Origin: Beijerinckiaceae bacterium
GTDB taxonomy: Bacteria > Pseudomonadota > Alphaproteobacteria > Rhizobiales > Beijerinckiaceae
Assembly: GCA_027533425.1 (NCBI GenBank)
Contig: JAPZUD010000006.1
Span: 1 to 64,000 of the forward strand
Length of the DNA: 64,000 nt
Reading direction: 5' to 3'
Shown here: in pieces, positions 1 to 64,000 of the stretch
How the letters are laid out: the number at the start of each line of letters is the position of its first letter
Position numbering within the stretch: position 1 is the stretch's first letter
Made by a program: the position numbers and the translations under genes
The notes under the pieces: generated by a model
The model's database searches: none
The model's input: only the letters and a program-made list of their open reading frames with translations
What the model was told of the DNA's origin: nothing

Positions 1-1
1 C

Positions 2-154
2 GCCGTCATCGGCAGCACCCTCGCGGTCCGGGGCGCCCATGCCCACGGTTACTATCACGGCGGCTACGCCTCGGATTGCTACCGTGTCCGCGAACGGGTC
101 TGGGACGATTACCGCGGCCGCTTCGTGGTGGTTCGCCGGACCGTCTGCCACTGA
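2..154 (+). CDS. C-terminal part of small exported hypothetical protein (truncated by window edge)
   Basis: Open from the window start in frame 2: ...AHGYYHGGYASDCYRVRERVWDDYRGRFVVVRRTVCH*; paralogous to the CDS at 460-741. Not in the supplied ORF track. Confidence 0.75.
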   Translation, partial: AVIGSTLAVRGAHAHGYYHGGYASDCYRVRERVWDDYRGRFVVVRRTVCH

Positions 155-183
155 ACAACCCCGCCCCTTCAGCCCTGCCCGGA

Positions 184-213
184 ACCCCGCCTCGCCCCCG
201 AGGCGGGGTTTTC
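184..213 (+). terminator. Rho-independent terminator
   Basis: ccccgcctcgcccccgaggcggggtttt: GC stem plus T run, ~30 nt after the stop of the first CDS. Confidence 0.75.
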
Positions 214-459
214 CGTTCGGACTCGAGCAAGGGCGGCCCGCGGAGCCGCCAGCACCTGGACATCCGTCAAGCCCGGACAGCCGCAAAGGACCAGCGCCCG
301 AAAACCCGCCTTCACCCTGTGCGCAAACGCACGGCGGACCGGGATGGGCCGGTCTAGGGTCTTTTCAACGACGAGACGAAAGCCCCGCCGCCCCGAAGAC
401 CCGAAACGCCAACCGCCTGCCCCCGGACCCCGAACCCCCGAAACCCTAGGAGACCCGCC

Positions 460-741
460 ATGAACACCTTCAAGAAGACCCTCGCCGCCACCGCCGCCGC
501 TCTCACCATGGCCGTGGCCTTCGCCCCCGCCGCCGAAGCCAAGTTCCATCGCAACGGCTGGCTGGCCGCCGGCCTGATCGGCGGCGCCGTGATCGGCACC
601 GCGATCGCCGCGAACAATGCCCACGCCGCCCCGGTCTACCACGCGCCGGAAGTCGGCCCGGATTGCTACCGCGTCCGCGAGCGCGTCTGGGACGATTACC
701 GCGGCCGCTTCGTGACGATCCGCAAGACGGTCTGCGAATAA
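460..741 (+). CDS. Small exported hypothetical protein (tandem paralog)
   Basis: Signal peptide-like MNTFKKTLAATAAALTMAVAFAPAAEA; C-terminal CYRVRERVWDDYRGRFVTIRKTVCE shared with the upstream CDS. Confidence 0.8.
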   Translation: MNTFKKTLAATAAALTMAVAFAPAAEAKFHRNGWLAAGLIGGAVIGTAIAANNAHAAPVYHAPEVGPDCYRVRERVWDDYRGRFVTIRKTVCE

Positions 742-798
742 GCCCCCCGTTCTCCCCCGGCGCCATCAGCCCCTGCCGATCCCGATGGCGCCTGGACT

Positions 799-838
799 GC
801 CCCGCTTCCTGCCGCTGGAAGCGGGGCTTTTTCTTTTT
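799..838 (+). terminator. Rho-independent terminator
   Basis: gccccgcttcctgccgctggaagcggggctttttcttttt. Confidence 0.85.
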
Positions 839-917
839 GCCGGGGCACGCTCCTGCCCTTTGCGCCTCTTCGCGCGGTCGATAAGCTGTCGCTAACTTAA
901 CGACACAGGATCGGCCG

Positions 918-2069
918 ATGGCCCTGCATTTCTCGCTCCCCGAATTCGAACGCCGCAAGCAGGCGACCCTCGCCGCCATGGCGCGCGACAAACTCGATGC
1001 GCTCTTCCTTTTCCAGCAGGAGAGCATGTTCTGGCTGACCGGCTATGACACGTTCGGGTTCTGCTTCTTCCAGTGCCTGGTGCTGAAGGCCGATGGCCGC
1101 ATGGCCCTGCTGACGCGCTCGGCCGATTACCGGCAAGCGCAGCGCACCTCGACGCTGGAGGACATCCGGATCTGGAAGGATTCCGCCACGGCCAATCCCG
1201 CCCTCGATCTTCGCGCCCTCGCGGCGGATCTCGGCCTTGCCGGCGCGCGGATCGGCGCCGAATTCGAGAGCTACGGCCTCGTTCATTCGAATGGCCGCAA
1301 GCTCGAGGCCGCCTTTGACGGATTCGCGACCCTTGTCGATGCCTCGACGATCCTCACCCGGCTCCGGGCCGTCAAATCGACCGAGGAAATCGCCTATGTG
1401 CTTGAAGCAGCTCGCTTGTCTGATGCAGCAGACAAGGCCGCGATCGACCATCTCGCCCCCGGCGCCGACGAGGGCGTGATCCTCGCCGCCCAGCACAATG
1501 CGGTCTTTGCCGCCGGCGGCGATTATCCGGCCAATGAATTCATCATCGGCTCGGGCGGCGATGCGCTGCTCTGCCGCTACAAATCCGGCCGGCGGCGTCT
1601 CGATGCAGATGACCAGATCACGCTCGAATTCGCCGGCACCGCCCGGCATTACCATGCCGCGATCATGCGGACGCATGTCGTCGGGAAGCCGAAGCCGCTG
1701 CACCGCCGCTATCATGAGGCGGCCGAGGAGGCCCTCCATGCCTGCCAGGCGGCGATGAAACCGGGCAATCCCGCCGCTGATGTCTTTGCCGCCCATGCCC
1801 GCGTGCTCGATTCGCACGGCCTCTCGGCGCATCGGCTGAATGCCTGCGGCTATTCCCTCGGCGCGAAATTCACGCCGTCGTGGATGGACTGGCCGATGTT
1901 CTTCGAGAACAACCCCTGGATCCTCGAACCCGGCATGGTCATGTTCGCGCATATGATCCTGATGGATTCGGCTTCGGAAACCGCCATGTGCCTCGGCCGG
2001 ACCTATCTCATCGAGGAAAAGGGCGCACGACCGATCAATGCATCCGATCTCGCATTGGTGATTCGATGA
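918..2069 (+). CDS. M24 family Xaa-Pro peptidase / creatinase-like hydrolase
   Basis: 383 aa; creatinase N-domain then pita-bread fold motifs (HSNGRKLEAAF, LEPGMVMFAHMILMD). Confidence 0.8.
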   Translation: MALHFSLPEFERRKQATLAAMARDKLDALFLFQQESMFWLTGYDTFGFCFFQCLVLKADGRMALLTRSADYRQAQRTSTLEDIRIWKDSATANPALDLRALAADLGLAGARIGAEFESYGLVHSNGRKLEAAFDGFATLVDASTILTRLRAVKSTEEIAYVLEAARLSDAADKAAIDHLAPGADEGVILAAQHNAVFAAGGDYPANEFIIGSGGDALLCRYKSGRRRLDADDQITLEFAGTARHYHAAIMRTHVVGKPKPLHRRYHEAAEEALHACQAAMKPGNPAADVFAAHARVLDSHGLSAHRLNACGYSLGAKFTPSWMDWPMFFENNPWILEPGMVMFAHMILMDSASETAMCLGRTYLIEEKGARPINASDLALVIR

Positions 2070-2386
2070 CCGTCCGCCTCGCAACCCTGGCAGCCGGAAT
2101 CCTCCTTGCGGTTGTGCCGGCGGCGGCCGCCAATGAGCCGCCGGATCTGGTCGGCGGCTCGCCCAATGTGACGATCGGTGGCCAGCCTGCCACGCGGCAG
2201 GGCGATGGTGTTTCCGGAGGAACCTCGCCGAATGTCTTCATCAACGGGCGCCCGGCAGCCATCCAGGGCAGCCGCACCGATTGCGGCGGAGTGATCGTCG
2301 GTGGCTCGTCGAATGTCTTCATCAATGGCCGGCCCGCGGCGACCGCGGGCAGCGCGACCACGCCATGCCCGCCGCGCGGGCCTTAA
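2066..2386 (+). CDS. PAAR-motif protein with Sec-type signal peptide
   Basis: ATGA overlap with the preceding CDS; MTVRLATLAAGILLAVVPAAAANE signal then three PAAR-like units (GGSPNVTIGGQPATRQGD, GTSPNVFINGRPAAIQGS, GSSNVFINGRPAATAGS). Confidence 0.75.
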   Translation: MTVRLATLAAGILLAVVPAAAANEPPDLVGGSPNVTIGGQPATRQGDGVSGGTSPNVFINGRPAAIQGSRTDCGGVIVGGSSNVFINGRPAATAGSATTPCPPRGP

Positions 2387-2476
2387 CCACGTTTGCCCTG
2401 CCGTTGCGCTGCCCCCTTCCCCTGCCGGGGTCCGGACGTTAAAAAAGCGTTAACAGATCGGTGAGGGAGAACCGGA

Positions 2477-3001
2477 ATGGCGCGGCGCTGGATCATGCGG
2501 GCAATGCTTGTGGCCCTGCTCCCGGTGGGGCTTGCGGCATGCCAGTCGAGCATGACGGCGATGGCCCCTGTCACAGGCGTCAGCGGATCGGCCACGCCTC
2601 TCGCCTTCGTCGCGGTTCAGGGCCCTGCCCCGGATCTCGCCCGGAAATTCGAATCGATTCTCGCCCAGGAAGCCCGCAAGCGTGGCTTCGAAGTGGTCAG
2701 CCCGGCCACGCCCGGCAATGCCCTCCGCGTGAAGACCTATCTCGATGCCTATCAGGCGGCGGATGGCAAATCCGGTTTCTCCTGGGTGCTCGACACCTCG
2801 GAAAACGGCCAGACCCGGTCAAACCGGGTGCGCGGCGCTGCGGCGCTCGGCACGGCAAGCAGCACGCCCTGGGCCTCGCTTGACGAGACGGCCATGCGCC
2901 AGATCGCGCAGATGAGCCTTGACGATCTGGCCCGCCTTTCGGCCGGGGATGTGGCGGCAGCGGCGGCCACCTCCACCGCCAGCACCAGTGAATCCGAGTG
3001 A
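2477..3001 (+). CDS. Hypothetical lipoprotein
   Basis: MARRWIMRAMLVALLPVGLAAC lipobox; 174 aa. Confidence 0.7.
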   Translation: MARRWIMRAMLVALLPVGLAACQSSMTAMAPVTGVSGSATPLAFVAVQGPAPDLARKFESILAQEARKRGFEVVSPATPGNALRVKTYLDAYQAADGKSGFSWVLDTSENGQTRSNRVRGAAALGTASSTPWASLDETAMRQIAQMSLDDLARLSAGDVAAAAATSTASTSESE

Positions 3002-3166
3002 CCGGTACCGGCCGGCGTTGATTTTTGGCCACGCAAGTCTGTTCTCCTGTGCTGTAACAGGCCTGTCATGTTGAAACGCGCGGCGTCGCGCGCTACCAGC
3101 GTGACATCCGGCTGGCCTGCCTCGGGGGCAAGGGGCCGCCGGCTGGCACAAGCGGGAACCGGGATC

Positions 3167-4108
3167 ATGGACAAGATCAAGCTCGTCGCGGGCAATTCGA
3201 ACCGGCCGCTCGCCGAGGCCATCGGTGCCTATCTCCAGCAGCCTCTGGCCAAGTGCCAGGTCCGGCGTTTCGCGGACATGGAAATCTTTGTCGAAATTCA
3301 GGAGAATGTGCGCGGCGAGGATGTGTTCGTCATCCAGTCGACATCCTTCCCGACCAATGACCACCTGATGGAATTGCTGATCATCACCGATGCGCTGCGC
3401 CGCTCCTCGGCCAAGCGCATCACGGCGGTGGTTCCGTATTTCGGCTATGCCCGACAGGACCGCAAATCGGCACCGCGCACGCCGATCTCGGCCAAGCTGG
3501 TCGCCAACCTGATGACCGAGGCCGGCGCCGACCGCGTGCTGACGCTCGATCTCCACGCTGCCCAGATCCAGGGCTTCTTCGACGTGCCGGTGGACAACCT
3601 TTTCGGCGCGCCGGTCATGGTGCAGGACATCAAGTCCCGCTTCGAGGCCGGCAAGGTGATGGTGGTCTCGCCGGATGTCGGCGGCGTCGTCCGTGCCCGC
3701 GCCCTGGCCAACCGCATCAATGCCCCGCTCGCCATTGTCGACAAGCGCCGCCCGCGCGCCGGCGAATCGGAAGTCATGAACATCATCGGCGAGGTCGAGG
3801 GCTATTCCTGCATTCTCGTCGACGACATCGTCGATTCGGGCGGCACGCTCTGCAATGCGGCCGAGGCCCTGCTGGCGAACGGCGCGCGCGATGTCTCGGC
3901 CTATATCACCCATGGCGTGCTCTCGGGCGGTGCCGTGGCCCGCATCACCGCCTCGAAGCTGAAGGAACTGGTCCTGACCGATTCCATCCAGCCGACCGAG
4001 GCGGTACGCGTGGCGAAAAACATCCGCGTCATTTCCGTGGCCACGCTGCTGGGCGAGGCGATCAAGCGGACGGCGGGTGAAGAGAGCGTGTCCAGCCTGT
4101 TCGACTGA
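3167..4108 (+). CDS. prs: Ribose-phosphate pyrophosphokinase
   Basis: [23 protein letters not shown]..., [49 protein letters not shown] track start at 3068 trimmed to ATG 3167. Confidence 0.97.
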
Positions 4109-4121
4109 TCCGGGAGGCCGC

Positions 4122-4739
4122 ATGAGCGCCAGCCACGACGTGACGACCCTCGCCGAGCTGGATGCGCTCTATTCGCCGGTCAACCCGACCGCAATCCTCA
4201 AGGAAATCGACCGGATCATCCCCGAATATGCCCGCTTCATCGAGGCTGCGCCCTTCGTGGTGATCTCGACGGTCGGGCCGGAAGGGCTGGATTGCTCGCC
4301 GCGCGGGGATCCGGCCGGCTTCATCCGCATCCTCGACGAGAAGACCCTGCTCATCCCGGACCGCCGCGGCAATAACCGTGTCGACACGTTGCGCAACCTC
4401 GTCCGCGATCCGCGCATCGCGCTGCTCTTCATGATCCCCGGCATCGGCAATACGATGCGGGTCAATGGCCGCGCCCGGATCTCGGCCGATCCGGAGCTCT
4501 GCGCCAGCTTCGCCATGCGCGGCAATCCGGCGACGACGGTGATCACGGTCACCGTCGAGTCGATCTACCCGCAATGCCCGAAGGCACTGGTCCGCTCGCG
4601 GCTCTGGAACCCGGACGCGCAGATCCCCCGCTCCGCCCTGCCTTCCACCGGCGAGATGATGAAGGCGATCGACCCCGCCTTCGATGCCGAGACCTACGAG
4701 GCGGAATACCCGGCCCGGATGGAGCGCACGATCTACTGA
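4122..4739 (+). CDS. Pyridoxamine 5'-phosphate oxidase family FMN-binding protein
   Basis: PNPOx-like: [76 protein letters not shown]. Confidence 0.85.
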
Positions 4740-4827
4740 GGCCGGCCCTCCGGGTTGCGTGTCGGGCGTTTTTCGCCTATGGACCCGCCGTGCCGGTCTT
4801 GCACCCTTGGAGGAAGCGGCACAAACG

Positions 4828-4857
4828 CGGGGCCCAGCGCCCCGGTTTTCATTTTTG
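4828..4857 (+). promoter_or_regulatory. Terminator-like hairpin in the rplY leader (terminator or attenuator)
   Basis: cGGGGCccagcGCCCCggttttcattttt, immediately before the ggag Shine-Dalgarno and ATG of rplY. Confidence 0.6.
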
Positions 4858-4866
4858 GAGAATGCC

Positions 4867-5451
4867 ATGTCCACCATCAAGAACCTCTCGGCCACGCGCC
4901 GTGAGCGGGCCGGTAAGGGGGCCGCCCGTGCTGTTCGTCGTGAAGGCCGCGTCCCGGCCGTCATTTACGGCGCCGGCCAGCCGCCCGTTTCGATCTCGCT
5001 CGACTTCAAGGATACGAACAAGCTGATCTATGCCGGTCACTTCCTGACCACCGTGTTCGACATTGATGTCGAAGGCGAAAAGATCCGCGCCATCCCGCGC
5101 GATTATCAGCTCGACGTTGTCCGTGACTTCCCGATCCATGTCGACTTCCTCCGCCTCGGCGAAGGCGCGACCGTGCGCGTCGAGGTCCCGGTCCATGTCG
5201 TCGGCCAGGAAGCCTCGCCGGGCCTGAAGGCCGGTGGCGCACTGAACCTTGTCCGCCATACGGTCGAGTTCAATGTTCCGGCCGACAGCATCCCGGAATT
5301 TATCGAAGTCGACGTCTCGAAGGCCAAGCTTGGCGATTCGATCCACATCTCGGCGGTCAAGCTGCCGGCCGGTGCCAAGCCGGTTATCTCGGACCGTGAC
5401 TTCACCGTCGTGACGATTGCCGGCACCGGTGCCAAAGGCGGCGAAGGCTGA
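4867..5451 (+). CDS. rplY: 50S ribosomal protein L25/general stress protein Ctc
   Basis: [35 protein letters not shown]...; L25 N-domain plus TL5 C-domain. Start trimmed from 4684. Confidence 0.95.
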
Positions 5452-5548
5452 TCCCTTCCGGAAGGAGGCGCCCTGACGGGCCCTCCCCTGCCAATCCGGC
5501 TGCCGCGCCATCCCGCGCTGCAGCCTTTTTCTTGAGCGGAGCCAGGCG

Positions 5549-6178
5549 ATGCATCTCCTCGTCGGCCTCGGGAATCCCGGCCCCCGCTATGCCGGGAATC
5601 GACACAATATCGGCTTCATGGCTCTCGACGCGCTGCATCGGCGCTGGCGCGGCGCGCCCTGGCGCGCCCGCTTCCAGGGCGAGGCCAGCGAGATCACCAT
5701 CGGGACAGACCGCGCCATCCTGCTCAAGCCGACCACCTTCATGAACGAGAGCGGCCGCGCGGTCGGCGAGGCGATGCGCTTCTACAAGATCCCGCTCGAC
5801 CGGGTGCTGGTCTTCCACGACGAACTCGACCTGCCGCCCGGCAAACTCCGGGTGAAGACCGGCGGCGGCAATGCGGGCCATAACGGGCTGCGTTCGATCA
5901 CCGCCCATTGCGGTAACGAGTATCCGCGCCTGCGGCTCGGCATCGGTCATCCCGGCGACAAGGCGCTCGTCCATGCCTATGTGCTCAACGATTTCGCGAA
6001 GGCCGAGGAAGGCTGGGTCGACAGCCTGTGCCGCGCCATGGCCGAGGAAGCACCCCGGCTGCTGGCAGCCGATGCGGCCGGCTTCCAGAGCAAGGTGCAT
6101 CTGGCGATGGACGCGGCTGGCCATGGCAACCCGGAAACCCTTGGCCGCCCCGCGAAAAAGACTGGACTTCCCGATTGA
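5549..6178 (+). CDS. pth: Peptidyl-tRNA hydrolase
   Basis: [53 protein letters not shown]. Confidence 0.97.
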
Positions 6179-6236
6179 TCGAAGGTCAAAAGACCGCGAT
6201 TTCCTTCTTCCTGCACAGAATTGAGCGGACCACGCC

Positions 6237-7334
6237 ATGGGCTTCAAATGCGGTATCGTCGGCCTGCCGAATGTCGGCAAATCGACCCTTTTCAACGCCC
6301 TGACGCAGACGGCGGCGGCGCAGGCCGCCAATTATCCGTTCTGCACCATCGAGCCCAATGTCGGCGATGTTGCCGTGCCGGATGACCGGCTGGAAAAGCT
6401 CTCGGCGATTGCCGGCTCGAAGGAGATCATCCCGACCCGCCTGACCTTCGTCGACATTGCCGGCCTCGTGCGCGGCGCCTCGAAGGGCGAGGGCCTCGGC
6501 AACCAGTTTCTCGCCAATATCCGCGAGGTGGATGCCATCGCCCATGTGGTGCGCTGCTTCGAGGATTCCGACATCACCCATGTCGAAGGCAAGATCGACC
6601 CGATCGCCGACATCGAGACGATCGAGACGGAATTGATGCTGGCTGATCTCGACAGCCTCGAGAAGCGCATCGTCGCCATCGAGAAGAAGGCCAAAGGCAA
6701 CGACAAGGAGGCCAAGGAAACCTTCGACCTGATGAGCCGCGCACTCGTGCTGCTGCGCGAGGGCAAGCCGGCGCGGCTGGTCGAGATCAAGCCGACCGAG
6801 GCAAAGGCCTTCGACATGCTCGGCCTCCTGACCGCCAAGCCGGTCCTGTATGTCTGCAATGTCGAGGAAGCCTCGGCCGACAAGGGCAATGCCTTCTCCG
6901 CGCGCGTCTTCCAGCGGGCAAAGGAGGAAGGCGCACGCGCCGTCGTTGTTTCCGCCAAGATCGAAAGCGAGATCGCCGTCCTCGCGCCGGACGAACAGCG
7001 CGACTATCTCGAGGCGATCGGCCTCGAGGAACCCGGCCTCAACCGCGTGATCCGGGAGGGCTATGCCCTCCTCGGCCTGATCACGTATTTCACGGTCGGC
7101 CCGAAGGAAGCGCGCGCCTGGACGGTGATGGCCGGCACGAAGGCGCCGCAGGCGGCAGGCGTCATCCATACCGATTTCGAGAAGGGCTTCATCCGCGCCG
7201 AAACCGTGGCCTACGAGGATTACGTCGCGCTCAAGGGCGAAGCCGGCGCACGCGATGCCGGGAAGTTCCGTCTCGAAGGCAAGGAATATGTCGTCGCGGA
7301 TGGTGACGTGCTGCATTTCCGCTTCGCGAACTGA
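6237..7334 (+). CDS. ychF: Redox-regulated ATPase YchF
   Basis: MGFKCGIVGLPNVGKSTLFNALT, FVDIAGLVRGASKGEGLGNQFL, C-terminal TGS domain. Confidence 0.97.
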   Translation: MGFKCGIVGLPNVGKSTLFNALTQTAAAQAANYPFCTIEPNVGDVAVPDDRLEKLSAIAGSKEIIPTRLTFVDIAGLVRGASKGEGLGNQFLANIREVDAIAHVVRCFEDSDITHVEGKIDPIADIETIETELMLADLDSLEKRIVAIEKKAKGNDKEAKETFDLMSRALVLLREGKPARLVEIKPTEAKAFDMLGLLTAKPVLYVCNVEEASADKGNAFSARVFQRAKEEGARAVVVSAKIESEIAVLAPDEQRDYLEAIGLEEPGLNRVIREGYALLGLITYFTVGPKEARAWTVMAGTKAPQAAGVIHTDFEKGFIRAETVAYEDYVALKGEAGARDAGKFRLEGKEYVVADGDVLHFRFAN

Positions 7335-7455
7335 AGCGGCGCCAGCCAGGCCGGGCCCCCGGCCAGGTTGGCGCATCCGGAAAAATCACACAGCGACATC
7401 TTGTCATTAACCATTGCGACTTTAGTCTATATCCCGGGCTCTCCGGGAGGTGGTC

Positions 7456-7668
7456 ATGGCTGTGATCGTCGCTGAAATCCGTTCGGTCTATTACCGTGCC
7501 TTGATGGTGCTGCTCTTTCCCTTCGTCTTCCTCTGGACCGCGCTCGAATCGGTCCCGCGGGAATGGATCAGGGGCTTTTTCGAGGGCGCGCTTCTGTCCT
7601 TCGCCATCGTCTCCACACTCGCCCTCGGGCTGGCGAGCGTGTATGGCTTGAAGATCCTGTTTTCCTGA
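7456..7668 (+). CDS. Small hypothetical membrane protein
   Basis: MAVIVAEIRSVYYRALMVLLFPFVFLWTALESVPREWIRGFFEGALLSFAIVSTLALGLASVYGLKILFS; cggga-aggtgg upstream. Confidence 0.55.
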   Translation: MAVIVAEIRSVYYRALMVLLFPFVFLWTALESVPREWIRGFFEGALLSFAIVSTLALGLASVYGLKILFS

Positions 7669-7715
7669 CGACCGGCGCGGCCCTCCCACCGGTCCTTCCG
7701 CATGGACCGGCGAAA

Positions 7716-8693
7716 ATGCGCTATTTTGAAGATTTCGAGGTCGGAACCTCGGAAGCCTATGGCTCGATCACGATCCGCGAAGACGAGATGCTCGCTTTCG
7801 CCGCGGAATTCGACCCCCAGCCCATGCATCTCGATGCGGCCTCCGAGCAGGCCCGTCGCATGGGCGGGGTGATCGCGTCCGGCTGGTATACCTGCTCGGC
7901 CAATATGCGCCTGATGGCCGACCACTTCATCCTGAACTCGGCCGGCATGGGCTCGCCCGGTGTCTCGAACCTCAAATGGGCGAGGCCCGTCCGGGCCGGT
8001 GACCGGTTGACCGGGCGGATGCATATTCTCGATCGCAAGCCCTCCACCAGCAAGCCGGATCGCGGCTTCGTGCAATATCGCTTCGACCTGCACAACCAGG
8101 ATGGCGAGCTGGTTCTCGAACAGACAAACCTGATCATGATGGGCCGCCGCGAGCCGGGCCTTGTCGAAGCGGTCCCGACCGCCATCTCGCGCCCCCCGGT
8201 CGAGACTTTCCCGCCGGAGCCGAATATCACGCGGTTCGGCCCGATCGAGGAGATCCAACCCGGCATGGTCGTCCGCTTCGGCACCTACGAGTTCACACCC
8301 GAGAGGATGCTGCGCTTTGCCCGCCGCTATGATCCGCAGGAATTCCACCTGTCGGAGGAAGCCGGCCGGAACAGCCATTTCGGCGGCCTCTCCGCCTCCG
8401 GCTGGCATACGGCCTCGGCCTGGATGGGCACCGTGATCCGCTTCTGGCAGGAGCGCGAGAAAGAAGCGCCGCTCCCCAAGCGCGGACCTGGCTTCGGCTT
8501 TACCGACCTGCACTGGATCCGCCCGGTCCTCGCTGGCGACACGCTGACCTATTTCGCGAGAATCATCGAGGCGCGGGCCTCGCAGTCGAAACCGGGTTGG
8601 GGCATCGTGACCCAGCGCAACTATGCCATCAACCAGAACGGTATTCCGGTCTTCGCCTTCACTGGCGCCGTGCTCTGGGGAACGCGGGAATGA
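7716..8693 (+). CDS. Tandem MaoC-like (double hotdog) dehydratase
   Basis: Two MaoC units: FAAEFDPQPMHLD...GGVIASGWYTCS and FARRYDPQEFHLS...FGGLSASGWHTAS. Start trimmed to 7716. Confidence 0.88.
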   Translation: MRYFEDFEVGTSEAYGSITIREDEMLAFAAEFDPQPMHLDAASEQARRMGGVIASGWYTCSANMRLMADHFILNSAGMGSPGVSNLKWARPVRAGDRLTGRMHILDRKPSTSKPDRGFVQYRFDLHNQDGELVLEQTNLIMMGRREPGLVEAVPTAISRPPVETFPPEPNITRFGPIEEIQPGMVVRFGTYEFTPERMLRFARRYDPQEFHLSEEAGRNSHFGGLSASGWHTASAWMGTVIRFWQEREKEAPLPKRGPGFGFTDLHWIRPVLAGDTLTYFARIIEARASQSKPGWGIVTQRNYAINQNGIPVFAFTGAVLWGTRE

Positions 8694-9322
8694 CCTCCGC
8701 CCCGCGCCTTCTGCTTACCGCCGGCCATCGCATTCTTGTCGTCATGGCCGCCACTGTAGAATACGGCCCGGCCCTTCGGGACCGGATCGCCCCGGTCATT
8801 ACGGGCCTCGGCCCGGTCGAGGCTGCAATCGGCACGACCCGCGCCTTGCAGGATTGCCTCGATCATCAGGGCCTGCCCGACATCGTGCTGTCCGTGGGCT
8901 CCGCCGGGTCCCGCCGGCTTGAACAGGGCGCTGTCTATCAGGTGAGCGCGGTTTCCTACCGCGATATGGATGCCTCGCCCCTCGGCTTCGAAAAGGGCTG
9001 CACGCCGTTTCTCGACCTTCCGGCCGAACTGGCCTTGCCACTGCGTCTGAGGGACGTACCGGCGGCGCGACTTTCCACCGGTGCCAACATCGTCTCCGGC
9101 CCGGCCTATGAGGCGATCGACGCAGATATGGTCGATATGGAGACCTATGCCGTCCTGCGCGCCTGCCAGCACTTCGGCGTGCCGTTGATCGGCCTGCGCG
9201 GCATCTCGGACGGAGCCGAGGACCTGCGCCATTATGATGACTGGACAGCCCTTCTCGGCCATCTCGATCAGGAAATGGCCGCAATCATCGACCGGCTGGA
9301 GGCTCTGCTGCTGCCGGGCTGA
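8690..9322 (+). CDS. Phosphorylase family nucleosidase (MTA/SAH nucleosidase-like)
   Basis: ATGA overlap; GLGPVEAAIGT, VLSVGSAGS, DADMVDMETYAVLRACQHFGVPLIGLRGISD. Confidence 0.8.
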   Translation: MTSAPRLLLTAGHRILVVMAATVEYGPALRDRIAPVITGLGPVEAAIGTTRALQDCLDHQGLPDIVLSVGSAGSRRLEQGAVYQVSAVSYRDMDASPLGFEKGCTPFLDLPAELALPLRLRDVPAARLSTGANIVSGPAYEAIDADMVDMETYAVLRACQHFGVPLIGLRGISDGAEDLRHYDDWTALLGHLDQEMAAIIDRLEALLLPG

Positions 9323-9328
9323 GGCTGT

Positions 9329-9862
9329 TCAATGACCGTCAAAGGCGACGAGGGTCCGCACCGGCACACCCAAAGCCTCGATCTTGGCCCGCCCGCCCAG
9401 TTCCGGCAGATCGATCACGAAACAGGCCGCCTCGACCTTCGCCCCGATCTTCTGCAGCAATTGCACGGCCGCAGTGGCCGTGCCGCCGGTCGCGATCAGG
9501 TCATCGACAAGGATCACCTTCTCGCCGGGTGCAACGGCGTCGAGATGGATCTCCATTTCGTCGGTGCCGTATTCCAGTGCATAGGAAATCGAGACCGTGC
9601 GGTGCGGCAACTTGCCTTTCTTGCGGATCGGCACGAAGCCGCAGGAGAGCTGATGGGCCACTGCGCCGCCAAGGATGAAGCCGCGCGCCTCGATGCCCGC
9701 CACCTTGTCCACGCGGGCGCCGGCATAGGGCTGGACCAGCTCGTCCACGGCTCTGCGGAAGGCACGAGGATTGCCAAGCAGGGTCGAGATATCCCGGAAC
9801 TGGATACCGGGTTTCGGGTAATCCGGAATGGTCCGGATCGTATTGCGCAGGAAATCCATCAC
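9329..9862 (-). CDS. apt: Adenine phosphoribosyltransferase
   Basis: [52 protein letters not shown]. Confidence 0.97.
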
Positions 9863-9936
9863 TTGCCGTTTCGTCAGAAGGTCATCAGCATTTTTTCACG
9901 TCCCGCGCCGCCCTTGGCAAGCCGGAAACACGCATG

Positions 9937-9962
9937 AAAAAAGGGGCCGAAGCCCCTTTTCC
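9937..9962 (-). terminator. Bidirectional Rho-independent terminator
   Basis: aaaaaaggggccgaagccccttttcc between petC end and apt start; would terminate petABC. Confidence 0.8.
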
Positions 9963-9982
9963 ATCATTCCCTCATGAAGGGC

Positions 9983-10855
9983 TCAATGCGCGCCCTCAAG
10001 CCGCGACCAGATCCTCTTCTTGGTGAGATAGAGCAGGCCGGCCAGCAGGATCAGCCAGAGAATCACCTTGGTGCCGGTCTGCTTGCGCTCCTCCATCTTC
10101 GGTTCAGCCGCCCACATCAGGAAGGCTGTCAGATCGCGGGAGACCTGCTCGCGCGTGACAGGCGTACCGTCGGTATAGAAGCCCGCATCATGCGGCTTGC
10201 CGGCATCGTCGAACACGGCAACCAGCGGATTGCCCATGGCAATCTTGTTGCCCGGGAAATAACGGTTCCAGTGCAGGCCCGGCTCGACCGTCACGCCCTT
10301 GGGCGGCTCCTCGTAACCGAGCAGCAGCGCGGTGATGTAGTCCACGCCCTGTTCCTGATACTGGGTCACGATATCGAACAGGTAGAACGGGAAGCCGCGC
10401 TCATAGGTACGGGCCTTGGCGATGACCGAGAAATCCGGCGGAACCGCGCCGTTATTCGCCGCCTTGGCCGCTTCCGGGTTCGGGAAGGGCTTCGGAAAGC
10501 GATCCGACGGCCGCGCCGGACGTTCGAACATCTCGCCCGCCTCGTTCGGGCCGTCCATCACCTTGTATTCCGCCGCCAGCGTCTTGACCTGGCCTTCGGT
10601 GAAGCCCGGACCACCCGGCTGCGACAGGTTGCGGAACGAAAGCTTTTCAAGGCCATGGCACGAGGCGCAAACCTCGCGATAGACCTTGAAGCCACGCTGG
10701 AGCTGCGCCCGGTCGAACGTGCCGAACGGTCCGGAGAAGCTCCATTTCTGGCGCGGCGGCTTTTCGGCCCCGCCAGCCGCGAGGGCCGGCTGGGCCAGAG
10801 CGGCGAAGCCCGAAAGGGCAAGGGCCGCGAGCAGGAAACGAGAAGACGTCGTCAT
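9983..10855 (-). CDS. petC: Cytochrome c1 of the bc1 complex
   Basis: Signal peptide, VCASCHG heme site, C-terminal anchor LAGLLYLTKKRIWSRLEGAH. Start trimmed to MTTSSRF. Confidence 0.93.
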   Translation of the reverse strand: MTTSSRFLLAALALSGFAALAQPALAAGGAEKPPRQKWSFSGPFGTFDRAQLQRGFKVYREVCASCHGLEKLSFRNLSQPGGPGFTEGQVKTLAAEYKVMDGPNEAGEMFERPARPSDRFPKPFPNPEAAKAANNGAVPPDFSVIAKARTYERGFPFYLFDIVTQYQEQGVDYITALLLGYEEPPKGVTVEPGLHWNRYFPGNKIAMGNPLVAVFDDAGKPHDAGFYTDGTPVTREQVSRDLTAFLMWAAEPKMEERKQTGTKVILWLILLAGLLYLTKKRIWSRLEGAH

Positions 10856-10874
10856 GATAGGTTCCTTCCCGTCG

Positions 10875-12182
10875 TCAATGCTTCGGCGGCGCCGCATGCG
10901 CGCCGGCAATATGGCCGCTCCCCGCCGGGCCGAGCACCGAATCGGCGATCGAGGCCGGCAGCGCCTTGGGCTTCTCGATCAGGCCGAGCAGCGGCAGCGC
11001 CACGAGGAAATAGGCGAAGTAGATCGCGGTCAGGATCTGCGCGAAACCGACCATGTCGAGGATCGTCCGGCCACCGATCGAGAGCACGACCTTGTCGGTC
11101 GGCTGCGAGCCGGTATAGCCGAGCAGCACCGACACGACCACGAACGTCCAGAAGGCGAACTTGAACCACGGGCGATACTTGCCCGAACGGACCTTCGACG
11201 TGTCGAGCCAGGGCAGGAACGCGAGGATCGCGATCGAGGCAAACATGGCCACCACGCCGCCGAGCTTGTCCGGGATGGCGCGGAGGATGCCGTAGAACGG
11301 CAGGAAGTACCATTCCGGAACGATATGCGCCGGCGTCTTCAGCGGATCGGCCGGGATGTAGTTATCCGCATGGCCGAGGAAGTTCGGGTGATAGAAAACG
11401 AACCACGCGAAGAAGATCATGAAGCAGACCATGGCGAACAGGTCCTTCACGGTCGCATACGGCGTGAACGGCACCGTATCCTTCTTGTAGTTCTTCACCT
11501 CGACGCCCGACGGGTTGTTCTGGCCGACATGGTGCAGCGCCCAGACATGGAGGATGACCACGCCGAAGATCATGAACGGCAGCAGGTAATGCAGCGAGAA
11601 GAAGCGGTTCAGCGTCGGGTTGTCGACCGAGTAGCCGCCCCAGAGCCAGACCACGATGGTTTCCCCGACCACCGGAATGGCAGAGAACAGGTTGGTGATG
11701 ACGGTCGCACCCCAGAAGCTCATCTGGCCCCAGGGCAGCACGTAGCCGAGGAAGGCCGTAGCCATCATCAGCAGGAAGATCACCACGCCGAGGATCCAGA
11801 GCACCTCGCGCGGGGCCTTGTACGAGCCGTAATACATGCCACGGAAAATATGGATATAGACGGCGATGAAGAACATCGAGGCGCCGTTGGAATGCATGTA
11901 GCGCATCAGCCAGCCGTAATTGACGTCGCGCATGATGTGCTCGACCGACTGGAAGGCATGATCGACATGCGGCGTGTAATGCATGACCAGCACGATGCCG
12001 GTGACGATCTGCGACACCAGCATGAACATGAGGATGCCGCCGAAGGTCCAGAAATAGTTCAGGTTCCGCGGCACCGGATAGGATACGGCGGAATCATGCA
12101 TCAGCCGGACGATCGGGAGGCGGGCGTCGAGCCAGCGCTCGAACCCGGTCTTGGGCACATAGGTGGAATGATGCTCAGCCAT
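10875..12182 (-). CDS. petB: Cytochrome b of the bc1 complex
   Basis: 435 aa; [81 protein letters not shown]. Confidence 0.97.
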
Positions 12183-12206
12183 TCGGGTCTCTCACTCTGG
12201 ATTCGC

Positions 12207-12731
12207 TCAGCCGATGCGGATTTTCGACGCGGACAGGAAGGTGAATTCCGGGATGTCCAGGTTGCGCGGCGCCGGGCCTTTGCGGATACGCCCGGCATTG
12301 TCGTAATGCGAGCCGTGGCAGGGGCAATACCAACCATTGAAATCGCCCGAGAAGCCGATCGGCACGCAGCCCAGATGGGTGCAGTTGCCATAGACGACGA
12401 CCCATTGTTCCTGCGCCTTGCCCTCGAACGCGCGGATGCGGGCCGCATCCGGCTGCGGATCCGGCAGGCCGGACGCATCATCCTTCTTGGACGCCTCGAT
12501 CTCGGCCGCCGTGCGGTGCCGGACGAAGATCGGCTTGCCACGCCATTTCAGCGTGATCGCGCGCCCTTCGGCGATCGGTGCCAGGTCGACTTCGACCGGC
12601 GCACCCGCCGCAATGGTCGACGCATCCGGTGACATCTGCGAAATCAGCGGCCAGGCCACACCGCCCACGGCGACGGCACCGGCTGCGCCGGTAGCCAGAA
12701 ACAGAAAATCACGGCGGTTCGGTTCGCTCAT
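12207..12731 (-). CDS. petA: Ubiquinol-cytochrome c reductase Rieske iron-sulfur subunit
   Basis: MSEPNRRDFLFLATGAAGAVAVGG TAT-like N-term; CTHLGCVP and CPCHGSHYD. Confidence 0.96.
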   Translation of the reverse strand: MSEPNRRDFLFLATGAAGAVAVGGVAWPLISQMSPDASTIAAGAPVEVDLAPIAEGRAITLKWRGKPIFVRHRTAAEIEASKKDDASGLPDPQPDAARIRAFEGKAQEQWVVVYGNCTHLGCVPIGFSGDFNGWYCPCHGSHYDNAGRIRKGPAPRNLDIPEFTFLSASKIRIG

Positions 12732-13006
12732 CGATTGATCAGCCACAATCCTAATCCTTCTTTCACCCTGGCGCACCGCGACCATGGAGATGCCCGGCGA
12801 CGAGAGCCTGGCGACAGCCTCAGGAATATCCCGATGCAGATAGCATTCGGCTATCCGGATTGGAGAGGCGAATTGCCTCAGCCATCCCACCCGGTCCCGG
12901 GCGACACCCGGCCGGATCGCATATTGGAACGATCCTGAATTGCAAGGCTCATGGCACCGTCTATATCGCTTGTCCATCCCTTTCCGCGTTCCCTGGCCCC
13001 TGAACA

Positions 13007-13531
13007 ATGGTCGACCTTCGCCAAACCGCAATTCCACCATCGCCCCTGAGGCTTGCTCTGTACGAACCGGATATCCCCCAGAATGCGGGGACGCTGTTCC
13101 GGCTGGGCGCCTGCCTCGGCGTGCCGGTCGATCTGATCGAGCCGGCAGGATTTGACGCCTCCGACCGCAACCTGCGCCGCGCCGGCCTCGATTACCTGCA
13201 CCGGCTCGACCTCACGCGGCACCTCTCCTATGCCCATTTCCGGGCGGCAACCCGGGCGAAGGGCCAGCGCCTTGTACTTGCCACGACGCGCGGCGCGGTG
13301 GCGCATCACCGTTTTGCCTTCCGGCCCGGCGACATCATCATGCTCGGCCGGGAAAGCGCCGGCGTGCCGGATCCCGTGCAGGAGGATGCCGATGCGCGCA
13401 TCGTCATCCCGATGCAGCCCGGCCTGCGTTCGCTCAATGTCGCGGTTTCCGGCGCCATTCTGGTTGCGGAAGCGTTGCGCCAGCTTGACGGTTTCGCGTC
13501 GACAGATGCACAACCGGACGGGGAACTGTAA
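13007..13531 (+). CDS. trmL: tRNA (cytidine/uridine-2'-O-)-methyltransferase
   Basis: ALYEPDIPQNAGTLFRLGACLGVPVDLIEPAGF, FRPGDIIMLGRESAGVPD, IPMQPGLRSLNVAVSGAI (SPOUT). Confidence 0.92.
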   Translation: MVDLRQTAIPPSPLRLALYEPDIPQNAGTLFRLGACLGVPVDLIEPAGFDASDRNLRRAGLDYLHRLDLTRHLSYAHFRAATRAKGQRLVLATTRGAVAHHRFAFRPGDIIMLGRESAGVPDPVQEDADARIVIPMQPGLRSLNVAVSGAILVAEALRQLDGFASTDAQPDGEL

Positions 13532-13554
13532 AGAAGACATGACACGAGGACCGC

Positions 13555-14451
13555 ATGACCCTTGCCGACCAGCCTGAACTCGTCGCCCGCCGTGCCCGCG
13601 CCTCGGAATGGTTCCTCTCTCTCCAGCAGCGCATCATGGCAGCCTTCGAGGCGGTCGAGGTCGAGGCGACAGGCCCCTTCTTCCCCGAGGCGACCCTGCC
13701 GGGCAAGGCTGAATTCAAGCCCTGGAGCCGCAACAACCATGACGGCTCGCCGGGCGGCGGCGGCACGATGGGCATGATTCGTGGCCGCGTCTTCGAGAAG
13801 GCCGGCGTGCATGTCAGCCATGTCCACGGCACTTTCGCGCCGGAATTCGCCAAGGAAATTCCCGGCGCCGACGCGGATCCGAACTTCGCGGCGACGGGCA
13901 TCTCGCTGATCGCCCATCCCTGGAACCCGCATGCGCCGACCGTGCATATGAACACCCGCTTCGTGGTGACCTCAAAAGCCTGGTTCGGCGGCGGCGCCGA
14001 TCTCACGCCGGTGCTCATGCGCCGGCGCGAGCAGGCGGACCCGGATTCGCAGGCTTTCCATGCGGCGATGAAAGTGCCCTGTGATGCACATGGCCGCGAT
14101 TATCCGCGCTACAAGGCGTGGTGCGACGACTATTTCCACCTGAAACACAGGAACGAGCCTCGCGGTATCGGCGGCATCTTCTACGATTATGTCGCCACGG
14201 GCGACTGGGAAGCCGATTTCGCCTTCACCCGGGCTGTCGGCGAGGCCTTCCTCGACGCCTATCTCCCTATCCTGCGTGCCAATATCGCCAAGCCCTGGAC
14301 CGAAGCCGATCGCGAGGAACAGCAGGTACGCCGCGGCCGCTATGTCGAGTTCAACCTGCTCTATGACCGCGGGACGATTTTTGGCCTGCGCACCGGCGGC
14401 AACGTCGAATCGATCCTGTCCTCGATGCCGCCTTCGGTCCGCTGGCCCTGA
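13555..14451 (+). CDS. hemF: Oxygen-dependent coproporphyrinogen III oxidase
   Basis: [76 protein letters not shown]. Confidence 0.97.
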
Positions 14452-14453
14452 TC

Positions 14454-15692
14454 TCAGCGGCCGCTCCCGCCGCCGCCGAGGAAGCGCGAGAAAAGCGCGC
14501 GCTGCTCGGCTTCCGATTCCGGTGCGCCGGCCTCGATCCAGGCCGTCCGGAAGGCAGCAAGCCGGGCGCCAACGACCGGCCCCGGGGTGAAGCCGGCAGC
14601 GAGGAAATCGCGCCCCGACACATGCAGCCGCGGATGCTTTTCCGCCGCCTCCGCCAAGGCGAGGACCCGCTCCGGCTCGGGGGAAACCGAAGCCGCCAGG
14701 GCAATGGCCTCGCCGGCGGCCAGCGGAAAATCCTCGGCGAGCCAACTGGCAAGATGCGCCGCGCCGCGGGTGATCAGATCCTCCGCCCCGGCGCATTGCT
14801 CGAGCCAGCGCTTCTCCTCGTTCGACAGCTTCAGCGCCTCCTGCAAGGCGGGGTCGACCAGCCCCTTGCGCGACAGCAGGGCCGCCAGCCGGGCCAGGAC
14901 CGGCCAGGCGAGATCCGGCCGCCGGGCCTGCAAGCCGGCCCGCGCGGCGAACCGGTCGAGATCGGCCTGGATCCCGAGCAGGTCGGGCAGGAGCCCGGCC
15001 TCGCCCATCTGCCGGAGAACCGGCAGGACATGGGCAGCCATCAGCAGCTTGAACACTTCCTGCCGGACCCGCTCGCGCGAGAGGCCGGCAAACCCGGCCC
15101 GCTGCCGGCGGATCGCCGCAAGCCCTGCCGGATCGAGCCGCCCGCCGCCATAGCGCGCCGAGAACCGGAAGAAGCGCAGGCCCCGCAGGTAATCCTCGCG
15201 CAGCCGCGTCTCCGGATCGCCGATGAAGCGAACGATCCGCGCTGCAAGATCCGCCTCGCCGCCGAAATAGTCATGGAGGCGGCCGTCCTGCCCGAGGGAA
15301 AGGGCGTTGATGGTGAAATCCCGCCGCGCGGCATCTTCCCGGAAATCACGACCGAACACCACGCGCGCATGCCGGCCATCGGTCTCGACATCGCGGCGCA
15401 GGGTCGTGACCTCGAAGCTCCGCCCCTCGCGCAGCAGCGTGATCGTGCCATGCTCGATACCGGTCGGCACCGCCTTCCAGCCTATCGCCTTGCCACGCTT
15501 GAGAGTGTCCGGCGGCTGGAGCGTGGTTGCCAGATCGACATCCTCGGTCGGCTCGCCGAGCAGCGTGTTCCGCACGATGCCGCCGACAAGGCGCGTCTCC
15601 TCGCCCGGCGGATTCAGCGCAACCATCAGGTTCGACAGGACAGGGTCCGCCAGCAGCGCCTCAAGGCGGCGAATGACGGCCCCGTCCCTCAC
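14454..15692 (-). CDS. CCA tRNA nucleotidyltransferase / poly(A) polymerase family
   Basis: LVGGIVRNTLLGEPTEDVDLATTLQP, EDAARRDFTINALSLG, ETRLREDYLRGLRFFRFSARYG. Confidence 0.93.
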   Translation of the reverse strand: MRDGAVIRRLEALLADPVLSNLMVALNPPGEETRLVGGIVRNTLLGEPTEDVDLATTLQPPDTLKRGKAIGWKAVPTGIEHGTITLLREGRSFEVTTLRRDVETDGRHARVVFGRDFREDAARRDFTINALSLGQDGRLHDYFGGEADLAARIVRFIGDPETRLREDYLRGLRFFRFSARYGGGRLDPAGLAAIRRQRAGFAGLSRERVRQEVFKLLMAAHVLPVLRQMGEAGLLPDLLGIQADLDRFAARAGLQARRPDLAWPVLARLAALLSRKGLVDPALQEALKLSNEEKRWLEQCAGAEDLITRGAAHLASWLAEDFPLAAGEAIALAASVSPEPERVLALAEAAEKHPRLHVSGRDFLAAGFTPGPVVGARLAAFRTAWIEAGAPESEAEQRALFSRFLGGGGSGR

Positions 15693-15952
15693 TCGACCCG
15701 TCCCGGCACGAGCTGGCCATCCTTGAAAACGGCCGGCGAATAGGCGCCCGTATGCGCTTCATCCAGCAGGCCGTAAACGACGAGGACCAGCGCCATCAGG
15801 GCCACGCCGGCCAGCGTCTGCCATTGCAGCGCCTTCCGCGTCAGGATCTTCTTGGCCGCCCGCGGATTGCGCTGCTGCCAGATCAGGAATCCCGCATAGC
15901 AGAGGAAAGGCAGGATGAAGAAGCCGGCCAGTTCGAAGACAATGCGCGCCAT
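15689..15952 (-). CDS. DUF6111-like small membrane protein
   Basis: 87 aa, two TM segments, coupled to the CCA enzyme by a 4-nt overlap. Confidence 0.7.
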   Translation of the reverse strand: MARIVFELAGFFILPFLCYAGFLIWQQRNPRAAKKILTRKALQWQTLAGVALMALVLVVYGLLDEAHTGAYSPAVFKDGQLVPGRVE

Positions 15953-15982
15953 GAAGCCTCGTTGATAAGTGAAACTCGTTGA

Positions 15983-16624
15983 TCAGTAACGTTCCGCCAT
16001 CGACCGCAGGATCCCGGCCGTCACCCCCCAGATATAGGCATCGTGATGGTCAAGGATATAGAAGATGCGCTCCCGCCCCCGCCAGAAGATGGTCGATTGC
16101 CGGTAGCGCGCGAGATCCAGCGCCTGGGCGAGCGGCACTTCGAAGACCCGCGCCACCTCCGAAGGGTCGGGCCGGAGCGCGAGGTCGGGCTCCACCAGGG
16201 CGACCAGCGGCTGGACGCGGAACCCCGTTCCGGAGAAATAGTTCGGCAGGAATCCCAGTGGCTCCACCCGGTCGGGCGGAAGGCCGATCTCCTCCTCCGC
16301 CTCGCGAAGTGCGGCATCCACCGCCGTCTCGCCCGGCTCGATCCGGCCGCCCGGAAAGGCCACCTGCCCCGCATGCGTCGAGAGATGGCCCGAACGCTCG
16401 GTCAGCAATACGGTCGGCCCGGTCGGCCGCTTGATGACAGGATAGAGCACAGCTGCCGGCTTCGCCTTTTCCAGCATGCCCGGCTCCATCGGCAATCCGG
16501 CAATGACGTGATCGCCATAGGGTGCCGCACCGGCATGGGCGTCACGCGGCTCGGGCAACAGCAATTCGCGCGCCCGGGCCACGAAGCGCGGCAACTCGAC
16601 CGGTCGCGACATCGTGTCACGCAT
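15983..16624 (-). CDS. CoA pyrophosphatase (NUDIX)
   Basis: Nudix box GGRIEPGETAVDAALREAEEEIGL; start trimmed to 16624. Confidence 0.88.
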   Translation of the reverse strand: MRDTMSRPVELPRFVARARELLLPEPRDAHAGAAPYGDHVIAGLPMEPGMLEKAKPAAVLYPVIKRPTGPTVLLTERSGHLSTHAGQVAFPGGRIEPGETAVDAALREAEEEIGLPPDRVEPLGFLPNYFSGTGFRVQPLVALVEPDLALRPDPSEVARVFEVPLAQALDLARYRQSTIFWRGRERIFYILDHHDAYIWGVTAGILRSMAERY

Positions 16625-17213
16625 GGCCTGCCTCCGGCACGCCGAAGACCTGCCCCCCGACAGCCAGCCCGATCCGGCCGTCGGGCAACTCGACCAGACG
16701 CTCGGCCAGATCGATCGCAAGCGCGCGGGTCAGACGGGCCCAGAGCCCGCCCCGGACCAGCACATAGGGTTTCAGCCCGCCCCCCGGCTCGACCTCGAAC
16801 CGGATCGGATGGGCGGCATCAACGGTCACGATCTCGTCGAGATTGGTCCGGAAGGCGAGGCCCGGCGCACCCTCAGACTCGATTGGCGCCATTTCCACGG
16901 CAAGAAAGGGGGCATCCTCGACCTCGATCCCTACCCGCTCGACCGGCGTGACCAGCACATGCCGGTCCTCGTCCTTGCGGAGAATGGTGGAAAACAGCTT
17001 CACCAAAGCCGGCCGCATGATCGGCGTGCCCATGTAGAACCAGCGCCCGTCCCTTGCGATGCGCATGTCGATCTCGCCGCAATAGGCCGGGTTCCAGCGT
17101 TCGACCGGAGGTAGCGCGCGACCGCCATGGGCCATGGCCGCCTCGAGAAAGCGCGAGGGCAGCCCAGATGGCAGCTCGGGAAGCAAGCCGGGAGGCGTGA
17201 GCCGGGAGTTCAT
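16617..17213 (-). CDS. DUF1285-containing protein
   Basis: WNPAYCGEIDMRIARDGRWFYMGTPIMRPALVKLFSTILRKDEDRHVLVTPVE; ORF start trimmed to MNSRLTPPG at 17213. Confidence 0.85.
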   Translation of the reverse strand: MNSRLTPPGLLPELPSGLPSRFLEAAMAHGGRALPPVERWNPAYCGEIDMRIARDGRWFYMGTPIMRPALVKLFSTILRKDEDRHVLVTPVERVGIEVEDAPFLAVEMAPIESEGAPGLAFRTNLDEIVTVDAAHPIRFEVEPGGGLKPYVLVRGGLWARLTRALAIDLAERLVELPDGRIGLAVGGQVFGVPEAGHA

Positions 17214-17435
17214 GGCCGTTGATGTAGGACGTAGCGCGGCAAACGCAAAGCCATTCCGCCTTGCCCCCGCCATGATTGCCCCCTCGACTGGCACCGGAAT
17301 TGCGGATCGACCTCGGGACGACCGCGCGGCACACAAAGTTGTGTACCGCAAATTCGGGGGTCGTGACGTTTCGCGCATTGCCGACCGGGCAGTGGCGTTC
17401 CAGATTGGTTTGATAGACGGCAAGGAGAATCGGCC

Positions 17436-18449
17436 ATGCGGGAAGCACCCACCTCGTCGGACCAGCCGGCGGATTTCGCCGCTTCCTTCGTGCGGATGGC
17501 AGAGGATGCCGCCGGCAATCTCGTCCGGGCCCGCGCCGAAATCGGCAAGGCCATTTTCGGGCAGGAACGCGTGATCGAGGAAGCCCTCGTCACTGTGCTT
17601 TCCGGCGGCCATGCCCTGCTGGTCGGGGTGCCCGGCCTCGCCAAGACCAAGCTTGTCGAAACCATGGGCAAGGTGCTTGGTCTTGATGCGCGCCGCGTCC
17701 AGTTCACGCCTGACCTGATGCCCTCCGACATTCTCGGCACCGAGATTCTCGAGGAGCCGACACCCGGCAAGCGCGCCTTCCGCTTCGTGAAAGGGCCCGT
17801 CTTCGCCGAATTGCTGATGGCGGATGAAATCAACCGCGCCAGCCCGCGCACCCAGTCGGCCCTGCTGCAGGCGATGCAGGAAGGGTTCGTGACGATCGCC
17901 GGGCAACGCCATGACCTGCCCAAGCCTTTCCACGTGCTGGCGACACAGAACCCGATCGAGCAGGAAGGCACCTATCCGCTGCCGGAAGCCCAGCTTGACC
18001 GCTTCCTGCTCGAAATCGATGTCGATTACCCGGACCGCGATGCCGAACGCCGCATGCTGATCGAAACCACAGGCTCGGAATCAAGCGAGATCCAGGCCGT
18101 CTTCTCGGCCGAGGGTATTCTTGCCGCGCAGCGGCTCGTCCGCCGCCTGCCGGTGGGCGACAGCATCGTCGAATCCATCCTCGATCTCGTCCGCTCGGCC
18201 CGCCCCCTGCCGGGCACGCCGCTCGCCGAGAAGCTGGTCTGGGGTCCAGGCCCGCGCGCCAGCCAGGCGCTCATGCTCGCCATCCGCGCCCGCGCCCTGA
18301 TCGATGGCCGCCTGTCGCCCTCGCTGGACGATGTCGTGGCCCTGGCCGAACCCGTCCTGAAACACAGGATGGCCCTTTCCTTCGCGGCCCGGGCGGAAGG
18401 CGAGACCATCAGCAAGATCATCCGCTCCCTGACCGACCGCTTCGCCTGA
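17436..18449 (+). CDS. MoxR family AAA+ ATPase
   Basis: GGHALLVGVPGLAKTKLVETM Walker A, LLMADEINRASPRTQSALLQAMQEG Walker B. Confidence 0.93.
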   Translation: MREAPTSSDQPADFAASFVRMAEDAAGNLVRARAEIGKAIFGQERVIEEALVTVLSGGHALLVGVPGLAKTKLVETMGKVLGLDARRVQFTPDLMPSDILGTEILEEPTPGKRAFRFVKGPVFAELLMADEINRASPRTQSALLQAMQEGFVTIAGQRHDLPKPFHVLATQNPIEQEGTYPLPEAQLDRFLLEIDVDYPDRDAERRMLIETTGSESSEIQAVFSAEGILAAQRLVRRLPVGDSIVESILDLVRSARPLPGTPLAEKLVWGPGPRASQALMLAIRARALIDGRLSPSLDDVVALAEPVLKHRMALSFAARAEGETISKIIRSLTDRFA

Positions 18450-18469
18450 GGGCAGCAAGGACAGCCTGC

Positions 18470-19429
18470 ATGAAGGTCGAGGAAGCCCATTCCGTTCCCC
18501 CCTTCGCCGGCAAGGTGCCCCTTTCGCTGGCGAGCGAGGCTGCCCAACTCGCCGAAGTGCTGCCGCATCTCGTGGTGGAGGCGCGGAATGTGGCCGCGCA
18601 ACTTCAGCTCGGCATCCATGGACGGCGTCGGCCTGGCCCCGGCGAGGAATTCTGGGAATTCCGGCCCTTCGTGGCCGGCGAATCCACCAGCCGGATCGAC
18701 TGGCGGCGCTCCGCCCGCGATGACCGGCTCTATGTCCGCGAACGGGAATGGGAAAGCGCCTCGGCGCATTGGCTCTGGATCGATTTCTCAGCCTCGATGC
18801 ATTTCGGCTCGCGCCTTGCCGGCCGTGCCAAACGGGATCGCGCTGTCTTGATCGGCCTGGCCCTCGCAGACCTGCTGGTCCATGCCGGCGAGCGGGTCGG
18901 CCTGCCCGGCCGCACGCATCCGATGGCCTCGCGCAACATCGTGATGCGCCTTGCCGAGGCCCTGCTCCGGCAGGACAGGTCCGGCATCGACCCGCTGACC
19001 ATGGAAGCCCTGCCGGAAAGCCTGCCGGTCAAGCGGCATGACCATGTGATCCTGATTGGTGATTTCATCATGCCGATGCCGCTTTTCGCCGAGCGGATCG
19101 CCCGGATCGCCCATCGCGGCGCCAAGGGTACGATCGTTCTCGTCCGCGATCCGGTCGAGGAGGAGTTCCCCTTTTCCGGCGAGTTCGAGTTCGAGGCTCT
19201 TGAAACAGACGAAACCTGGCGCGTCGGGGAGGCGCAGGACATCGCGCTCCGCTACCGCGAACGCATCGCCTCGATCAACGAGGAGATGCGTCGCGTGGCC
19301 CTCAGGCACGGCTTCGGCTTCGTGCGGCACCTGACGCACCGGCCCGCGGCGGAAACCCTGCTCGCGCTCGCGGCGATGATCGGCGGGCAGGTCCTGCCGG
19401 CCCATTCGGCTTTGGGGGCAACGCCATGA
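18470..19429 (+). CDS. DUF58 domain-containing protein
   Basis: GRRRPGPGEEFWEFRPFVAGESTSRIDWRRSARDDRLYVREREWE. Confidence 0.92.
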   Translation: MKVEEAHSVPPFAGKVPLSLASEAAQLAEVLPHLVVEARNVAAQLQLGIHGRRRPGPGEEFWEFRPFVAGESTSRIDWRRSARDDRLYVREREWESASAHWLWIDFSASMHFGSRLAGRAKRDRAVLIGLALADLLVHAGERVGLPGRTHPMASRNIVMRLAEALLRQDRSGIDPLTMEALPESLPVKRHDHVILIGDFIMPMPLFAERIARIAHRGAKGTIVLVRDPVEEEFPFSGEFEFEALETDETWRVGEAQDIALRYRERIASINEEMRRVALRHGFGFVRHLTHRPAAETLLALAAMIGGQVLPAHSALGATP

Positions 19430-22239
19430 TCACCGGCCTGTCCTTTCTCGCTCCACTGGCCCTGATCGCGCTGGTCGCCCTGCCGGCCATCCTGTTCCTG
19501 CTGCGCATCACGCCGCCGCCGCCCCGCCGCCTGCCGCTGCCGACCCTGCCGCTGGTCAAGGACATCCTCGGCAAGGAGCGGGAACCCGCCCGCACGCCGT
19601 GGTGGCTGCTGGTCCTGCGCCTGCTCGCTGCGGCGGCGATCATCCTCGCGGTGGCCGGCCCGCGCTGGCAGCCAAGCCAGGATCTGCAGCCCGCCCCCGG
19701 CACTGGCCCGCTGATCGTGCTGGTCGATGATGGCTGGGCAGCTGCCGGCAACTGGCCGACCCGGATCTCACGGGCGCAGGCCCTGATCGAGCAGGCAGCC
19801 AGCCGCCCGGTCCAGGTGATCGGGACGAGCGAAGAGCGCCCGAGCCTCCAGCCCGAAACCGCTGCGACCGCGCTCAGCCGGCTGCTTTCCCTGCGGCCGA
19901 AGCCCCATTTCCCGCAACGCGAGGCGGCCTTCGACATGGCCCTTTCAGCTGGTGCCGATGCCAGCATCGTCTGGATCAGCGATGGAATTCGGCAGGAAGA
20001 CGAAACCCCGCGCATCGAGCGCTTCATCGCGGCGGCGGGGAACCGGCTCGATATCATCGCCATGCAGCCCTCGCCCATTCTCGCGCTTGCGGGCCTGACG
20101 CAGAATGCGGAGGGCCTCGAGGCGGTGATCCGCCGTCCCGCCACCACAGGGCAGGCCCGCCAGGGGCTGATCCGTGCCTATGACGACAAGGGCCGCCTGC
20201 TCGGCGATACGACCTTCGCGCTGGCCGCCGAGGCACGCGAGGCCACCGCCCGGTTGGCCCTCCCGATCGAGCTGGTCAATGACATCACCCGGCTCGAAAT
20301 TGCTGACGAGAAACATGCCGGCGCCGTCCACCTGCTCGATTCCGCGCATCGGCGGCGCCGCGTCGCGCTGATCTCGGGCGAGACCACCGACACTGCACAG
20401 CCGCTCGTCTCGGCGCGCTATTTCGTCAGCCGGGCGCTGCTTCCCTTCGCCGACCTGCGCGAGCCGCCGCGCGGCGTGCCGGATCCGATCGCCCGCGCGC
20501 TTGACGAGCGGCCGGACGTGCTCGTCCTTGTCGATATCGGCACGCTGGCCGGCGAGACCGCCAGCTCGATCACCCGCTTTGTCGAGAATGGCGGCATGCT
20601 GATCCGCTTCGCAGGCCCGGGCCTTGCCGCTGCCTCCGATGATCTCCTGCCGGTCAAGCTTCGCCGCGGCGGCCGGATCCTCGGTGGCGCCCTTTCGTGG
20701 GACAAGCCGCGCCGGCTCGGTGCCTATCCCGAGGCCTCGCCCTTCTTCGGTCTTGCCGCCAGCCCCGATATCCAGGTCGAGCGGCAGGTTCTGGCAGAAC
20801 CCGATGCCGAACTCAGCCGAGCCAGCTGGGCCGTCCTCGAGGATGGCACGCCGCTGGTGACGGGGATCGCCCGGGGCAAGGGGCATATCGTCCTGTTCCA
20901 TGTCACCGGCGATACAAGCTGGTCGAACCTGCCGCTGTCCGGCGCCTTCGTCGACATGCTGCGCCGGACGCTGCTGATCGCCCGGAGTGCCGGGGCCGCA
21001 GATGCAGGAACAGCAACAACCGGCCGTGAACGTCTCGCCGCCCGAAACAACCTGGACGGCTTCGGCCAGCTTGGCGGCCCCTCGCCCACAGCCCGGCCGG
21101 TCGATCCGCGTTATGCACAACCAGGCACGCTCGATCACCCGCCGGGCTTCTATGGGCCTGCCGAGGCCGGGCTCGCCGTCAATGCGCTGACCTTGGCAAC
21201 CGCCATCGAACCGATCCGTTTCGGCACGGCCCGGGTAACCCCGCTTTCGGAAGGCACGGTGTTTGATTTCCGGCCTTGGTTGATGCTGCTGGCCGTGATG
21301 CTCTTTGTGGCGGATGCGCTTGCTGTGGCCCTTCTCGGCGGCCTTGCCGGCGCCCTTCGCGGGCGTGGCCGCCTCGCCGCACGCGCGGCTGCATTTGTGC
21401 TGGGCCTCGGCCTGCTCTCGCTGGCTGTGCCGGATCAGGGGCTGGCGCAGACACAGGCCCAACCGCAATCGCCGGGCACAGACCTCCGCTCGATCCGGCA
21501 GGAAGACATCCGTTCCAGCCTCCGGCCCCGGCTCGCCTATGTGATCACCGGCGATTCCCGCGTCGACGAGGCCAGCCGGGCAGGCCTCGCCGGCTTGAGC
21601 AATATCCTGCAGCAGCGGACCTCGATCTCGCTTGACGAACCGATCGGCCTCGATCCGGCGCGTGACGAACTGGTCTTCTATTCAATGATCTACTGGCCGA
21701 TCCTTGCCGGCCAGGCGGCCCCGCAGGAACGCGCCATCCGGGCGATCGATACGTTCATGAAGCAGGGCGGGACGGTCATTTTCGATACGCGCGATGCCTT
21801 CGTGCAGCGCCCGGGCGGCATGCCGACGGCCGAAACACGGGCCCTGCGGGCCATGCTCGCCTCGCTCGATATCCCCGCTCTCGAACCTATCCCGCCGGAT
21901 CATGTTCTCACCAAGACCTTCTATCTGCTGGACCGGTTCGTCGGCCGCTATGCCGCCGGCGATACCTGGGTCGAAACGCTTTCCGGCCCGCGGGATGCCA
22001 AGACCCCCGCCCGTGCCGGCGATCGCGTCTCGCCCATCATCATCACCTCGAATGACCTTGCGGCAGCCTGGGCCGTCGATCGGCTCGGCAACCCGATGTT
22101 TCCGCTGGTGCCGGGCGAACCGCGCCAGCGCGAGATGGCGTTCCGCACCGGGGTCAACATCGTGATGTATGTGATGACAGGCAACTACAAGGCCGATCAG
22201 GTCCATGTCCCGGCTCTGCTCGAAAGGCTCGGCCAATGA
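19426..22239 (+). CDS. BatA-type membrane protein with C-terminal DUF4159
   Basis: N-terminal FLAPLALIALVALPAILFLLRITPPPPRR; C-terminal LAYVITGDSRVDEASRAGLAGLSNILQQRTS...TVIFDTRD. Confidence 0.88.
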   Translation: MITGLSFLAPLALIALVALPAILFLLRITPPPPRRLPLPTLPLVKDILGKEREPARTPWWLLVLRLLAAAAIILAVAGPRWQPSQDLQPAPGTGPLIVLVDDGWAAAGNWPTRISRAQALIEQAASRPVQVIGTSEERPSLQPETAATALSRLLSLRPKPHFPQREAAFDMALSAGADASIVWISDGIRQEDETPRIERFIAAAGNRLDIIAMQPSPILALAGLTQNAEGLEAVIRRPATTGQARQGLIRAYDDKGRLLGDTTFALAAEAREATARLALPIELVNDITRLEIADEKHAGAVHLLDSAHRRRRVALISGETTDTAQPLVSARYFVSRALLPFADLREPPRGVPDPIARALDERPDVLVLVDIGTLAGETASSITRFVENGGMLIRFAGPGLAAASDDLLPVKLRRGGRILGGALSWDKPRRLGAYPEASPFFGLAASPDIQVERQVLAEPDAELSRASWAVLEDGTPLVTGIARGKGHIVLFHVTGDTSWSNLPLSGAFVDMLRRTLLIARSAGAADAGTATTGRERLAARNNLDGFGQLGGPSPTARPVDPRYAQPGTLDHPPGFYGPAEAGLAVNALTLATAIEPIRFGTARVTPLSEGTVFDFRPWLMLLAVMLFVADALAVALLGGLAGALRGRGRLAARAAAFVLGLGLLSLAVPDQGLAQTQAQPQSPGTDLRSIRQEDIRSSLRPRLAYVITGDSRVDEASRAGLAGLSNILQQRTSISLDEPIGLDPARDELVFYSMIYWPILAGQAAPQERAIRAIDTFMKQGGTVIFDTRDAFVQRPGGMPTAETRALRAMLASLDIPALEPIPPDHVLTKTFYLLDRFVGRYAAGDTWVETLSGPRDAKTPARAGDRVSPIIITSNDLAAAWAVDRLGNPMFPLVPGEPRQREMAFRTGVNIVMYVMTGNYKADQVHVPALLERLGQ

Positions 22240-24341
22240 GTGCGGATCGCTGGAGCCTGGCCTTTTCCCCCTTCCTGCCCTGGCCTTTCCTTGCGGGTCT
22301 GGCGCTGGTCGGGCTCGTGGCGGTTGCCCTGCTGGTCTGGCGCGGCAAGCGCGGCGCGTGGATCCGCCTCGCGGCCCTCGTCCTGGTGCTGGCTGGCCTC
22401 GCCGATCCGCGCATCATCAACGAGAAGCGGGACCGGCTGACCGATATCGTCGCCATCGCCGTCGATCGCTCCGGATCGCAGACGATCGGCAATCGCCAGC
22501 AGGAAACCGAGGCTGCGCTCAAGGCGCTGACGGACACGCTGAAGGACAGGCCGAATACCGAGATCCGCCTGATCGAGGTCTTCGACCGTGAAGGCAACGG
22601 CGACGGGACGCGCCTGTTCGATGCGGTTGCCGGCGCCACGCGGGACATCCCGCAGGACCGGCTCGCCGGCGTGATCGCCATCACCGACGGCGTGGTGCAT
22701 GACATCCCGGCCGACAGGGCACGCCTGCCCTTTACCGCCCCGCTCCATGCCCTCGTGACCGGGCGGGCCGGCGAGTTCGACCGGCGAATCGAGCTTGTCG
22801 AGGCGCCACGTTTCGGCATTGTCGGGAAGGATGTGACAGTCAGCGTCCGGGTCGAGAACCAGGGCGCGCCAGCCGGCCCGGTCCGGATGACGATCCGCCA
22901 GAACGGGCAGGTTCTCGGCACGCGCAACATCATCGCCGGCGTGCCCGCGCGGCTGCCCCTGCGGATCGACCGCGCCGGCATGAACCTGTTCGAGATTTCG
23001 GTCGAGACGGCTCCGGGCGAACTGACCCCCCTCAACAACCTGCTCGCGCTGCCGATCGACGGCGTTCGCGAGAAGCTCCGCGTCCTGCTCGTCTCGGGTG
23101 AACCCCATGCCGGAGAGCGCACCTGGCGCAACCTGCTCAAGGCCGACCCCAATGTCGATCTCGTGCATTTTACCATTCTCCGCCCGCCGGAAAAGCAGGA
23201 CGGCACGCCGACGAACGAATTGTCGCTGATTGCCTTCCCGACGCGGGAACTCTTCGTCACCAAGATCTCCGAATTCGACCTGATCATCTTCGATCGCTAT
23301 TCGAACCAGACGTTCCTGCCGACGCTCTATTTCGAGAACATGGTGCGCTATGTGCGCGAAGGCGGCGCGATTCTCTTCGCGGTCGGGCCGGAAATCGTCG
23401 CACGCGGCGGATTGCTGACGACGCCCCTGCGTGAGATCATGCCGGCCGAGCCGACCGGCTCGATCGTCGAGCGGGCCTATCGCGCGGAAGTGACGGATCT
23501 CGGCCGCAAGCACCCCGTGACGCGAAACCTTGAAGGTGCAACCGGGCCGCAGGGAACGCCGGTCTGGTCGCCCTGGTTCCGGCAGATTGCCGCGCGCAGC
23601 CGCGAAGGCCAGAGCCTGCTCAACGGCATCGACAACTTGCCGCTTCTCGAATTGCGTCGCGAGGGCAAGGGCCGCGTCGGGCTCTTCCTCTCCGACCATG
23701 TCTGGCTCTGGGCCCGCGGCTATGCCGGTGGCGGCCCCTATCTCGACCTGCTTCGCCGCACGTCGCATTGGCTGATGAAGGAGCCGGAGCTGGAAGAAGA
23801 GGCGTTGCGCCTTTCTGTTGCGGCCGGCCGGATCCAGATCGAACGACGGACCATCGGCGGCCCGCCGGGTGACGCGCGGATCATCGAACCCTCTGGCGAG
23901 GCGCTGCCCGTCACGTTGAGCGAGGCGGAACCCGGGATCTGGCGTGCGGAGATTGCCATCCGGCGGGCCGGGCTCTACCGGGCCGAGAATGGCGGCCTTG
24001 TTGCTTTCGTCAATGCCGGCCAGCCCAATCCGAGGGAGTTCCGCCAGGTCGTCAGCACCGTCTCCGACCTGACGCCGATCGCCGAAGCGACCGGTGGTTC
24101 AGTGCGACGTCTCTATCCGAACGGAACGCTGGTCCTGCCCCGTCTGGTTGATATCCGCTCGGGCACCCGCTTCAGCGGCAGCGACTATATCGGCCTGCGC
24201 CCGACCGAGGCCTCCATCCTGCGTGGTGTCAGCGTCCTGCCGCTGGGGCTCGGCTTCCTTGGGCTGGGCCTCCTGCTGATCCCGATTCTCGCGACCTGGC
24301 TGGCAGAAGGGCTGCGCCGCAGGCGCCCGACCGGCGGCTGA
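22236..24341 (+). CDS. Large membrane protein, GATase/VWA-like, partner in MoxR operon
   Basis: 701 aa, ATGA overlap, N- and C-terminal TM; DIVAIAVDRSGSQTIGNRQQETEAALKALTD; GGAILFAVGPEI. Confidence 0.8.
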   Translation: MSADRWSLAFSPFLPWPFLAGLALVGLVAVALLVWRGKRGAWIRLAALVLVLAGLADPRIINEKRDRLTDIVAIAVDRSGSQTIGNRQQETEAALKALTDTLKDRPNTEIRLIEVFDREGNGDGTRLFDAVAGATRDIPQDRLAGVIAITDGVVHDIPADRARLPFTAPLHALVTGRAGEFDRRIELVEAPRFGIVGKDVTVSVRVENQGAPAGPVRMTIRQNGQVLGTRNIIAGVPARLPLRIDRAGMNLFEISVETAPGELTPLNNLLALPIDGVREKLRVLLVSGEPHAGERTWRNLLKADPNVDLVHFTILRPPEKQDGTPTNELSLIAFPTRELFVTKISEFDLIIFDRYSNQTFLPTLYFENMVRYVREGGAILFAVGPEIVARGGLLTTPLREIMPAEPTGSIVERAYRAEVTDLGRKHPVTRNLEGATGPQGTPVWSPWFRQIAARSREGQSLLNGIDNLPLLELRREGKGRVGLFLSDHVWLWARGYAGGGPYLDLLRRTSHWLMKEPELEEEALRLSVAAGRIQIERRTIGGPPGDARIIEPSGEALPVTLSEAEPGIWRAEIAIRRAGLYRAENGGLVAFVNAGQPNPREFRQVVSTVSDLTPIAEATGGSVRRLYPNGTLVLPRLVDIRSGTRFSGSDYIGLRPTEASILRGVSVLPLGLGFLGLGLLLIPILATWLAEGLRRRRPTGG

Positions 24342-24348
24342 TTGTGCG

Positions 24349-24885
24349 TCAGCTGCCGCCGCGCACCTCGCCCCGCATCGTGGCGAGCGCATCCGGCTCG
24401 AGTTCCAGCGCCAGCAGGCGCATCGGGTCAACGGGGCCAGGCAAGGTGATCTGGCCCGGCGGTACGCGCCGGTAGCCGCTGCGCTTGTAATAGGCCTCAT
24501 CCCCCACAAGGAGGATCAGCGTCGATCCCAGCGCACGGGCCGAATGGGCGCAGCGCTCCAGCAGGGCCCGGCCGATACCTTTCCCCTCGAAAGGCGGGTC
24601 GACCGTCAGCGGGCCCAGCATGAAGGCCGGCCGTGCGCCGATCCGGATCGGCGTCAGCTGGACCGCCGCCACCAGCAGCGATCCGACATGCGCGACGAAG
24701 GCAAGCCCTTCCGTCTGCCCGGCCTGTTCCCGGATGCGAAAGGCGGTCCGCGCAAAGCGGCCCGGCCCGAAGGCGCGGGCATGCAGCCGGTCGACCGCCT
24801 CGTCATCCTTCGGCTTCTGGTGGGTAATGATGAATTCGAGCCCCTGCATGGGCCGCGTGATCACCGGACTTGCTGCCGCCGTCAA
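24349..24885 (-). CDS. GNAT family N-acetyltransferase
   Basis: LGPLTVDPPFEGKGIGRALLERCAHSARALGSTLILLVGDEAYYKRSGY. Confidence 0.88.
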   Translation of the reverse strand: MTAAASPVITRPMQGLEFIITHQKPKDDEAVDRLHARAFGPGRFARTAFRIREQAGQTEGLAFVAHVGSLLVAAVQLTPIRIGARPAFMLGPLTVDPPFEGKGIGRALLERCAHSARALGSTLILLVGDEAYYKRSGYRRVPPGQITLPGPVDPMRLLALELEPDALATMRGEVRGGS

Positions 24886-24891
24886 GCGCTT

Positions 24892-25476
24892 TCACCAGAA
24901 TGGCGAGGTCGGCCTGCCGTCAAGCCACTCCGCGAGGCGCGCGCGCGTGCCCGCCGTGGTCCCTTCCGGCAGGGCATCGAGCGGGAAGAACTGCGCCTCG
25001 GCGATCTCGCGGTCGGGCGGGCGTGGTCCGGTCTGCCGCACCTGGCGGATCCCGTAGACCGCCACATGGTCGCGCCGCGAGACATGGCGGTTCCAGTAGA
25101 TCCCGACCAGTTCCGGAGGGCTCTCGGCGACGAGATTGCCCTCCTCGCGAAGCTCCATCGCCAATGCATCCTGGAGGCTCTGGCCCCATTCCACGCCGCC
25201 GCCCGGCAGATGCCAGCCGGTCAGGTAGGTATGCCGTACAAGGAAGACCCGGCCCTCCCCGTCCAGCGCGATCGCCCGGACGCCGAGCGTCATCCCCCGG
25301 GACAGGTAGAACCAGAGATGGAGGACCCGGCGGAGAACGCGCTTCCAGAACGGGATTGGTTGCCCCTGCGGCTTCTGGAGGCTTGACGGGGAAGGGGTTA
25401 CACGCGACAGGGACGTATCGCGCCCACTGGCGTCGCGACCGGTTTCGAGGCCTGCTTGACCTTTACCCTCGCCCAT
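24892..25476 (-). CDS. NUDIX hydrolase (start uncertain)
   Basis: LTGWHLPGGGVEWGQSLQDALAMELREEGNLV Nudix box; ORF extends to 25758 but the region upstream overlaps the divergent metallophosphoesterase. Confidence 0.8.
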   Translation of the reverse strand: MGEGKGQAGLETGRDASGRDTSLSRVTPSPSSLQKPQGQPIPFWKRVLRRVLHLWFYLSRGMTLGVRAIALDGEGRVFLVRHTYLTGWHLPGGGVEWGQSLQDALAMELREEGNLVAESPPELVGIYWNRHVSRRDHVAVYGIRQVRQTGPRPPDREIAEAQFFPLDALPEGTTAGTRARLAEWLDGRPTSPFW

Positions 25477-26367
25477 CTCTCCGATCCCCATATCGGGCCA
25501 CTTCCCCGGATCCCTTTCCGGGAGCTGCTGAACAAGCGGCTGACCGGTGCGCTCAACTGGCACAGCGCCCGAGCGACGATCCATAACATGGATGTGCTGG
25601 CCGCCATCATGGCGGACATCCTCGAGCAGGCTCCGGACCACATTGCCCTGACCGGCGACCTCGTCAATATCGGCCATGAGGATGAGTTCCCGCAGGCCCT
25701 GGCGACAACCGAAGTCCTTGGCGGGCCGGATCGCGTGAGCATCGTTCCCGGGAATCATGATGCCTATATCCGCGAATCACTGCCGGCCATGGCGGCCGTG
25801 TTCAGCCCCTTCATGTCGGGCGACACGGCTGAAAGCCACGCATTCCCCTATCTCCGCCAGCGAGGTTCCGTGGCACTGATCGGGGTCAATTCCGGCATTC
25901 CCACCTTGCCTTTCATGGCTACAGGAAAGGTTGGCCGTGCCCAGCGCCAGGCGCTCGCGGCGATGCTCGACGAAACGCGCAAGGCGGGTCTTTTCCGCGT
26001 GCTGATGATCCATCATCCGCCGGTCAGGAATGCCTCCCGCTTCGGGCGGAGCCTCAAGGACAACAAGGAATTCACGCGGCTGCTGGCCGAGCATGGTGCG
26101 GAGCTTGTGCTCCACGGCCATAATCACCGGCACTCGCTCAACGTGATCGAATCCACGTCGGGGCCGGTTCCGGTGGTCGGCGTGGGCTCGGCTTCCGCGG
26201 TACCCGGCACGCCACTGCACAAGGCGGAATATCATCTGATCCGAATCGACCCGGAAACCCGCAGCTTCGAATTGCGCCGGCGCGGCTTTGCCGGCCGGAA
26301 AAGCCAGATCGACGATCTGGGTGGCTTCTGCTTCCCGGTCATCCCGGGTTCGAGAACAAAACCTTAA
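25456..26367 (+). CDS. Calcineurin-like metallophosphoesterase (TTG start)
   Basis: LAHLSDPHIGP, LTGDLVN, VPGNHDAY, LHGHNHRHS. Confidence 0.92.
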   Translation: MTFTLAHLSDPHIGPLPRIPFRELLNKRLTGALNWHSARATIHNMDVLAAIMADILEQAPDHIALTGDLVNIGHEDEFPQALATTEVLGGPDRVSIVPGNHDAYIRESLPAMAAVFSPFMSGDTAESHAFPYLRQRGSVALIGVNSGIPTLPFMATGKVGRAQRQALAAMLDETRKAGLFRVLMIHHPPVRNASRFGRSLKDNKEFTRLLAEHGAELVLHGHNHRHSLNVIESTSGPVPVVGVGSASAVPGTPLHKAEYHLIRIDPETRSFELRRRGFAGRKSQIDDLGGFCFPVIPGSRTKP

Positions 26368-26416
26368 CCCGAATAAGCGCAAGGTATCGCCGTTTCGGAT
26401 ACTGGGGATCGACCAC

Positions 26417-26953
26417 GTGACGGCCGCGCAACCGATAGACCTCCTGAGCGAGCAGCAGCCCCCGGCTGGTGCCGATGTTTCGGCCGCGCCGGCCCCTGTC
26501 CGCCGGGTCGCGGATGCGATGGACCGGGCCGCGATCCCCTACACACTCCTGATGCTGCCCCGCCCTATGACGGCTCCCGAAGACCTCGCGGACGCCTGCG
26601 GTTGCGAGGTCAACTTCATCGTCCAGGCCATGCTGATGCGCGGGAAGGCGACGAAGAAGAATTTCCTCATCCTTCATTCCGCCGCCACCCGCGTCAATGA
26701 CCGTATTCTGGGTCCGATGGTGGGCGAAAATCTCCAACGGGCGGATGCCGATTTCACCATGCGTTTCACTGGCTTCCCGATGGGCTGTGTCCCGCCGATC
26801 GGCCATCAGAACCGGGTCCCGGTGCTCATGGATATCGGCCTGACCCGCTTTGCCCGGGTCTGGTGCCCGTCCGGGACACCCAACGCCCTGTTCTCGGTAC
26901 CGACCCTCGTCCTTGCGCGGGCCATCTCCGCCAGGATCGTCCAGTTCAACTGA
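26417..26953 (+). CDS. YbaK/EbsC-type aminoacyl-tRNA editing domain protein (GTG start)
   Basis: FTGFPMGCVPPIGHQNRVPVLMDIGLTRFARVWCPSGTPNALFSV. Confidence 0.85.
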   Translation: MTAAQPIDLLSEQQPPAGADVSAAPAPVRRVADAMDRAAIPYTLLMLPRPMTAPEDLADACGCEVNFIVQAMLMRGKATKKNFLILHSAATRVNDRILGPMVGENLQRADADFTMRFTGFPMGCVPPIGHQNRVPVLMDIGLTRFARVWCPSGTPNALFSVPTLVLARAISARIVQFN

Positions 26954-27048
26954 TCTGTCCCGCTGCGGCATCCGGTCAAGGCACCCCTCTCGCCTTCGGG
27001 GATGCTTGCGCTATGGTGCCTGCCTCGAGCCCGCGGACCTGATGCAGG

Positions 27049-27927
27049 ATGATGGATTTTCTTGACGAGTACTGGCTGAGGCCTGACCCGGCCGACCCGC
27101 GCCTCTCCGAGGCTGTTTCCGGCCATGACGAGACCGGCGCGGCCATCGAGACCCGCGTCACCGTCGAGCGACCGCTGACGCTGTTTCTCAATGCACGCGA
27201 GATCGTCACCATGATGACGATCGGCGATTACCCTGAATATCTCGCGCTCGGCTACCTGCTGAACCAGAACATGCTCTCGCCGGAAACGGAAGTGACGGCG
27301 GTCGAGCATGACGAGGATCTGGATGTGGTGGTGGTCCGGACAGCGACCGAAACCGACTTTGAGGAAAAGCTGAAGAAAAAGGTCCAGACTTCCGGTTGCG
27401 CGCAGGGCACGGTCTTCGGTGACCTGATGGACGTGATCGAGAATGCGCGGCTGCCGCAAACACCGCTGCGCACATCCTGGCTTTACCACCTGACCCACAA
27501 GATCAACCAAACGCCCTCGCTCTACCTCGAATCCGGTGCGATCCATGGCAGCATTCTCGCCTGCGAGGATCGCCCGCTCGTCTATCTCGAGGATGTCGGG
27601 AGGCATAATGCAGTCGACAAGATTGCCGGCTATATGTATCGGCATGCGGTCGATCCGGCCGACAAGATCTTCTACACAACCGGCCGCCTCACCTCGGAAA
27701 TGGTGATCAAGACAGTCCGCATGGGAATACCGGTCCTGGTCTCTCGATCCGGCTTCACAGCCTGGGGTGTCGAACTGGCGCGCAAGGCCGGGCTCACACT
27801 GATCGGCCGGGCGCGGGGCAAACGCTTCATCGTTCTCTCTGGCCAGGACAGGCTGATCTACGATCAGGATCTCGCCTATATCCCCGAGGAATCGGCGCGG
27901 AACCGCCGGAAAGGTGCCGGAGAATGA
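27049..27927 (+). CDS. fdhD: Formate dehydrogenase accessory sulfurtransferase FdhD
   Basis: LFLNAREIVTMMTIGDYPEYLALGYL, EDVGRHNAVDKIAGYMY, TTGRLTSEMVIKTVRMGIPVLVSRS; single-Cys SGCAQGT loop. Confidence 0.93.
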   Translation: MMDFLDEYWLRPDPADPRLSEAVSGHDETGAAIETRVTVERPLTLFLNAREIVTMMTIGDYPEYLALGYLLNQNMLSPETEVTAVEHDEDLDVVVVRTATETDFEEKLKKKVQTSGCAQGTVFGDLMDVIENARLPQTPLRTSWLYHLTHKINQTPSLYLESGAIHGSILACEDRPLVYLEDVGRHNAVDKIAGYMYRHAVDPADKIFYTTGRLTSEMVIKTVRMGIPVLVSRSGFTAWGVELARKAGLTLIGRARGKRFIVLSGQDRLIYDQDLAYIPEESARNRRKGAGE

Positions 27928-28544
27928 GCCTGGCCTATGTCATCCTTGCCGGCGGCAGGGCCACCCGGATGGGCGGGGGCGACAAGCCATTGCAGCGCCT
28001 CGGGGACCGCGCCATTCTTGACCGGGTCATCGAGCGCCTGGCGGCACCGCCCGGACATGTTGCGCTCAATGCGAACATGGATCCCGGTCGATTTGCCGGC
28101 TACTCTCTTCCCGTTATTGCAGATGCATTTCCGGATTATCCGGGTCCGCTCGCCGGGATCCTTGCGGGCCTCGATTGGGCTGCCGGGCAGCACGGCATCA
28201 CTGACATTGTCTCTGTTCCCGGTGATTGCCCGTTCATCCCGAAGGACCTCGCATCGCGCCTGCTGGCAGGGCGCGCCGGTGCAGGCACCGGCTTTGCCTG
28301 CGCAGCATCAGGCGGCTGGACGCACCCGGTGATCGGACTCTGGCCGATTACGTGTCGTAACGACCTCCGCGAGGCTCTCGCGGCGGGTGAACGCAAGATC
28401 GACCGTTTCACCGGACGCTATGGTTGCGCCGCCGTAGAATGGCCGATCGCGGGCTATGATCCCTTCTTCAACGTGAACACCCCGGACGAATTGCTGCAGG
28501 CCGAAGCCCTGCTTCCGCTTGTCGGGGGCAGCCAAATACCCTAG
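27924..28544 (+). CDS. mobA: Molybdenum cofactor guanylyltransferase
   Basis: YVILAGGRATRMGGGDKPLQRLGDRAILD; FDH-linked position. Confidence 0.93.
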   Translation: MSLAYVILAGGRATRMGGGDKPLQRLGDRAILDRVIERLAAPPGHVALNANMDPGRFAGYSLPVIADAFPDYPGPLAGILAGLDWAAGQHGITDIVSVPGDCPFIPKDLASRLLAGRAGAGTGFACAASGGWTHPVIGLWPITCRNDLREALAAGERKIDRFTGRYGCAAVEWPIAGYDPFFNVNTPDELLQAEALLPLVGGSQIP

Positions 28545-28593
28545 ATTTGCAATGCGTTTCACGTCGGCTCATGGCCGGACCAAGGAGAAAAAA

Positions 28594-28731
28594 ATGAAGT
28601 CTTTCGCTCTGGCGATTGCCGCGATCCTCGTCATCTCGATTGGCTCTTCGTTCGTGCTGAACGCCAATTTCCAGAAGTCAGCCGATCAGGCCTATGCCAC
28701 GACGGGTGCCCGCCTCGATCGGGCCAATTGA
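28594..28731 (+). CDS. 45-aa single-TM/exported micro-protein
   Basis: aaggag RBS; MKSFALAIAAILVISIGSSFVLNANFQKSADQAYATTGARLDRAN*. Confidence 0.65.
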   Translation: MKSFALAIAAILVISIGSSFVLNANFQKSADQAYATTGARLDRAN

Positions 28732-28734
28732 TCG

Positions 28735-29994
28735 TCAGACCATCAGGTCAGCATAGGAATAGAACGCGACAGGCTCGCCCGGCTGAACGGCGAGCCTTTC
28801 TTCTTCCAGTTCTACAAGACCATCCGTTGCGATCAGCGAGGAAATGAGGCCGGCCCCATCGCGCGGGAACCGTTGAGCTTCAAGCGCGCCCCCATGTCCG
28901 GCGATGCTCGCCCGGACATATTCGAGCCGCTCCGCCTTCTTGCGATAGGGAAACCCGGCGGGAAGCCAGCGCGGCAGCGGCCGGACCGGCCTGGCCCCGG
29001 CAAGCATGTCCAGTACCGGCCCGACAAAGCGCGCGAACGTCACCAGAACTGCTGCGGGATTCCCGGGCATGCCCAGTATGACCGCCTTTCCGAGATGGCC
29101 CATGGCGATGGGCCGGCCCGGCTTGATGGCGAGGCGCCAGAAATCCAGCCGACCGGCCTCCTCGACCGCAGAGCGGACGTGATCTTCTTCCCCGGCAGAG
29201 ACGCCGCCACTGGTCAGCAGCACATCGTGATCGCGCGAGGCCACAACCAACGCCTCAAGGATAGCGCCTCGTGAATCCGGCAGGATCCCGAGATCGGTAG
29301 CAGCGATGCCGCGGTTGCGCAGAAGAGCCATCAACATGGGTCGGTTTGCGTCCCGGATCGCACCGGGCGGCAAAAGCGCAGCATGTCCGACATCGCGCAG
29401 TTCGTCCCCTGTCGAGAAGACCGCCACGCGGAGCTGTCGCCGGGCAAGCACCTCTCCGATACCCAAAGCCGCAACTGCCGAAAGTCCTCGCGCATCCAGG
29501 CGGCTCCCCACCGGAATGACCGGCTGGCCAACCTCGAAATCCTCACCCGCCGCCCGGCTGTTGGCGCCCGGTTTGAGGCCGGGCGGCAGGATCACCGCAT
29601 CGCCGTCGAGCGACACATCTTCCTGCATGAACACCGTATCGGCGCCGGGAGGCATCATCGCCCCGGTGAAGATGCGCATGGCATGGCCAGGCAGCAATGC
29701 CGGCACGGCGAGCGCTCCGGCGGGGATGCGCCCGGCAACCGGCAGGCGCGTCGGTCCATTCGCCTGCAGGTCGACATGCCGGACTGCATAGCCATCGACC
29801 GCAGAATTGGCGAAACCCGGAACCGGCACCGGCGCCAGCAAGGTGGAAGCCAGGATGCGCCCTTGCGCGTGGGCAAGCGGCACCTGTTCGATATCTGTCA
29901 CCGGAACAAGACGGGTCGAGAGATCGTCCAGCGCCGCATTCAGCCGAAGAAGCGTGCCGCCGAAGGCAAAACAGTCGTTCGAGAGTTGCGCCAA
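28735..29994 (-). CDS. moeA: Molybdopterin molybdotransferase
   Basis: NSAVDGYAVR, IFTGAMMPPGADTVFMQED, LLTSGGVSAGEEDHV, ILGMPGNPAAVLVTF. Confidence 0.95.
   Translation of the reverse strand: MAQLSNDCFAFGGTLLRLNAALDDLSTRLVPVTDIEQVPLAHAQGRILASTLLAPVPVPGFANSAVDGYAVRHVDLQANGPTRLPVAGRIPAGALAVPALLPGHAMRIFTGAMMPPGADTVFMQEDVSLDGDAVILPPGLKPGANSRAAGEDFEVGQPVIPVGSRLDARGLSAVAALGIGEVLARRQLRVAVFSTGDELRDVGHAALLPPGAIRDANRPMLMALLRNRGIAATDLGILPDSRGAILEALVVASRDHDVLLTSGGVSAGEEDHVRSAVEEAGRLDFWRLAIKPGRPIAMGHLGKAVILGMPGNPAAVLVTFARFVGPVLDMLAGARPVRPLPRWLPAGFPYRKKAERLEYVRASIAGHGGALEAQRFPRDGAGLISSLIATDGLVELEEERLAVQPGEPVAFYSYADLMV
28771..28803 (+). terminator. Terminator hairpin for the 28594-28731 gene, embedded in the moeA 3' end
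   Basis: AGGCTCGCC-cggctgaac-GGCGAGCCT-ttcttctt: 9-bp perfect stem and T-rich tail. Confidence 0.65.
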
Positions 29995-30024
29995 TTCCGG
30001 GCTCCCCGCTGGCCGAACGGTCGA

Positions 30025-30540
30025 TCAGGCCGGAAAGATCGCGCGCATCGGCGCGGCCTTCTCCAGCGCCAGATGGGCGATGGCCGGGACATCGTCAAGA
30101 TGGACCTGCGGCAGCCCGGTCTCCGGGAAGGGCCGGTCGGTTGCGATGCCGACAATGTACGGATCGCCGGGATGCAGGGCCGGCTTGCCGTTTCCGGAGC
30201 GGAAGATTTCGACTTTCGGATGCCGTTCGCGCTTGAACCCCTCCACCAGCACCAGATCGACAGGCGCGAGCTTGCCGAGCAGGTCCTGTAATGTCCATTC
30301 CGGCCCGCCACGCAATTCATGGACCAGCGCAAAGCGGTTCGCCGAACTGACAAGAACTTCGGTCGCACCGGCCATGCGATGCTGGTAACTGTCTTTGCCC
30401 GGCTGATCGATCTCGAACCGGTGATGGGCGTGTTTCAGCGTGGATACGCGCAAGCCCTGCCCGACCAGATAGGGAACGAGTTTCGAGACCAGGGTTGTCT
30501 TGCCCGCGCCGCTCCAGCCTGCCAACCCGATGATCTTCAT
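30025..30540 (-). CDS. mobB: Molybdopterin-guanine dinucleotide biosynthesis protein B
   Basis: MKIIGLAGWSGAGKTTLVSKLVPYLVGQGLRVSTLKHAHHRFEIDQPGKDSYQHRMAGATEV. Confidence 0.95.
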   Translation of the reverse strand: MKIIGLAGWSGAGKTTLVSKLVPYLVGQGLRVSTLKHAHHRFEIDQPGKDSYQHRMAGATEVLVSSANRFALVHELRGGPEWTLQDLLGKLAPVDLVLVEGFKRERHPKVEIFRSGNGKPALHPGDPYIVGIATDRPFPETGLPQVHLDDVPAIAHLALEKAAPMRAIFPA

Positions 30541-30555
30541 ACCGGCCTCCTCATG

Positions 30556-30584
30556 AAAAAAGGGCGCGAATCGCGCCCTTTTTC
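30556..30584 (-). terminator. Rho-independent terminator downstream of the fdh structural genes
   Basis: gaaaaaagggcgcgaatcgcgccctttttc: symmetric stem with A/T runs on both sides, between fdh gamma and mobB. Confidence 0.8.
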
Positions 30585-30602
30585 AAGCCCTCAAAGGCGG
30601 GT

Positions 30603-31610
30603 TCATTCGGCCGGCTGCGGAGCGGCATGGCCCGCCGGCCGCTTGCCCTTCATCACTTCCTCGACCCAGAGCGAGTGATGCTCCTTGGCCCAGTTGAGAT
30701 CGACCTCGCCGGAGCCCATCGCATCAAACGCGCCTTCCATGCCGACAGAGCCGATATAGATATGCGCGATAATGATGGCGATCATCACGAAGGACGTGGT
30801 GCCATGCAGCGTTGCCTGCCATTGCACGTGTTCGATCGATTCCGCTGTCGGGAAAAGCAGGTGCCAACCCGAAAGCGAGAGCAGGAAGCCTCCGACGACC
30901 ACGCTCCAGAAAATGATCTTCTGACCGCCATTGAAGCGCTTGGCGGGCGGATGACCCTTGCCGAGCAGACCACCACCGGCGGCAAACCACTGAAGATCGA
31001 CAGCGCTGGGGATATTGTCCTTCACCCAGATCAGGAAAGTCAGCAGCACACCTGCCATGAAGGCAAAGCCGACATAATTATGCACGAGCTTTGCAAAGCC
31101 GGCCCAGGCCGCGAAGGCCTCGGGGCCCATCACAGGCGCCAGCACCACCTTGCCGAAGGTGACGTTGATCCCGGTGATCGCCAGCACGATGAAGCTCGTT
31201 GCAGTCAACCAGTGGGTGAACCGGTCCAGCGCACCGAAGCGAAGGATCTTCATGCCCGACAGGCCGGCATCGATCCGGATCTTGCCGCGCATCATGTAGA
31301 AAACCACCAGCACGATGGCGATGCCGATCAGCGAGTAGGCGCCGAGCTTGGGCAGCGTCTCCTGGTTGAAGGCGCGCCAGTCACGGCCAGGCTGGATCAG
31401 GTTTGCTGCCTGCTTGTCCGGGATGGAAATGCGACCGGCAACCGGAGCACCCGGCTTGAGCGCCTGGAGAAGCTGCTCTTCCTTGACCGCCTGCGCCGTC
31501 GGATTGACGCTGGTCGGCTGCTGGGCGAGGGCGGGAAGGCTTGAAGCCCCGAGCAGGGCAACGAGACCGAAAGCGAGCGCACGAAACGCGGCGGAGAGTT
31601 TTGAAGCCAT
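30603..31610 (-). CDS. Formate dehydrogenase cytochrome b556 (gamma) subunit
   Basis: LRFGALDRFTHWLTATSFIVLAITG, FWSVVVGGFLLSLSGWHLLFP, ATLHGTTSFVMIAIIIAHIYIGSVGMEGAFDAMGSGEVDLNWAKEHHSLW. Confidence 0.92.
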   Translation of the reverse strand: MASKLSAAFRALAFGLVALLGASSLPALAQQPTSVNPTAQAVKEEQLLQALKPGAPVAGRISIPDKQAANLIQPGRDWRAFNQETLPKLGAYSLIGIAIVLVVFYMMRGKIRIDAGLSGMKILRFGALDRFTHWLTATSFIVLAITGINVTFGKVVLAPVMGPEAFAAWAGFAKLVHNYVGFAFMAGVLLTFLIWVKDNIPSAVDLQWFAAGGGLLGKGHPPAKRFNGGQKIIFWSVVVGGFLLSLSGWHLLFPTAESIEHVQWQATLHGTTSFVMIAIIIAHIYIGSVGMEGAFDAMGSGEVDLNWAKEHHSLWVEEVMKGKRPAGHAAPQPAE

Positions 31611-31678
31611 GGTGGCCTCCTTCTCATCTCATGGTCTGGATCAGCGCGGGGTTGCCCCCGCGCACCGGCAATCGGCGG

Positions 31679-32275
31679 TCAGAGCGCCACGGTTTCCTTG
31701 TAGGCGACCTTCCATCCCCAGGCACCGGAGCCATAGCCGCGCTTGGCCACACGCTCCTTGTAGATCTGGGCGATGATGTCGCCATCGCCGGCCAGCAGCG
31801 CCTTGGTCGAGCACATTTCCGCGCAGAGCGGAAGCTTGCCCTCGGCCAGACGGTTGCGCCCGTACTTGTCGAGCTCGGCCTGGCTGCCATCGGCTTCCGG
31901 GCCGCCCGCACAATAGGTGCACTTGTCCATCTTGCCACGCGAGCCGAAGTTGCTGGTCTTCGGATATTGCGGTGCGCCGAACGGGCAGGCGTAGAAGCAG
32001 TAGCCGCAGCCGATGCAGAGATCCTTCGAGTGCAGCACCACCGCATCGGCCGTGGTGTAGAAGCAGCTCACCGGGCAGACCGACGCGCAGGGCGCATCGG
32101 TGCAGTGCATGCAGGCCATGGACACCGAGCGCTCGCCCGGCTTGCCGTCATTGATAGTCACGACACGCCGGCGGTTGATCCCCCACGGCACTTCATGCTC
32201 GTTCTTGCAGGCAGTCACGCAGGCGTTGCATTCGATGCAGCGGTCCGCGTCGCAGAGAAATTTCATGCGAGCCAT
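31679..32275 (-). CDS. Formate dehydrogenase iron-sulfur (beta, FDH3B-type) subunit
   Basis: CDADRCIECNACVTACKNEHEVPWGINRRRVV, CMHCTDAPCASVCPVSCF, CIGCGYCFYACPFGAPQYP. Confidence 0.93.
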   Translation of the reverse strand: MARMKFLCDADRCIECNACVTACKNEHEVPWGINRRRVVTINDGKPGERSVSMACMHCTDAPCASVCPVSCFYTTADAVVLHSKDLCIGCGYCFYACPFGAPQYPKTSNFGSRGKMDKCTYCAGGPEADGSQAELDKYGRNRLAEGKLPLCAEMCSTKALLAGDGDIIAQIYKERVAKRGYGSGAWGWKVAYKETVAL

Positions 32276-32290
32276 TGTTCACTTCCTCCC

Positions 32291-35260
32291 TTACGCGGCG
32301 CGGATCTGGCAGAGCGTGACCTTGGTTTCCTGCATCCCGGTGACGGGATCGTAGCCATAGGTCGTCACAGCGTTGACGCTTTCCCCGAGGACATACGGGT
32401 CCGTCCCCTTCGGATACTTGCCGCGCTGGTCCTCACCCTGGAACCAGCCGCCAAAGTGGAACGGCATCCAGGCAACACCCTTGCCGACACGCTCGGTGAC
32501 GAGCGCCTTCACGCGCGCCTTCGAGCCGTTCTCCGGACCGAGCACCCATACCCAGGCACCATCCCGGATACCGCGATCGGCGGCGTCGGCCGGATTGATC
32601 TCGACGAACATGTCCTGCTGCAACTCGGCCAGCCACGGGTTCGACCGGGTTTCTTCCCCGCCGCCCTCGTATTCGACCAGACGGCCGGAGGACAGGATGA
32701 TCGGGAATTCCTTCGCGATCCCCTTGTCGACAGCCGCCTTCTGCACCGTGAAGCCGATATTCGGCACGCGGAACTGGCGGAAATCCGGTCGGGTCGGATA
32801 TTGCGCAACAAGATCGGTGCGCGGCGTGTAGATCGGCTCGCGGTGGACCGGGATCGGATCGGGCAGGTTCCAGGCATTCGCACGGGCCTTGCCGTTCCCG
32901 AACGGGATACAGCCATGCTCGAGCGCAACACGCTGGATGCCGCCGGACAGGTCGATCGCCCACGACACGTTATCGGGTGCATTGCCGCCGATCCGTTCAA
33001 TCGTTGCCTTTTCGGCCTCCGTGAGGTCCTTGTCCCAGCCAAGGCGCTTCAGCATCCCGTAGGTGAATTGCGGGTAGCCGTCCTTGATCTCGGAGTCTTT
33101 GGAGAAGGAGCCCTCAGACAGGAGGTTGACCTTCTTCTTGGAACCATCGGCTTGCGGCTCTTCATATTCCACCCCGAACCGGGCGCGGAAGGTCCCGCCG
33201 CCATCCTTGACATGCAGGTTGGTGTTGTAGAGCTGGTGCGTGCCCGGATGCCGGTATTCCGGCGTCCCCCAGCACGGCCAGGGCAGGCCGTAATAATCGC
33301 CGGCGATTTCGGCCGGTGCATCCTTCGGGGCGCGCAGCGAGACCAGGTCAAACTTTTCCTGGTGCTTCATATGCGCCTTGAGACGCTCCGGAGACTGGCC
33401 GCAATAGCCGGTCGACCAGCCACCACGATTGATCTCGCGCAGGATCGACTCGGGTTCCGGCTCCATGCCGTATTTGCCCTTCACCATCGTGATGTTCTTG
33501 AACATCCGGTCGGCGAAGCCGAGCTTCTGGGCGAACTGATGCAGCACCCAGTAGTCATTGGCGCTCTCGAAGATCGGGTCGACGACCTTTTCGCCCCACT
33601 GGATCGAGCGATTCGACGCCGTACGCGAGCCTGCGCACTCGAACTGCGTGCAGATCGGCAGCAGATAGGTGCCGTTCTTGCGGTTCGAGATATGGGCGAA
33701 GGTGGTCGGATGCGGGTCAGCGACGACCAGCAGCTCGGCCTTCTCGAGGCCCTTCACCATTTCCGGCATGCGGGTGACGGTGTTGCCCCCATGACCCATC
33801 ACGAAAACGCCCTTCACGTTGTCGCGCTGGGAAACCTGATCCTTGGGCAGGCTCACGGCATCGAACCAGCGGGTCGACGGAATGCCGGGCACGCCCATCA
33901 TGGACGTTTCCTTGCCATCCGCCCCCTTCGTGACATCGAAACGGCCCTGCAACCAGGAAATCTCGGTTTCCCAGACACGCGCCCAGTGGGCCCATGCGCC
34001 GGCATCGAGCCCGTAATAGAGCGGCAGCGTCGTCACATCGAGGCCGAGATCGGTCGCGCCCTGCACGTTGCAATGGCCGCGGAAGATGTTTGCACCATTG
34101 CCGACCCCGCCGACATTGCCGGTGGCGAGGAGCAGGATGCAGAAGGCGCGGACATTCGCCGTGCCGACAGTCTTCTGGGTGGCGCCCATGCACCAGATCA
34201 GCGTGGAGGGCTTCTCGGTGGCGAAGGTCTTGGCGACGCGCTCGAGCTGGGCACCGGGAATGCCGGTGACACGCTCGACTTCCGCCGGGGTCCACTTCTC
34301 GACCTCCTTGCGGACCATGTCCATGCCGTAGACGCGCTGCTGGATGAATTCCTTGTCTTCCCAGCCGTTCTTGAAGATGTGGTGCAGCATGCCCCAGATC
34401 ACCGGAATATCGGTGCCCGGACGCATCCGCACATATTCCGTCGCATGCGCCGCGGTACGGGTCATGCGCGGATCGATGACGATCATGTTGGCGCGGTTGA
34501 CTTCCTTGCCGCTGAGCACGTGCTGCAGCGAGACCGGATGCGCTTCCGCCGGGTTGCCGCCCATGATGATCATGGTCTTGGCCTTGCGGATATCGTTGTA
34601 GGAATTGGTCTGCGCGCCATACCCCCAGGTGTTCGCGACACCGGCCACCGTGGTCGAGTGGCAGATGCGGGCCTGATGGTCGACGTTGTTCGTGCCCCAA
34701 TAGGCCGCGAACTTGCGGAACAGATAGGCACCCTCGTTCGAGAATTTCGCCGAGCCGAGGAACCAGAGCGAGTCAGCGCCGGACTTCTCGCGGATCTCCA
34801 GCATCTTCTTGGAAATCTCGTCGAAAGCGACGTCCCACGAGATGCGCTGCCATTCGCCATTGACGAGCTTCATCGGATACTTGATCCGGCGCTCGCCCTT
34901 GACCAGCTCGCGCACTGCCGCGCCCTTGGCGCAATGCGTGCCACGGTTGATCGGGCTTTCCCAGGCCGGCTCCTGGCCAACCCAGACGCCTTCCTGGACC
35001 TCGGCCTTCACCGTGCAGCCCACCGAGCAATGGGTGCACATGTTCTTCTTCATCTCGACCGGCTTGCCGGCAACCGGCATCTTGGCCTGGGCCTCGCGGA
35101 CCGAGCCGAACCCGATTGACCCGATGGCCGCGAGCCCGCCGGCCGCGAGGCCGGACCGGCGCAGGAATGCGCGACGATCGAGCCGTTCGGCACCGGTGGC
35201 GGCCAAGGCTGCAGCGAGGCCCTGGCGGGCGGCTTGCCCTTCCTTGCGCTTGATCAGCAT
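32291..35260 (-). CDS. Formate dehydrogenase alpha (Mo-bisMGD) subunit, TAT-exported, Cys type
   Basis: DRRAFLRRSGLAAGG TAT motif; CTHCSVGCTVKAEV; VDHQARICHSTTVAGVANTWGYGAQTNSYNDI with Cys at the Mo/Sec position. Confidence 0.95.
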   Translation of the reverse strand: MLIKRKEGQAARQGLAAALAATGAERLDRRAFLRRSGLAAGGLAAIGSIGFGSVREAQAKMPVAGKPVEMKKNMCTHCSVGCTVKAEVQEGVWVGQEPAWESPINRGTHCAKGAAVRELVKGERRIKYPMKLVNGEWQRISWDVAFDEISKKMLEIREKSGADSLWFLGSAKFSNEGAYLFRKFAAYWGTNNVDHQARICHSTTVAGVANTWGYGAQTNSYNDIRKAKTMIIMGGNPAEAHPVSLQHVLSGKEVNRANMIVIDPRMTRTAAHATEYVRMRPGTDIPVIWGMLHHIFKNGWEDKEFIQQRVYGMDMVRKEVEKWTPAEVERVTGIPGAQLERVAKTFATEKPSTLIWCMGATQKTVGTANVRAFCILLLATGNVGGVGNGANIFRGHCNVQGATDLGLDVTTLPLYYGLDAGAWAHWARVWETEISWLQGRFDVTKGADGKETSMMGVPGIPSTRWFDAVSLPKDQVSQRDNVKGVFVMGHGGNTVTRMPEMVKGLEKAELLVVADPHPTTFAHISNRKNGTYLLPICTQFECAGSRTASNRSIQWGEKVVDPIFESANDYWVLHQFAQKLGFADRMFKNITMVKGKYGMEPEPESILREINRGGWSTGYCGQSPERLKAHMKHQEKFDLVSLRAPKDAPAEIAGDYYGLPWPCWGTPEYRHPGTHQLYNTNLHVKDGGGTFRARFGVEYEEPQADGSKKKVNLLSEGSFSKDSEIKDGYPQFTYGMLKRLGWDKDLTEAEKATIERIGGNAPDNVSWAIDLSGGIQRVALEHGCIPFGNGKARANAWNLPDPIPVHREPIYTPRTDLVAQYPTRPDFRQFRVPNIGFTVQKAAVDKGIAKEFPIILSSGRLVEYEGGGEETRSNPWLAELQQDMFVEINPADAADRGIRDGAWVWVLGPENGSKARVKALVTERVGKGVAWMPFHFGGWFQGEDQRGKYPKGTDPYVLGESVNAVTTYGYDPVTGMQETKVTLCQIRAA

Positions 35261-35270
35261 GGCGTTTTCC

Positions 35271-35483
35271 TCAGTAGCGATTGGTTGCGTAGTAGGTCTT
35301 CACGTGGTCGGTCTCGCGATAGCGCGCCTTCTTCTTGTCGGCGTCGTTCTCGCTGGCTGCCGCCGGCACGACAGCGGCCCCGGTCGCGGCGGCCGCAGCA
35401 GAAGCGCCTGCGAGGCCAGCCTGCAGGAAGCCGCGGCGGGAGCGGTCAATCTTCTCGGGATTGTCGTCTTTTTTCGTGCTCAT
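35271..35483 (-). CDS. FDH-region TAT-signal micro-protein
   Basis: MSTKKDDNPEKIDRSRRGFLQAGLAGASAAAAATGAAVVPAAASENDADKKKARYRETDHVKTYYATNRY. Confidence 0.85.
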   Translation of the reverse strand: MSTKKDDNPEKIDRSRRGFLQAGLAGASAAAAATGAAVVPAAASENDADKKKARYRETDHVKTYYATNRY

Positions 35484-36307
35484 GCGCTTGCTCCTTGGCT
35501 GGCGTCGATCGCATCGGTTTGTTCAGTCACGTCAGGATCCAGCGCGAAGGCCTCGCGCTCGATTCGCATGAATTCGAGGCCGAGTGCCCCGACCCTGCGG
35601 TAGAAATTCGCGGCATCGGCCTTGGCGAGGTCGGCAAAGAACCGCTCGGCCCAGGGCTCGATATGCCGCGCGAAGAAACGGTTCTGCTCGGTCACCTCGG
35701 CGACGAAGCGGCGGGCAATAAGCCCCGCCATCGTCTCGAGCAGGAACCCGAGATGGTCCTCCGGTTCCGACATGCCTTCGGAGCGCTCGACACCCAGACG
35801 GCGCATGTCCTGCCGCACCCGCACAAGCGGCCGCTCATACAGGAAACCTGTCAGGTAATACGAGGCATAGGGGAGCAACTCGCCCCGCCCGACACCGATG
35901 AAAAGGTCGAAATGCTCGCGCGCGATCCTGTCTGCGCCCGGCACGTCGGCCGCCTCGGCAATCGCCATGAGGGCCTGCCCCAGAGCGCTGTCATCCCCCT
36001 GCAGGCGCCGGAGGTCGATCAACACGCGCTCGTCCGGCACTTTCAGCAGGAGATGCGAAAGGAGCAGGTACAGCCGCGAGCGCGCCTCATCGATCGCGTC
36101 GAGCGGCGGGGCTTCGTCCGAATGCGGATAAAGGTCGGGGCGCAGGACATGGCGGGGAACTGAAGTGACGTTCTCGACGGCAATGACCCGCTCCGCAGGC
36201 ACACGCGTCCAGATGGAAACCGAGGGCTGCGCGATGCCAAGCAAGCGCGAGAGGGCAGAAATGCCACCTACCGCGCGAATGGCTTCCTGAAGGCCTGCGT
36301 CTCTCAT
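35480..36307 (-). CDS. TorD-type redox enzyme chaperone with N-terminal YdaS/Cro-like HTH
   Basis: N-term LQEAIRAVGGISALSRLLGIAQPSVSIWTRVPAERVIAVENVTSVPRHVLRPDLYP; TorD part REHFDLFIGVGRGELLPYASYYLTGFLYERPLVRVR...EDHLGFLLETMAGL. Confidence 0.85.
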   Translation of the reverse strand: MRDAGLQEAIRAVGGISALSRLLGIAQPSVSIWTRVPAERVIAVENVTSVPRHVLRPDLYPHSDEAPPLDAIDEARSRLYLLLSHLLLKVPDERVLIDLRRLQGDDSALGQALMAIAEAADVPGADRIAREHFDLFIGVGRGELLPYASYYLTGFLYERPLVRVRQDMRRLGVERSEGMSEPEDHLGFLLETMAGLIARRFVAEVTEQNRFFARHIEPWAERFFADLAKADAANFYRRVGALGLEFMRIEREAFALDPDVTEQTDAIDASQGASA

Positions 36308-36399
36308 CCCGAACCCAAGTTTGCGGCTTTTGCCGTCTTCTAAACTGGAATGGTTCGAGAGTATAGGATGGCCCTATGACGCGCAAGCATATTCATTAT

Positions 36400-37056
36400 T
36401 CAGTTTGGCAGCGCACCGCCATGCCTCCGGCGAGGGAAGATAGTTTCAAGGCTTTCATCGGCGGTTTCCTTGGCAACCATCGGCTCCTCGTCGGAATCCG
36501 CCGGGATCGCGACAATTTGCCCCGCAGCCGGCGAATCAACCACCGGAACCGGTTCGGATAGCTCGGCGCGTGTTTCGTCCTGATTCGCGGCAGGGGTTTC
36601 GGCCGGCAGCCCGGCCGCTTCATCGTCCGCCGGCGCCTCCGGATCCTTTTCGCCCATGATCCGCCGCAGCATGGTCGAGGGGTCAAACCCGGCCTCCATA
36701 GGACCGAAACCCGGCATGGCGTTGGGATCATTGAAATCCCACGCATATTCGGCAAATCGATCCGGCGCGCTCAGGATCGGGTCCAGCACCCACATCTTGC
36801 GCAGCGCGGCATTGCGCAACGCTTCCGGCACACCCTTCTGCAGGAACTGCGTGAAATCGCTCTCCGACGTCAGGGCCTCCAGCGGCGTGAGGGTCGAGAT
36901 GTCGAATTCGGGCTCTGCCTCGACGGGAAGCGCAGGCTCGCCCTCTGCCGCCGCAGACACCGATGACGGATCATCCGGAACCGGTGCGCCGGTCTCCGGC
37001 TCCGGCTTCAGCTTCCGCCGCGACCAGCGACTGAGAAATCCTTCGCCCTGGCTCAT
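36400..37056 (-). CDS. DUF3306 domain-containing protein
   Basis: GEGFLSRWSRRKLK...LTPLEALTSESDFTQFLQKGVPEALRNAALRKMWVLDPILSAPDRFAEYAWDFNDPNAMPGFG. Confidence 0.88.
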   Translation of the reverse strand: MSQGEGFLSRWSRRKLKPEPETGAPVPDDPSSVSAAAEGEPALPVEAEPEFDISTLTPLEALTSESDFTQFLQKGVPEALRNAALRKMWVLDPILSAPDRFAEYAWDFNDPNAMPGFGPMEAGFDPSTMLRRIMGEKDPEAPADDEAAGLPAETPAANQDETRAELSEPVPVVDSPAAGQIVAIPADSDEEPMVAKETADESLETIFPRRRHGGALPN

Positions 37057-37059
37057 GGC

Positions 37060-37557
37060 CTAGCCTTCCTCGCCCATCGGGCGGCGCGCAAGCCGGTTCG
37101 GATCGGCCCGGTCACGCTTGCGCTTGAAGAATTCGCGCTCGACATGGTGCGTATCGACGAATTGCGCCACGAAATGGGCGATTTCCGGCACCATCGGCAC
37201 GGTATCGACAATGTTCGTACCGGTTTCGGTATGCGCCTCGCCCTCTGCCGGATCAGCTGTCACGGCAACCAGCATCAGCCCCGCCTCGGGATGCTCCTCG
37301 CGCATCGCCACCCAGAGCTTGGGCGCACCGCTCATCATATTGTCGCGGTAATTCGCCGTATCCACCGAGGCGAGGGTGATCCGCGCTGCGCCGGCATAAT
37401 AGCGCTCGCCATCCGGCAGGGTCTCGATCAGCGTCATCGGCGCGGCCTCCGGCAGACCGGGCAGGACAGCCACGGGCGACCAGGTATGGTCGATCCAGGG
37501 GCTGGCGGCCTTGCGCTTCTCGACGATGACGCCCACGGCGATGCTGTCCTCGGCCAT
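37060..37557 (-). CDS. DUF3305 domain-containing protein
   Basis: IAVGVIVEKRKAASPWIDHTWSPVAVLPG...YRDNMMSGAPKLWVAMRE; start trimmed to 37557. Confidence 0.88.
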   Translation of the reverse strand: MAEDSIAVGVIVEKRKAASPWIDHTWSPVAVLPGLPEAAPMTLIETLPDGERYYAGAARITLASVDTANYRDNMMSGAPKLWVAMREEHPEAGLMLVAVTADPAEGEAHTETGTNIVDTVPMVPEIAHFVAQFVDTHHVEREFFKRKRDRADPNRLARRPMGEEG

Positions 37558-37568
37558 TGTTCGCCTCC

Positions 37569-38585
37569 TCAGCCGGCATCCGGCGCCAGCGGCAGGCCGG
37601 CAATCAGGTTCTGTGGCTTGATGCGGACCAGCCGGTCCGCTGTGGAGCCCAGCAGCGCGAAAGCCTTCCTGCCGCGCTTGTCGGCGCGGATCCGGGCATG
37701 ATCGGGCAGGGTGAAGGTGAAGAGGGCCAGCAACCGCGCCCGCTGGTCGTCGCTCAGGGCTTCGCCGTTCCAGACGCGGTTGCCGATCGCCGTGCCCTCG
37801 GCATCCAGCGCCACGAACCACGCAAAGCGCTCCTCGGAGAAGGAATCGACCGGCGTGAAAGCGATCTCGATTCCGAGCAGATGCCGGATCCAGCGCGTCA
37901 TCGCCCGCGCCAGGGCAGGCCGGCCATGCGTGGGATTCGTCAGGTCAAAGACCAGATCATGCGCATCGCTGCGGCCGTGATAGCCCGCCGCCGTCTCGGG
38001 CGAGAGCACCTCCAGTTCCGATACGGCCGGCCCGCCGAGCATCGAGAGCAGGGGCGAATGGTCGCGCGCATGCTCGTGCTGCTCGATCGCCTCCTGATCG
38101 GCGAGGAGGACCGAACCCTCGTGGACGGTCACGCGCTGGGTGCGCCAGAAGCATTCGGCGGCGCGCAGCACATGGGCATCCTCTTCCTCGTCGAACGCGT
38201 TCCGCGCAACAAGATGCACCAGTTGCTGGAGGAAGAGCGGCGGAATGCCGGAAAGGTCGCCCCGGACCAGCGAGAGATAGGCGGCCTCGAGGGTCGGCGC
38301 GGCGAGGATCCGGTCCCGGAAGGCGAGGAACAGCCCGAGATTCTCGCGCGCATCGGCATCGGCGATCAGCGCGATCTCATCGGCTGCCACCACCTGCCGC
38401 GGCGTCTCGAGCAGGCTGGCATGCAGGCCGCGCTCGACAGGGCAGGCCTCCGCCGGAGGCACCAGTTCAGGCCGGGCGAGATAGGCGCGCAGGAAAGCAT
38501 CCGTCGCCACGAGACCGCCTCCCTCGATCCGGTCGACAAGGTGATGGCCGCTCGCCACCCAGAAATCAGGCCGTTCCGGAATCAT
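37569..38585 (-). CDS. DUF6352 family protein
   Basis: PDFWVASGHHLVDRIEGGGLVATDAFLRAYLARPEL; position in FDH cluster. Confidence 0.75.
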   Translation of the reverse strand: MIPERPDFWVASGHHLVDRIEGGGLVATDAFLRAYLARPELVPPAEACPVERGLHASLLETPRQVVAADEIALIADADARENLGLFLAFRDRILAAPTLEAAYLSLVRGDLSGIPPLFLQQLVHLVARNAFDEEEDAHVLRAAECFWRTQRVTVHEGSVLLADQEAIEQHEHARDHSPLLSMLGGPAVSELEVLSPETAAGYHGRSDAHDLVFDLTNPTHGRPALARAMTRWIRHLLGIEIAFTPVDSFSEERFAWFVALDAEGTAIGNRVWNGEALSDDQRARLLALFTFTLPDHARIRADKRGRKAFALLGSTADRLVRIKPQNLIAGLPLAPDAG

Positions 38586-39127
38586 GTCCTGTCCGTTCCC
38601 TTCAGGCCGGCCATGCCGGCAAGATCGAGTTGCTCGTCGGGCGCCTCGTCGGGCACCTCCATGAAACTGAAGGCCCGCGAATGCCGTTCATCCGTTCCCG
38701 GCAGCAGGGTCCGGAAGCGCTCGACGATCTCGCCATCCTCGACCACCCGGTGGATCGCGACAAGCACGCCGGGCCCGGGCGCCGCCAGTTCCTCGGCATA
38801 GGCAACCTCGCTTTCCGCCGCCGGCAGGGCCGCCGCGAGATCGGGCGCGCCGCAGCGTGCCACAAGTTGCTCGGCCAGCTGCCGGACCAGCAGGGACCGT
38901 TCGAGATCGGTGGCTTCGACGATCGTCGCCAGGGTTGACCAGCCGAAGCTCTCCACGCCCAGCAGGCCGGAGCGAAAGGCCGAGCGTTCCTTGCCGAGCA
39001 GCCCGTCGACCGGCTGTTCCCAGAACAGGAACGTGCCCGGCACCGCCCACTCGCCGGGCTCGGCCGCGCGCGTGAACACAAAGGCATCGGAGGGATCGAG
39101 GCGGATCGTGCGCAACAATTTCGGCAT
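38582..39127 (-). CDS. DUF6505 family protein
   Basis: MPKLLRTIRLDPSDAFVFTRAAEPGEWAVPGTFLFWE; upstream in-frame ATG at 39145 lies inside the inverted repeat, so 39127 is preferred. Confidence 0.7.
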   Translation of the reverse strand: MPKLLRTIRLDPSDAFVFTRAAEPGEWAVPGTFLFWEQPVDGLLGKERSAFRSGLLGVESFGWSTLATIVEATDLERSLLVRQLAEQLVARCGAPDLAAALPAAESEVAYAEELAAPGPGVLVAIHRVVEDGEIVERFRTLLPGTDERHSRAFSFMEVPDEAPDEQLDLAGMAGLKGTDRT

Positions 39128-39129
39128 CT

Positions 39130-39398
39130 TAGGGCGAAAACTCATAAAGGAGGCGCATTTGATGGGAGTTTCGGGGTGAAAATGGCCGGAACCGGCGCGC
39201 AGCCTTGACGTCCGTCAGGGCAAGCGTTGGTTTCGAGGCAGTTTCTCTCCGAAACCCCACCGGAGGCGCGGTGAATTTGAATCATCTTTCGCGTCCTTTC
39301 CCTCCCAAACCCGACGGTTTGCTTCGGGAAAGCCCACGAAACCTGATTGGCAAATTCCCTCGCGTCAAATGTCGCCTCCTTTATGGGTTTTCGCCCTA
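39130..39398. repeat. TA-bounded non-coding element with ~33-bp terminal inverted repeats (MITE candidate)
   Basis: Left tagggcgaaaactcataaaggaggcgcatttga (39130-39162); right tcaaatgtcgcctcctttatgggttttcgcccta (39365-39398); reverse complements apart from 1 substitution and 1 indel. Confidence 0.7.
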
Positions 39399-40139
39399 GC
39401 CCCGCGGTTCGTTGAGCAGCGGATCGAACCAGTCCGGCCGCGCCAGGGCGGGCACCAGCTTTTCCCGCGCCTGCGCCTCGCCGCCCGGGCCCTGGATCAG
39501 CAGGTCGCCATTCTCGTCGATGCCGCGCCGGCCCCTGGACTCACCCTTCTCGAGGAACGAGAGATAGCGTGGCCCGATGCCGGAAAAACCGCGCTCCTGC
39601 CAGGAATCGACCTCGACGAGAAAATGCCGCGAGAACGAGGCGGCGAATGCCGGCGGGTTCCACGCCTCGAACCCCTCGTCATCCAGCGTGGTGATTTCGG
39701 GCGCAAGGCCGACGCCGAGTTCGCGCACGCCCCCGGCCCGCACCATCGCGCCGAAGACCAGCCAGTCCGGCGTCGCCTGGTCCTCCGCCCCCGGCGGATG
39801 GCCGAGTCGCCCCCCGCCGACCAGCGCGCCATCGAAATAGAGCGAGCCGGGATAGCGGATCGTGATCGGCTTTTCCGGCGGAGAGAGCACCGAAAGCGCC
39901 TCCGCGAGGGCATTCATTCCGGCAAAGAAGATTTTCCGTGCCAGCCATAATGGCTCTTCGGGTTCGAGCACCAGGGCGAATTCGATCAGCTCGAAACGGC
40001 CGACATAGTAGAGGCTGCCCGCGCCGCGATGGGCATCCCCCGTCGCGCTGGCCCCGGCCACGGCCGCCTGGAAGGCGTCTTCGCGCTCGCGGAGGCGGAT
40101 CGGGGTGATCAGGGGCGGAAAACGTGCAATATCGTCCAT
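39396..40139 (-). CDS. Biotin/lipoate ligase-like protein (DUF4444 type) of FDH cluster
   Basis: MDDIARFPPLITPIRLREREDAFQAAVAGASATGDAHRGAGSLYYVGRFELIEFALVLEPEEPL...; start trimmed from 40682. Confidence 0.75.
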   Translation of the reverse strand: MDDIARFPPLITPIRLREREDAFQAAVAGASATGDAHRGAGSLYYVGRFELIEFALVLEPEEPLWLARKIFFAGMNALAEALSVLSPPEKPITIRYPGSLYFDGALVGGGRLGHPPGAEDQATPDWLVFGAMVRAGGVRELGVGLAPEITTLDDEGFEAWNPPAFAASFSRHFLVEVDSWQERGFSGIGPRYLSFLEKGESRGRRGIDENGDLLIQGPGGEAQAREKLVPALARPDWFDPLLNEPRG

Positions 40140-40262
40140 GGTCCAGCTTTCGAGGCCGTTGTTGTTCCGGAAGGCCTGCCGGGGATCGGGAGGTGCCCCG
40201 AAGATCCCCCCTTGCTTCCGGCGAGACATTCTTATTTGAAGACATTCCAAAAAAGACAAGAG

Positions 40263-40281
40263 CGGGTGATCAAGACACCCG
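40263..40281. promoter_or_regulatory. Inverted repeat in the divergent FDH-cluster promoter region
   Basis: CGGGTG-atcaaga-CACCCG, 23 nt upstream of ATG 40304. Confidence 0.45.
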
Positions 40282-40303
40282 ACCGGAGAGGAGCCGGCAC
40301 CGC

Positions 40304-42370
40304 ATGCCCCCCAGCGCACCCGAAGGCACGCAGATGGACGGCAAGGCGCCGCAGATCGTGGTCTGCTCCTGCGAGAAAACCTTCGTTCCCGACCTCGCGG
40401 CCATGGCGGCCGGCCTCGGCCTCGCCGAAGGTTCGATCGCGGGCTGCTCGAATCTCTGCGGCGCCGAGCAGGACCGGCTCGCCCGGCTGGCCGCCGGCAC
40501 CGGCGGGCTGGTCGTTGCCTGCCGGCAGGAAGAGGCGACGCTCCGCGGCGTGCTCGAGGATGCCGGCTATTCCGGCAGCCAGACCTATCTCGATATCCGC
40601 AATGCCGGTGGCTGGTCGACCGAGAGCGCCGCAGCCGGGCCGAAAATGGCGGCTTTGCTCGCCGGCTCGATGCTCGAGCCACCGGCCCTGCCCTTCGTCA
40701 CGCTCGAGAGCCAGGGCGTGACCCTTGTCTACGGCACCGATGCCACGGCCATCGATGTCGCCCGGCGCCTCGCCGACACGCTCGACGTCACGGTCATCCT
40801 GCGCAGCCCGAAAGAGGTCGCGCCGCCGGCCAGACGGGAATTCCCGATCGCGCGCGGCCGCATCCGCCAGGCCAGCGGCCATCTCGGCGCCTTCCAGCTG
40901 GTCGTCGACGACTTCGCGCTTTCGCTGGCCTCCTCCCGTGCGGCTCTGGCTTTCGGTGATCCGCGCGACCAAGCCCGCTCGACCTGCGACCTCATCCTCG
41001 ATGTCACGGGAGACCGGCCGCTTTTCCCGGCCGATGACCTGCGGGACGGCTATCTCCGCGCCGACCCGCGGGATCCGGTCGCGCTCGACCGGCTGGTGAC
41101 CCGCGCGAAGGATCTCGTCGGCACATTCGACAAGCCGAAATACATCACCTTCGATTCCGGCCTCTGTGCCCATTCGCGCTCGACCATCACGGGATGCACG
41201 CGCTGCCTCGAGATCTGCCCGACAGGGGCCATCACACCGGCGGGAGACCATGTCTCGATCGATCCGCAGATCTGCGCCGGCTGCGGCGGCTGCGCCTCCG
41301 TCTGCCCGACCGGCGCGGCCAGCTATGCGCTGCCGGCGACGGATTACGTCCTGAAGAAGGTGCGGACCATGCTCCGCGCCTATGACCAGGCTGGCGGCCG
41401 TGATGCGACTCTGCTGTTCCACGATGCGGAACACGGCGAACCGATGATCGATGCCCTTGCCCGCTTCGGCGATGGCCTGCCTGCGCGCGTCATCCCCGTT
41501 GCACTCAACGAGGTGACACAGCTCGATCTGGCGGAAGTCGCCGGCAGTTTCGCCTACGGCGCCGCCGCCATCGCGGTGTTGACACACGCGAAACCAAGGC
41601 ACGACATCACCCCGCTGGTCAGGCTCGGCGAAACGCTGGCAAGCCTGCTCCCGGCGCTCGGCCATGCGCCGGAAGCCTTCGCCGTGATCAGCACCGACGA
41701 TCCCGATGCCCTGCTGGCGGGCCTCCGCGCCCTGCCGTCCGGCAGCAAGACGGGCAAGGCCAGCTTCCTGCCGCTCGGCGCGAAACGCCCGCTCACCATG
41801 CTCGCCCTGCGGGAATGGCATGCGGTCGCACCGGAGCGGCCGGCAGTGGTGCCGCTCGCCAAAGGCGCCGGCTTCGGCAAGGTCGAGGTCAACGCGGAAG
41901 GTTGCACGCTCTGCCTGTCCTGCGTCTCGACCTGCCCGGTCGATGCGCTCAGCGCCAATCCGGACCGGCCCGAACTGCGCTTCCAGGAGGATCTCTGCGT
42001 GCAATGCGGCCTCTGCCAGGCCACCTGCCCGGAAAAGGTCATTACCCTCGTTCCGCAACTCGATTTCACCCGGATCAATGCCAGCCCGGTCACGCTGAAG
42101 CACGAGGAACCCTATCCCTGCGACAAATGCGGCAAGCTCTTTGGCACGCGCTCGACCATCGAGAAGATCAAGACCAAGCTCGGTGGCAAGCACTGGATGT
42201 TCTCGGGCCCGAATGCCGACCGGCTGAAGCTGATCGGCTATTGCGATGATTGCCGCATCGAGACGGCCACGCTGCAGGGCTTCGACCCCTATGCCGGCCC
42301 GGAGCGCCCGCGCGTCCGGACGACCGAGGATTACTTCCGGGCCCATCCCGAGGATCCGGACAAGAGCTGA
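40304..42370 (+). CDS. Multi-[4Fe-4S] ferredoxin-like protein of FDH cluster
   Basis: CTRCLEICPTGAI, CAGCGGCASVCPTGA, CTLCLSCVSTCPVDA, CVQCGLCQATCPEKV; further Cys motifs at both ends. Confidence 0.9.
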   Translation: MPPSAPEGTQMDGKAPQIVVCSCEKTFVPDLAAMAAGLGLAEGSIAGCSNLCGAEQDRLARLAAGTGGLVVACRQEEATLRGVLEDAGYSGSQTYLDIRNAGGWSTESAAAGPKMAALLAGSMLEPPALPFVTLESQGVTLVYGTDATAIDVARRLADTLDVTVILRSPKEVAPPARREFPIARGRIRQASGHLGAFQLVVDDFALSLASSRAALAFGDPRDQARSTCDLILDVTGDRPLFPADDLRDGYLRADPRDPVALDRLVTRAKDLVGTFDKPKYITFDSGLCAHSRSTITGCTRCLEICPTGAITPAGDHVSIDPQICAGCGGCASVCPTGAASYALPATDYVLKKVRTMLRAYDQAGGRDATLLFHDAEHGEPMIDALARFGDGLPARVIPVALNEVTQLDLAEVAGSFAYGAAAIAVLTHAKPRHDITPLVRLGETLASLLPALGHAPEAFAVISTDDPDALLAGLRALPSGSKTGKASFLPLGAKRPLTMLALREWHAVAPERPAVVPLAKGAGFGKVEVNAEGCTLCLSCVSTCPVDALSANPDRPELRFQEDLCVQCGLCQATCPEKVITLVPQLDFTRINASPVTLKHEEPYPCDKCGKLFGTRSTIEKIKTKLGGKHWMFSGPNADRLKLIGYCDDCRIETATLQGFDPYAGPERPRVRTTEDYFRAHPEDPDKS

Positions 42371-42373
42371 TCG

Positions 42374-43660
42374 TCAGCGCGTGGCCTTGTCGAGGAAATC
42401 GACGAGCGCCTCGAGATCGGCGGGGTCACGCACCTGCTGCTCCGGCATCTTGGTGCCGGGCGTATAGGCCATCGGCCCGAGGGTGAAGAGCTTGGCGATG
42501 GTCTCGCGGCTCCAGACGATGTCCATCGCGGTCAACGCCGGCGAATAGGCATAGCCCGGTGCCGTGGCGATCCGCCGCCCCATCACGCCATGCAGCGTCG
42601 GGCCCGCGCGGTTGCCGTCATCCGGCGTCAGTGTATGGCAGGCGATGCAGGCCTTGAACACCTCCGCACCGCGATGCTGGGCGAAGCGCTGGATCAGGGC
42701 ATCGGTCTGGTCCGCAAGTACCGGATTGACCGGTTCGCCCGTCGCCACCAGCCAGCGGCGGACCAGCCGGTCCGCCCCGCCGGTCAGGATCTCGCGTCCA
42801 TCCGCCGAGAAGGCGAGCGACCAGAGCGGGAAGGCCGGCCCCGCCATCCGCCGGAAAACCTTGCGCTGGCCACGCTCGATCATCACCAGCGCGCCGCGGA
42901 AGCCGGCAACAGCCACGAGATCCGCCTTCGGCTCGACCGCCAGCGCAACAATCGGCACCTCGACGACAGGCATGGCCTCGAAGGCGCCGCTGGCCGGATC
43001 GATGAAGCGCAGCTGCCCGTCCGCCCCCGCAGCGAGAATCTCGCCACCGAGAATGGCCAACGTGTTCACCGGCAGGCCGATCTCCACCTGCAACGGGCTG
43101 CCGCCATTCCGGAGGATGCGCACGAGACCATCATAACCGGCGGTCACCAGCGTCCCGTCGGGCAGGAAAGCCACGGCATTGACCGGCCCGCGATGCCCCT
43201 CGACCCGCTGCGCCTCGCCGCCGGCCAGCGGCCAGAGCCGCACCGTGCCATCCCAGCTGGCAGAGGCGAGAACTTGCCCGTCCGGCGCGAGGGCAAGGCC
43301 GGCAATCGGCCCGCCATGGCCCTCGAGCACGCGATGCGGCAGGCTCTCGCCCGGGCGCCAGAGCGCGATCCGGCGATCCTCGCCGGCACTGGCGAACCCG
43401 CCATCCGGCAGACGCAGCACAGCATTGACCGCGCCGTCATGGAAGCGGTGGACCAGCAGGGCCCGCCCGGTCGCGAGGTCCCAACGGATGACGGTCGTAT
43501 CGAAACTGCCCGTGACCGCTTCGCCCGCCCCGATGGCAATGGTCCGGACCGGCCCGCCATGGCCGCGCAGGTCCGCAGAGCCAGCAGGTGCCCCGCCACC
43601 GGCGAGAGTGGCAGCAATCAGCAGGAAAAACGAGGCACGGCCTCTCGACGTCGACGACAT
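42374..43660 (-). CDS. WD40 beta-propeller fused to C-terminal class I cytochrome c
   Basis: Repeated GH...(V/A)LASASWDGTVRLWPL-type units; C-terminal CIACHTLTPDDGNRAGPTLHGVMGR and M-containing heme domain; N-terminal signal peptide. Confidence 0.9.
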   Translation of the reverse strand: MSSTSRGRASFFLLIAATLAGGGAPAGSADLRGHGGPVRTIAIGAGEAVTGSFDTTVIRWDLATGRALLVHRFHDGAVNAVLRLPDGGFASAGEDRRIALWRPGESLPHRVLEGHGGPIAGLALAPDGQVLASASWDGTVRLWPLAGGEAQRVEGHRGPVNAVAFLPDGTLVTAGYDGLVRILRNGGSPLQVEIGLPVNTLAILGGEILAAGADGQLRFIDPASGAFEAMPVVEVPIVALAVEPKADLVAVAGFRGALVMIERGQRKVFRRMAGPAFPLWSLAFSADGREILTGGADRLVRRWLVATGEPVNPVLADQTDALIQRFAQHRGAEVFKACIACHTLTPDDGNRAGPTLHGVMGRRIATAPGYAYSPALTAMDIVWSRETIAKLFTLGPMAYTPGTKMPEQQVRDPADLEALVDFLDKATR

Positions 43661-43723
43661 GCCTCAACATATGCGAAGGGGTTTCGGGACGGGAAGATCC
43701 AACTTGCCACAGGGGGCCATCGC

Positions 43724-43948
43724 GTGAGCGGAACAACACTCGACCTGATGGGGCTGAAATGCCCCCTGCCCGCCCTCAAGACACGCAAGGCCCTGAAGGG
43801 CCTGCCGCCGGGCACGCGCCTCGTCGTCACGGCGAATGATCCGCTGGCCGAGATCGATATCCCCAACCTCATCCGCGAAACCGGCGACACGTTGGTCTCG
43901 AGCCGGCGTGAACCGGATCGCCTCGTCTTCGAGATCGAGAAGGCCTGA
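43724..43948 (+). CDS. TusA-family sulfur carrier (GTG start)
   Basis: VSGTTLDLMGLKCPLPALKTRKALKGLPPGTRLVVTANDPLAEIDIPNLIRETG: CPxP motif. The ORF-track start at 42590 is antisense extension. Confidence 0.88.
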   Translation: MSGTTLDLMGLKCPLPALKTRKALKGLPPGTRLVVTANDPLAEIDIPNLIRETGDTLVSSRREPDRLVFEIEKA

Positions 43949-43957
43949 ACCGGCTGC

Positions 43958-45334
43958 TCAATGCGCCGGCTGGGCGAAAGCCAAAGCCGCCGCAACCGCG
44001 AGGATCCCGCGCGGCCGTGCCTCGGCCTGCATCAGCCGGCCCAGCCTTTCGCTGGCGAAGCGGTTCTGCCCGGCCCGTTCGGCCAGTCGCTTCGAGAGGA
44101 TCGCCCGGGCGAGCCGGGGCTCGCCCGAACGCAGCGCGCTCTCGATCAGGACCTGCTCGAAAACATCCCGCTGCGCGTCGCTCCCGCCGATGAGCACGAG
44201 GCTTGCACGGGCCGGGAGCAGATGCTCGAGCGCCTCGCCTGCATGCCCGTTCCGGAACGCCATCAATCCCCGGGCGACAAGGCCCCCTGCCCGCCGCGCG
44301 GCAAGCCCCTGCGAGGCATGGCTCGGCACAGAGCCGGCCAGCGATTCAGCCAGCCGGCCTGCAGCCTCATCCCGCCCGGCGCCGAGCAGCGCTAGCAGGT
44401 AATGCAGATCTGCGAAAACCAGCGACCGATCCTCAAGGCGCGCCTCGGCCTTGTCCGCCAGTTCTTCCCAACGCGTTCCGACATCGACGCCGTCGAGGCC
44501 GAGCCGGCTCAACAGCGAAGCGGCATTCGCGATATCCCGGAAATCATCGGTCTTCTCGGAGCGGATCTTCTCGTCATACAGGGCGAGCACCTCGCCGACC
44601 TGCCCTTTTTCCAGCCGGAACAAGGCAAGATGCCAGAAGAGATGGCCGCCGAAATTGTTGCAATGACCGAATTGATGGTCGCGCCCCTCGATCCAGCGGA
44701 TGCCGTCATCGATCCGCCCGGTCATCTCGTGAACATGGCTGACGGCATGAAGCCCCCAGGCATCGCGGGTCTCCATCGCCACAGCGCGCCGGCCAACCTG
44801 TTCGGCGGCAGCGTAATGGCCGTTCTCCTCCAGCGCGAAGGCATGGCAGCCCAGCATGAACCCGTAATCCGGATGATCGGCCGGAAGCGCCCGCAAGGCC
44901 CGTTCGATCGAGCGTAGCAGGCCGGGCTTGTCGCCGAGCATGAAGCGCAGCGCATGGGACAGCTTGATCGCGAGCGTATCGGCAGGGTTGTTGCGGATCA
45001 CGGCTTCAAGCTGGTCGATCGCAGCCCACCACGCGCCATGCGCTGCAGCGGACGCAGCCTCGACGAAAGCCCGTTCGCCGGTCAAAGGGCTTGAGGGCAG
45101 CAACTCCACCGCTCGGGCCGAGATGTCCTGTGCAGGGGAATGCAACTCACGCTTTGCCAGCAACGTCAGCATCATCGCCTTGGTGGCATGGGCCCGCGAC
45201 GAAGCAGGCTCGGCATCCAGCCATTGCTGAAGCAGGGCGGGCGTTTCGCGGCCATGAGAGAGGAAAGCCTGCGTGACCGCCCTTTCGTGGCTCAGGCTTT
45301 CGTCGCTCATTTTGATCTGCCTGATGGCGGACAT
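43958..45334 (-). CDS. TPR protein, TTC38-like
   Basis: ERALRALPADHPDYGFMLGCHAFALEENGHYAAAEQVGRRAVAMETRDAWGLHAVSHVHEMTGRIDDGIRWI. Confidence 0.82.
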   Translation of the reverse strand: MSAIRQIKMSDESLSHERAVTQAFLSHGRETPALLQQWLDAEPASSRAHATKAMMLTLLAKRELHSPAQDISARAVELLPSSPLTGERAFVEAASAAAHGAWWAAIDQLEAVIRNNPADTLAIKLSHALRFMLGDKPGLLRSIERALRALPADHPDYGFMLGCHAFALEENGHYAAAEQVGRRAVAMETRDAWGLHAVSHVHEMTGRIDDGIRWIEGRDHQFGHCNNFGGHLFWHLALFRLEKGQVGEVLALYDEKIRSEKTDDFRDIANAASLLSRLGLDGVDVGTRWEELADKAEARLEDRSLVFADLHYLLALLGAGRDEAAGRLAESLAGSVPSHASQGLAARRAGGLVARGLMAFRNGHAGEALEHLLPARASLVLIGGSDAQRDVFEQVLIESALRSGEPRLARAILSKRLAERAGQNRFASERLGRLMQAEARPRGILAVAAALAFAQPAH

Positions 45335-45475
45335 CGCATTCTCCCCGGGTCCGGAGGGCGCCTGCCCTCGCCCGGACACCATGCCTGTCTGGGGGCGAAC
45401 CCGCTTCACACAAGCGCTCGCGGCTGGATCAAGGCTTTGTGAGACGGTGAAATCGAGCGCAAAAATCCTTCTCAA

Positions 45476-45510
45476 AGAACAAAACGGAGGCTAAAGAGAA
45501 CAAAATGGAG
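45476..45510 (+). repeat. Tandem 14-bp repeat over yeeE-like leader/RBS
   Basis: AGAACAAAACGGAG (45476-45489) and AGAACAAAATGGAG (45497-45510), 21-nt period. Confidence 0.6.
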
Positions 45511-45516
45511 CATCCC

Positions 45517-46683
45517 ATGGCCTCACCCGCCTTCGCCCTGCCCGCTGGTCGACATGCCCGACAGGCGCTTCTTGTTGCCCTGCCGCTTGCCCTGCTGTTC
45601 ACACTCGCGGCCTTGCAGGGAGGCAGCCTTGTCATGACCATGGGCGTGATCGGCGTTTTCGCCGGGCTGGCGCTCTACCATGCCAGCTTCGGCTTCACCG
45701 CCGCCTGGCGCCGCTTCATCCTCCAGCGGCAAAGCGCCGGCCTCCGGGCCCAGCTGCTCATGCTCGCCGTGACCTGCCTCGTCTTCTTCCCGCTGATCGG
45801 CGCCGGCACCGCCTTCGGTCGCCCGGTCGGCGGTTTCGTCTTCCCGATCGGGCTGGCGCTGGTCACGGGGGCCTTCCTGTTCGGGATCGGCATGCAGCTC
45901 GGCGGCGGCTGCGGTTCGGGCACGCTGTTCACGATCGGCGGCGGTTCGACCCGGATGGTCATCACGCTCGCCTTCTTCATTCTCGGCAGCACCCTCGCCA
46001 CTGCCTTTTCGGCAAGCTGGATGGCATGGCCGGCCCTACCACCCGTCTCGGTGATCGGCACATTCGGCGCATGGTCCGGCCTCGCGCTGGTGCTTGCCGG
46101 GCTTGCAGGCCTGTTCCTGCTGGTCCGCCGGGTCGAGATCGCGCGTCATGGCGCGGCCGCCCCGATCACCGCTCCGGCGACGCAATGGTTGACCGGCCCA
46201 TGGTCGCTGGTCGCCGGCGCGCTGGCGCTCGCCTTGGTCAACATCCTTGTGCTGCTCACCTGGGGCTGGCCCTGGGGCATCACCAGCGCTTTCGCGCTCT
46301 GGGGCTCGAAACTGGCGGCCCTGATCGGCTTCGCGCCGGCCAGCTGGCCCTATTGGCAGGGGCAGGAATCGGCCCTGTCGGCCTCGGTCTTTGCCGATCC
46401 GGTTTCCGTGATGGATTTCGGGCTCATTCTCGGCGCGATGGTTGCCGCGATCCTCGCCGGCAAATTCCGGCCGGTCCTCGCCATTCCCGCCCGGTCGCTG
46501 GCCGCGGCGATCCTCGGCGGTCTTCTGCTCGGCATCGGCGCCCGGCTGGGCACGGGCTGCAATATCGGCGCGTTTTTCTCCGGCATCGCCTCCGGCAGCC
46601 TGCATGGCTGGGTCTGGCTGGTCTTCGCCTTTGCCGGCAACGTCGTCGGCACGCATCTGCGGCCGCTCTTCCGGCTGGATTGA
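45517..46683 (+). CDS. YeeE/YedE family (thiosulfate/sulfur compound) transporter
   Basis: Two YeeE halves with GMQLGGGCGSGTLFTIGGGSTRM and GIGARLGTGCNIGAFFSGIASGSLHGW. ATG 45505 is also possible. Confidence 0.9.
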   Translation: MASPAFALPAGRHARQALLVALPLALLFTLAALQGGSLVMTMGVIGVFAGLALYHASFGFTAAWRRFILQRQSAGLRAQLLMLAVTCLVFFPLIGAGTAFGRPVGGFVFPIGLALVTGAFLFGIGMQLGGGCGSGTLFTIGGGSTRMVITLAFFILGSTLATAFSASWMAWPALPPVSVIGTFGAWSGLALVLAGLAGLFLLVRRVEIARHGAAAPITAPATQWLTGPWSLVAGALALALVNILVLLTWGWPWGITSAFALWGSKLAALIGFAPASWPYWQGQESALSASVFADPVSVMDFGLILGAMVAAILAGKFRPVLAIPARSLAAAILGGLLLGIGARLGTGCNIGAFFSGIASGSLHGWVWLVFAFAGNVVGTHLRPLFRLD

Positions 46684-46689
46684 CGGGCG

Positions 46690-47862
46690 TCATTCCGCCG
46701 GGTGAGGGTAAACTGCGGCCACGGGCGCCGAGGTCACCGCCGCCGCACGGCGTGTTTTCGCTCCCTCGGCACCGCCCTTGTAGCGTCGCGCGAGGGCCGC
46801 GACGAGGATCAGCCCGGCAAAGCCGCCAAGATTGACCAAGGCCGTCGGCAGAACGCCGCGTCCGGTCATGTCCAGCACCATGCCGCCGAGCCAGGCCAGC
46901 ACGATCCCGGCCATGAAGGTCGCCAGCGCCTGCTGGCCGACCAGCACGATTGGCGCGGCCCGATGGAGCCGATCGCGATAGGGTTCCACCAGCACCAGCG
47001 CGACATAGGCACTGGCGAGGAAATGGAGGTAGAGCGGCAGAACGAGATTGGTCTTCCCGTCCGGCGGCACCAGTGCACCATGGATCGCGCCGAGCAGCGT
47101 GACATTCTCGGTGAAGGCCCAGAAATTCATCGGGACGGAGACGATCAGGAAGGCGAGGCAGAGCCGGAACAGCCAGCCACGCTCAAGCGCCGGCGCCCGC
47201 AGCCATCCCATGCCGAAGGCGAAGCCGGTGAAGAACACCGCCTGCCAGGCAAACGGGTTGAAGAACCAGACCATGCCGGGGGATTGCCCGCCCGGCAGGT
47301 TGAAGCCGGTCACCTGCACCATCAGCCACAGGCTGGCCATCAGCCCGAGGGGCAGCCAGGGCGAGAGGCGGCCAAGCAACGCCATGGCCGGCAGCATGGC
47401 CAGCAGCACGAGATACATCGGCAGGATGTCGAGGAAGGCCGGCGTGAAGCCGAGCGCGACAAGGTTCAGCAGGCCATCGGCCGGCTGGGCGAGGAACCAG
47501 TCAAGCCCGAGTTGGCGTGCATAGTCGATGCCGGTCAGACGCGCTGCGGCAAGGCTGAGCGTGATCATGACAAGCGCCAGCCCGATATGCGCCCAATAGA
47601 CCTGCCAGATCCGGAAGGCGACGCGCTGCAGCCCGGCGAGCGCGCCTTTACGTTCGAAAACCCGGCCGAACGCATAGGCAGAGGCGAGGCCCGAGCAGAA
47701 GACGAAAAGCTCGCCGGCCGAGGAAAAACCGAACCGTGCGGGGATGAAGAGGAACCACGAATTGCCGGGCATATGGGCGATGAAGATGATGAACATCGCC
47801 AGCCCCCGGAAGAAATCGAGGCGGACATCGCGTTGGCCGGGAAGGGTGGCGGTCTGGGTCAT
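46690..47862 (-). CDS. OpgC-like membrane acyltransferase/succinyltransferase
   Basis: DVRLDFFRGLAMFIIFIAHMPGNSWFLFIPARFGFSSAGELFVFCSGLASAYAFG; ~10 TM. Confidence 0.85.
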   Translation of the reverse strand: MTQTATLPGQRDVRLDFFRGLAMFIIFIAHMPGNSWFLFIPARFGFSSAGELFVFCSGLASAYAFGRVFERKGALAGLQRVAFRIWQVYWAHIGLALVMITLSLAAARLTGIDYARQLGLDWFLAQPADGLLNLVALGFTPAFLDILPMYLVLLAMLPAMALLGRLSPWLPLGLMASLWLMVQVTGFNLPGGQSPGMVWFFNPFAWQAVFFTGFAFGMGWLRAPALERGWLFRLCLAFLIVSVPMNFWAFTENVTLLGAIHGALVPPDGKTNLVLPLYLHFLASAYVALVLVEPYRDRLHRAAPIVLVGQQALATFMAGIVLAWLGGMVLDMTGRGVLPTALVNLGGFAGLILVAALARRYKGGAEGAKTRRAAAVTSAPVAAVYPHPAE

Positions 47863-47863
47863 C

Positions 47864-49486
47864 TCAGAAGGCTCCCTGATAAGCATCCGGCGCAATCCGG
47901 GCGGCAATGAGGCTGAACCGGTCGCGTCGCGCCAGCGCGGCAGTGAAGGCGGCGCCCAGGGCCTCGCGGGACTCGACGGCCACGCCGGCGCCGCCAAAGG
48001 CCGCGGCGACGGCTGCGAAATCCGTGCCGCCGAACCGGACTCCGGCCTCTTTCCTCCCCGAAGCGCGCTGCTTCAGGTCGATCAGCGCAAGCCGCTCATC
48101 CTGCAGCACCACCACGATGACCGGCAGGCCAAGATCCCGCGCCGTGGCGAGCTCGCCGATGCCCATTTCCAGCCCGGCATCTCCGACAAAGGCGATGACC
48201 GGCCGGTCCGGTTCGGCCATCTGCATGCCGAGCGCAAGCGGCAGCGCGCAGCCCATCGTGCAGAGCGCCGAGGATTGCACGAGATCGCGCGGGGCATGGC
48301 AGCGCCAGATCTGGCTGAGCAGGATCCGGTGCGCCCCCGAATCCGCGCTGGCCAGCGTATTGTCCGGGGCCAGAGCGCGAATCGTGTGGAACACCGCATG
48401 CGGCCCCCAGTCGGGCGCGTCGGGAAAGGCTTCGGCCAACGAGTGCCGGAGCGCTGCGGCCCAGGAGGGAGCCGGCTTCTGGTCCGCTTCCGGCATCAGC
48501 TTGGCAAGGATCAGGCCGACATCCCCGACCAGCGCCAGATCGGCGCGATGCATCTGGTGCTGCGGCACGGTGGCGGCCACATCGATCACCGGCACGCCGG
48601 GGGGGAACGGATCACGCCAGTTGATGCGCATCTCGATCGGATCATAGCCGGCCAGCAGGATGCAATCCGCCTCGGCCAGGGCCGGCAGGAGCAGACGGTC
48701 GGCCCTGGGCGAAAGGCCGGCCCCGCCGAGAACCAGCGGATGACGTTCGTCGACCAGCCCCTTGGCCTTGTAGCTCGTGACAAGCGGCGCGCCGAACGCC
48801 TCGATGAAAGCCCGGAGCGCGGCGCCGGCATGATGGTTCACGGCATCGACCCCCGCGACGACGATCGGCCGGCGCGCCGAAGCGAGCAATGCCCGCGCCC
48901 GGTCAAGATCGTCAGGGGCCGGCAGGCCAGGCGCAGCGGCGGGCCGGAAGAAGGCATCGGCCGGCTCCTCGCCTTCTGCGACAGCAATCGGCACGTCGAC
49001 ATGGACAGGCCCCGGCTGGCCACTGGTGGCGATCTGGATGGCCCGGTCAATGACCCGATGCACCGCGCCGCGGCTGGCCGAAAGACTGGCCTTGGTGATC
49101 GGCCGGAACAGGGCCTGATGATCGAAAACCTGATGGGTGTAGCTCTCTGCTTCGGCGGCATCGACGCGCCCCGTCAGCACGATCAGCGGCACGCGGTCCT
49201 GCAGCGCATTGGCGACAACATTGACCGCATTGGCCGCACCTGGCCCCAGCGTCGCGACAAGAATGCCCGGCGCCATGGGAGCTGCGGGATCGGCGAGGCT
49301 CTGGCGGTGCCAGTAGCCCTCGGCCATGAAGCCGGCGGCGTTCTCGTGTTTGGTCAGCACGAACCGGATCCCGGCTGCCTCCAGCCCCTCGACCAGCGCC
49401 AGCACCTCGCCGCCGGGCATGCCAAAGGCGAGGCGGCAACCCTGCCGGGCAAGGCGGGTTGCGAGTATGTCGGCTCCGGATGGCAT
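47864..49486 (-). CDS. Thiamine pyrophosphate-dependent enzyme (acetolactate synthase-like)
   Basis: FGMPGGEVLALVEGL, TKHENAAGFMAEGYW catalytic Glu, GDAGLEMGIGELATARDLGLPVIVVVLQD. Confidence 0.88.
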   Translation of the reverse strand: MPSGADILATRLARQGCRLAFGMPGGEVLALVEGLEAAGIRFVLTKHENAAGFMAEGYWHRQSLADPAAPMAPGILVATLGPGAANAVNVVANALQDRVPLIVLTGRVDAAEAESYTHQVFDHQALFRPITKASLSASRGAVHRVIDRAIQIATSGQPGPVHVDVPIAVAEGEEPADAFFRPAAAPGLPAPDDLDRARALLASARRPIVVAGVDAVNHHAGAALRAFIEAFGAPLVTSYKAKGLVDERHPLVLGGAGLSPRADRLLLPALAEADCILLAGYDPIEMRINWRDPFPPGVPVIDVAATVPQHQMHRADLALVGDVGLILAKLMPEADQKPAPSWAAALRHSLAEAFPDAPDWGPHAVFHTIRALAPDNTLASADSGAHRILLSQIWRCHAPRDLVQSSALCTMGCALPLALGMQMAEPDRPVIAFVGDAGLEMGIGELATARDLGLPVIVVVLQDERLALIDLKQRASGRKEAGVRFGGTDFAAVAAAFGGAGVAVESREALGAAFTAALARRDRFSLIAARIAPDAYQGAF

Positions 49487-49536
49487 GGCATTCTCCCTGC
49501 CGCTTTCCTTGCCTGATGCCGGTATCACCCGCATTT

Positions 49537-49546
49537 CGCAATTGCG
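49537..49546. promoter_or_regulatory. Perfect palindrome in the TPP enzyme / isomerase divergent region
   Basis: CGCAATTGCG, flanked by ATCACC (49524-49529) and GGTGAT (49552-49557). Confidence 0.4.
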
Positions 49547-49590
49547 TGAACGGTGATGGCGCGTGAAAACAGGGGGAGAAGGAGATTCCC

Positions 49591-50370
49591 ATGCCGCGCT
49601 TTGCCGCCAACCTCACCATGATGTTCAACGAGGTGCCGTTCCTCGAGCGTTTCGGCCGGGCGGCGGCAGCCGGGTTCGAGTCCGTGGAATTCCTGTTCCC
49701 GTACGAATTCGCGCCCGAAGCCGTCGCCACCGAACTCCGCCGGCATGGCCTGACGCTCGCCCTGTTCAACCTGCCCCCGGGCAACTGGGCAGGCGGCGAG
49801 CGCGGCATCGCGGCGCTGGCAGGCCGCGAGGATGAATTCCGGCAGGGGCTGATCACCGCACGGGCTTATGCCGAGGCGACCGGCGTGCGCCGCGTCCACA
49901 TGATGGCCGGCCTTGCCTCGCCGGATGATGCGGCAGCTGTGGCGCGCTATGAGGCCGCCATCCGCGAGGCTGCTTCCTTCTTCGCGCCGATGGGGATCGA
50001 CGTGCTGCTCGAACCGCTCAACCGGCGCGACGTGCCAGGCTACCTGCTCGACGATTTCGGCCGGGCCGCCGCGTTGATCCGCCGGCTGGGCTTGCCCAAC
50101 GTCAAGCTGCAATTCGATATCTACCATTGCCAGATCCTGCATGGCGACATCACCATGCGGTTGCGGGACATGTTCCCGATCATCGGCCACATCCAGACCG
50201 CCAGCATCCCGCTGCGCAACGAGCCCGGCAGCGGCGAGCTCAACGATGCGGCCATCTTCGCGGAACTGGAGCGGCTGGGCTATGCCGGCTTCATCGGCTG
50301 CGAATATCGCCCGGCCAATGGCACCGAGGCCGGCCTCGGCTGGTTCGCGCCCTATCGCCCCCGCGGCTGA
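49591..50370 (+). CDS. Hydroxypyruvate isomerase / 2-oxo-tetronate isomerase family protein
   Basis: RFAANLTMMFNEVPFLERFGRAAAAGFESVEFLFPYEF, VKLQFDIYHCQILHGD, GHIQTASIPLRNEPGSGELN, FIGCEYRPA. Confidence 0.88.
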   Translation: MPRFAANLTMMFNEVPFLERFGRAAAAGFESVEFLFPYEFAPEAVATELRRHGLTLALFNLPPGNWAGGERGIAALAGREDEFRQGLITARAYAEATGVRRVHMMAGLASPDDAAAVARYEAAIREAASFFAPMGIDVLLEPLNRRDVPGYLLDDFGRAAALIRRLGLPNVKLQFDIYHCQILHGDITMRLRDMFPIIGHIQTASIPLRNEPGSGELNDAAIFAELERLGYAGFIGCEYRPANGTEAGLGWFAPYRPRG

Positions 50371-50386
50371 GCGCCAGGGAACCGGC

Positions 50387-51688
50387 TTACCGGAAGATCA
50401 GCGAAAGCCGGGCCTGCATATCCTGCAGGGCGGCTTCGGCCGTCTTCGACCCGGCCATGAAGGCCGACAGGTTGGTCCGGACAATATCCGACACTTCGGA
50501 ATAGCGTGCGCTCTGCGGCCGCAGGCGCGCCACGGCCAGCACGGCCCCCATCTGGCCGAGGAAGGGCCGCGCCGCCACGATGGTAGCATCCTGATAGGGC
50601 CCGGTCTGGGCGGGCAGGTCACCGAGTTCGGCCTGCAGCCGGGCCGCCTCGGGCGAAGCGAGATAGCGCAGGAAAGCCAGGGCCTCGACCTTCCGCCCTG
50701 AAAAGGCCGTCACGCCCACCATCCAGCCGCCGGCGCAACTGGAGGCGCGATCCTCCGTCTCGCCGGGAACCGGCACCAGCCGCACCTTGCCGGCCACGAC
50801 GCTGTCAATGTCGGTCTGCATCCTCTGCCACGCATAGCTCCAGCCATGTCCGAAGACGAGCGACCCGGCCTGCATCGCAAGGCGGATGCGCTCCGGGTGG
50901 CCTTCGCCCGGCGGGACTGGAAGGAGCTTAGCATCCTTGAGCGCCTGGAGGCCCTGCAGGGCGCGGCGGGCAGGATCGGTCAGCAGGGCCGGCTTGCCTT
51001 CGGTGACGAGATCATGCCCGGTGCCCCAGAGCGCCATCGCCGCCGTGCAGACACTGCTTTCGACCGGCGCCGAGGAGAGATCGATCGCTCGCAGGGTTGG
51101 CTGGTTCTCGGCGGCAAGAATCCGGGTTGCCGCCTCGCGAAGCGCGGCCTGTGTCGTCGGCACCGCAAGGCCGTGCTTCTCGAGGAGATCACCACGCACG
51201 AGCATGGCCTGGGCATCGGCGGAATAGGGCACGGCCATCAGCCGGCCGCCGGCAAGTGCTGCTTGCCGGTAGGCCGGGAACAGCCGGGCGAGCAAGGCCT
51301 CGCGCTCCGGACCGAACAGGCCGTCCAGCGGCTCAAGCCATTGCCCCAATGCCCATTGCGGGATCCGCAGAACATCGACCATCACCAGATCGACACCGGC
51401 ATCGCGGGCACCGAGCAGCGCATTGAGCGCCTGCTGCTGGCTTTCCAGCGTAGCGCCGCCGGTCTCGATCTCGATCGTCAGACCCGGTCGCGCCTGGCTA
51501 TAGGCATTCGCCAGTGCGCGCAGGACATCGATCTTCGGGAAATTGGCCGCGAAAACCTTGAGATGGGTCTGGGCCAGGGCTTGTCCCGTGAAGGCCAGCA
51601 AGGCAAGAAAAAGGCCGGCCAGGACACCGGCAAGCCGGGCTGTCCCCGACCCCCGCCATGCCGATGCTTCCGTTTCGTCCTTCCGCAT
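50387..51688 (-). CDS. Extracellular sugar-type ABC substrate-binding protein (orphan)
   Basis: Signal peptide; family 1 SBP: ANFPKIDVLRALANAYSQARPGLTIEIETGGATLESQQQALNALLGARDAGVDLVMVDVLRIPQWA; start trimmed to 51688. Confidence 0.85.
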   Translation of the reverse strand: MRKDETEASAWRGSGTARLAGVLAGLFLALLAFTGQALAQTHLKVFAANFPKIDVLRALANAYSQARPGLTIEIETGGATLESQQQALNALLGARDAGVDLVMVDVLRIPQWALGQWLEPLDGLFGPEREALLARLFPAYRQAALAGGRLMAVPYSADAQAMLVRGDLLEKHGLAVPTTQAALREAATRILAAENQPTLRAIDLSSAPVESSVCTAAMALWGTGHDLVTEGKPALLTDPARRALQGLQALKDAKLLPVPPGEGHPERIRLAMQAGSLVFGHGWSYAWQRMQTDIDSVVAGKVRLVPVPGETEDRASSCAGGWMVGVTAFSGRKVEALAFLRYLASPEAARLQAELGDLPAQTGPYQDATIVAARPFLGQMGAVLAVARLRPQSARYSEVSDIVRTNLSAFMAGSKTAEAALQDMQARLSLIFR

Positions 51689-51781
51689 GCGACAACCTCC
51701 CGGACGGGTGATGGCAGGATTCCCCGCCCTGTTCAATGCCGGGCCGGATACCGGACACCCGCATGCAAGGAAGGACAGGCC

Positions 51782-52699
51782 ATGCGCAGCCTGATGACCA
51801 TCGGCATCGTGGTCCTTGATGAAGTGCTGACAATCCCGCTGGCGCTCAAGCCGGGCGAGAAGCATCGCGCGATCCGGTCCGACAGCGTGATGGGCGGCAA
51901 TGCCGCGAACGCCGCTCTGGCGATCGCCCGGCTGGGTGGAAAAGCCTGTCTGGTCGCGCGGATCGGCGACGATGCCAGCGGCCGGATCGTGCGGCAGAAA
52001 CTGGCCGAATTCGGCATCGACGATTCGCTCTCCCCGCCGATGGCCGGGATCGTCACGTCGCGGTCGAGCATCATCATCGAACCGGGCGGTGACCGGACGA
52101 TCGTCAACTATCTCGATCCCCGCATGCCGGACCGCCCGGACTGGCTTCCCGCTTGCCTGCCAGCCGGAACGGCGGCGGTCCTGGGTGATACCCGCTGGGA
52201 AACGGGGGCCGGCCACCTGTTCGACCTTGCCCGCCAGGCCGGGATCCCGGCCGTGTTCGACGGCGACCGCGCTCCGCAGGATCGCAGCCTGCTGGCGCGG
52301 GCAAGCCACGTGATCTTTTCCGCCATAGGGTTGCGTGAGGCCACCGGCATGCCGGATCTCCACCAGGGCCTGCTGGCCATCAGGCGCGAAAGCGAAAGCT
52401 TCCTTGCGGTCACGGATGGTGGCGATGGCGTGCTCGCGCTGCTCCCGGACGGCCTCTGGCACGTTCCCTCCCTGGATATCCGTGCCGTCGATACGCTCGG
52501 TGCCGGCGATGTCTGGCATGGCGCCTTCGCCTGGGCGCTGACCGAGCGGCTTGACCTGCTGGATGCCATCCAATGGGCGAATGTCACCGCCGCCCTGAAA
52601 TGCCTGAAGCCCGGGGGGAGTTCCGGTGCGCCGGAGCGGCACGAGGTCGAGGCTGCCCTGCCCGGCCTGCCGGCACCGAGGCGCCTCGTTGCTATCTGA
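51782..52699 (+). CDS. PfkB-family kinase, sulfofructose kinase (YihV)-like
   Basis: GGNAANAALAIARLGGKACLVARIGDDASG; GDTRWETGAGHLFDLARQAGIPAVFDGDRAPQD; DTLGAGDVWHGAFAWAL; AALKCLKPGGSSGAP. Confidence 0.85.
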   Translation: MRSLMTIGIVVLDEVLTIPLALKPGEKHRAIRSDSVMGGNAANAALAIARLGGKACLVARIGDDASGRIVRQKLAEFGIDDSLSPPMAGIVTSRSSIIIEPGGDRTIVNYLDPRMPDRPDWLPACLPAGTAAVLGDTRWETGAGHLFDLARQAGIPAVFDGDRAPQDRSLLARASHVIFSAIGLREATGMPDLHQGLLAIRRESESFLAVTDGGDGVLALLPDGLWHVPSLDIRAVDTLGAGDVWHGAFAWALTERLDLLDAIQWANVTAALKCLKPGGSSGAPERHEVEAALPGLPAPRRLVAI

Positions 52700-53441
52700 G
52701 GCCGCTCACATAGTGGCAATGGCGCGTGTCGCAGAGCGAGTAACGCCATTCCACCGGCTTGCCATCGAGATCCAGCGCCACCCGGTCGATGGCGAGGATC
52801 GGTGTTCCCTCCGGAATGCCGAGCAGCACGGCATCCTCTGCCGGCGCCGCCATGGCGCGGAGCGATTCATCGCCACCGGCAATGGTGATGCCGTAATCCG
52901 ACGCGAAATGATCGTACAGATTGTTGGGTATGTCCGCCTGGTTGACGAGGCCGGGGAACCGCTCCAGCGGCAGCGCGAGATATTCCGAAATGGTCGGCCG
53001 GCCATTAAGCGAGCGGACCCGCGCAATGCGGATGACGCTGTCACCAGGACGCAGCGCCAGCCGCGCCACTTCCTCAGGGCTCGCCGTCGCGGTCTCGACA
53101 CGGCGGAGATGGCTTTCGGGAAAGACGGGAATGCCGGTCTCGGGCACGATCTTGAAGAACTGGAACAGGATCCGGCTCTCGTCATGCCGGGCGACAAACG
53201 TGCCGCGCCCCTGCCGCCGCACGAGCAGGCGATCGGCGGTCATCTCGTCCAGGGCCTTGCGAACGGTGCCCTGGCTGACGCCGAGCTCTGCCGCGATCTG
53301 CATCTCGGAGGGCAGGATTTCACCCGGCTGCCAGAAACGCTCGGCAATACGCCGCACAAGCAGTGACTTGACCTGCCGGTAGAGCGGCAGGAACCCCGGT
53401 GTGCCGCGGGCTTCATCCTGAGAACTTGTCTTCTCGTTCAT
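52692..53441 (-). CDS. GntR (HutC/UTRA) family transcriptional regulator
   Basis: LLVRRIAERFWQPGEILPSEMQIAAELGVSQGTVRKALDEMTADRLLVRRQGRGTFVARH; UTRA C-term. Confidence 0.93.
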   Translation of the reverse strand: MNEKTSSQDEARGTPGFLPLYRQVKSLLVRRIAERFWQPGEILPSEMQIAAELGVSQGTVRKALDEMTADRLLVRRQGRGTFVARHDESRILFQFFKIVPETGIPVFPESHLRRVETATASPEEVARLALRPGDSVIRIARVRSLNGRPTISEYLALPLERFPGLVNQADIPNNLYDHFASDYGITIAGGDESLRAMAAPAEDAVLLGIPEGTPILAIDRVALDLDGKPVEWRYSLCDTRHCHYVSGLR

Positions 53442-53465
53442 GATTGACACTCTAACAAGTCTTAT

Positions 53466-53479
53466 GTCTTATACAAGAC
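53466..53479. promoter_or_regulatory. GntR-type operator candidate over suyAB-like promoter
   Basis: GTCTT-atac-AAGAC overlapping a TTGACA(53444)-N17-TCTTAT(53467) promoter. Confidence 0.55.
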
Positions 53480-53570
53480 CTGAGCGTTCGAAGCCCTGAT
53501 CCGTCACGGTGCCGGTACGCCACCATCCCCCCAAGCGCCCGAGGGCGTATCGCGAGGAAGGCATAGAGCC

Positions 53571-53858
53571 ATGACCATTCCCCATCTTCTTGTCCATGAA
53601 CACAAGGACACCGTGGGCGTTGTCGTTGTCGAAAACCTCAAGGCCGGCACCGAGATGCTCGCCGTGGTGACCGCCGACAATTCCAGCTTCTCGGTGGCCT
53701 CGCGGGCCGACATCCCGATCGGCCACAAGGTCGCGCTGAAGGATATCCGCAAGGGCGATACCATCTGGAAATACGGACAGGACATCGGCAAGGCCGTGGC
53801 GGATATCGCCAAGGGCGAACATGTCCACGTGCATAACGTCAAGACCAAGCGCTGGTGA
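53571..53858 (+). CDS. suyA: SAF-domain small subunit, UxaA/(2R)-sulfolactate sulfo-lyase alpha-like
   Basis: [26 protein letters not shown]...[49 protein letters not shown]. Confidence 0.75.
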
Positions 53859-53871
53859 CAGGAGAACCGAC

Positions 53872-55164
53872 ATGGCAAGCGCCCCGATCGTTGCGAATTT
53901 CTCCCTGAACCGGAACAAGCTCAAGCCCGTCAAGGGCCGCTGGATCGAAGCCCCGTCCTTCAAGGCGCCGATGCGCCGGAAGCGCCGGGCCGATGCCGCG
54001 ATGGACCATTTCTTCGGCTGGCGCCGCGAGAATGGCCGCGTCGGCGTCCGGAACCACGTCGTCCTGCTGCCGCTGGATGACCTCTCGAACGCGGCCTGCG
54101 AGGCCGTGGCGAACAATATCAAGGGCACGATGGCCCTGCCGCACGCCTATGGCCGCCTGCAATTCGGCGCGGATCTCGACCTGCATTTCCGGACGCTGAT
54201 CGGCACCGGCTCGAACCCCAACGTCGCGGCCGTCATCGTCATCGGCATCGAGGACAGCTGGACCAAGGTGGTGGTCGAGGGCATCGCGAAGACCGGCAAG
54301 CCGGTTGTGGGCTTCGGCATCGAGGGCCATGGCGATATCGCGGTTATCGCGAAGGCCTCCTACGTCGCCAAGGAATTCGTGCAATGGGCCAGCGAGCTCC
54401 AGCGCGAGAAATGCGACATTTCGGAATTGTGGGTCTCGACCAAATGCGGCGAGAGCGACACCACGACCGGGCTCTCCTCCTGCCCGACCGTCGGCAACAT
54501 GTATGACAAGCTGATCCCCAAGGGCATCTACGGCGTTTTCGGCGAGACGTCCGAGATCACCGGCGCCGAGCATCTCTGCAAGGCCCGCGCCGCGACGCCG
54601 GAGGTCGGCGAACGCTGGTACAAGATGTGGAAAGCCTATCAGGACGATGTCATCGAGGCCCACAAGACCTCGGACCTCTCCGACAGCCAGCCGACCAAGG
54701 GCAACATTGCCGGCGGTCTGACGACCATCGAGGAAAAGGCCCTCGGCAATCTCGAGAAGATCGGCCGCGAGTGCAAATATATCGACATTCTCGACCCGGC
54801 CGAAGCGCCGGCGAAGGGGCCTGGCCTCTATTTCATGGACACGTCCTCCGCCGCGGCGGAATGCGTGACCCTGATGGCGGCGGGCGGCTATGTCGTGCAC
54901 ACCTTCCCGACCGGTCAGGGCAACGTGATCGGCAACCCGATCGTTCCGGTGATCAAGATCACCGGCAACCCGAAGACCATGCGCACCATGCCGGAACATA
55001 TCGACGTGGATGTCTCCGGCATCCTCCGGCGGGATCTCACGATCCCCGAAGCCGGCGACGCGCTGATCGCTTCGATCATCCGCACCGCGAATGGCCGCCT
55101 GACCGCTGCCGAAGCGCTCGGCCATCGGGAATTCGTCATGACCAAGCTCTATCGCTCGGCCTGA
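53872..55164 (+). CDS. suyB: UxaA-family large subunit, (2R)-sulfolactate sulfo-lyase beta-like
   Basis: [98 protein letters not shown]. Confidence 0.75.
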
Positions 55165-55167
55165 CGC

Positions 55168-56223
55168 ATGCCTGACGCAACGGTATCGCCGGGCGCCCCG
55201 CGCCCGGCGGCGTGGTTGCCCGGCCTCGCCCTTGCGCTGGCCGTGGCACTGGCCGCCATGGCCCTCGAACCCTGGCTGCGCCGGACTTTCGGCGCCAGCC
55301 TTCCGGGGATGGTGCTGGCACTGGTCATCGGCATCCTGCTGCACCCGATCGCGAAGCGGCCGGTCTTCAAGGCCGGTTTCGACCTCGCCGTGAAACGCCT
55401 GCTCCGCTACGCCATTGCCCTGCTCGGCCTGCGCATTGCCCTGTCCGACATTGCCGGCCTCGGCTGGCCGGCCGCCCTGCTCGCCATCGCGGCCATGGCC
55501 TGCACGGTCGCCGGCGCAATGATGCTGGCGCGCCTGCTCGGGCTGGCACGCGGCTACGGCGCGCTGGCTGGCGCGGCCTGCGCGGTCTGCGGCGCCTCGG
55601 CCACGCTCGCCACCGCCACGGTGGTCCCGGATTACAGGCAGAAAGCCGCCGATATCGCCTTCACCGTGGTCATGGCGAATGCCCTCTCCACCGTTGTCAT
55701 GATCGCCTATCCTCCGATCGCGGTGGCCCTCGGCCTCGACATCCGCGAGACTGGCCTTTTCCTTGGCCTAACCATCCACGACATGGCGCAGGTCGTCGGC
55801 GCCGGCTACGCCATGTCCGAGCCGATCGGCAACAATGCCGTGATCATCAAGCTCTTCCGCGTCTTCCTGCTCCTTCCGGTCGTGCTCGGCATCGGATGGG
55901 TGCTGGCCCGGCAGGAAGGCGGTGACGGCGCGGCGCAGGCCAAGGTTCCCCTGCCCGGCTTCGCGCTGGTCTTCCTCATTCTGGTCGTCGTCAATTCGGT
56001 CCTTCCGGGCACGGCGCTCGCGGCACAGTATGCAAGCGTCAAGGGCGTGCTATCCTCGATTTCCGGCTGGCTGATGATGATCGCGATCGCCGCACTCGGC
56101 CTCGGCACCTCTGCCGGCGCCGTCATGGCCACGGGCTGGCGCCACCTCACCGTTTTCGTCGGCGCCACCTTGATCATCCTGGCGCTGGCCCTGGCCGGCA
56201 TTTTCGCGATGAGGATCCTGTGA
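55168..56223 (+). CDS. YeiH-type (UPF0324) putative sulfate/sulfite exporter
   Basis: PGLALALAVALAAMALEPWL; DLAVKRLLRYAIALLGLRIALSDIAGLG; CAVCGASATLATATVVPDYRQKAADIAFTVV; HDMAQVVGAGYAM. Confidence 0.85.
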   Translation: MPDATVSPGAPRPAAWLPGLALALAVALAAMALEPWLRRTFGASLPGMVLALVIGILLHPIAKRPVFKAGFDLAVKRLLRYAIALLGLRIALSDIAGLGWPAALLAIAAMACTVAGAMMLARLLGLARGYGALAGAACAVCGASATLATATVVPDYRQKAADIAFTVVMANALSTVVMIAYPPIAVALGLDIRETGLFLGLTIHDMAQVVGAGYAMSEPIGNNAVIIKLFRVFLLLPVVLGIGWVLARQEGGDGAAQAKVPLPGFALVFLILVVVNSVLPGTALAAQYASVKGVLSSISGWLMMIAIAALGLGTSAGAVMATGWRHLTVFVGATLIILALALAGIFAMRIL

Positions 56224-57158
56224 GCACGATCATTGTCACCGAATTTATGGATGAGGCCGCTGTGGCGCGCCTCGCCGCCCGCCACGACACGCTCTACGAC
56301 CCTGCGCTTGTCGATGATCCGGCCCGCCTAGCCGCCCTGCTGCCGGCAGCGCGCGCCCTGATCGTCCGCAACCGCACGCAGGTCCGCCCGGCCTTGCTGG
56401 CGGCCGGCCCGCGTCTCGAGGCCATCGGCCGGCTCGGCGTCGGGCTCGACAATATCGACGTGGCCGCCTGCAAGGACCGTGGCATCGCGGTTTATCCCGC
56501 CACCGGCGCGAATGATCTCGCGGTGGCCGAATGGGTCATCGCCTCGACGCTGATCCTGCTGCGTGGCGCCTATGGCGCGACGGGGGACGTGATCGCCGGC
56601 ACCTGGCCGCGCCAGCGGCTGATGGGCCGCGAGGCCTCCGGCCGTGTCATGGGGCTGGTCGGGTTCGGCGCCATTGCCCGCGAGGTCGCGCAGCGCGCCC
56701 GGGCGCTCGGCATGGAGGTCATCGCCTATGATCCCTTCCTGTCCGATGCCGATCCCTGCTGGTCCATGGCGCGCCGGCACGGCCTCGAGCCACTCCTGCG
56801 CGAGGCGGATGTCGTCTCGCTCCATGTCCCGCTGACGGACGAGACCCGGAACCTCATCGATGACCTCCGCCTGCGCCGCATGCGACCGGATGCGATCCTG
56901 CTCAATGCGGCGCGTGGCGGCGTCGTCGACGAGCCGGCCCTGGCTGCCGCCCTGCGCGAAGGGCGGCTGGGCGGCGCAGCGCTCGATGTCTTCGACGAGG
57001 AACCGCTCACGGCGGCGCGCGGTACGGTTTTTACCGGTTGCCCCAACCTCATCCTGACGCCGCATATTGCCGGCGTGACGCAGGAATCGAACCGGCGCGT
57101 CTCCGATCTCATCGCCACGCGCATCCTCGACCATCTCGGGAACGGGAAAGCTGGCTGA
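56220..57158 (+). CDS. slcC: D-isomer-specific 2-hydroxyacid dehydrogenase, (S)-sulfolactate dehydrogenase-like
   Basis: IIVTEFMDEAAVARLAARHDTLYDPALVDDPARLAALLPAARALIVRNRTQVR; GRLGVGLDNID; GLVGFGAIAREVAQRARALGMEVIAYDP. Confidence 0.75.
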   Translation: MSTIIVTEFMDEAAVARLAARHDTLYDPALVDDPARLAALLPAARALIVRNRTQVRPALLAAGPRLEAIGRLGVGLDNIDVAACKDRGIAVYPATGANDLAVAEWVIASTLILLRGAYGATGDVIAGTWPRQRLMGREASGRVMGLVGFGAIAREVAQRARALGMEVIAYDPFLSDADPCWSMARRHGLEPLLREADVVSLHVPLTDETRNLIDDLRLRRMRPDAILLNAARGGVVDEPALAAALREGRLGGAALDVFDEEPLTAARGTVFTGCPNLILTPHIAGVTQESNRRVSDLIATRILDHLGNGKAG

Positions 57159-57196
57159 ACCCAGCCACAACCCGTTGCCTCCGGAAGGAATCTGCC

Positions 57197-58195
57197 ATGT
57201 CCGAGCGCATCCTCACCCTTGAGCAAGCCGAGGCCCTCGCCGCTGCGGCCTTCATCCGCTGCAGCACGCGGCCCGAAACAGCGAACATCGTCGCGCGGGC
57301 CCTCGTAGCCGCCGAGGCCGACGGACTGAAAGGCCATGGCCTGTCCCGCGTGCCGAGCTATGCCGCGCAGGCCCGAAAGGGGAAGATCCGCGGCGATGCG
57401 GAGCCCCGCCTCGAAATGGTCACGCCGGCCCTGGGCCGGATCGATGCCGGCTTCGGCTTTGCCTATCCCGCTTTGGCTTTGGCCGAGGCGATGCTCGCCG
57501 AACATGCCCCGATGATGGGCCTTGCCGCCGCCGCTATCCGGCGCTCGCATCATTGCGGCGTGGCCGGCGCGCCGGTCGAACGGTTGGCCGAGAAGGGCCT
57601 CGTCGCGATGCTCTTCGCCAACACCCCTGCCGCCATGGCGCCCTGGGGCGGCAGCCGCGCGACCTTCGGCACGAACCCGCTCGCCTTTGCCTGCCCGTTG
57701 CCGGGCGAACCGCCGATCGTGGTCGATCTCTCGCTGTCCAAGGTCGCGCGCGGCAACATTCTTGCGGCGAAACAGAAGGGCCAGCCCATTCCGGAGGGCT
57801 GGGCCCTGGATGCCGAGGGCCGGCCGACCACCGATGCCGAGGCCGCGCTCAAGGGCACGATGCTGCCGCTCGGCGACGCCAAGGGCACCGCACTGGCGCT
57901 GATGATCGAATTGCTCGCGGCCGGCCTCACCGGCGCCCGTTTCGCCGCCGATGCGACCTCGTTTCTTGATGACAAGGGCGATCCGCCGGCCACCGGCCAG
58001 TTGCTCCTCGCCTTCGATCCGGCTTTGTTCGGTGGCGAGGGCACGCTCGCCCATTTCGCCCGGCTCGCCGAACAGATCCGCAGCCAGCCCGGCGCCCGCC
58101 TGCCCGGATCGCGCCGGCTCGCCCTCCGCGCCAAGGCGCAAAAAAGCGGATTGGCGGTGGCGGAAGCTCTCGTCTCGGAGATCGAGGCGCTGTAA
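57197..58195 (+). CDS. comC: Malate/L-lactate dehydrogenase family, (2R)-3-sulfolactate dehydrogenase-like
   Basis: Ldh_2 family: EADGLKGHGLSRVPSYAAQARKGKI, IRRSHHCGVAGAPVERLAEKGLVAMLFANTPAAMAPWGGSRATFGTNPLAFACP. Confidence 0.72.
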   Translation: MSERILTLEQAEALAAAAFIRCSTRPETANIVARALVAAEADGLKGHGLSRVPSYAAQARKGKIRGDAEPRLEMVTPALGRIDAGFGFAYPALALAEAMLAEHAPMMGLAAAAIRRSHHCGVAGAPVERLAEKGLVAMLFANTPAAMAPWGGSRATFGTNPLAFACPLPGEPPIVVDLSLSKVARGNILAAKQKGQPIPEGWALDAEGRPTTDAEAALKGTMLPLGDAKGTALALMIELLAAGLTGARFAADATSFLDDKGDPPATGQLLLAFDPALFGGEGTLAHFARLAEQIRSQPGARLPGSRRLALRAKAQKSGLAVAEALVSEIEAL

Positions 58196-58249
58196 GGGAG
58201 GCGTGAGGGGATCATTTCGCCACCGCCCGGCGGCTGGCAGGAGATCGAC

Positions 58250-59701
58250 ATGCTGACCAAACTCGAATTCAAGAAGCAGGCCATCCTCGTGGATGGCCAG
58301 TGGATCGCGGCCGATTCCGGTCGGACGATCGCCGTCACCGATCCCGCCACCGGCGAGACGATCGGCACCATCCCGAATGCCGGCCAGGCGGAAACGCGCC
58401 GCGCCATCGAGGCTGCCCATGCCGCCTTCCCGGCCTGGCGGGCCAGGACCGCCGCCGAACGCGCGGCCCTGCTGCTCAAGCTGGCTGAGCTCATCCGCCA
58501 GAACAGTGAGGCTTTGGCTCATCTGCTCACGCAGGAACAGGGCAAGCCGCTGGCCGAGGCGCGCGGCGAGATCGGCAGCTCGGCCGCCTATGTGCAATGG
58601 TTCGCCGAGGAGGCCCGCCGCGCCTATGGCGAGGTCGTGCCCTCGCCCTGGGCCGACCGGCGCATTCTCGTCACGCGGGAGCCGGTCGGCGTGGTCGGCG
58701 CGATCACGCCCTGGAACTTCCCGTCCTCGATGATCGGCCGGAAGCTCGGCGCCGCCCTCGCCGCCGGCTGCACCATCGTGATCAAGCCGGCGGATCTCAC
58801 CCCCTACTCGGGCCTCGCCTGGGGCGTGCTCTGCGCCGAAGCCGGCATCCCGGCGGGGGTGGTGAACATCGTCACCGGCGACGCCCCCGCAATCGGCGCC
58901 GAACTGACATCCAACCCGCTCGTCCGCAAGATCACCTTCACCGGGTCAACGCCGGTCGGCAAGCTCCTCGCCCAGCAGAGCGCCGGCACGATGAAGCGCA
59001 TCTCGATGGAGCTTGGCGGCAATGCGCCCTTCATCGTCTTTGACGATGCCGATCTCGAGCGCGCGGTGCAGGGCGCGCTTCAGGCCAAGTACCGCAATGC
59101 CGGCCAGACCTGCGTCTGTACCAATCGCTTCTATGTGCAGGCCGGCATCCATGATGCCTTCGCGCGCCGCTTCGCCGAGGAAGTGGCGAAAATGCGCGTC
59201 GGCAGCGGGTTCGAGACCGGCGTGCAGATCGGCCCGCTGATTGATAGCCGCGCCCTGGCCAAGGTGAAGGCCCATCTGGATGATATCCTTGCCCGCGGCG
59301 GCGAGGTCGTCACCGGCGGCAAGGGCCATGCGCTTGGCGGGACCTTCTTCGAACCGACCGTCGTCAAGAACGTGCCGCAGGGCGCCCGCGTCGCCACCGA
59401 GGAAACCTTCGGCCCGCTCGCCCCGATCTTCCGTTTCGAGACGGAAGCCGAGGTAATCGGCCTCGCCAATGCCACGGAATACGGCCTCGCTGCCTATTTC
59501 TACACGCGCGATCTCGCCCGCGCCTTCCGCGTTTCGGAAGCGCTGAAATACGGCATGGTCGGCGTGAACGAGGGGCTGATCACCACCGAGGTCGCGCCTT
59601 TCGGCGGCGTGAAGGAAAGCGGCGTCGGCCGCGAGGGCTCGCGCCACGGCCTCGAGGATTATCTCGACATGAAATATGTCTGCCTCGGCGGGATCGCCTG
59701 A
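58250..59701 (+). CDS. Aldehyde dehydrogenase, GabD/succinate-semialdehyde or sulfolactaldehyde dehydrogenase-like
   Basis: TPWNFPSSMIGRKLGAALAAGCTIVIKPA, ELGGNAPFIVFDDADLE, NAGQTCVCTNRFYVQ. Confidence 0.9.
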   Translation: MLTKLEFKKQAILVDGQWIAADSGRTIAVTDPATGETIGTIPNAGQAETRRAIEAAHAAFPAWRARTAAERAALLLKLAELIRQNSEALAHLLTQEQGKPLAEARGEIGSSAAYVQWFAEEARRAYGEVVPSPWADRRILVTREPVGVVGAITPWNFPSSMIGRKLGAALAAGCTIVIKPADLTPYSGLAWGVLCAEAGIPAGVVNIVTGDAPAIGAELTSNPLVRKITFTGSTPVGKLLAQQSAGTMKRISMELGGNAPFIVFDDADLERAVQGALQAKYRNAGQTCVCTNRFYVQAGIHDAFARRFAEEVAKMRVGSGFETGVQIGPLIDSRALAKVKAHLDDILARGGEVVTGGKGHALGGTFFEPTVVKNVPQGARVATEETFGPLAPIFRFETEAEVIGLANATEYGLAAYFYTRDLARAFRVSEALKYGMVGVNEGLITTEVAPFGGVKESGVGREGSRHGLEDYLDMKYVCLGGIA

Positions 59702-60324
59702 TGCGGGACGAGACGGAGGCGCTGCCGGTCAGCCGGCACGCACTCTACGAAGACGCGCTGGCCATCGCCATGGCCACGCTCTTCGTGGCGGTCGGCATCG
59801 CCTTCTACGAAAAGGCGATGCTCGTCACCGGCGGGACCGCCGGCCTCGGGCTGCTGATCCACCATGCGACCGGCCTCGGCTTCTGGCTGGTCTTCTCGCT
59901 GGTCAACCTGCCTTTCTACGCGCTGGCGACCTGGCGGATGGGCTGGCGCTTTGCCGCGCGCACCTTCCTCGCCGTGACACTGGTGTCGCTCTATGCGCGC
60001 TGGCTGCCGGACTGGGTCGGCTTCGCCCGGCTTGACCCGGTCTTCGCGACCATTCTCGGCGGCGGGCTGATGGGCAATGGCCTGCTGATGCTGTTCCGGC
60101 ATCGGACGGCGCTTGGCGGCATCAATGTGCTCGCGATGTTCCTGCAGGAGCGGTTGGGCTGGCGCGCCGGCTATGTGCAGCTCGGCCTCGACATGATCAT
60201 CCTCACCGCCGCCTTCTTCGTGTTGAACCCGGCGGGTATCGCGCTATCGATCCTCGGGGCTGTGGTCGTCAACCTGATCCTCGCGATCAACCATCGGCCC
60301 GGACGTTACCTCGGCATGTCGTGA
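59701..60324 (+). CDS. YitT family membrane protein
   Basis: EDALAIAMATLFVAVGIAFYEKAMLVTGGTAGLGLLIHHATG; multi-TM. Confidence 0.85.
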   Translation: MRDETEALPVSRHALYEDALAIAMATLFVAVGIAFYEKAMLVTGGTAGLGLLIHHATGLGFWLVFSLVNLPFYALATWRMGWRFAARTFLAVTLVSLYARWLPDWVGFARLDPVFATILGGGLMGNGLLMLFRHRTALGGINVLAMFLQERLGWRAGYVQLGLDMIILTAAFFVLNPAGIALSILGAVVVNLILAINHRPGRYLGMS

Positions 60325-60325
60325 A

Positions 60326-60351
60326 CCGGGAGCCGGCGAACCGGCCCCCGG
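60326..60351. terminator. Convergent intergenic hairpin (no U-tract)
   Basis: CCGGGaGCCGG-cgaa-CCGGCcCCCGG: 10 bp plus 1 mismatch. Confidence 0.45.
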
Positions 60352-60360
60352 AGGTCTCGA

Positions 60361-61359
60361 TCAATCGGCATAGACGCCGGCGCCATCGATGATCTTCTTC
60401 CATGCCGCGATCTCCGACACGAGATGCTTGCCAAGGAAGGCCGGGTCGGCCTGGGCATCCGTGGCCACGTCGGTCGAGAGCTGCGCGAGCCGTTGCAGGA
60501 TGACCGGATCCTTCAGGGCTTCCTTCAGCGCCTTGTTGAGCTGGCTGATCACCGCCGGCGGGGTGCCTTTCGGCGCATAGAGCCCGTGCCAGACCGTCGC
60601 ACGGAAGCCGGGCAGGCCCGAGGCCGCAAGCGTCGGCAGGTTGAGCCCCTTGACCGGTTCGGTCGAGGTCACGGCGTAGGCCTTGATGACATTGCCCTGG
60701 ATCTGCGGCAGCGCGGAAGTGATCTGGTCACAGAGAACGTCGACCTTTCCGGAGACAAGATCATTCATCGCCGGCCCGGTGCCGCGATAGGGGATCTGCG
60801 TCATCTTCACGCCGAGCTGGCCCATCAGCATCAGCCCGCACAGATGCGAGCCGGACCCGACGCCGGCATGGGCGTAGGAAACCTTCTCGCCATCCGCCTT
60901 CAGCTTGGCGAAGAGCTGCGGCAGCGAATCCGTGCCGAGATCCTTCCGGCTGACCAGCACAAACGCGCCATCCGTCATCATCCCGACCGGCGCGAAATCC
61001 GCGATCGGGTCATAGGGCAACTTGCGGTAGAGTGTCGCCGTCGTGGCGTGGCTGATATGCGAGACCAGCAGCGTGTGGCCATCCGGATCGGCCTTCGCGA
61101 CCCGGGCAATCCCGACCGTCGAACCGGCGCCTGCGACGTTCTCGACGATGATCTGGCCGCCGATTTTCTGGCTCATCGATGCGGCAAAAAGGCGCGCAAT
61201 CGTATCGCTGGGCCCGCCGGCCGCGAAGGGCACGACAAACGTGATCGGCTTGGTCGGAAAGGCCTGCGCCGCACCCTGGACCAGGAATCCGCAGAGAAGC
61301 ACCGATGTGATTCGCATCAGGCTGGTTCGAAGGCGTGAAAAAGCGGGTCGGTTCTGCAT
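60361..61359 (-). CDS. Bug/TctC-type tripartite tricarboxylate transporter substrate-binding protein
   Basis: PTKPITFVVPFAAGGPSDTIARLFAASMSQKIGGQIIVENVAGAGSTVGIARVAKADPDGHTLL. Confidence 0.93.
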   Translation of the reverse strand: MQNRPAFSRLRTSLMRITSVLLCGFLVQGAAQAFPTKPITFVVPFAAGGPSDTIARLFAASMSQKIGGQIIVENVAGAGSTVGIARVAKADPDGHTLLVSHISHATTATLYRKLPYDPIADFAPVGMMTDGAFVLVSRKDLGTDSLPQLFAKLKADGEKVSYAHAGVGSGSHLCGLMLMGQLGVKMTQIPYRGTGPAMNDLVSGKVDVLCDQITSALPQIQGNVIKAYAVTSTEPVKGLNLPTLAASGLPGFRATVWHGLYAPKGTPPAVISQLNKALKEALKDPVILQRLAQLSTDVATDAQADPAFLGKHLVSEIAAWKKIIDGAGVYAD

Positions 61360-61528
61360 CGTTTCCTCCGATATGGTCGACGGCCCGGTGCCTTTTCGGC
61401 GCTCTTCGGTTGGGCGGGTCCGTCCTGAGACTTGAAGTTTCGGCAAAGGCGATAAAGCATGCAAGAGTTTCGTGGTCCGGATCTCTCGGGATCTGAACCC
61501 TCCGTCGTCCATTCCGGTCCCGGGTCCC

Positions 61529-63010
61529 ATGCGTCGCAACCTTCGCTTCATCTTCCAGGGTTCGCTGGTCGAACTGAATGAGATCGACCCGAACCGCATG
61601 CTGCTGGAATGGCTGCGCGAGACCCGTCGCGCCACCGGCACCAAGGAAGGCTGCAACGAGGGCGATTGCGGGGCCTGCACCGTGATCCTCGCCCGCTGGC
61701 AGGGCGATGCCGTGCGCTACCAGCCGGTCAATGCCTGCATCCTGCTGCTCGGCATGGTCGATGGCTGCGAGGTCCTGACGGTCGAGGATCTCGCCAAGGG
61801 CGGTGCGCTGCATCCGGTCCAGCAGGCGATGGCGCGTCATCACGGCGCGCAATGCGGCTTCTGCACGCCTGGCATTGTGATGAGTCTTGTCGCCGCTTAT
61901 CTGGCCGAGCCGCGCCCGGTCTCGCGCGAGACCATCGCCGAATGCCTTGCCGGCAATCTCTGCCGCTGCACCGGCTATCGCCCGATCTTCGATGCCGCGG
62001 CGGAAGCGCTGGCCGATCCTGTCCCCGAAAATGCCGGCTTCGGCATTCCGGACAAGGCGGTGGCCCTCCGCGCACTCGCAGACGGACGAGACCTCATTCT
62101 CGGCCATGATGACCGGTTCTTCGCGGCACCGGCGCAACTCGATACCCTCGCGGAGATGGCGGCCAGCCATCCAGAGGCCACTCTGGTCAGCGGCGCGACC
62201 GATGTCGGTCTCTGGATCACCAAGAAGCTGCAGGACCTGCCGAAGATCATCGCCCTCAACCGCATCGAGGGCCTGAAGACCATTGCCGAGGACGAGACCA
62301 CGCTCTTCCTCGGTGCCGGGGTTACCCATGCCGGGGCCATGCCGGCGCTTGGCCGGATCGATCCCGATCTCGACACGCTGATGAAGCGCTTTGCCTCGCG
62401 GCAGGTGCGCGCCTCGGGCACGATCGGCGGGAACATCGCCAATGGCTCGCCGATCGGTGATCTCGCCCCGGCGCTGATCGCCCTCGGCTGTACCCTCCAT
62501 CTCCGATATGGCGCCGAGAGCCGTGACCTGCCGCTCGAGGATTTCTTCATCGCCTACGGGAAACAGGATCGCCGGCCCGGCGAATGGGTCAGCGGCCTCA
62601 CGATCACCAAGCCGGGGCATGGCAGCCATTTCCGTTGCTTCAAGATCTCGAAACGCACCGACGAGGATATCTCCACCGTGATGGGTGCCTTCCGGATCGA
62701 ACTGGATGCCGAGCGCCGCATCGTCGCGGCGCGCATCGCCTATGGCGGCATGGCCGCAACGCCGCGCCGCGCGGCGAAGGCAGAGGCGGCCCTGGTCGGC
62801 CTGCCGATCGCCGCCCCGGCCGAATGGGCCGCCGCCCTGCGGGCGCTCGCAGAGGATTTCCAGCCGATCAGCGACATGCGCGCCACAGCCGGCTACCGCT
62901 CCCGCGTGGCCCGCGCCCTGCTTGGCAAGGCCCTGACTGAAATCGGCGGGGCGCGCAGCCTGACGCGGATCCAGCCGCGCGGCTCCGTCGCGGAGGCGGC
63001 CCATGTCTGA
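61529..63010 (+). CDS. xdhA: Xanthine dehydrogenase small subunit
   Basis: GCNEGDCGACTVIL, CGFCTPGIVMSLVA, GNLCRCTGYRPI; FAD domain; start trimmed to MRRNLRF. Confidence 0.95.
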   Translation: MRRNLRFIFQGSLVELNEIDPNRMLLEWLRETRRATGTKEGCNEGDCGACTVILARWQGDAVRYQPVNACILLLGMVDGCEVLTVEDLAKGGALHPVQQAMARHHGAQCGFCTPGIVMSLVAAYLAEPRPVSRETIAECLAGNLCRCTGYRPIFDAAAEALADPVPENAGFGIPDKAVALRALADGRDLILGHDDRFFAAPAQLDTLAEMAASHPEATLVSGATDVGLWITKKLQDLPKIIALNRIEGLKTIAEDETTLFLGAGVTHAGAMPALGRIDPDLDTLMKRFASRQVRASGTIGGNIANGSPIGDLAPALIALGCTLHLRYGAESRDLPLEDFFIAYGKQDRRPGEWVSGLTITKPGHGSHFRCFKISKRTDEDISTVMGAFRIELDAERRIVAARIAYGGMAATPRRAAKAEAALVGLPIAAPAEWAAALRALAEDFQPISDMRATAGYRSRVARALLGKALTEIGGARSLTRIQPRGSVAEAAHV

Positions 63011-64000
63011 GACATCGCTCGACGGAATGCCGCAGGAAGGCGCGCCCGCCCTGCTGGAAGTGGTGCACCAGCCGCTCCCGCATGACAGCGCGCTCCGCCA
63101 TGTCCAGGGCAATGCGCCCTATATCGACGATATTCTCGAACCGGAGGGAACGCTGCATCTCGCCATTGGCATGGCGCCGATTGCTGCAGGCGAGATCCTG
63201 GCGCTCGATCTCTCGGCGGTCCGGGCCGCACCGGGAATCGTGGCGGTGCTGACGGCGGAGGATATCCGGGGCAAGAACGATGTTTCGCCGGCTCTCGGTG
63301 ACGAACCGATGCTGGCCGCGCGCGAGATCAGTTTCCATGGCCAGCCGGTCTTCCTTGTCGCCGCCACCTCGCGCAAGGCAGCCCGGCTCGCGAGCCGGCT
63401 CGCGCGGTTCGAGACGCGTGCCGAAACGCCGGTTGTCTCGGTGGCGGATGCCCGTCAGGCCGGCGGCACGGTACTGCCGGATTATGCCTGGGAGCGCGGC
63501 GATGCCGCGGCCGCCCTCGCCGAAGCCCCGCACCGGCTCGAGGGTGAACTCGAAATCGGCGGGCAGGAGCATTTCTACCTCGAGGGCCAGATCGCCTTCG
63601 CCATCCCCGGCGAGGATGGCGACATGTTCGTCCATTCCTCGACCCAGCACCCGAGCGAGGTCCAGCATATCGTCGCCCGGGTCATGGGCACGGCCGATCA
63701 TGCGGTCACGGTGGAATGCCGGCGCATGGGCGGCGGCTTCGGCGGCAAGGAAAGCCAGGCCAGCCATTGGGCAGCCCTCGCCGCCTTCGCGGCGCAGGTG
63801 ACCGGGCGGCCCTGCAAGCTGCGGCTCGACCGCGACGACGATTTCGCCCTGACCGGCAAGCGGCACGATTTCCTCTCGGCCTATGCGGTGGGTTTCGACG
63901 GAACGGGCCTGATCCGCGCGCTCGATATCCGGCACGATGCCCGCTGCGGCTATTCGGCCGATCTCTCGCTCGGCGTCATCGACCGGACCATGTTCCATAC
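63003..64000 (+). CDS. xdhB: Xanthine dehydrogenase molybdopterin-binding subunit, 3'-truncated by window end
   Basis: MSETSLDGMPQEGAPALLEVVHQPLPHDSALRHVQGNAPYIDDI...MGGGFGGKESQASHWAALAAF; open to position 64000, hence missing from the ORF track. Confidence 0.93.
   Translation, partial: MSETSLDGMPQEGAPALLEVVHQPLPHDSALRHVQGNAPYIDDILEPEGTLHLAIGMAPIAAGEILALDLSAVRAAPGIVAVLTAEDIRGKNDVSPALGDEPMLAAREISFHGQPVFLVAATSRKAARLASRLARFETRAETPVVSVADARQAGGTVLPDYAWERGDAAAALAEAPHRLEGELEIGGQEHFYLEGQIAFAIPGEDGDMFVHSSTQHPSEVQHIVARVMGTADHAVTVECRRMGGGFGGKESQASHWAALAAFAAQVTGRPCKLRLDRDDDFALTGKRHDFLSAYAVGFDGTGLIRALDIRHDARCGYSADLSLGVIDRTMFH

Follow-up and report, generated by a model that had tools for sequence, protein, structure and literature searches.

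A TorD-type formate dehydrogenase chaperone fused to a YdaS/Cro-type HTH, with a matching predicted operator in its own promoter, in Alphaproteobacteria

In many Alphaproteobacteria, a maturation chaperone of the TorD/DmsD kind for formate dehydrogenase (FDH) appears to have acquired a working Cro/YdaS DNA-binding head. One such fusion lies in the window, i.e. the whole analysed stretch of 64,000 nucleotides from a Beijerinckiaceae bacterium. The protein very probably binds its own promoter, judged from the comparison of loci, and is likely to be an autoregulator acting through a dyad operator. The original prediction that the fusion directly regulates fdh transcription thus gains strong comparative support: the promoter dyad accompanies the HTH, is missing where the HTH is missing, and covaries with residues that read DNA.

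Results

Domain architecture of the fusion protein

The fusion gene starts with the ATG at 36307 and encodes 275 amino acids in a single frame (Table 1). Since this frame is uninterrupted and the same architecture recurs in many genera and families, the protein is considered a true fusion and not the product of a frame error. Its first ~60 residues had been predicted to form a YdaS/Cro HTH and the remainder a TorD-family maturation chaperone, and both assignments were borne out. In Pfam, residues 6-61 matched YdaS_toxin (PF15943) with an E-value of 1.7e-13 (50.6 bits against a curated cut-off of 30) and residues 104-225 matched Nitrate_red_del (PF02613, TorD/NarJ family) with 3.4e-32 (111.8 bits against a curated cut-off of 22.2). 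Sequence matches in the PDB assigned the N-terminal part to Xfaso1 Cro (3bd1) and the C-terminal part to DmsD/TorD. An AlphaFold2 model calculated from a 56-sequence alignment was confident for both domains, with a mean pLDDT of 89 and blocks at 90-98 over residues 1-60, and the HTH is present in this predicted structure. With Foldseek, the head superimposed on Xfaso1 Cro 3bd1 with a TM score of 0.80 and an rmsd of 1.6-1.8 Å, corresponding to the Cro HTH fold, and P22 Cro (1rzs) ranked lower among the matches. The body matched DmsD (3efp) and YcdY (9m26) with E-values of about 6e-5 to 2e-4, which corresponds to an all-helical TorD-like fold.

Helix 2 of the HTH comprises residues 16-23 and the recognition helix residues 27-31 (QPSVS). 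Two motifs are conserved in the chaperone domain, namely YxTGF (residues 151-155) and EPEDH (residues 181-185). The E-P-x-D-H stretch of TorD/DmsD chaperones serves leader binding. Across 56 fusions, P182, E183 and D184 were invariant and H185 nearly so. Among close relatives, dN/dS of residues 1-60 was 0.014-0.18, similar to or below that of the chaperone part; the HTH is under purifying selection. When the window's genome was searched with the fusion (E 1e-3), the only match was the fusion itself.

Table 1. Features of the fdh region in the window
Feature	Position	Strand	Basis or remark
Predicted operator, dyad ATAGG-GCCAT-CCTAT (minus-strand reading)	36363-36377		56-70 bp upstream of fusion ATG, between DUF3306 and fusion gene
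Likely core promoter around dyad: TTGCGC (36381-36386), TATACT (36360-36365), 15-bp spacer	36360-36386	(-)	Sequence and promoter scoring in relatives
HTH-chaperone fusion gene, YdaS/Cro-type HTH and TorD/DmsD-type FDH maturation chaperone	35480-36307	(-)	Pfam, PDB sequence matches, AlphaFold2, Foldseek
HTH domain, residues 1-61	36125-36307	(-)	Pfam, AlphaFold2, covariation scan
TorD/DmsD-like chaperone domain, residues 72-257	35537-36094	(-)	Pfam, conserved motifs, Foldseek
Formate dehydrogenase region TAT-target peptide (TIGR02811)	35271-35483	(-)	4-bp overlap with fusion gene, directly downstream
FdhA, molybdopterin formate dehydrogenase alpha subunit, own twin-arginine (RR) leader	32291-35260	(-)	Profile match
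FdhB-like 4Fe-4S subunit	31679-32275	(-)	Reading of translation
FdhC-like cytochrome b subunit	30603-31610	(-)	Reading of translation
DUF3306 gene, directly upstream of fusion	36400-37056	(-)	Profile match
DUF6352 and DUF6505 genes, upstream of DUF3305/DUF3306	37569-39145	(-)	Profile match

Genomic context

On the minus strand, the genes are ordered DUF6505, DUF6352, DUF3305, DUF3306, a gap of 92 bp, the fusion, the TAT peptide, FdhA, the 4Fe-4S subunit and the cytochrome b subunit. This agrees with the predicted location directly upstream of the FDH TAT peptide and alpha subunit, the TAT peptide being a separate gene and FdhA following with its own leader. MobB- and MoeA-like genes, recognised by reading of their translations, lie downstream of the cytochrome b subunit, and FdhD- and MobA-like genes converge on the cluster from the opposite side. 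No ydaT was found beside the fusion gene, whose neighbours are DUF3306 and TAT peptide/FdhA. The arrangement is well kept among relatives: FdhA is encoded downstream in 86 of the 87 distinct fusions with sequence, and a DUF3306 match was found upstream in 78 of 87. FdhA is presumed to be both the client of the fusion chaperone and the gene under its control. At the window locus and at 37 other fusion loci, DUF3306 ends with the conserved peptide RR(R)HGGALP right before the stop codon.

Distribution and phylogeny

Relatives were collected in a first scan of species genomes, which gave 34, and then in surveys by order, class, family and phylum. Together these yielded 96 fusion loci, of which 88 are distinct, and 79 HTH-less homologues. 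All 88 distinct fusions belong to Alphaproteobacteria, where they are spread over many genera and families, nearly always between DUF3306 and fdhA. Non-alphaproteobacterial homologues in the phylum sample matched the chaperone part only.

In a tree of the chaperone domain (moderate branch support), most fusions fell into one large clade that also includes members without HTH, so the head has probably been lost repeatedly. Five fusions (L014, L015, L112, L113 and L114) form a second class with the helix QANVWHW/QGHVWHW; they branch apart from the main clade and probably represent separate fusion events. Three further fusions (L016, L181 and L194) carry degenerate HTHs and are possibly en route to losing the head, or contain sequence errors of draft genomes.

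A dyad upstream of the fusion genes

Upstream of the fusion gene, ATAGG-N5-CCTAT was found in the window and in most near relatives. In the first set, ATAG-N7-CTAT stood just upstream of every fusion gene with a normal QPSVS-type head and nowhere in the DNA examined of loci without HTH. In the full set, 87 of the 88 distinct fusions had a dyad 26-141 bp upstream; the sole exception was L016 with its degenerate HTH, and the dyad was kept in the other two degenerate cases, L181 and L194. The type of dyad followed the helix. QPSVS/QPTVS was accompanied by ATAG-N7-CTAT, most QPAVS/QPAIS by ATAA-N7-TTAT and the second HTH class by ACAAA-N4-TTTGT, the latter being common to all five of its members.

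Of the 79 homologues without HTH, none had an ATAG/CTAT or ACAAA/TTTGT dyad in the 400 bp upstream. With the relaxed pattern ATAR-N7-YTAT, three had a match in this range, including one symmetric ATAA/TTAT that lies in an AT-rich stretch. The difference in dyad presence between fusions and HTH-less homologues is significant with p far below 1e-20 by a statistic that ignores relatedness. Those HTH-less homologues that are nested within the fusion clade are likewise without the dyad, and in one genome (G171) a dyad-bearing fusion locus coexists with a TorD copy that lacks both HTH and dyad (L042, L069). Two fragments had been proposed earlier for binding tests: 36308-36400 includes the dyad and 40140-40303 has none. 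The promoters of L180, L110 and L111 contain two dyads each, 26-47 bp apart, which could permit cooperative binding.

Covariation of HTH residues and operator bases

With Ser or Thr at residue 29, base 4 of the half-site was G on both sides in 65 of 69 proteins. Ala at this position went along with symmetric ATAA-N7-TTAT in 11 of 14 cases; two others were asymmetric and one (L157) had G on both sides. The association of residue 29 with base 4 was significant (Fisher, 2.6e-8 with every exception counted and 1.8e-11 for the clear cases). In an unbiased scan, each variable HTH column was compared with each half-site base in 80 class-I fusions, similar sequences being down-weighted (effective number 33). 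After background correction, the top three pairs of residue and base were 29 and 4, 17 and -1, and 32 and 5, with z values of 8.3, 6.1 and 5.5, scores which are inflated by relatedness. All three residues face the DNA; 29 lies in the recognition helix, 32 at its end, and 17 where helix 2 begins. The recognition helix and the start of helix 2 are the positions where Cro/434-type HTHs read DNA. On the tree, the change between Ser and Ala at residue 29 took about six steps and the change of base 4 four to six. Independent pairs on the tree agreed or showed no difference, their number being too low for a sign test.

Position of the dyad in the promoter

In the window, TTGCGC and TATACT enclose the dyad, and the latter, which is the likely -10 hexamer, has bases in common with it. 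Relatives have better hexamers in the same place, e.g. TTGCCG-16-TATAAT. A strict sigma-70 scan of 35200-40400 flagged no promoter, and a looser, simple promoter scorer was used across the relatives. By this scorer, 63 of the 87 loci had their dyad overlapping the promoter span that scored best, compared to 38% for random positions; 12 dyads were placed upstream of the -35 and another 12 downstream of the -10. Most dyads, including that of the window, are therefore located as would fit repression by occlusion, and the two groups of 12 leave room for activation at some loci. Cro represses by occlusion. YdaS of prophage CP-933P binds operators and represses promoters (PMC8630535).

Sites elsewhere in the genome

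CATAGG-N5-CCTAT has one exact match in the 3.75-Mb genome of the window, i.e. the fusion promoter, and ATAG-N7-CTAT occurs twice. The second site, ATAGCATTCGGCTAT at 12840-12854, lies upstream of a petA-like Rieske gene. Four very close genomes share this site unchanged, but six further genomes of the genus have no counterpart at that place; thus, it is probably no target. The fusion promoters of nine genomes of the genus besides the window's all contained the dyad, and one of these genomes had no other copy. The fusion promoter was the sole dyad site common to all ten. A wider regulon was rejected, as genome-wide dyad counts in 16 fusion genomes were no higher than those of a reversed-pattern control. 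With no conserved second target found in these comparisons, the fusion is apparently a dedicated autoregulator with a single target promoter.

Discussion

The proposed mechanism starts from a fusion that would bind, presumably as a dimer, to the 15-bp dyad overlapping the core promoter of its own gene. Bound there, it probably acts as a repressor of its own operon, which comprises chaperone, TAT peptide and fdhABC. Occupancy of the chaperone by unloaded FdhA or by its twin-arginine leader may then change DNA binding, and enzyme assembly would feed back on transcription as it does via BirA or apo-TorC/TorS. This last step is put forward with reserve: that the client modulates DNA binding has somewhat less than an even chance in our estimation. 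An effect of client occupancy on DNA binding is conceivable because the client-binding domain with EPEDH and the HTH share one polypeptide, and sensing of apo-FdhA is plausible because the TorD core is intact.

Such feedback through the client could take two forms. Either the chaperone with unloaded FdhA represses, and a shortage of cofactor or export capacity would switch off FDH synthesis, or the free chaperone represses and is titrated off by its client. We hold this coupling to be possible, at slightly short of even chances. It is in line with the intact TorD core including EPEDH, with the position of the fusion gene just ahead of FdhA and with the precedents of BirA (PMC2384007) and apo-TorC/TorS (PMC11727998), although the sign of the effect is not deducible from sequence. 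Alternatively, the fusion could be a plain autorepressor whose HTH holds the level of chaperone and FDH constant, indifferent to the client, the fusion tying the repressor dose to the chaperone dose. This is the same mechanism minus the client step and is considered a real, if rather doubtful, possibility. The operator evidence fits it equally well, Cro-type proteins autorepress without a ligand, and no link between the two domains emerged here beyond the shared polypeptide; yet the HTH is fused to a client-binding domain instead of being encoded by a small gene of its own, and many families have kept the fusion, which is at most suggestive.

The fusion is unlikely to be an activator of the operon in place of a repressor. 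The dyads placed just upstream of the -35 (12/87, e.g. in L041, L043 and L045) would suit such a role, but the 63 of 87 within the -35/-10 span, the window's among them, fit occlusion, and YdaS represses its promoters (PMC8630535). It is very improbable that the HTH serves protein contacts after a loss of DNA binding and that the dyad belongs to another regulator: three fusions do carry degenerate HTHs, of which L016 is without and L181 and L194 are with the dyad, but operator presence tracks the HTH, operator bases covary with residues of helix 2 and the recognition helix, two HTH classes go with two operators and the HTH is under purifying selection.

The fusion, for which autorepression remains the preferred reading and client sensing a tentative addition, combines features of several known systems. 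With TorD/DmsD/NarJ chaperones (PF02613), especially those of fdhGHI operons (PMC4464133), it shares the chaperone domain, the fold, an EPxDH-like stretch and an operon with TAT peptide, fdhA and DUF3305/DUF3306; unlike them, it carries a predicted DNA-binding head together with an operator predicted to match it. A survey of NarJ-family chaperones names fdh operons with DUF3305/DUF3306, and its text contains no HTH, fusion or DNA binding (PMC4464133). YdaS/Cro-type repressors (PF15943; P22 Cro, Xfaso1 Cro 3bd1 and YdaS of CP-933P, PMC8630535) resemble the fusion in their HTH fold, in dyad operators over promoters, which are predicted for the fusion, and in repression, which is expected for it. 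The fusion differs from them in its attached chaperone and its fdh operon context, in lacking a YdaT partner and in its apparently single target promoter.

In BirA group II ligases, an N-terminal HTH gives the repressor function (PMC2384007). As in the fusion, the HTH is joined to a maturation factor for a protein client; BirA regulates a related operon and the fusion probably does so too, its operator being derived from comparison. However, BirA has enzymatic activity and a small-molecule corepressor, whereas the fusion is not known to have a ligand, and the folds are unrelated; the two are likened in their way of working and are not homologous. Apo-TorC feeds back on torCAD through TorS (PMC11727998), and as in the circuit proposed here, the assembly state of a respiratory enzyme acts on its own operon. 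That system relies on a sensor kinase together with a response regulator, whereas a single protein may suffice for the fusion.

In a full-text literature search with most subscription journals outside its reach, no description of the fusion was found. Known domains and known regulatory logic are joined here in what appears to be an undescribed way. To our knowledge, redox-enzyme chaperones have been thought of as proofreading factors only. The fusion suggests, as a tentative proposal that we would not yet back at even odds and hold a shade more loosely than client modulation itself, that a molybdoenzyme chaperone directly senses how far its client has been assembled and itself acts as transcription factor for the operon encoding that client; a single protein would then connect transcription with cofactor loading and Tat export. 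With a matched operator, this widespread form would open assembly-coupled transcription of FDH to a direct test that needs a single protein and a 92-bp promoter fragment. A specificity code for Cro-type HTHs is suggested by the naturally occurring pairs (Ser/Thr29 with G4, Ala29 with A4, residue 32 with base 5 and residue 17 with base -1), and the dyad offers a simple genomic marker for fdh operons under fusion-type control.

Follow-up and report, generated by a model that had tools for sequence, protein, structure and literature searches.

Organization of the locus

The window analyzed here, a 64,000-nucleotide stretch from a Beijerinckiaceae bacterium, holds between positions 36400 and 42370 an operon of genes from uncharacterized families (DUF3306, DUF6352, DUF6505, and BPL_LplA_LipB_2), divergent from a multi-cluster 4Fe-4S protein. 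In relatives, the stop codon of the BPL_LplA_LipB_2 gene, a member of the biotin/lipoate ligase family, and the start codon of DUF6505 are one base apart (...GGC TGA C ATG). Here a mobile element of 269 nt (39130 to 39398, described on the plus strand) lies exactly between the ligase gene (39396 to 40139, minus strand) and DUF6505 (minus strand, true start at 39127). Its limits, which include one duplicated TA per end, follow from the terminal inverted repeats (TIRs), the fold, and the corresponding sites in relatives.

The TIRs measure 26 bp, or ~33 bp when gapped. Their arms (39130 to 39155 and 39373 to 39398) are complementary at 25 of 26 nt with a spacing of 217 nt, and a one-gap BLAST alignment extends the complementarity to about 39/40 nt at 90%. 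The TIR pattern occurs at two places only in the window, against 0 expected from 100 shuffles. Both ends carry TA, and we found neither a conserved open reading frame nor a transposase gene inside. The initial annotation, made from the letters alone, was correct as to the placement between these two genes, the inverted repeats, the terminal TAs, and the lack of coding capacity.

It had also proposed two effects on the flanking genes that comparison with relatives bears out. The ligase gene now ends in ...GGC TAG, a stop codon (39396 to 39398, minus strand) made by the insertion from the duplicated TA and the first G of the element, where relatives have TGA. The TIR also contains a false in-frame ATG (39143 to 39145, minus strand), which lies upstream of the conserved start of DUF6505 (39127). 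The insertion has parted two genes, the ligase gene and DUF6505, that were once nearly contiguous and probably coupled in translation.

Insertion into TA sites

DUF6505 loci were located in 20 relatives, of which the nearest three (G015, G013, and G002) are collinear with the host and lack the element. The site in these three reads TGA (TCA/TGA at the position of the left TA); a TAA-type stop, one transition away, would supply the TA. Because this base differs, the locus alone is no proof of a TA duplication, and for eight sister copies we therefore reconstructed the expected empty site, the two flanks linked by a single TA, and looked for it in five genomes. Sites reading exactly flank-TA-flank were recovered for copies G015b, G015d, and G013c (in 3, 4, and 1 genomes, respectively), as the initial annotation had suggested such a check might show. 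The filled sites have two TA-type ends, one of them mutated in G015b and G013c, and what is duplicated is TA, in the contexts TTAG, CTAG, and CTAG, respectively. Relatives also lack copies G015a, G013a, and G013b at the matching sites, where the junctions are so diverged or gapped that the duplication is not readable. The element is a real insertion, and the empty sites of its sister copies establish TA as the target duplication.

The left TA in the window (39130 to 39131) is read as T|TA|G, a YTAR site, and the right TA (39397 to 39398) is its counterpart; the pattern Y|TA...TA|R is found in 36 of the 45 copies with intact ends. Judged by a crude gene call, every located copy but one is intergenic. 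Like the window copy, several share three bases with a stop codon, since the TA of a TAA or TAG stop is a natural target.

Copies and distribution

The sister species G015 and G013 each carry four full copies at unrelated sites, and about ten copies each were found in G052, G399, and G426. The initial annotation had reasoned that one element at the same site in all relatives, with no copies elsewhere, would argue against mobility; we observed the opposite, the sisters having no element at this site and several at others. Every MITE feature tested was found (TIRs, absence of coding capacity, copies at unrelated sites, and empty sites with a single TA), and the element is a MITE, as had been proposed. 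The host genome contains one full copy; apart from it, the family was seen there only as a TIR-only remnant at C11:930704 (L039, 1501 to 1550), a hairpin of ~50 bp.

We built a covariance model (R1) on 14 copies from two genera. With it, full-length copies were recovered in 22 of 397 genomes for the family and 24 of 398 for the order, the latter in 15 genera, with the host included in both counts. The three-armed architecture described below is shared by about 90 copies, mostly of 262 to 285 nt, whose pairwise identity falls as low as 41%; they come from 45 genomes, which represent 19 genera and 12 families of the order. The majority of copies measure 262 to 272 nt, and a few are shorter (164, 80, and 49 nt) or have one arm longer. 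The covariance model detects the family where BLAST fails, and genome annotations and catalogues of insertion sequences (IS) can therefore be updated with it. These comparisons define a new, structurally constrained MITE family present across one order of the Alphaproteobacteria. No prior description of it was found in the open-access papers searched, a coverage outside which most subscription journals fall.

A scan of named genomes with GCCYTGACGTCCGTCARGGC returned copies in Beijerinckiaceae and Methylocystis, plus chance matches in unrelated bacteria. Searches of phage, plasmid, and viral collections with the window copy and other subfamilies gave no match except one full-length plasmid copy in Phyllobacterium sp. 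628, between msrB and a racemase gene. In a Methylocystis metagenome-assembled genome (G030), shorter, fully palindromic forms of 49, 80, and 164 nt (the one-arm form) with TA at both ends (L224 to L227 and L157) occur beside the 269-nt form and may move independently. The same genome has many solitary ends, TAGGGCGAARACTCAT, with no partner (L216 to L223, L228, and L229); several lie directly before a likely start codon, and these ends may be relics that came to serve as the 5' ends of genes.

A three-armed fold

The window copy is predicted to fold end to end at -158 kcal/mol (z = -13.3), with the entire interior base-paired and not the ends alone; of the two strands of this copy, the plus strand (antisense to the operon) folds better. 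An outer stem of 34 bp is formed by the left TIR (39130 to 39163, its 5' strand) and the right TIR (39364 to 39398, its 3' strand), both defined by TIR match and fold. Arm 1 (39164 to 39258), placed by the minimum free energy (MFE) fold of the window copy and by covariation within two genera, is a long interrupted hairpin with its tip, GCCTTGAC-GTCC-GTCAGGGC, at 39202 to 39221. A linker (39259 to 39265) leads to arm 2 (39266 to 39363); no sequence in the family is conserved more widely than the tip of this arm (AAACC-CGAC-GGTTT, about 39307 to 39320). Copies from other genera, when folded singly, adopt the same architecture, usually with a mini hairpin of 9 to 13 nt in the linker. Across 86 copies the median z was -14; for the inner 200 nt without terminal repeats it was -6.6, with 82 of the 86 below -3.

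Covariation bears out this architecture. In a 14-copy MAFFT alignment of two genera, 95.3% of cells pair and 45 of the 95 pairs have changed on both sides, a value reached in 0 of 500 shuffles. A tree-corrected analysis (a G-test with a tree-based null on 37 nonredundant copies of 59% mean identity) gave 17 significant pairs, all 17 inside the predicted structure. Thirteen of these are in the terminal stem, where covariation is expected for any TIR, and four are in the arms (39-126 and 47-118 in arm 1; 167-203 and 168-202 in arm 2). Among 69 model-aligned matches, compensated changes were present in 92 of 95 pairs (pair counts reached in 0 of 500 shuffles), and the covariation score was 0.774 versus 0.195 in shuffled and at most 0.134 in slid alignments; this alignment is supporting evidence only, because it was fitted to the structure and contains about nine reverse-strand matches. 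Paired positions use all four Watson-Crick types, and specific internal loops and asymmetric bulges stay in place from family to family within the order.

Three copies in G052 (L135, L096, and L136) fit the covariance model almost as well on one strand as on the other; as modeled they are near-symmetric under reverse complementation, with arms 1 and 2 swapped. A kissing interaction between the GTCC loop of arm 1 and a GGAC loop of arm 2, attractive in several copies, was rejected when reading by eye showed it to be lost across subfamilies.

Constraint on DNA or on RNA

For the 86 copies, mean MFE was -159.2 on one strand and -159.3 on the other (Wilcoxon p 0.82), and G.U pairs numbered 4.2 and 4.0 per strand of about 105 (Wilcoxon p 0.29). 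Single changes in the arms of close copies produced 21 G.U and 23 A.C combinations, and uncompensated cells outnumbered compensated ones 65 to 21. Given two strands of equal folding strength and G.U pairs that are few and evenly distributed between them, the structure looks, under the folding model, to be maintained at the DNA level rather than as a strand-specific RNA. Two observations run counter to this reading. In the TIR stems of close copies, G.U changes exceed A.C changes (26 versus 10), which hints at a strand preference; a bias enters here, since plus-strand folding was used to select the pairs. In addition, a G.U (G.T) pair at the base of arm 2 (window 39266-39363; columns 196/332 of alignment A2) is kept in 52 of 67 rows, though G.U is otherwise rare.

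The conserved arm 2 pair is among the evidence for the strongest alternative, a mobile structured noncoding RNA, in which the transcribed three-armed molecule would act through RNase III processing of mRNA, as a terminator or stabilizer, or as a regulatory RNA, like Correia/NEMIS or bcr1-type repeats. Such a role would suit the extreme stability of the predicted RNA, the internal loops fixed in position across genera, and the almost exclusively intergenic location of the copies, and bacterial MITEs with long base-paired transcripts and RNA-level effects have been described (PMC2229807). A strand-specific product is, however, difficult to reconcile with strands that fold equally well and with G.U changes as rare as A.C. 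The orientation of copies to flanking genes is near even (35 sense and 24 antisense by the crude gene call, with no clear bias), uncompensated changes erode the pairing of resident copies, and a search against Rfam covariance models gave no match. We regard this alternative as unlikely. The initial annotation had raised stem compensation as an alternative to mobility; the compensation was found, the idea of an RNA structure and nothing else was not upheld, and mobility and structure are both real. That resident copies decay freely while spreading lineages stay complementary argues for constraint on the DNA fold during spread and not on an RNA of the host; what is preserved appears to be a DNA fold used in spreading, not an RNA of service to the host.

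Compensated changes at the DNA level, Watson-Crick only and strand-neutral, are also what would be predicted if complementarity were a mutational by-product, with quasi-palindrome correction (template switching in hairpins during replication) copying changes from arm to arm and no selection acting on the fold. Such correction should remove mismatches as well, yet internal loops and asymmetric bulges are fixed across families, which is evidence against pure palindrome correction. Most copies keep a total length of 262 to 272 nt, and in the arms of close copies uncompensated changes outnumber compensated ones by three to one. We consider this explanation somewhat less probable again than a functional RNA.

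Candidate mover

Elements of the IS5 family with a PF13340 transposase were found in 9 of 13 genomes tested, including G030, G052, G399, and G426. The transposase was not found in the draft genomes of the host (G000), G013, or G015; insertion sequences are often lost in draft assembly. Where the ends could be defined, these elements are 822 to 867 bp long, are bounded by C|TAGG...ACTCAT (e.g., TAGGGCCCGGACTCATAACC and TAGGCTCGAGACTCAATTGG), and have two open reading frames matching NF033580, IS5 family transposase. The end of the window copy agrees with TAGGGCCCGGACTCATAACC at 11 of 15 nt, random TAG sites having a 99th percentile of 10 and a maximum of 11 among 3000. The ends of the best subfamilies match IS5-type elements at 13 of 15 nt. 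Of the 81 element ends compared with the sampled IS ends, only 24 score as high as the 99th percentile of the null. The TAGAGGTTGTTATGG subfamily had no matching IS among the ends sampled. By sequence comparison the interior is not derived from the IS5-type elements sampled, and being unrelated to them it makes the element no simple deletion derivative.

IS711 is an insertion sequence of the IS427 type. It targets YTAR and duplicates TA (PMC2266754), and alphaproteobacterial IS427 elements are 832 to 865 bp long, mostly with 2-bp duplications and with TIRs of 13 to 21 bp (PMC3281130). The ends, the two-ORF partner type of ~840 bp, the YTAR target, and the TA duplication of our element fit the IS5 family, IS427 type; judged from sequence, the assignment is strong for target and duplication and moderate for the end sequence. 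The IS630/Tc1-mariner origin favored by the initial annotation shares the TA duplication, which IS630 elements also make, but it is highly improbable, given that DDE_3 transposases are absent from the host genome, that the IS630-type elements of relatives end in TAGAGCRTTTT..., unlike TAGGGCGAAAACTCAT, and that the YTAR preference and end sequence fit IS5/IS427.

Proposed model

We consider it likely that the element is a non-autonomous transposon (MITE) mobilized in trans by an IS427-type transposase, with a three-armed palindrome selected at the DNA level for mobility. It transposes into YTAR sites with duplication of the TA, as the empty sites show. Similarity in ends, target, and duplication makes a DDE transposase of the IS5 family (IS427 type), acting in trans, the most likely mover; this enzyme would recognize the outermost ~15 bp (TAGGGYCNNNACTCAT-like). 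The body of the element, a three-armed palindrome, could fold as single-stranded DNA or be extruded as a cruciform. Lineages that are still spreading would retain complementarity of all three arms despite sequence turnover, with resident copies decaying individually through uncompensated single changes. The simplest reading is that the DNA fold is selected for mobility, perhaps by bringing the ends together, by being exposed at replication forks, or by resisting loss.

A bolder version, possible in our view though rather doubtful, takes the three-armed DNA fold itself as the mobility signal. By analogy with attC sites, IS200/IS605 hairpins, and parvovirus ends, the family would be a parasite selected for DNA shape; its terminal sequences would change to engage different IS5-family transposases in each host, and the fold would persist across the order.

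Bacterial MITEs are usually viewed as elements that arise from a single IS by deletion and are short-lived. The noncoding element described here has kept its three-armed fold and a length of ~268 nt in at least 12 families of a single order. Two questions can now be tested: is the DNA fold of a MITE selected for transposition, and can a structured core switch transposases by way of its ends?

Comparison with known systems

The bcr1 repeats of the Bacillus cereus group are mobile, ~155 bp long, and of conserved secondary structure with compensatory changes; compared by description, they differ from our element in taxon, size, and target duplication. Bru-RS1 and Bru-RS2 of Brucella, at ~103 bp, are much shorter than the element. 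They are likewise palindromic repeats, associated with IS711 (PMC2266754), and are set beside it by description only.

Insertion sequences of the IS427 type (IS711 of Brucella; IS1248 and ISPpa of Paracoccus) resemble the element in the TA duplication at YTAR (IS711, PMC2266754) and in the TAGG..ACTCAT ends found in relatives of the host genome, whereas the MITE has no transposase and an unrelated, folded interior. The CIR repeats of Caulobacter and Brucella are also alphaproteobacterial and intergenic, with two long arms and TA termini (PMC2229807), but they are ~110 bp long, with a conserved GANTC and no end-to-end pairing (PMC2229807). A link to CIR was rejected, GANTC being depleted in the element family (34 versus 89 expected) and an outer stem being present. 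ERIC/IRU, RUP, and Correia/NEMIS are likewise small, noncoding, and intergenic, with TA at both ends and long pairing between the 5' and 3' ends (PMC2229807). From these the element differs in its size (269 versus ~100 to 200 bp), in having three long arms rather than one stem-loop, and in its conservation across an alphaproteobacterial order while the TIR sequence is free to vary.
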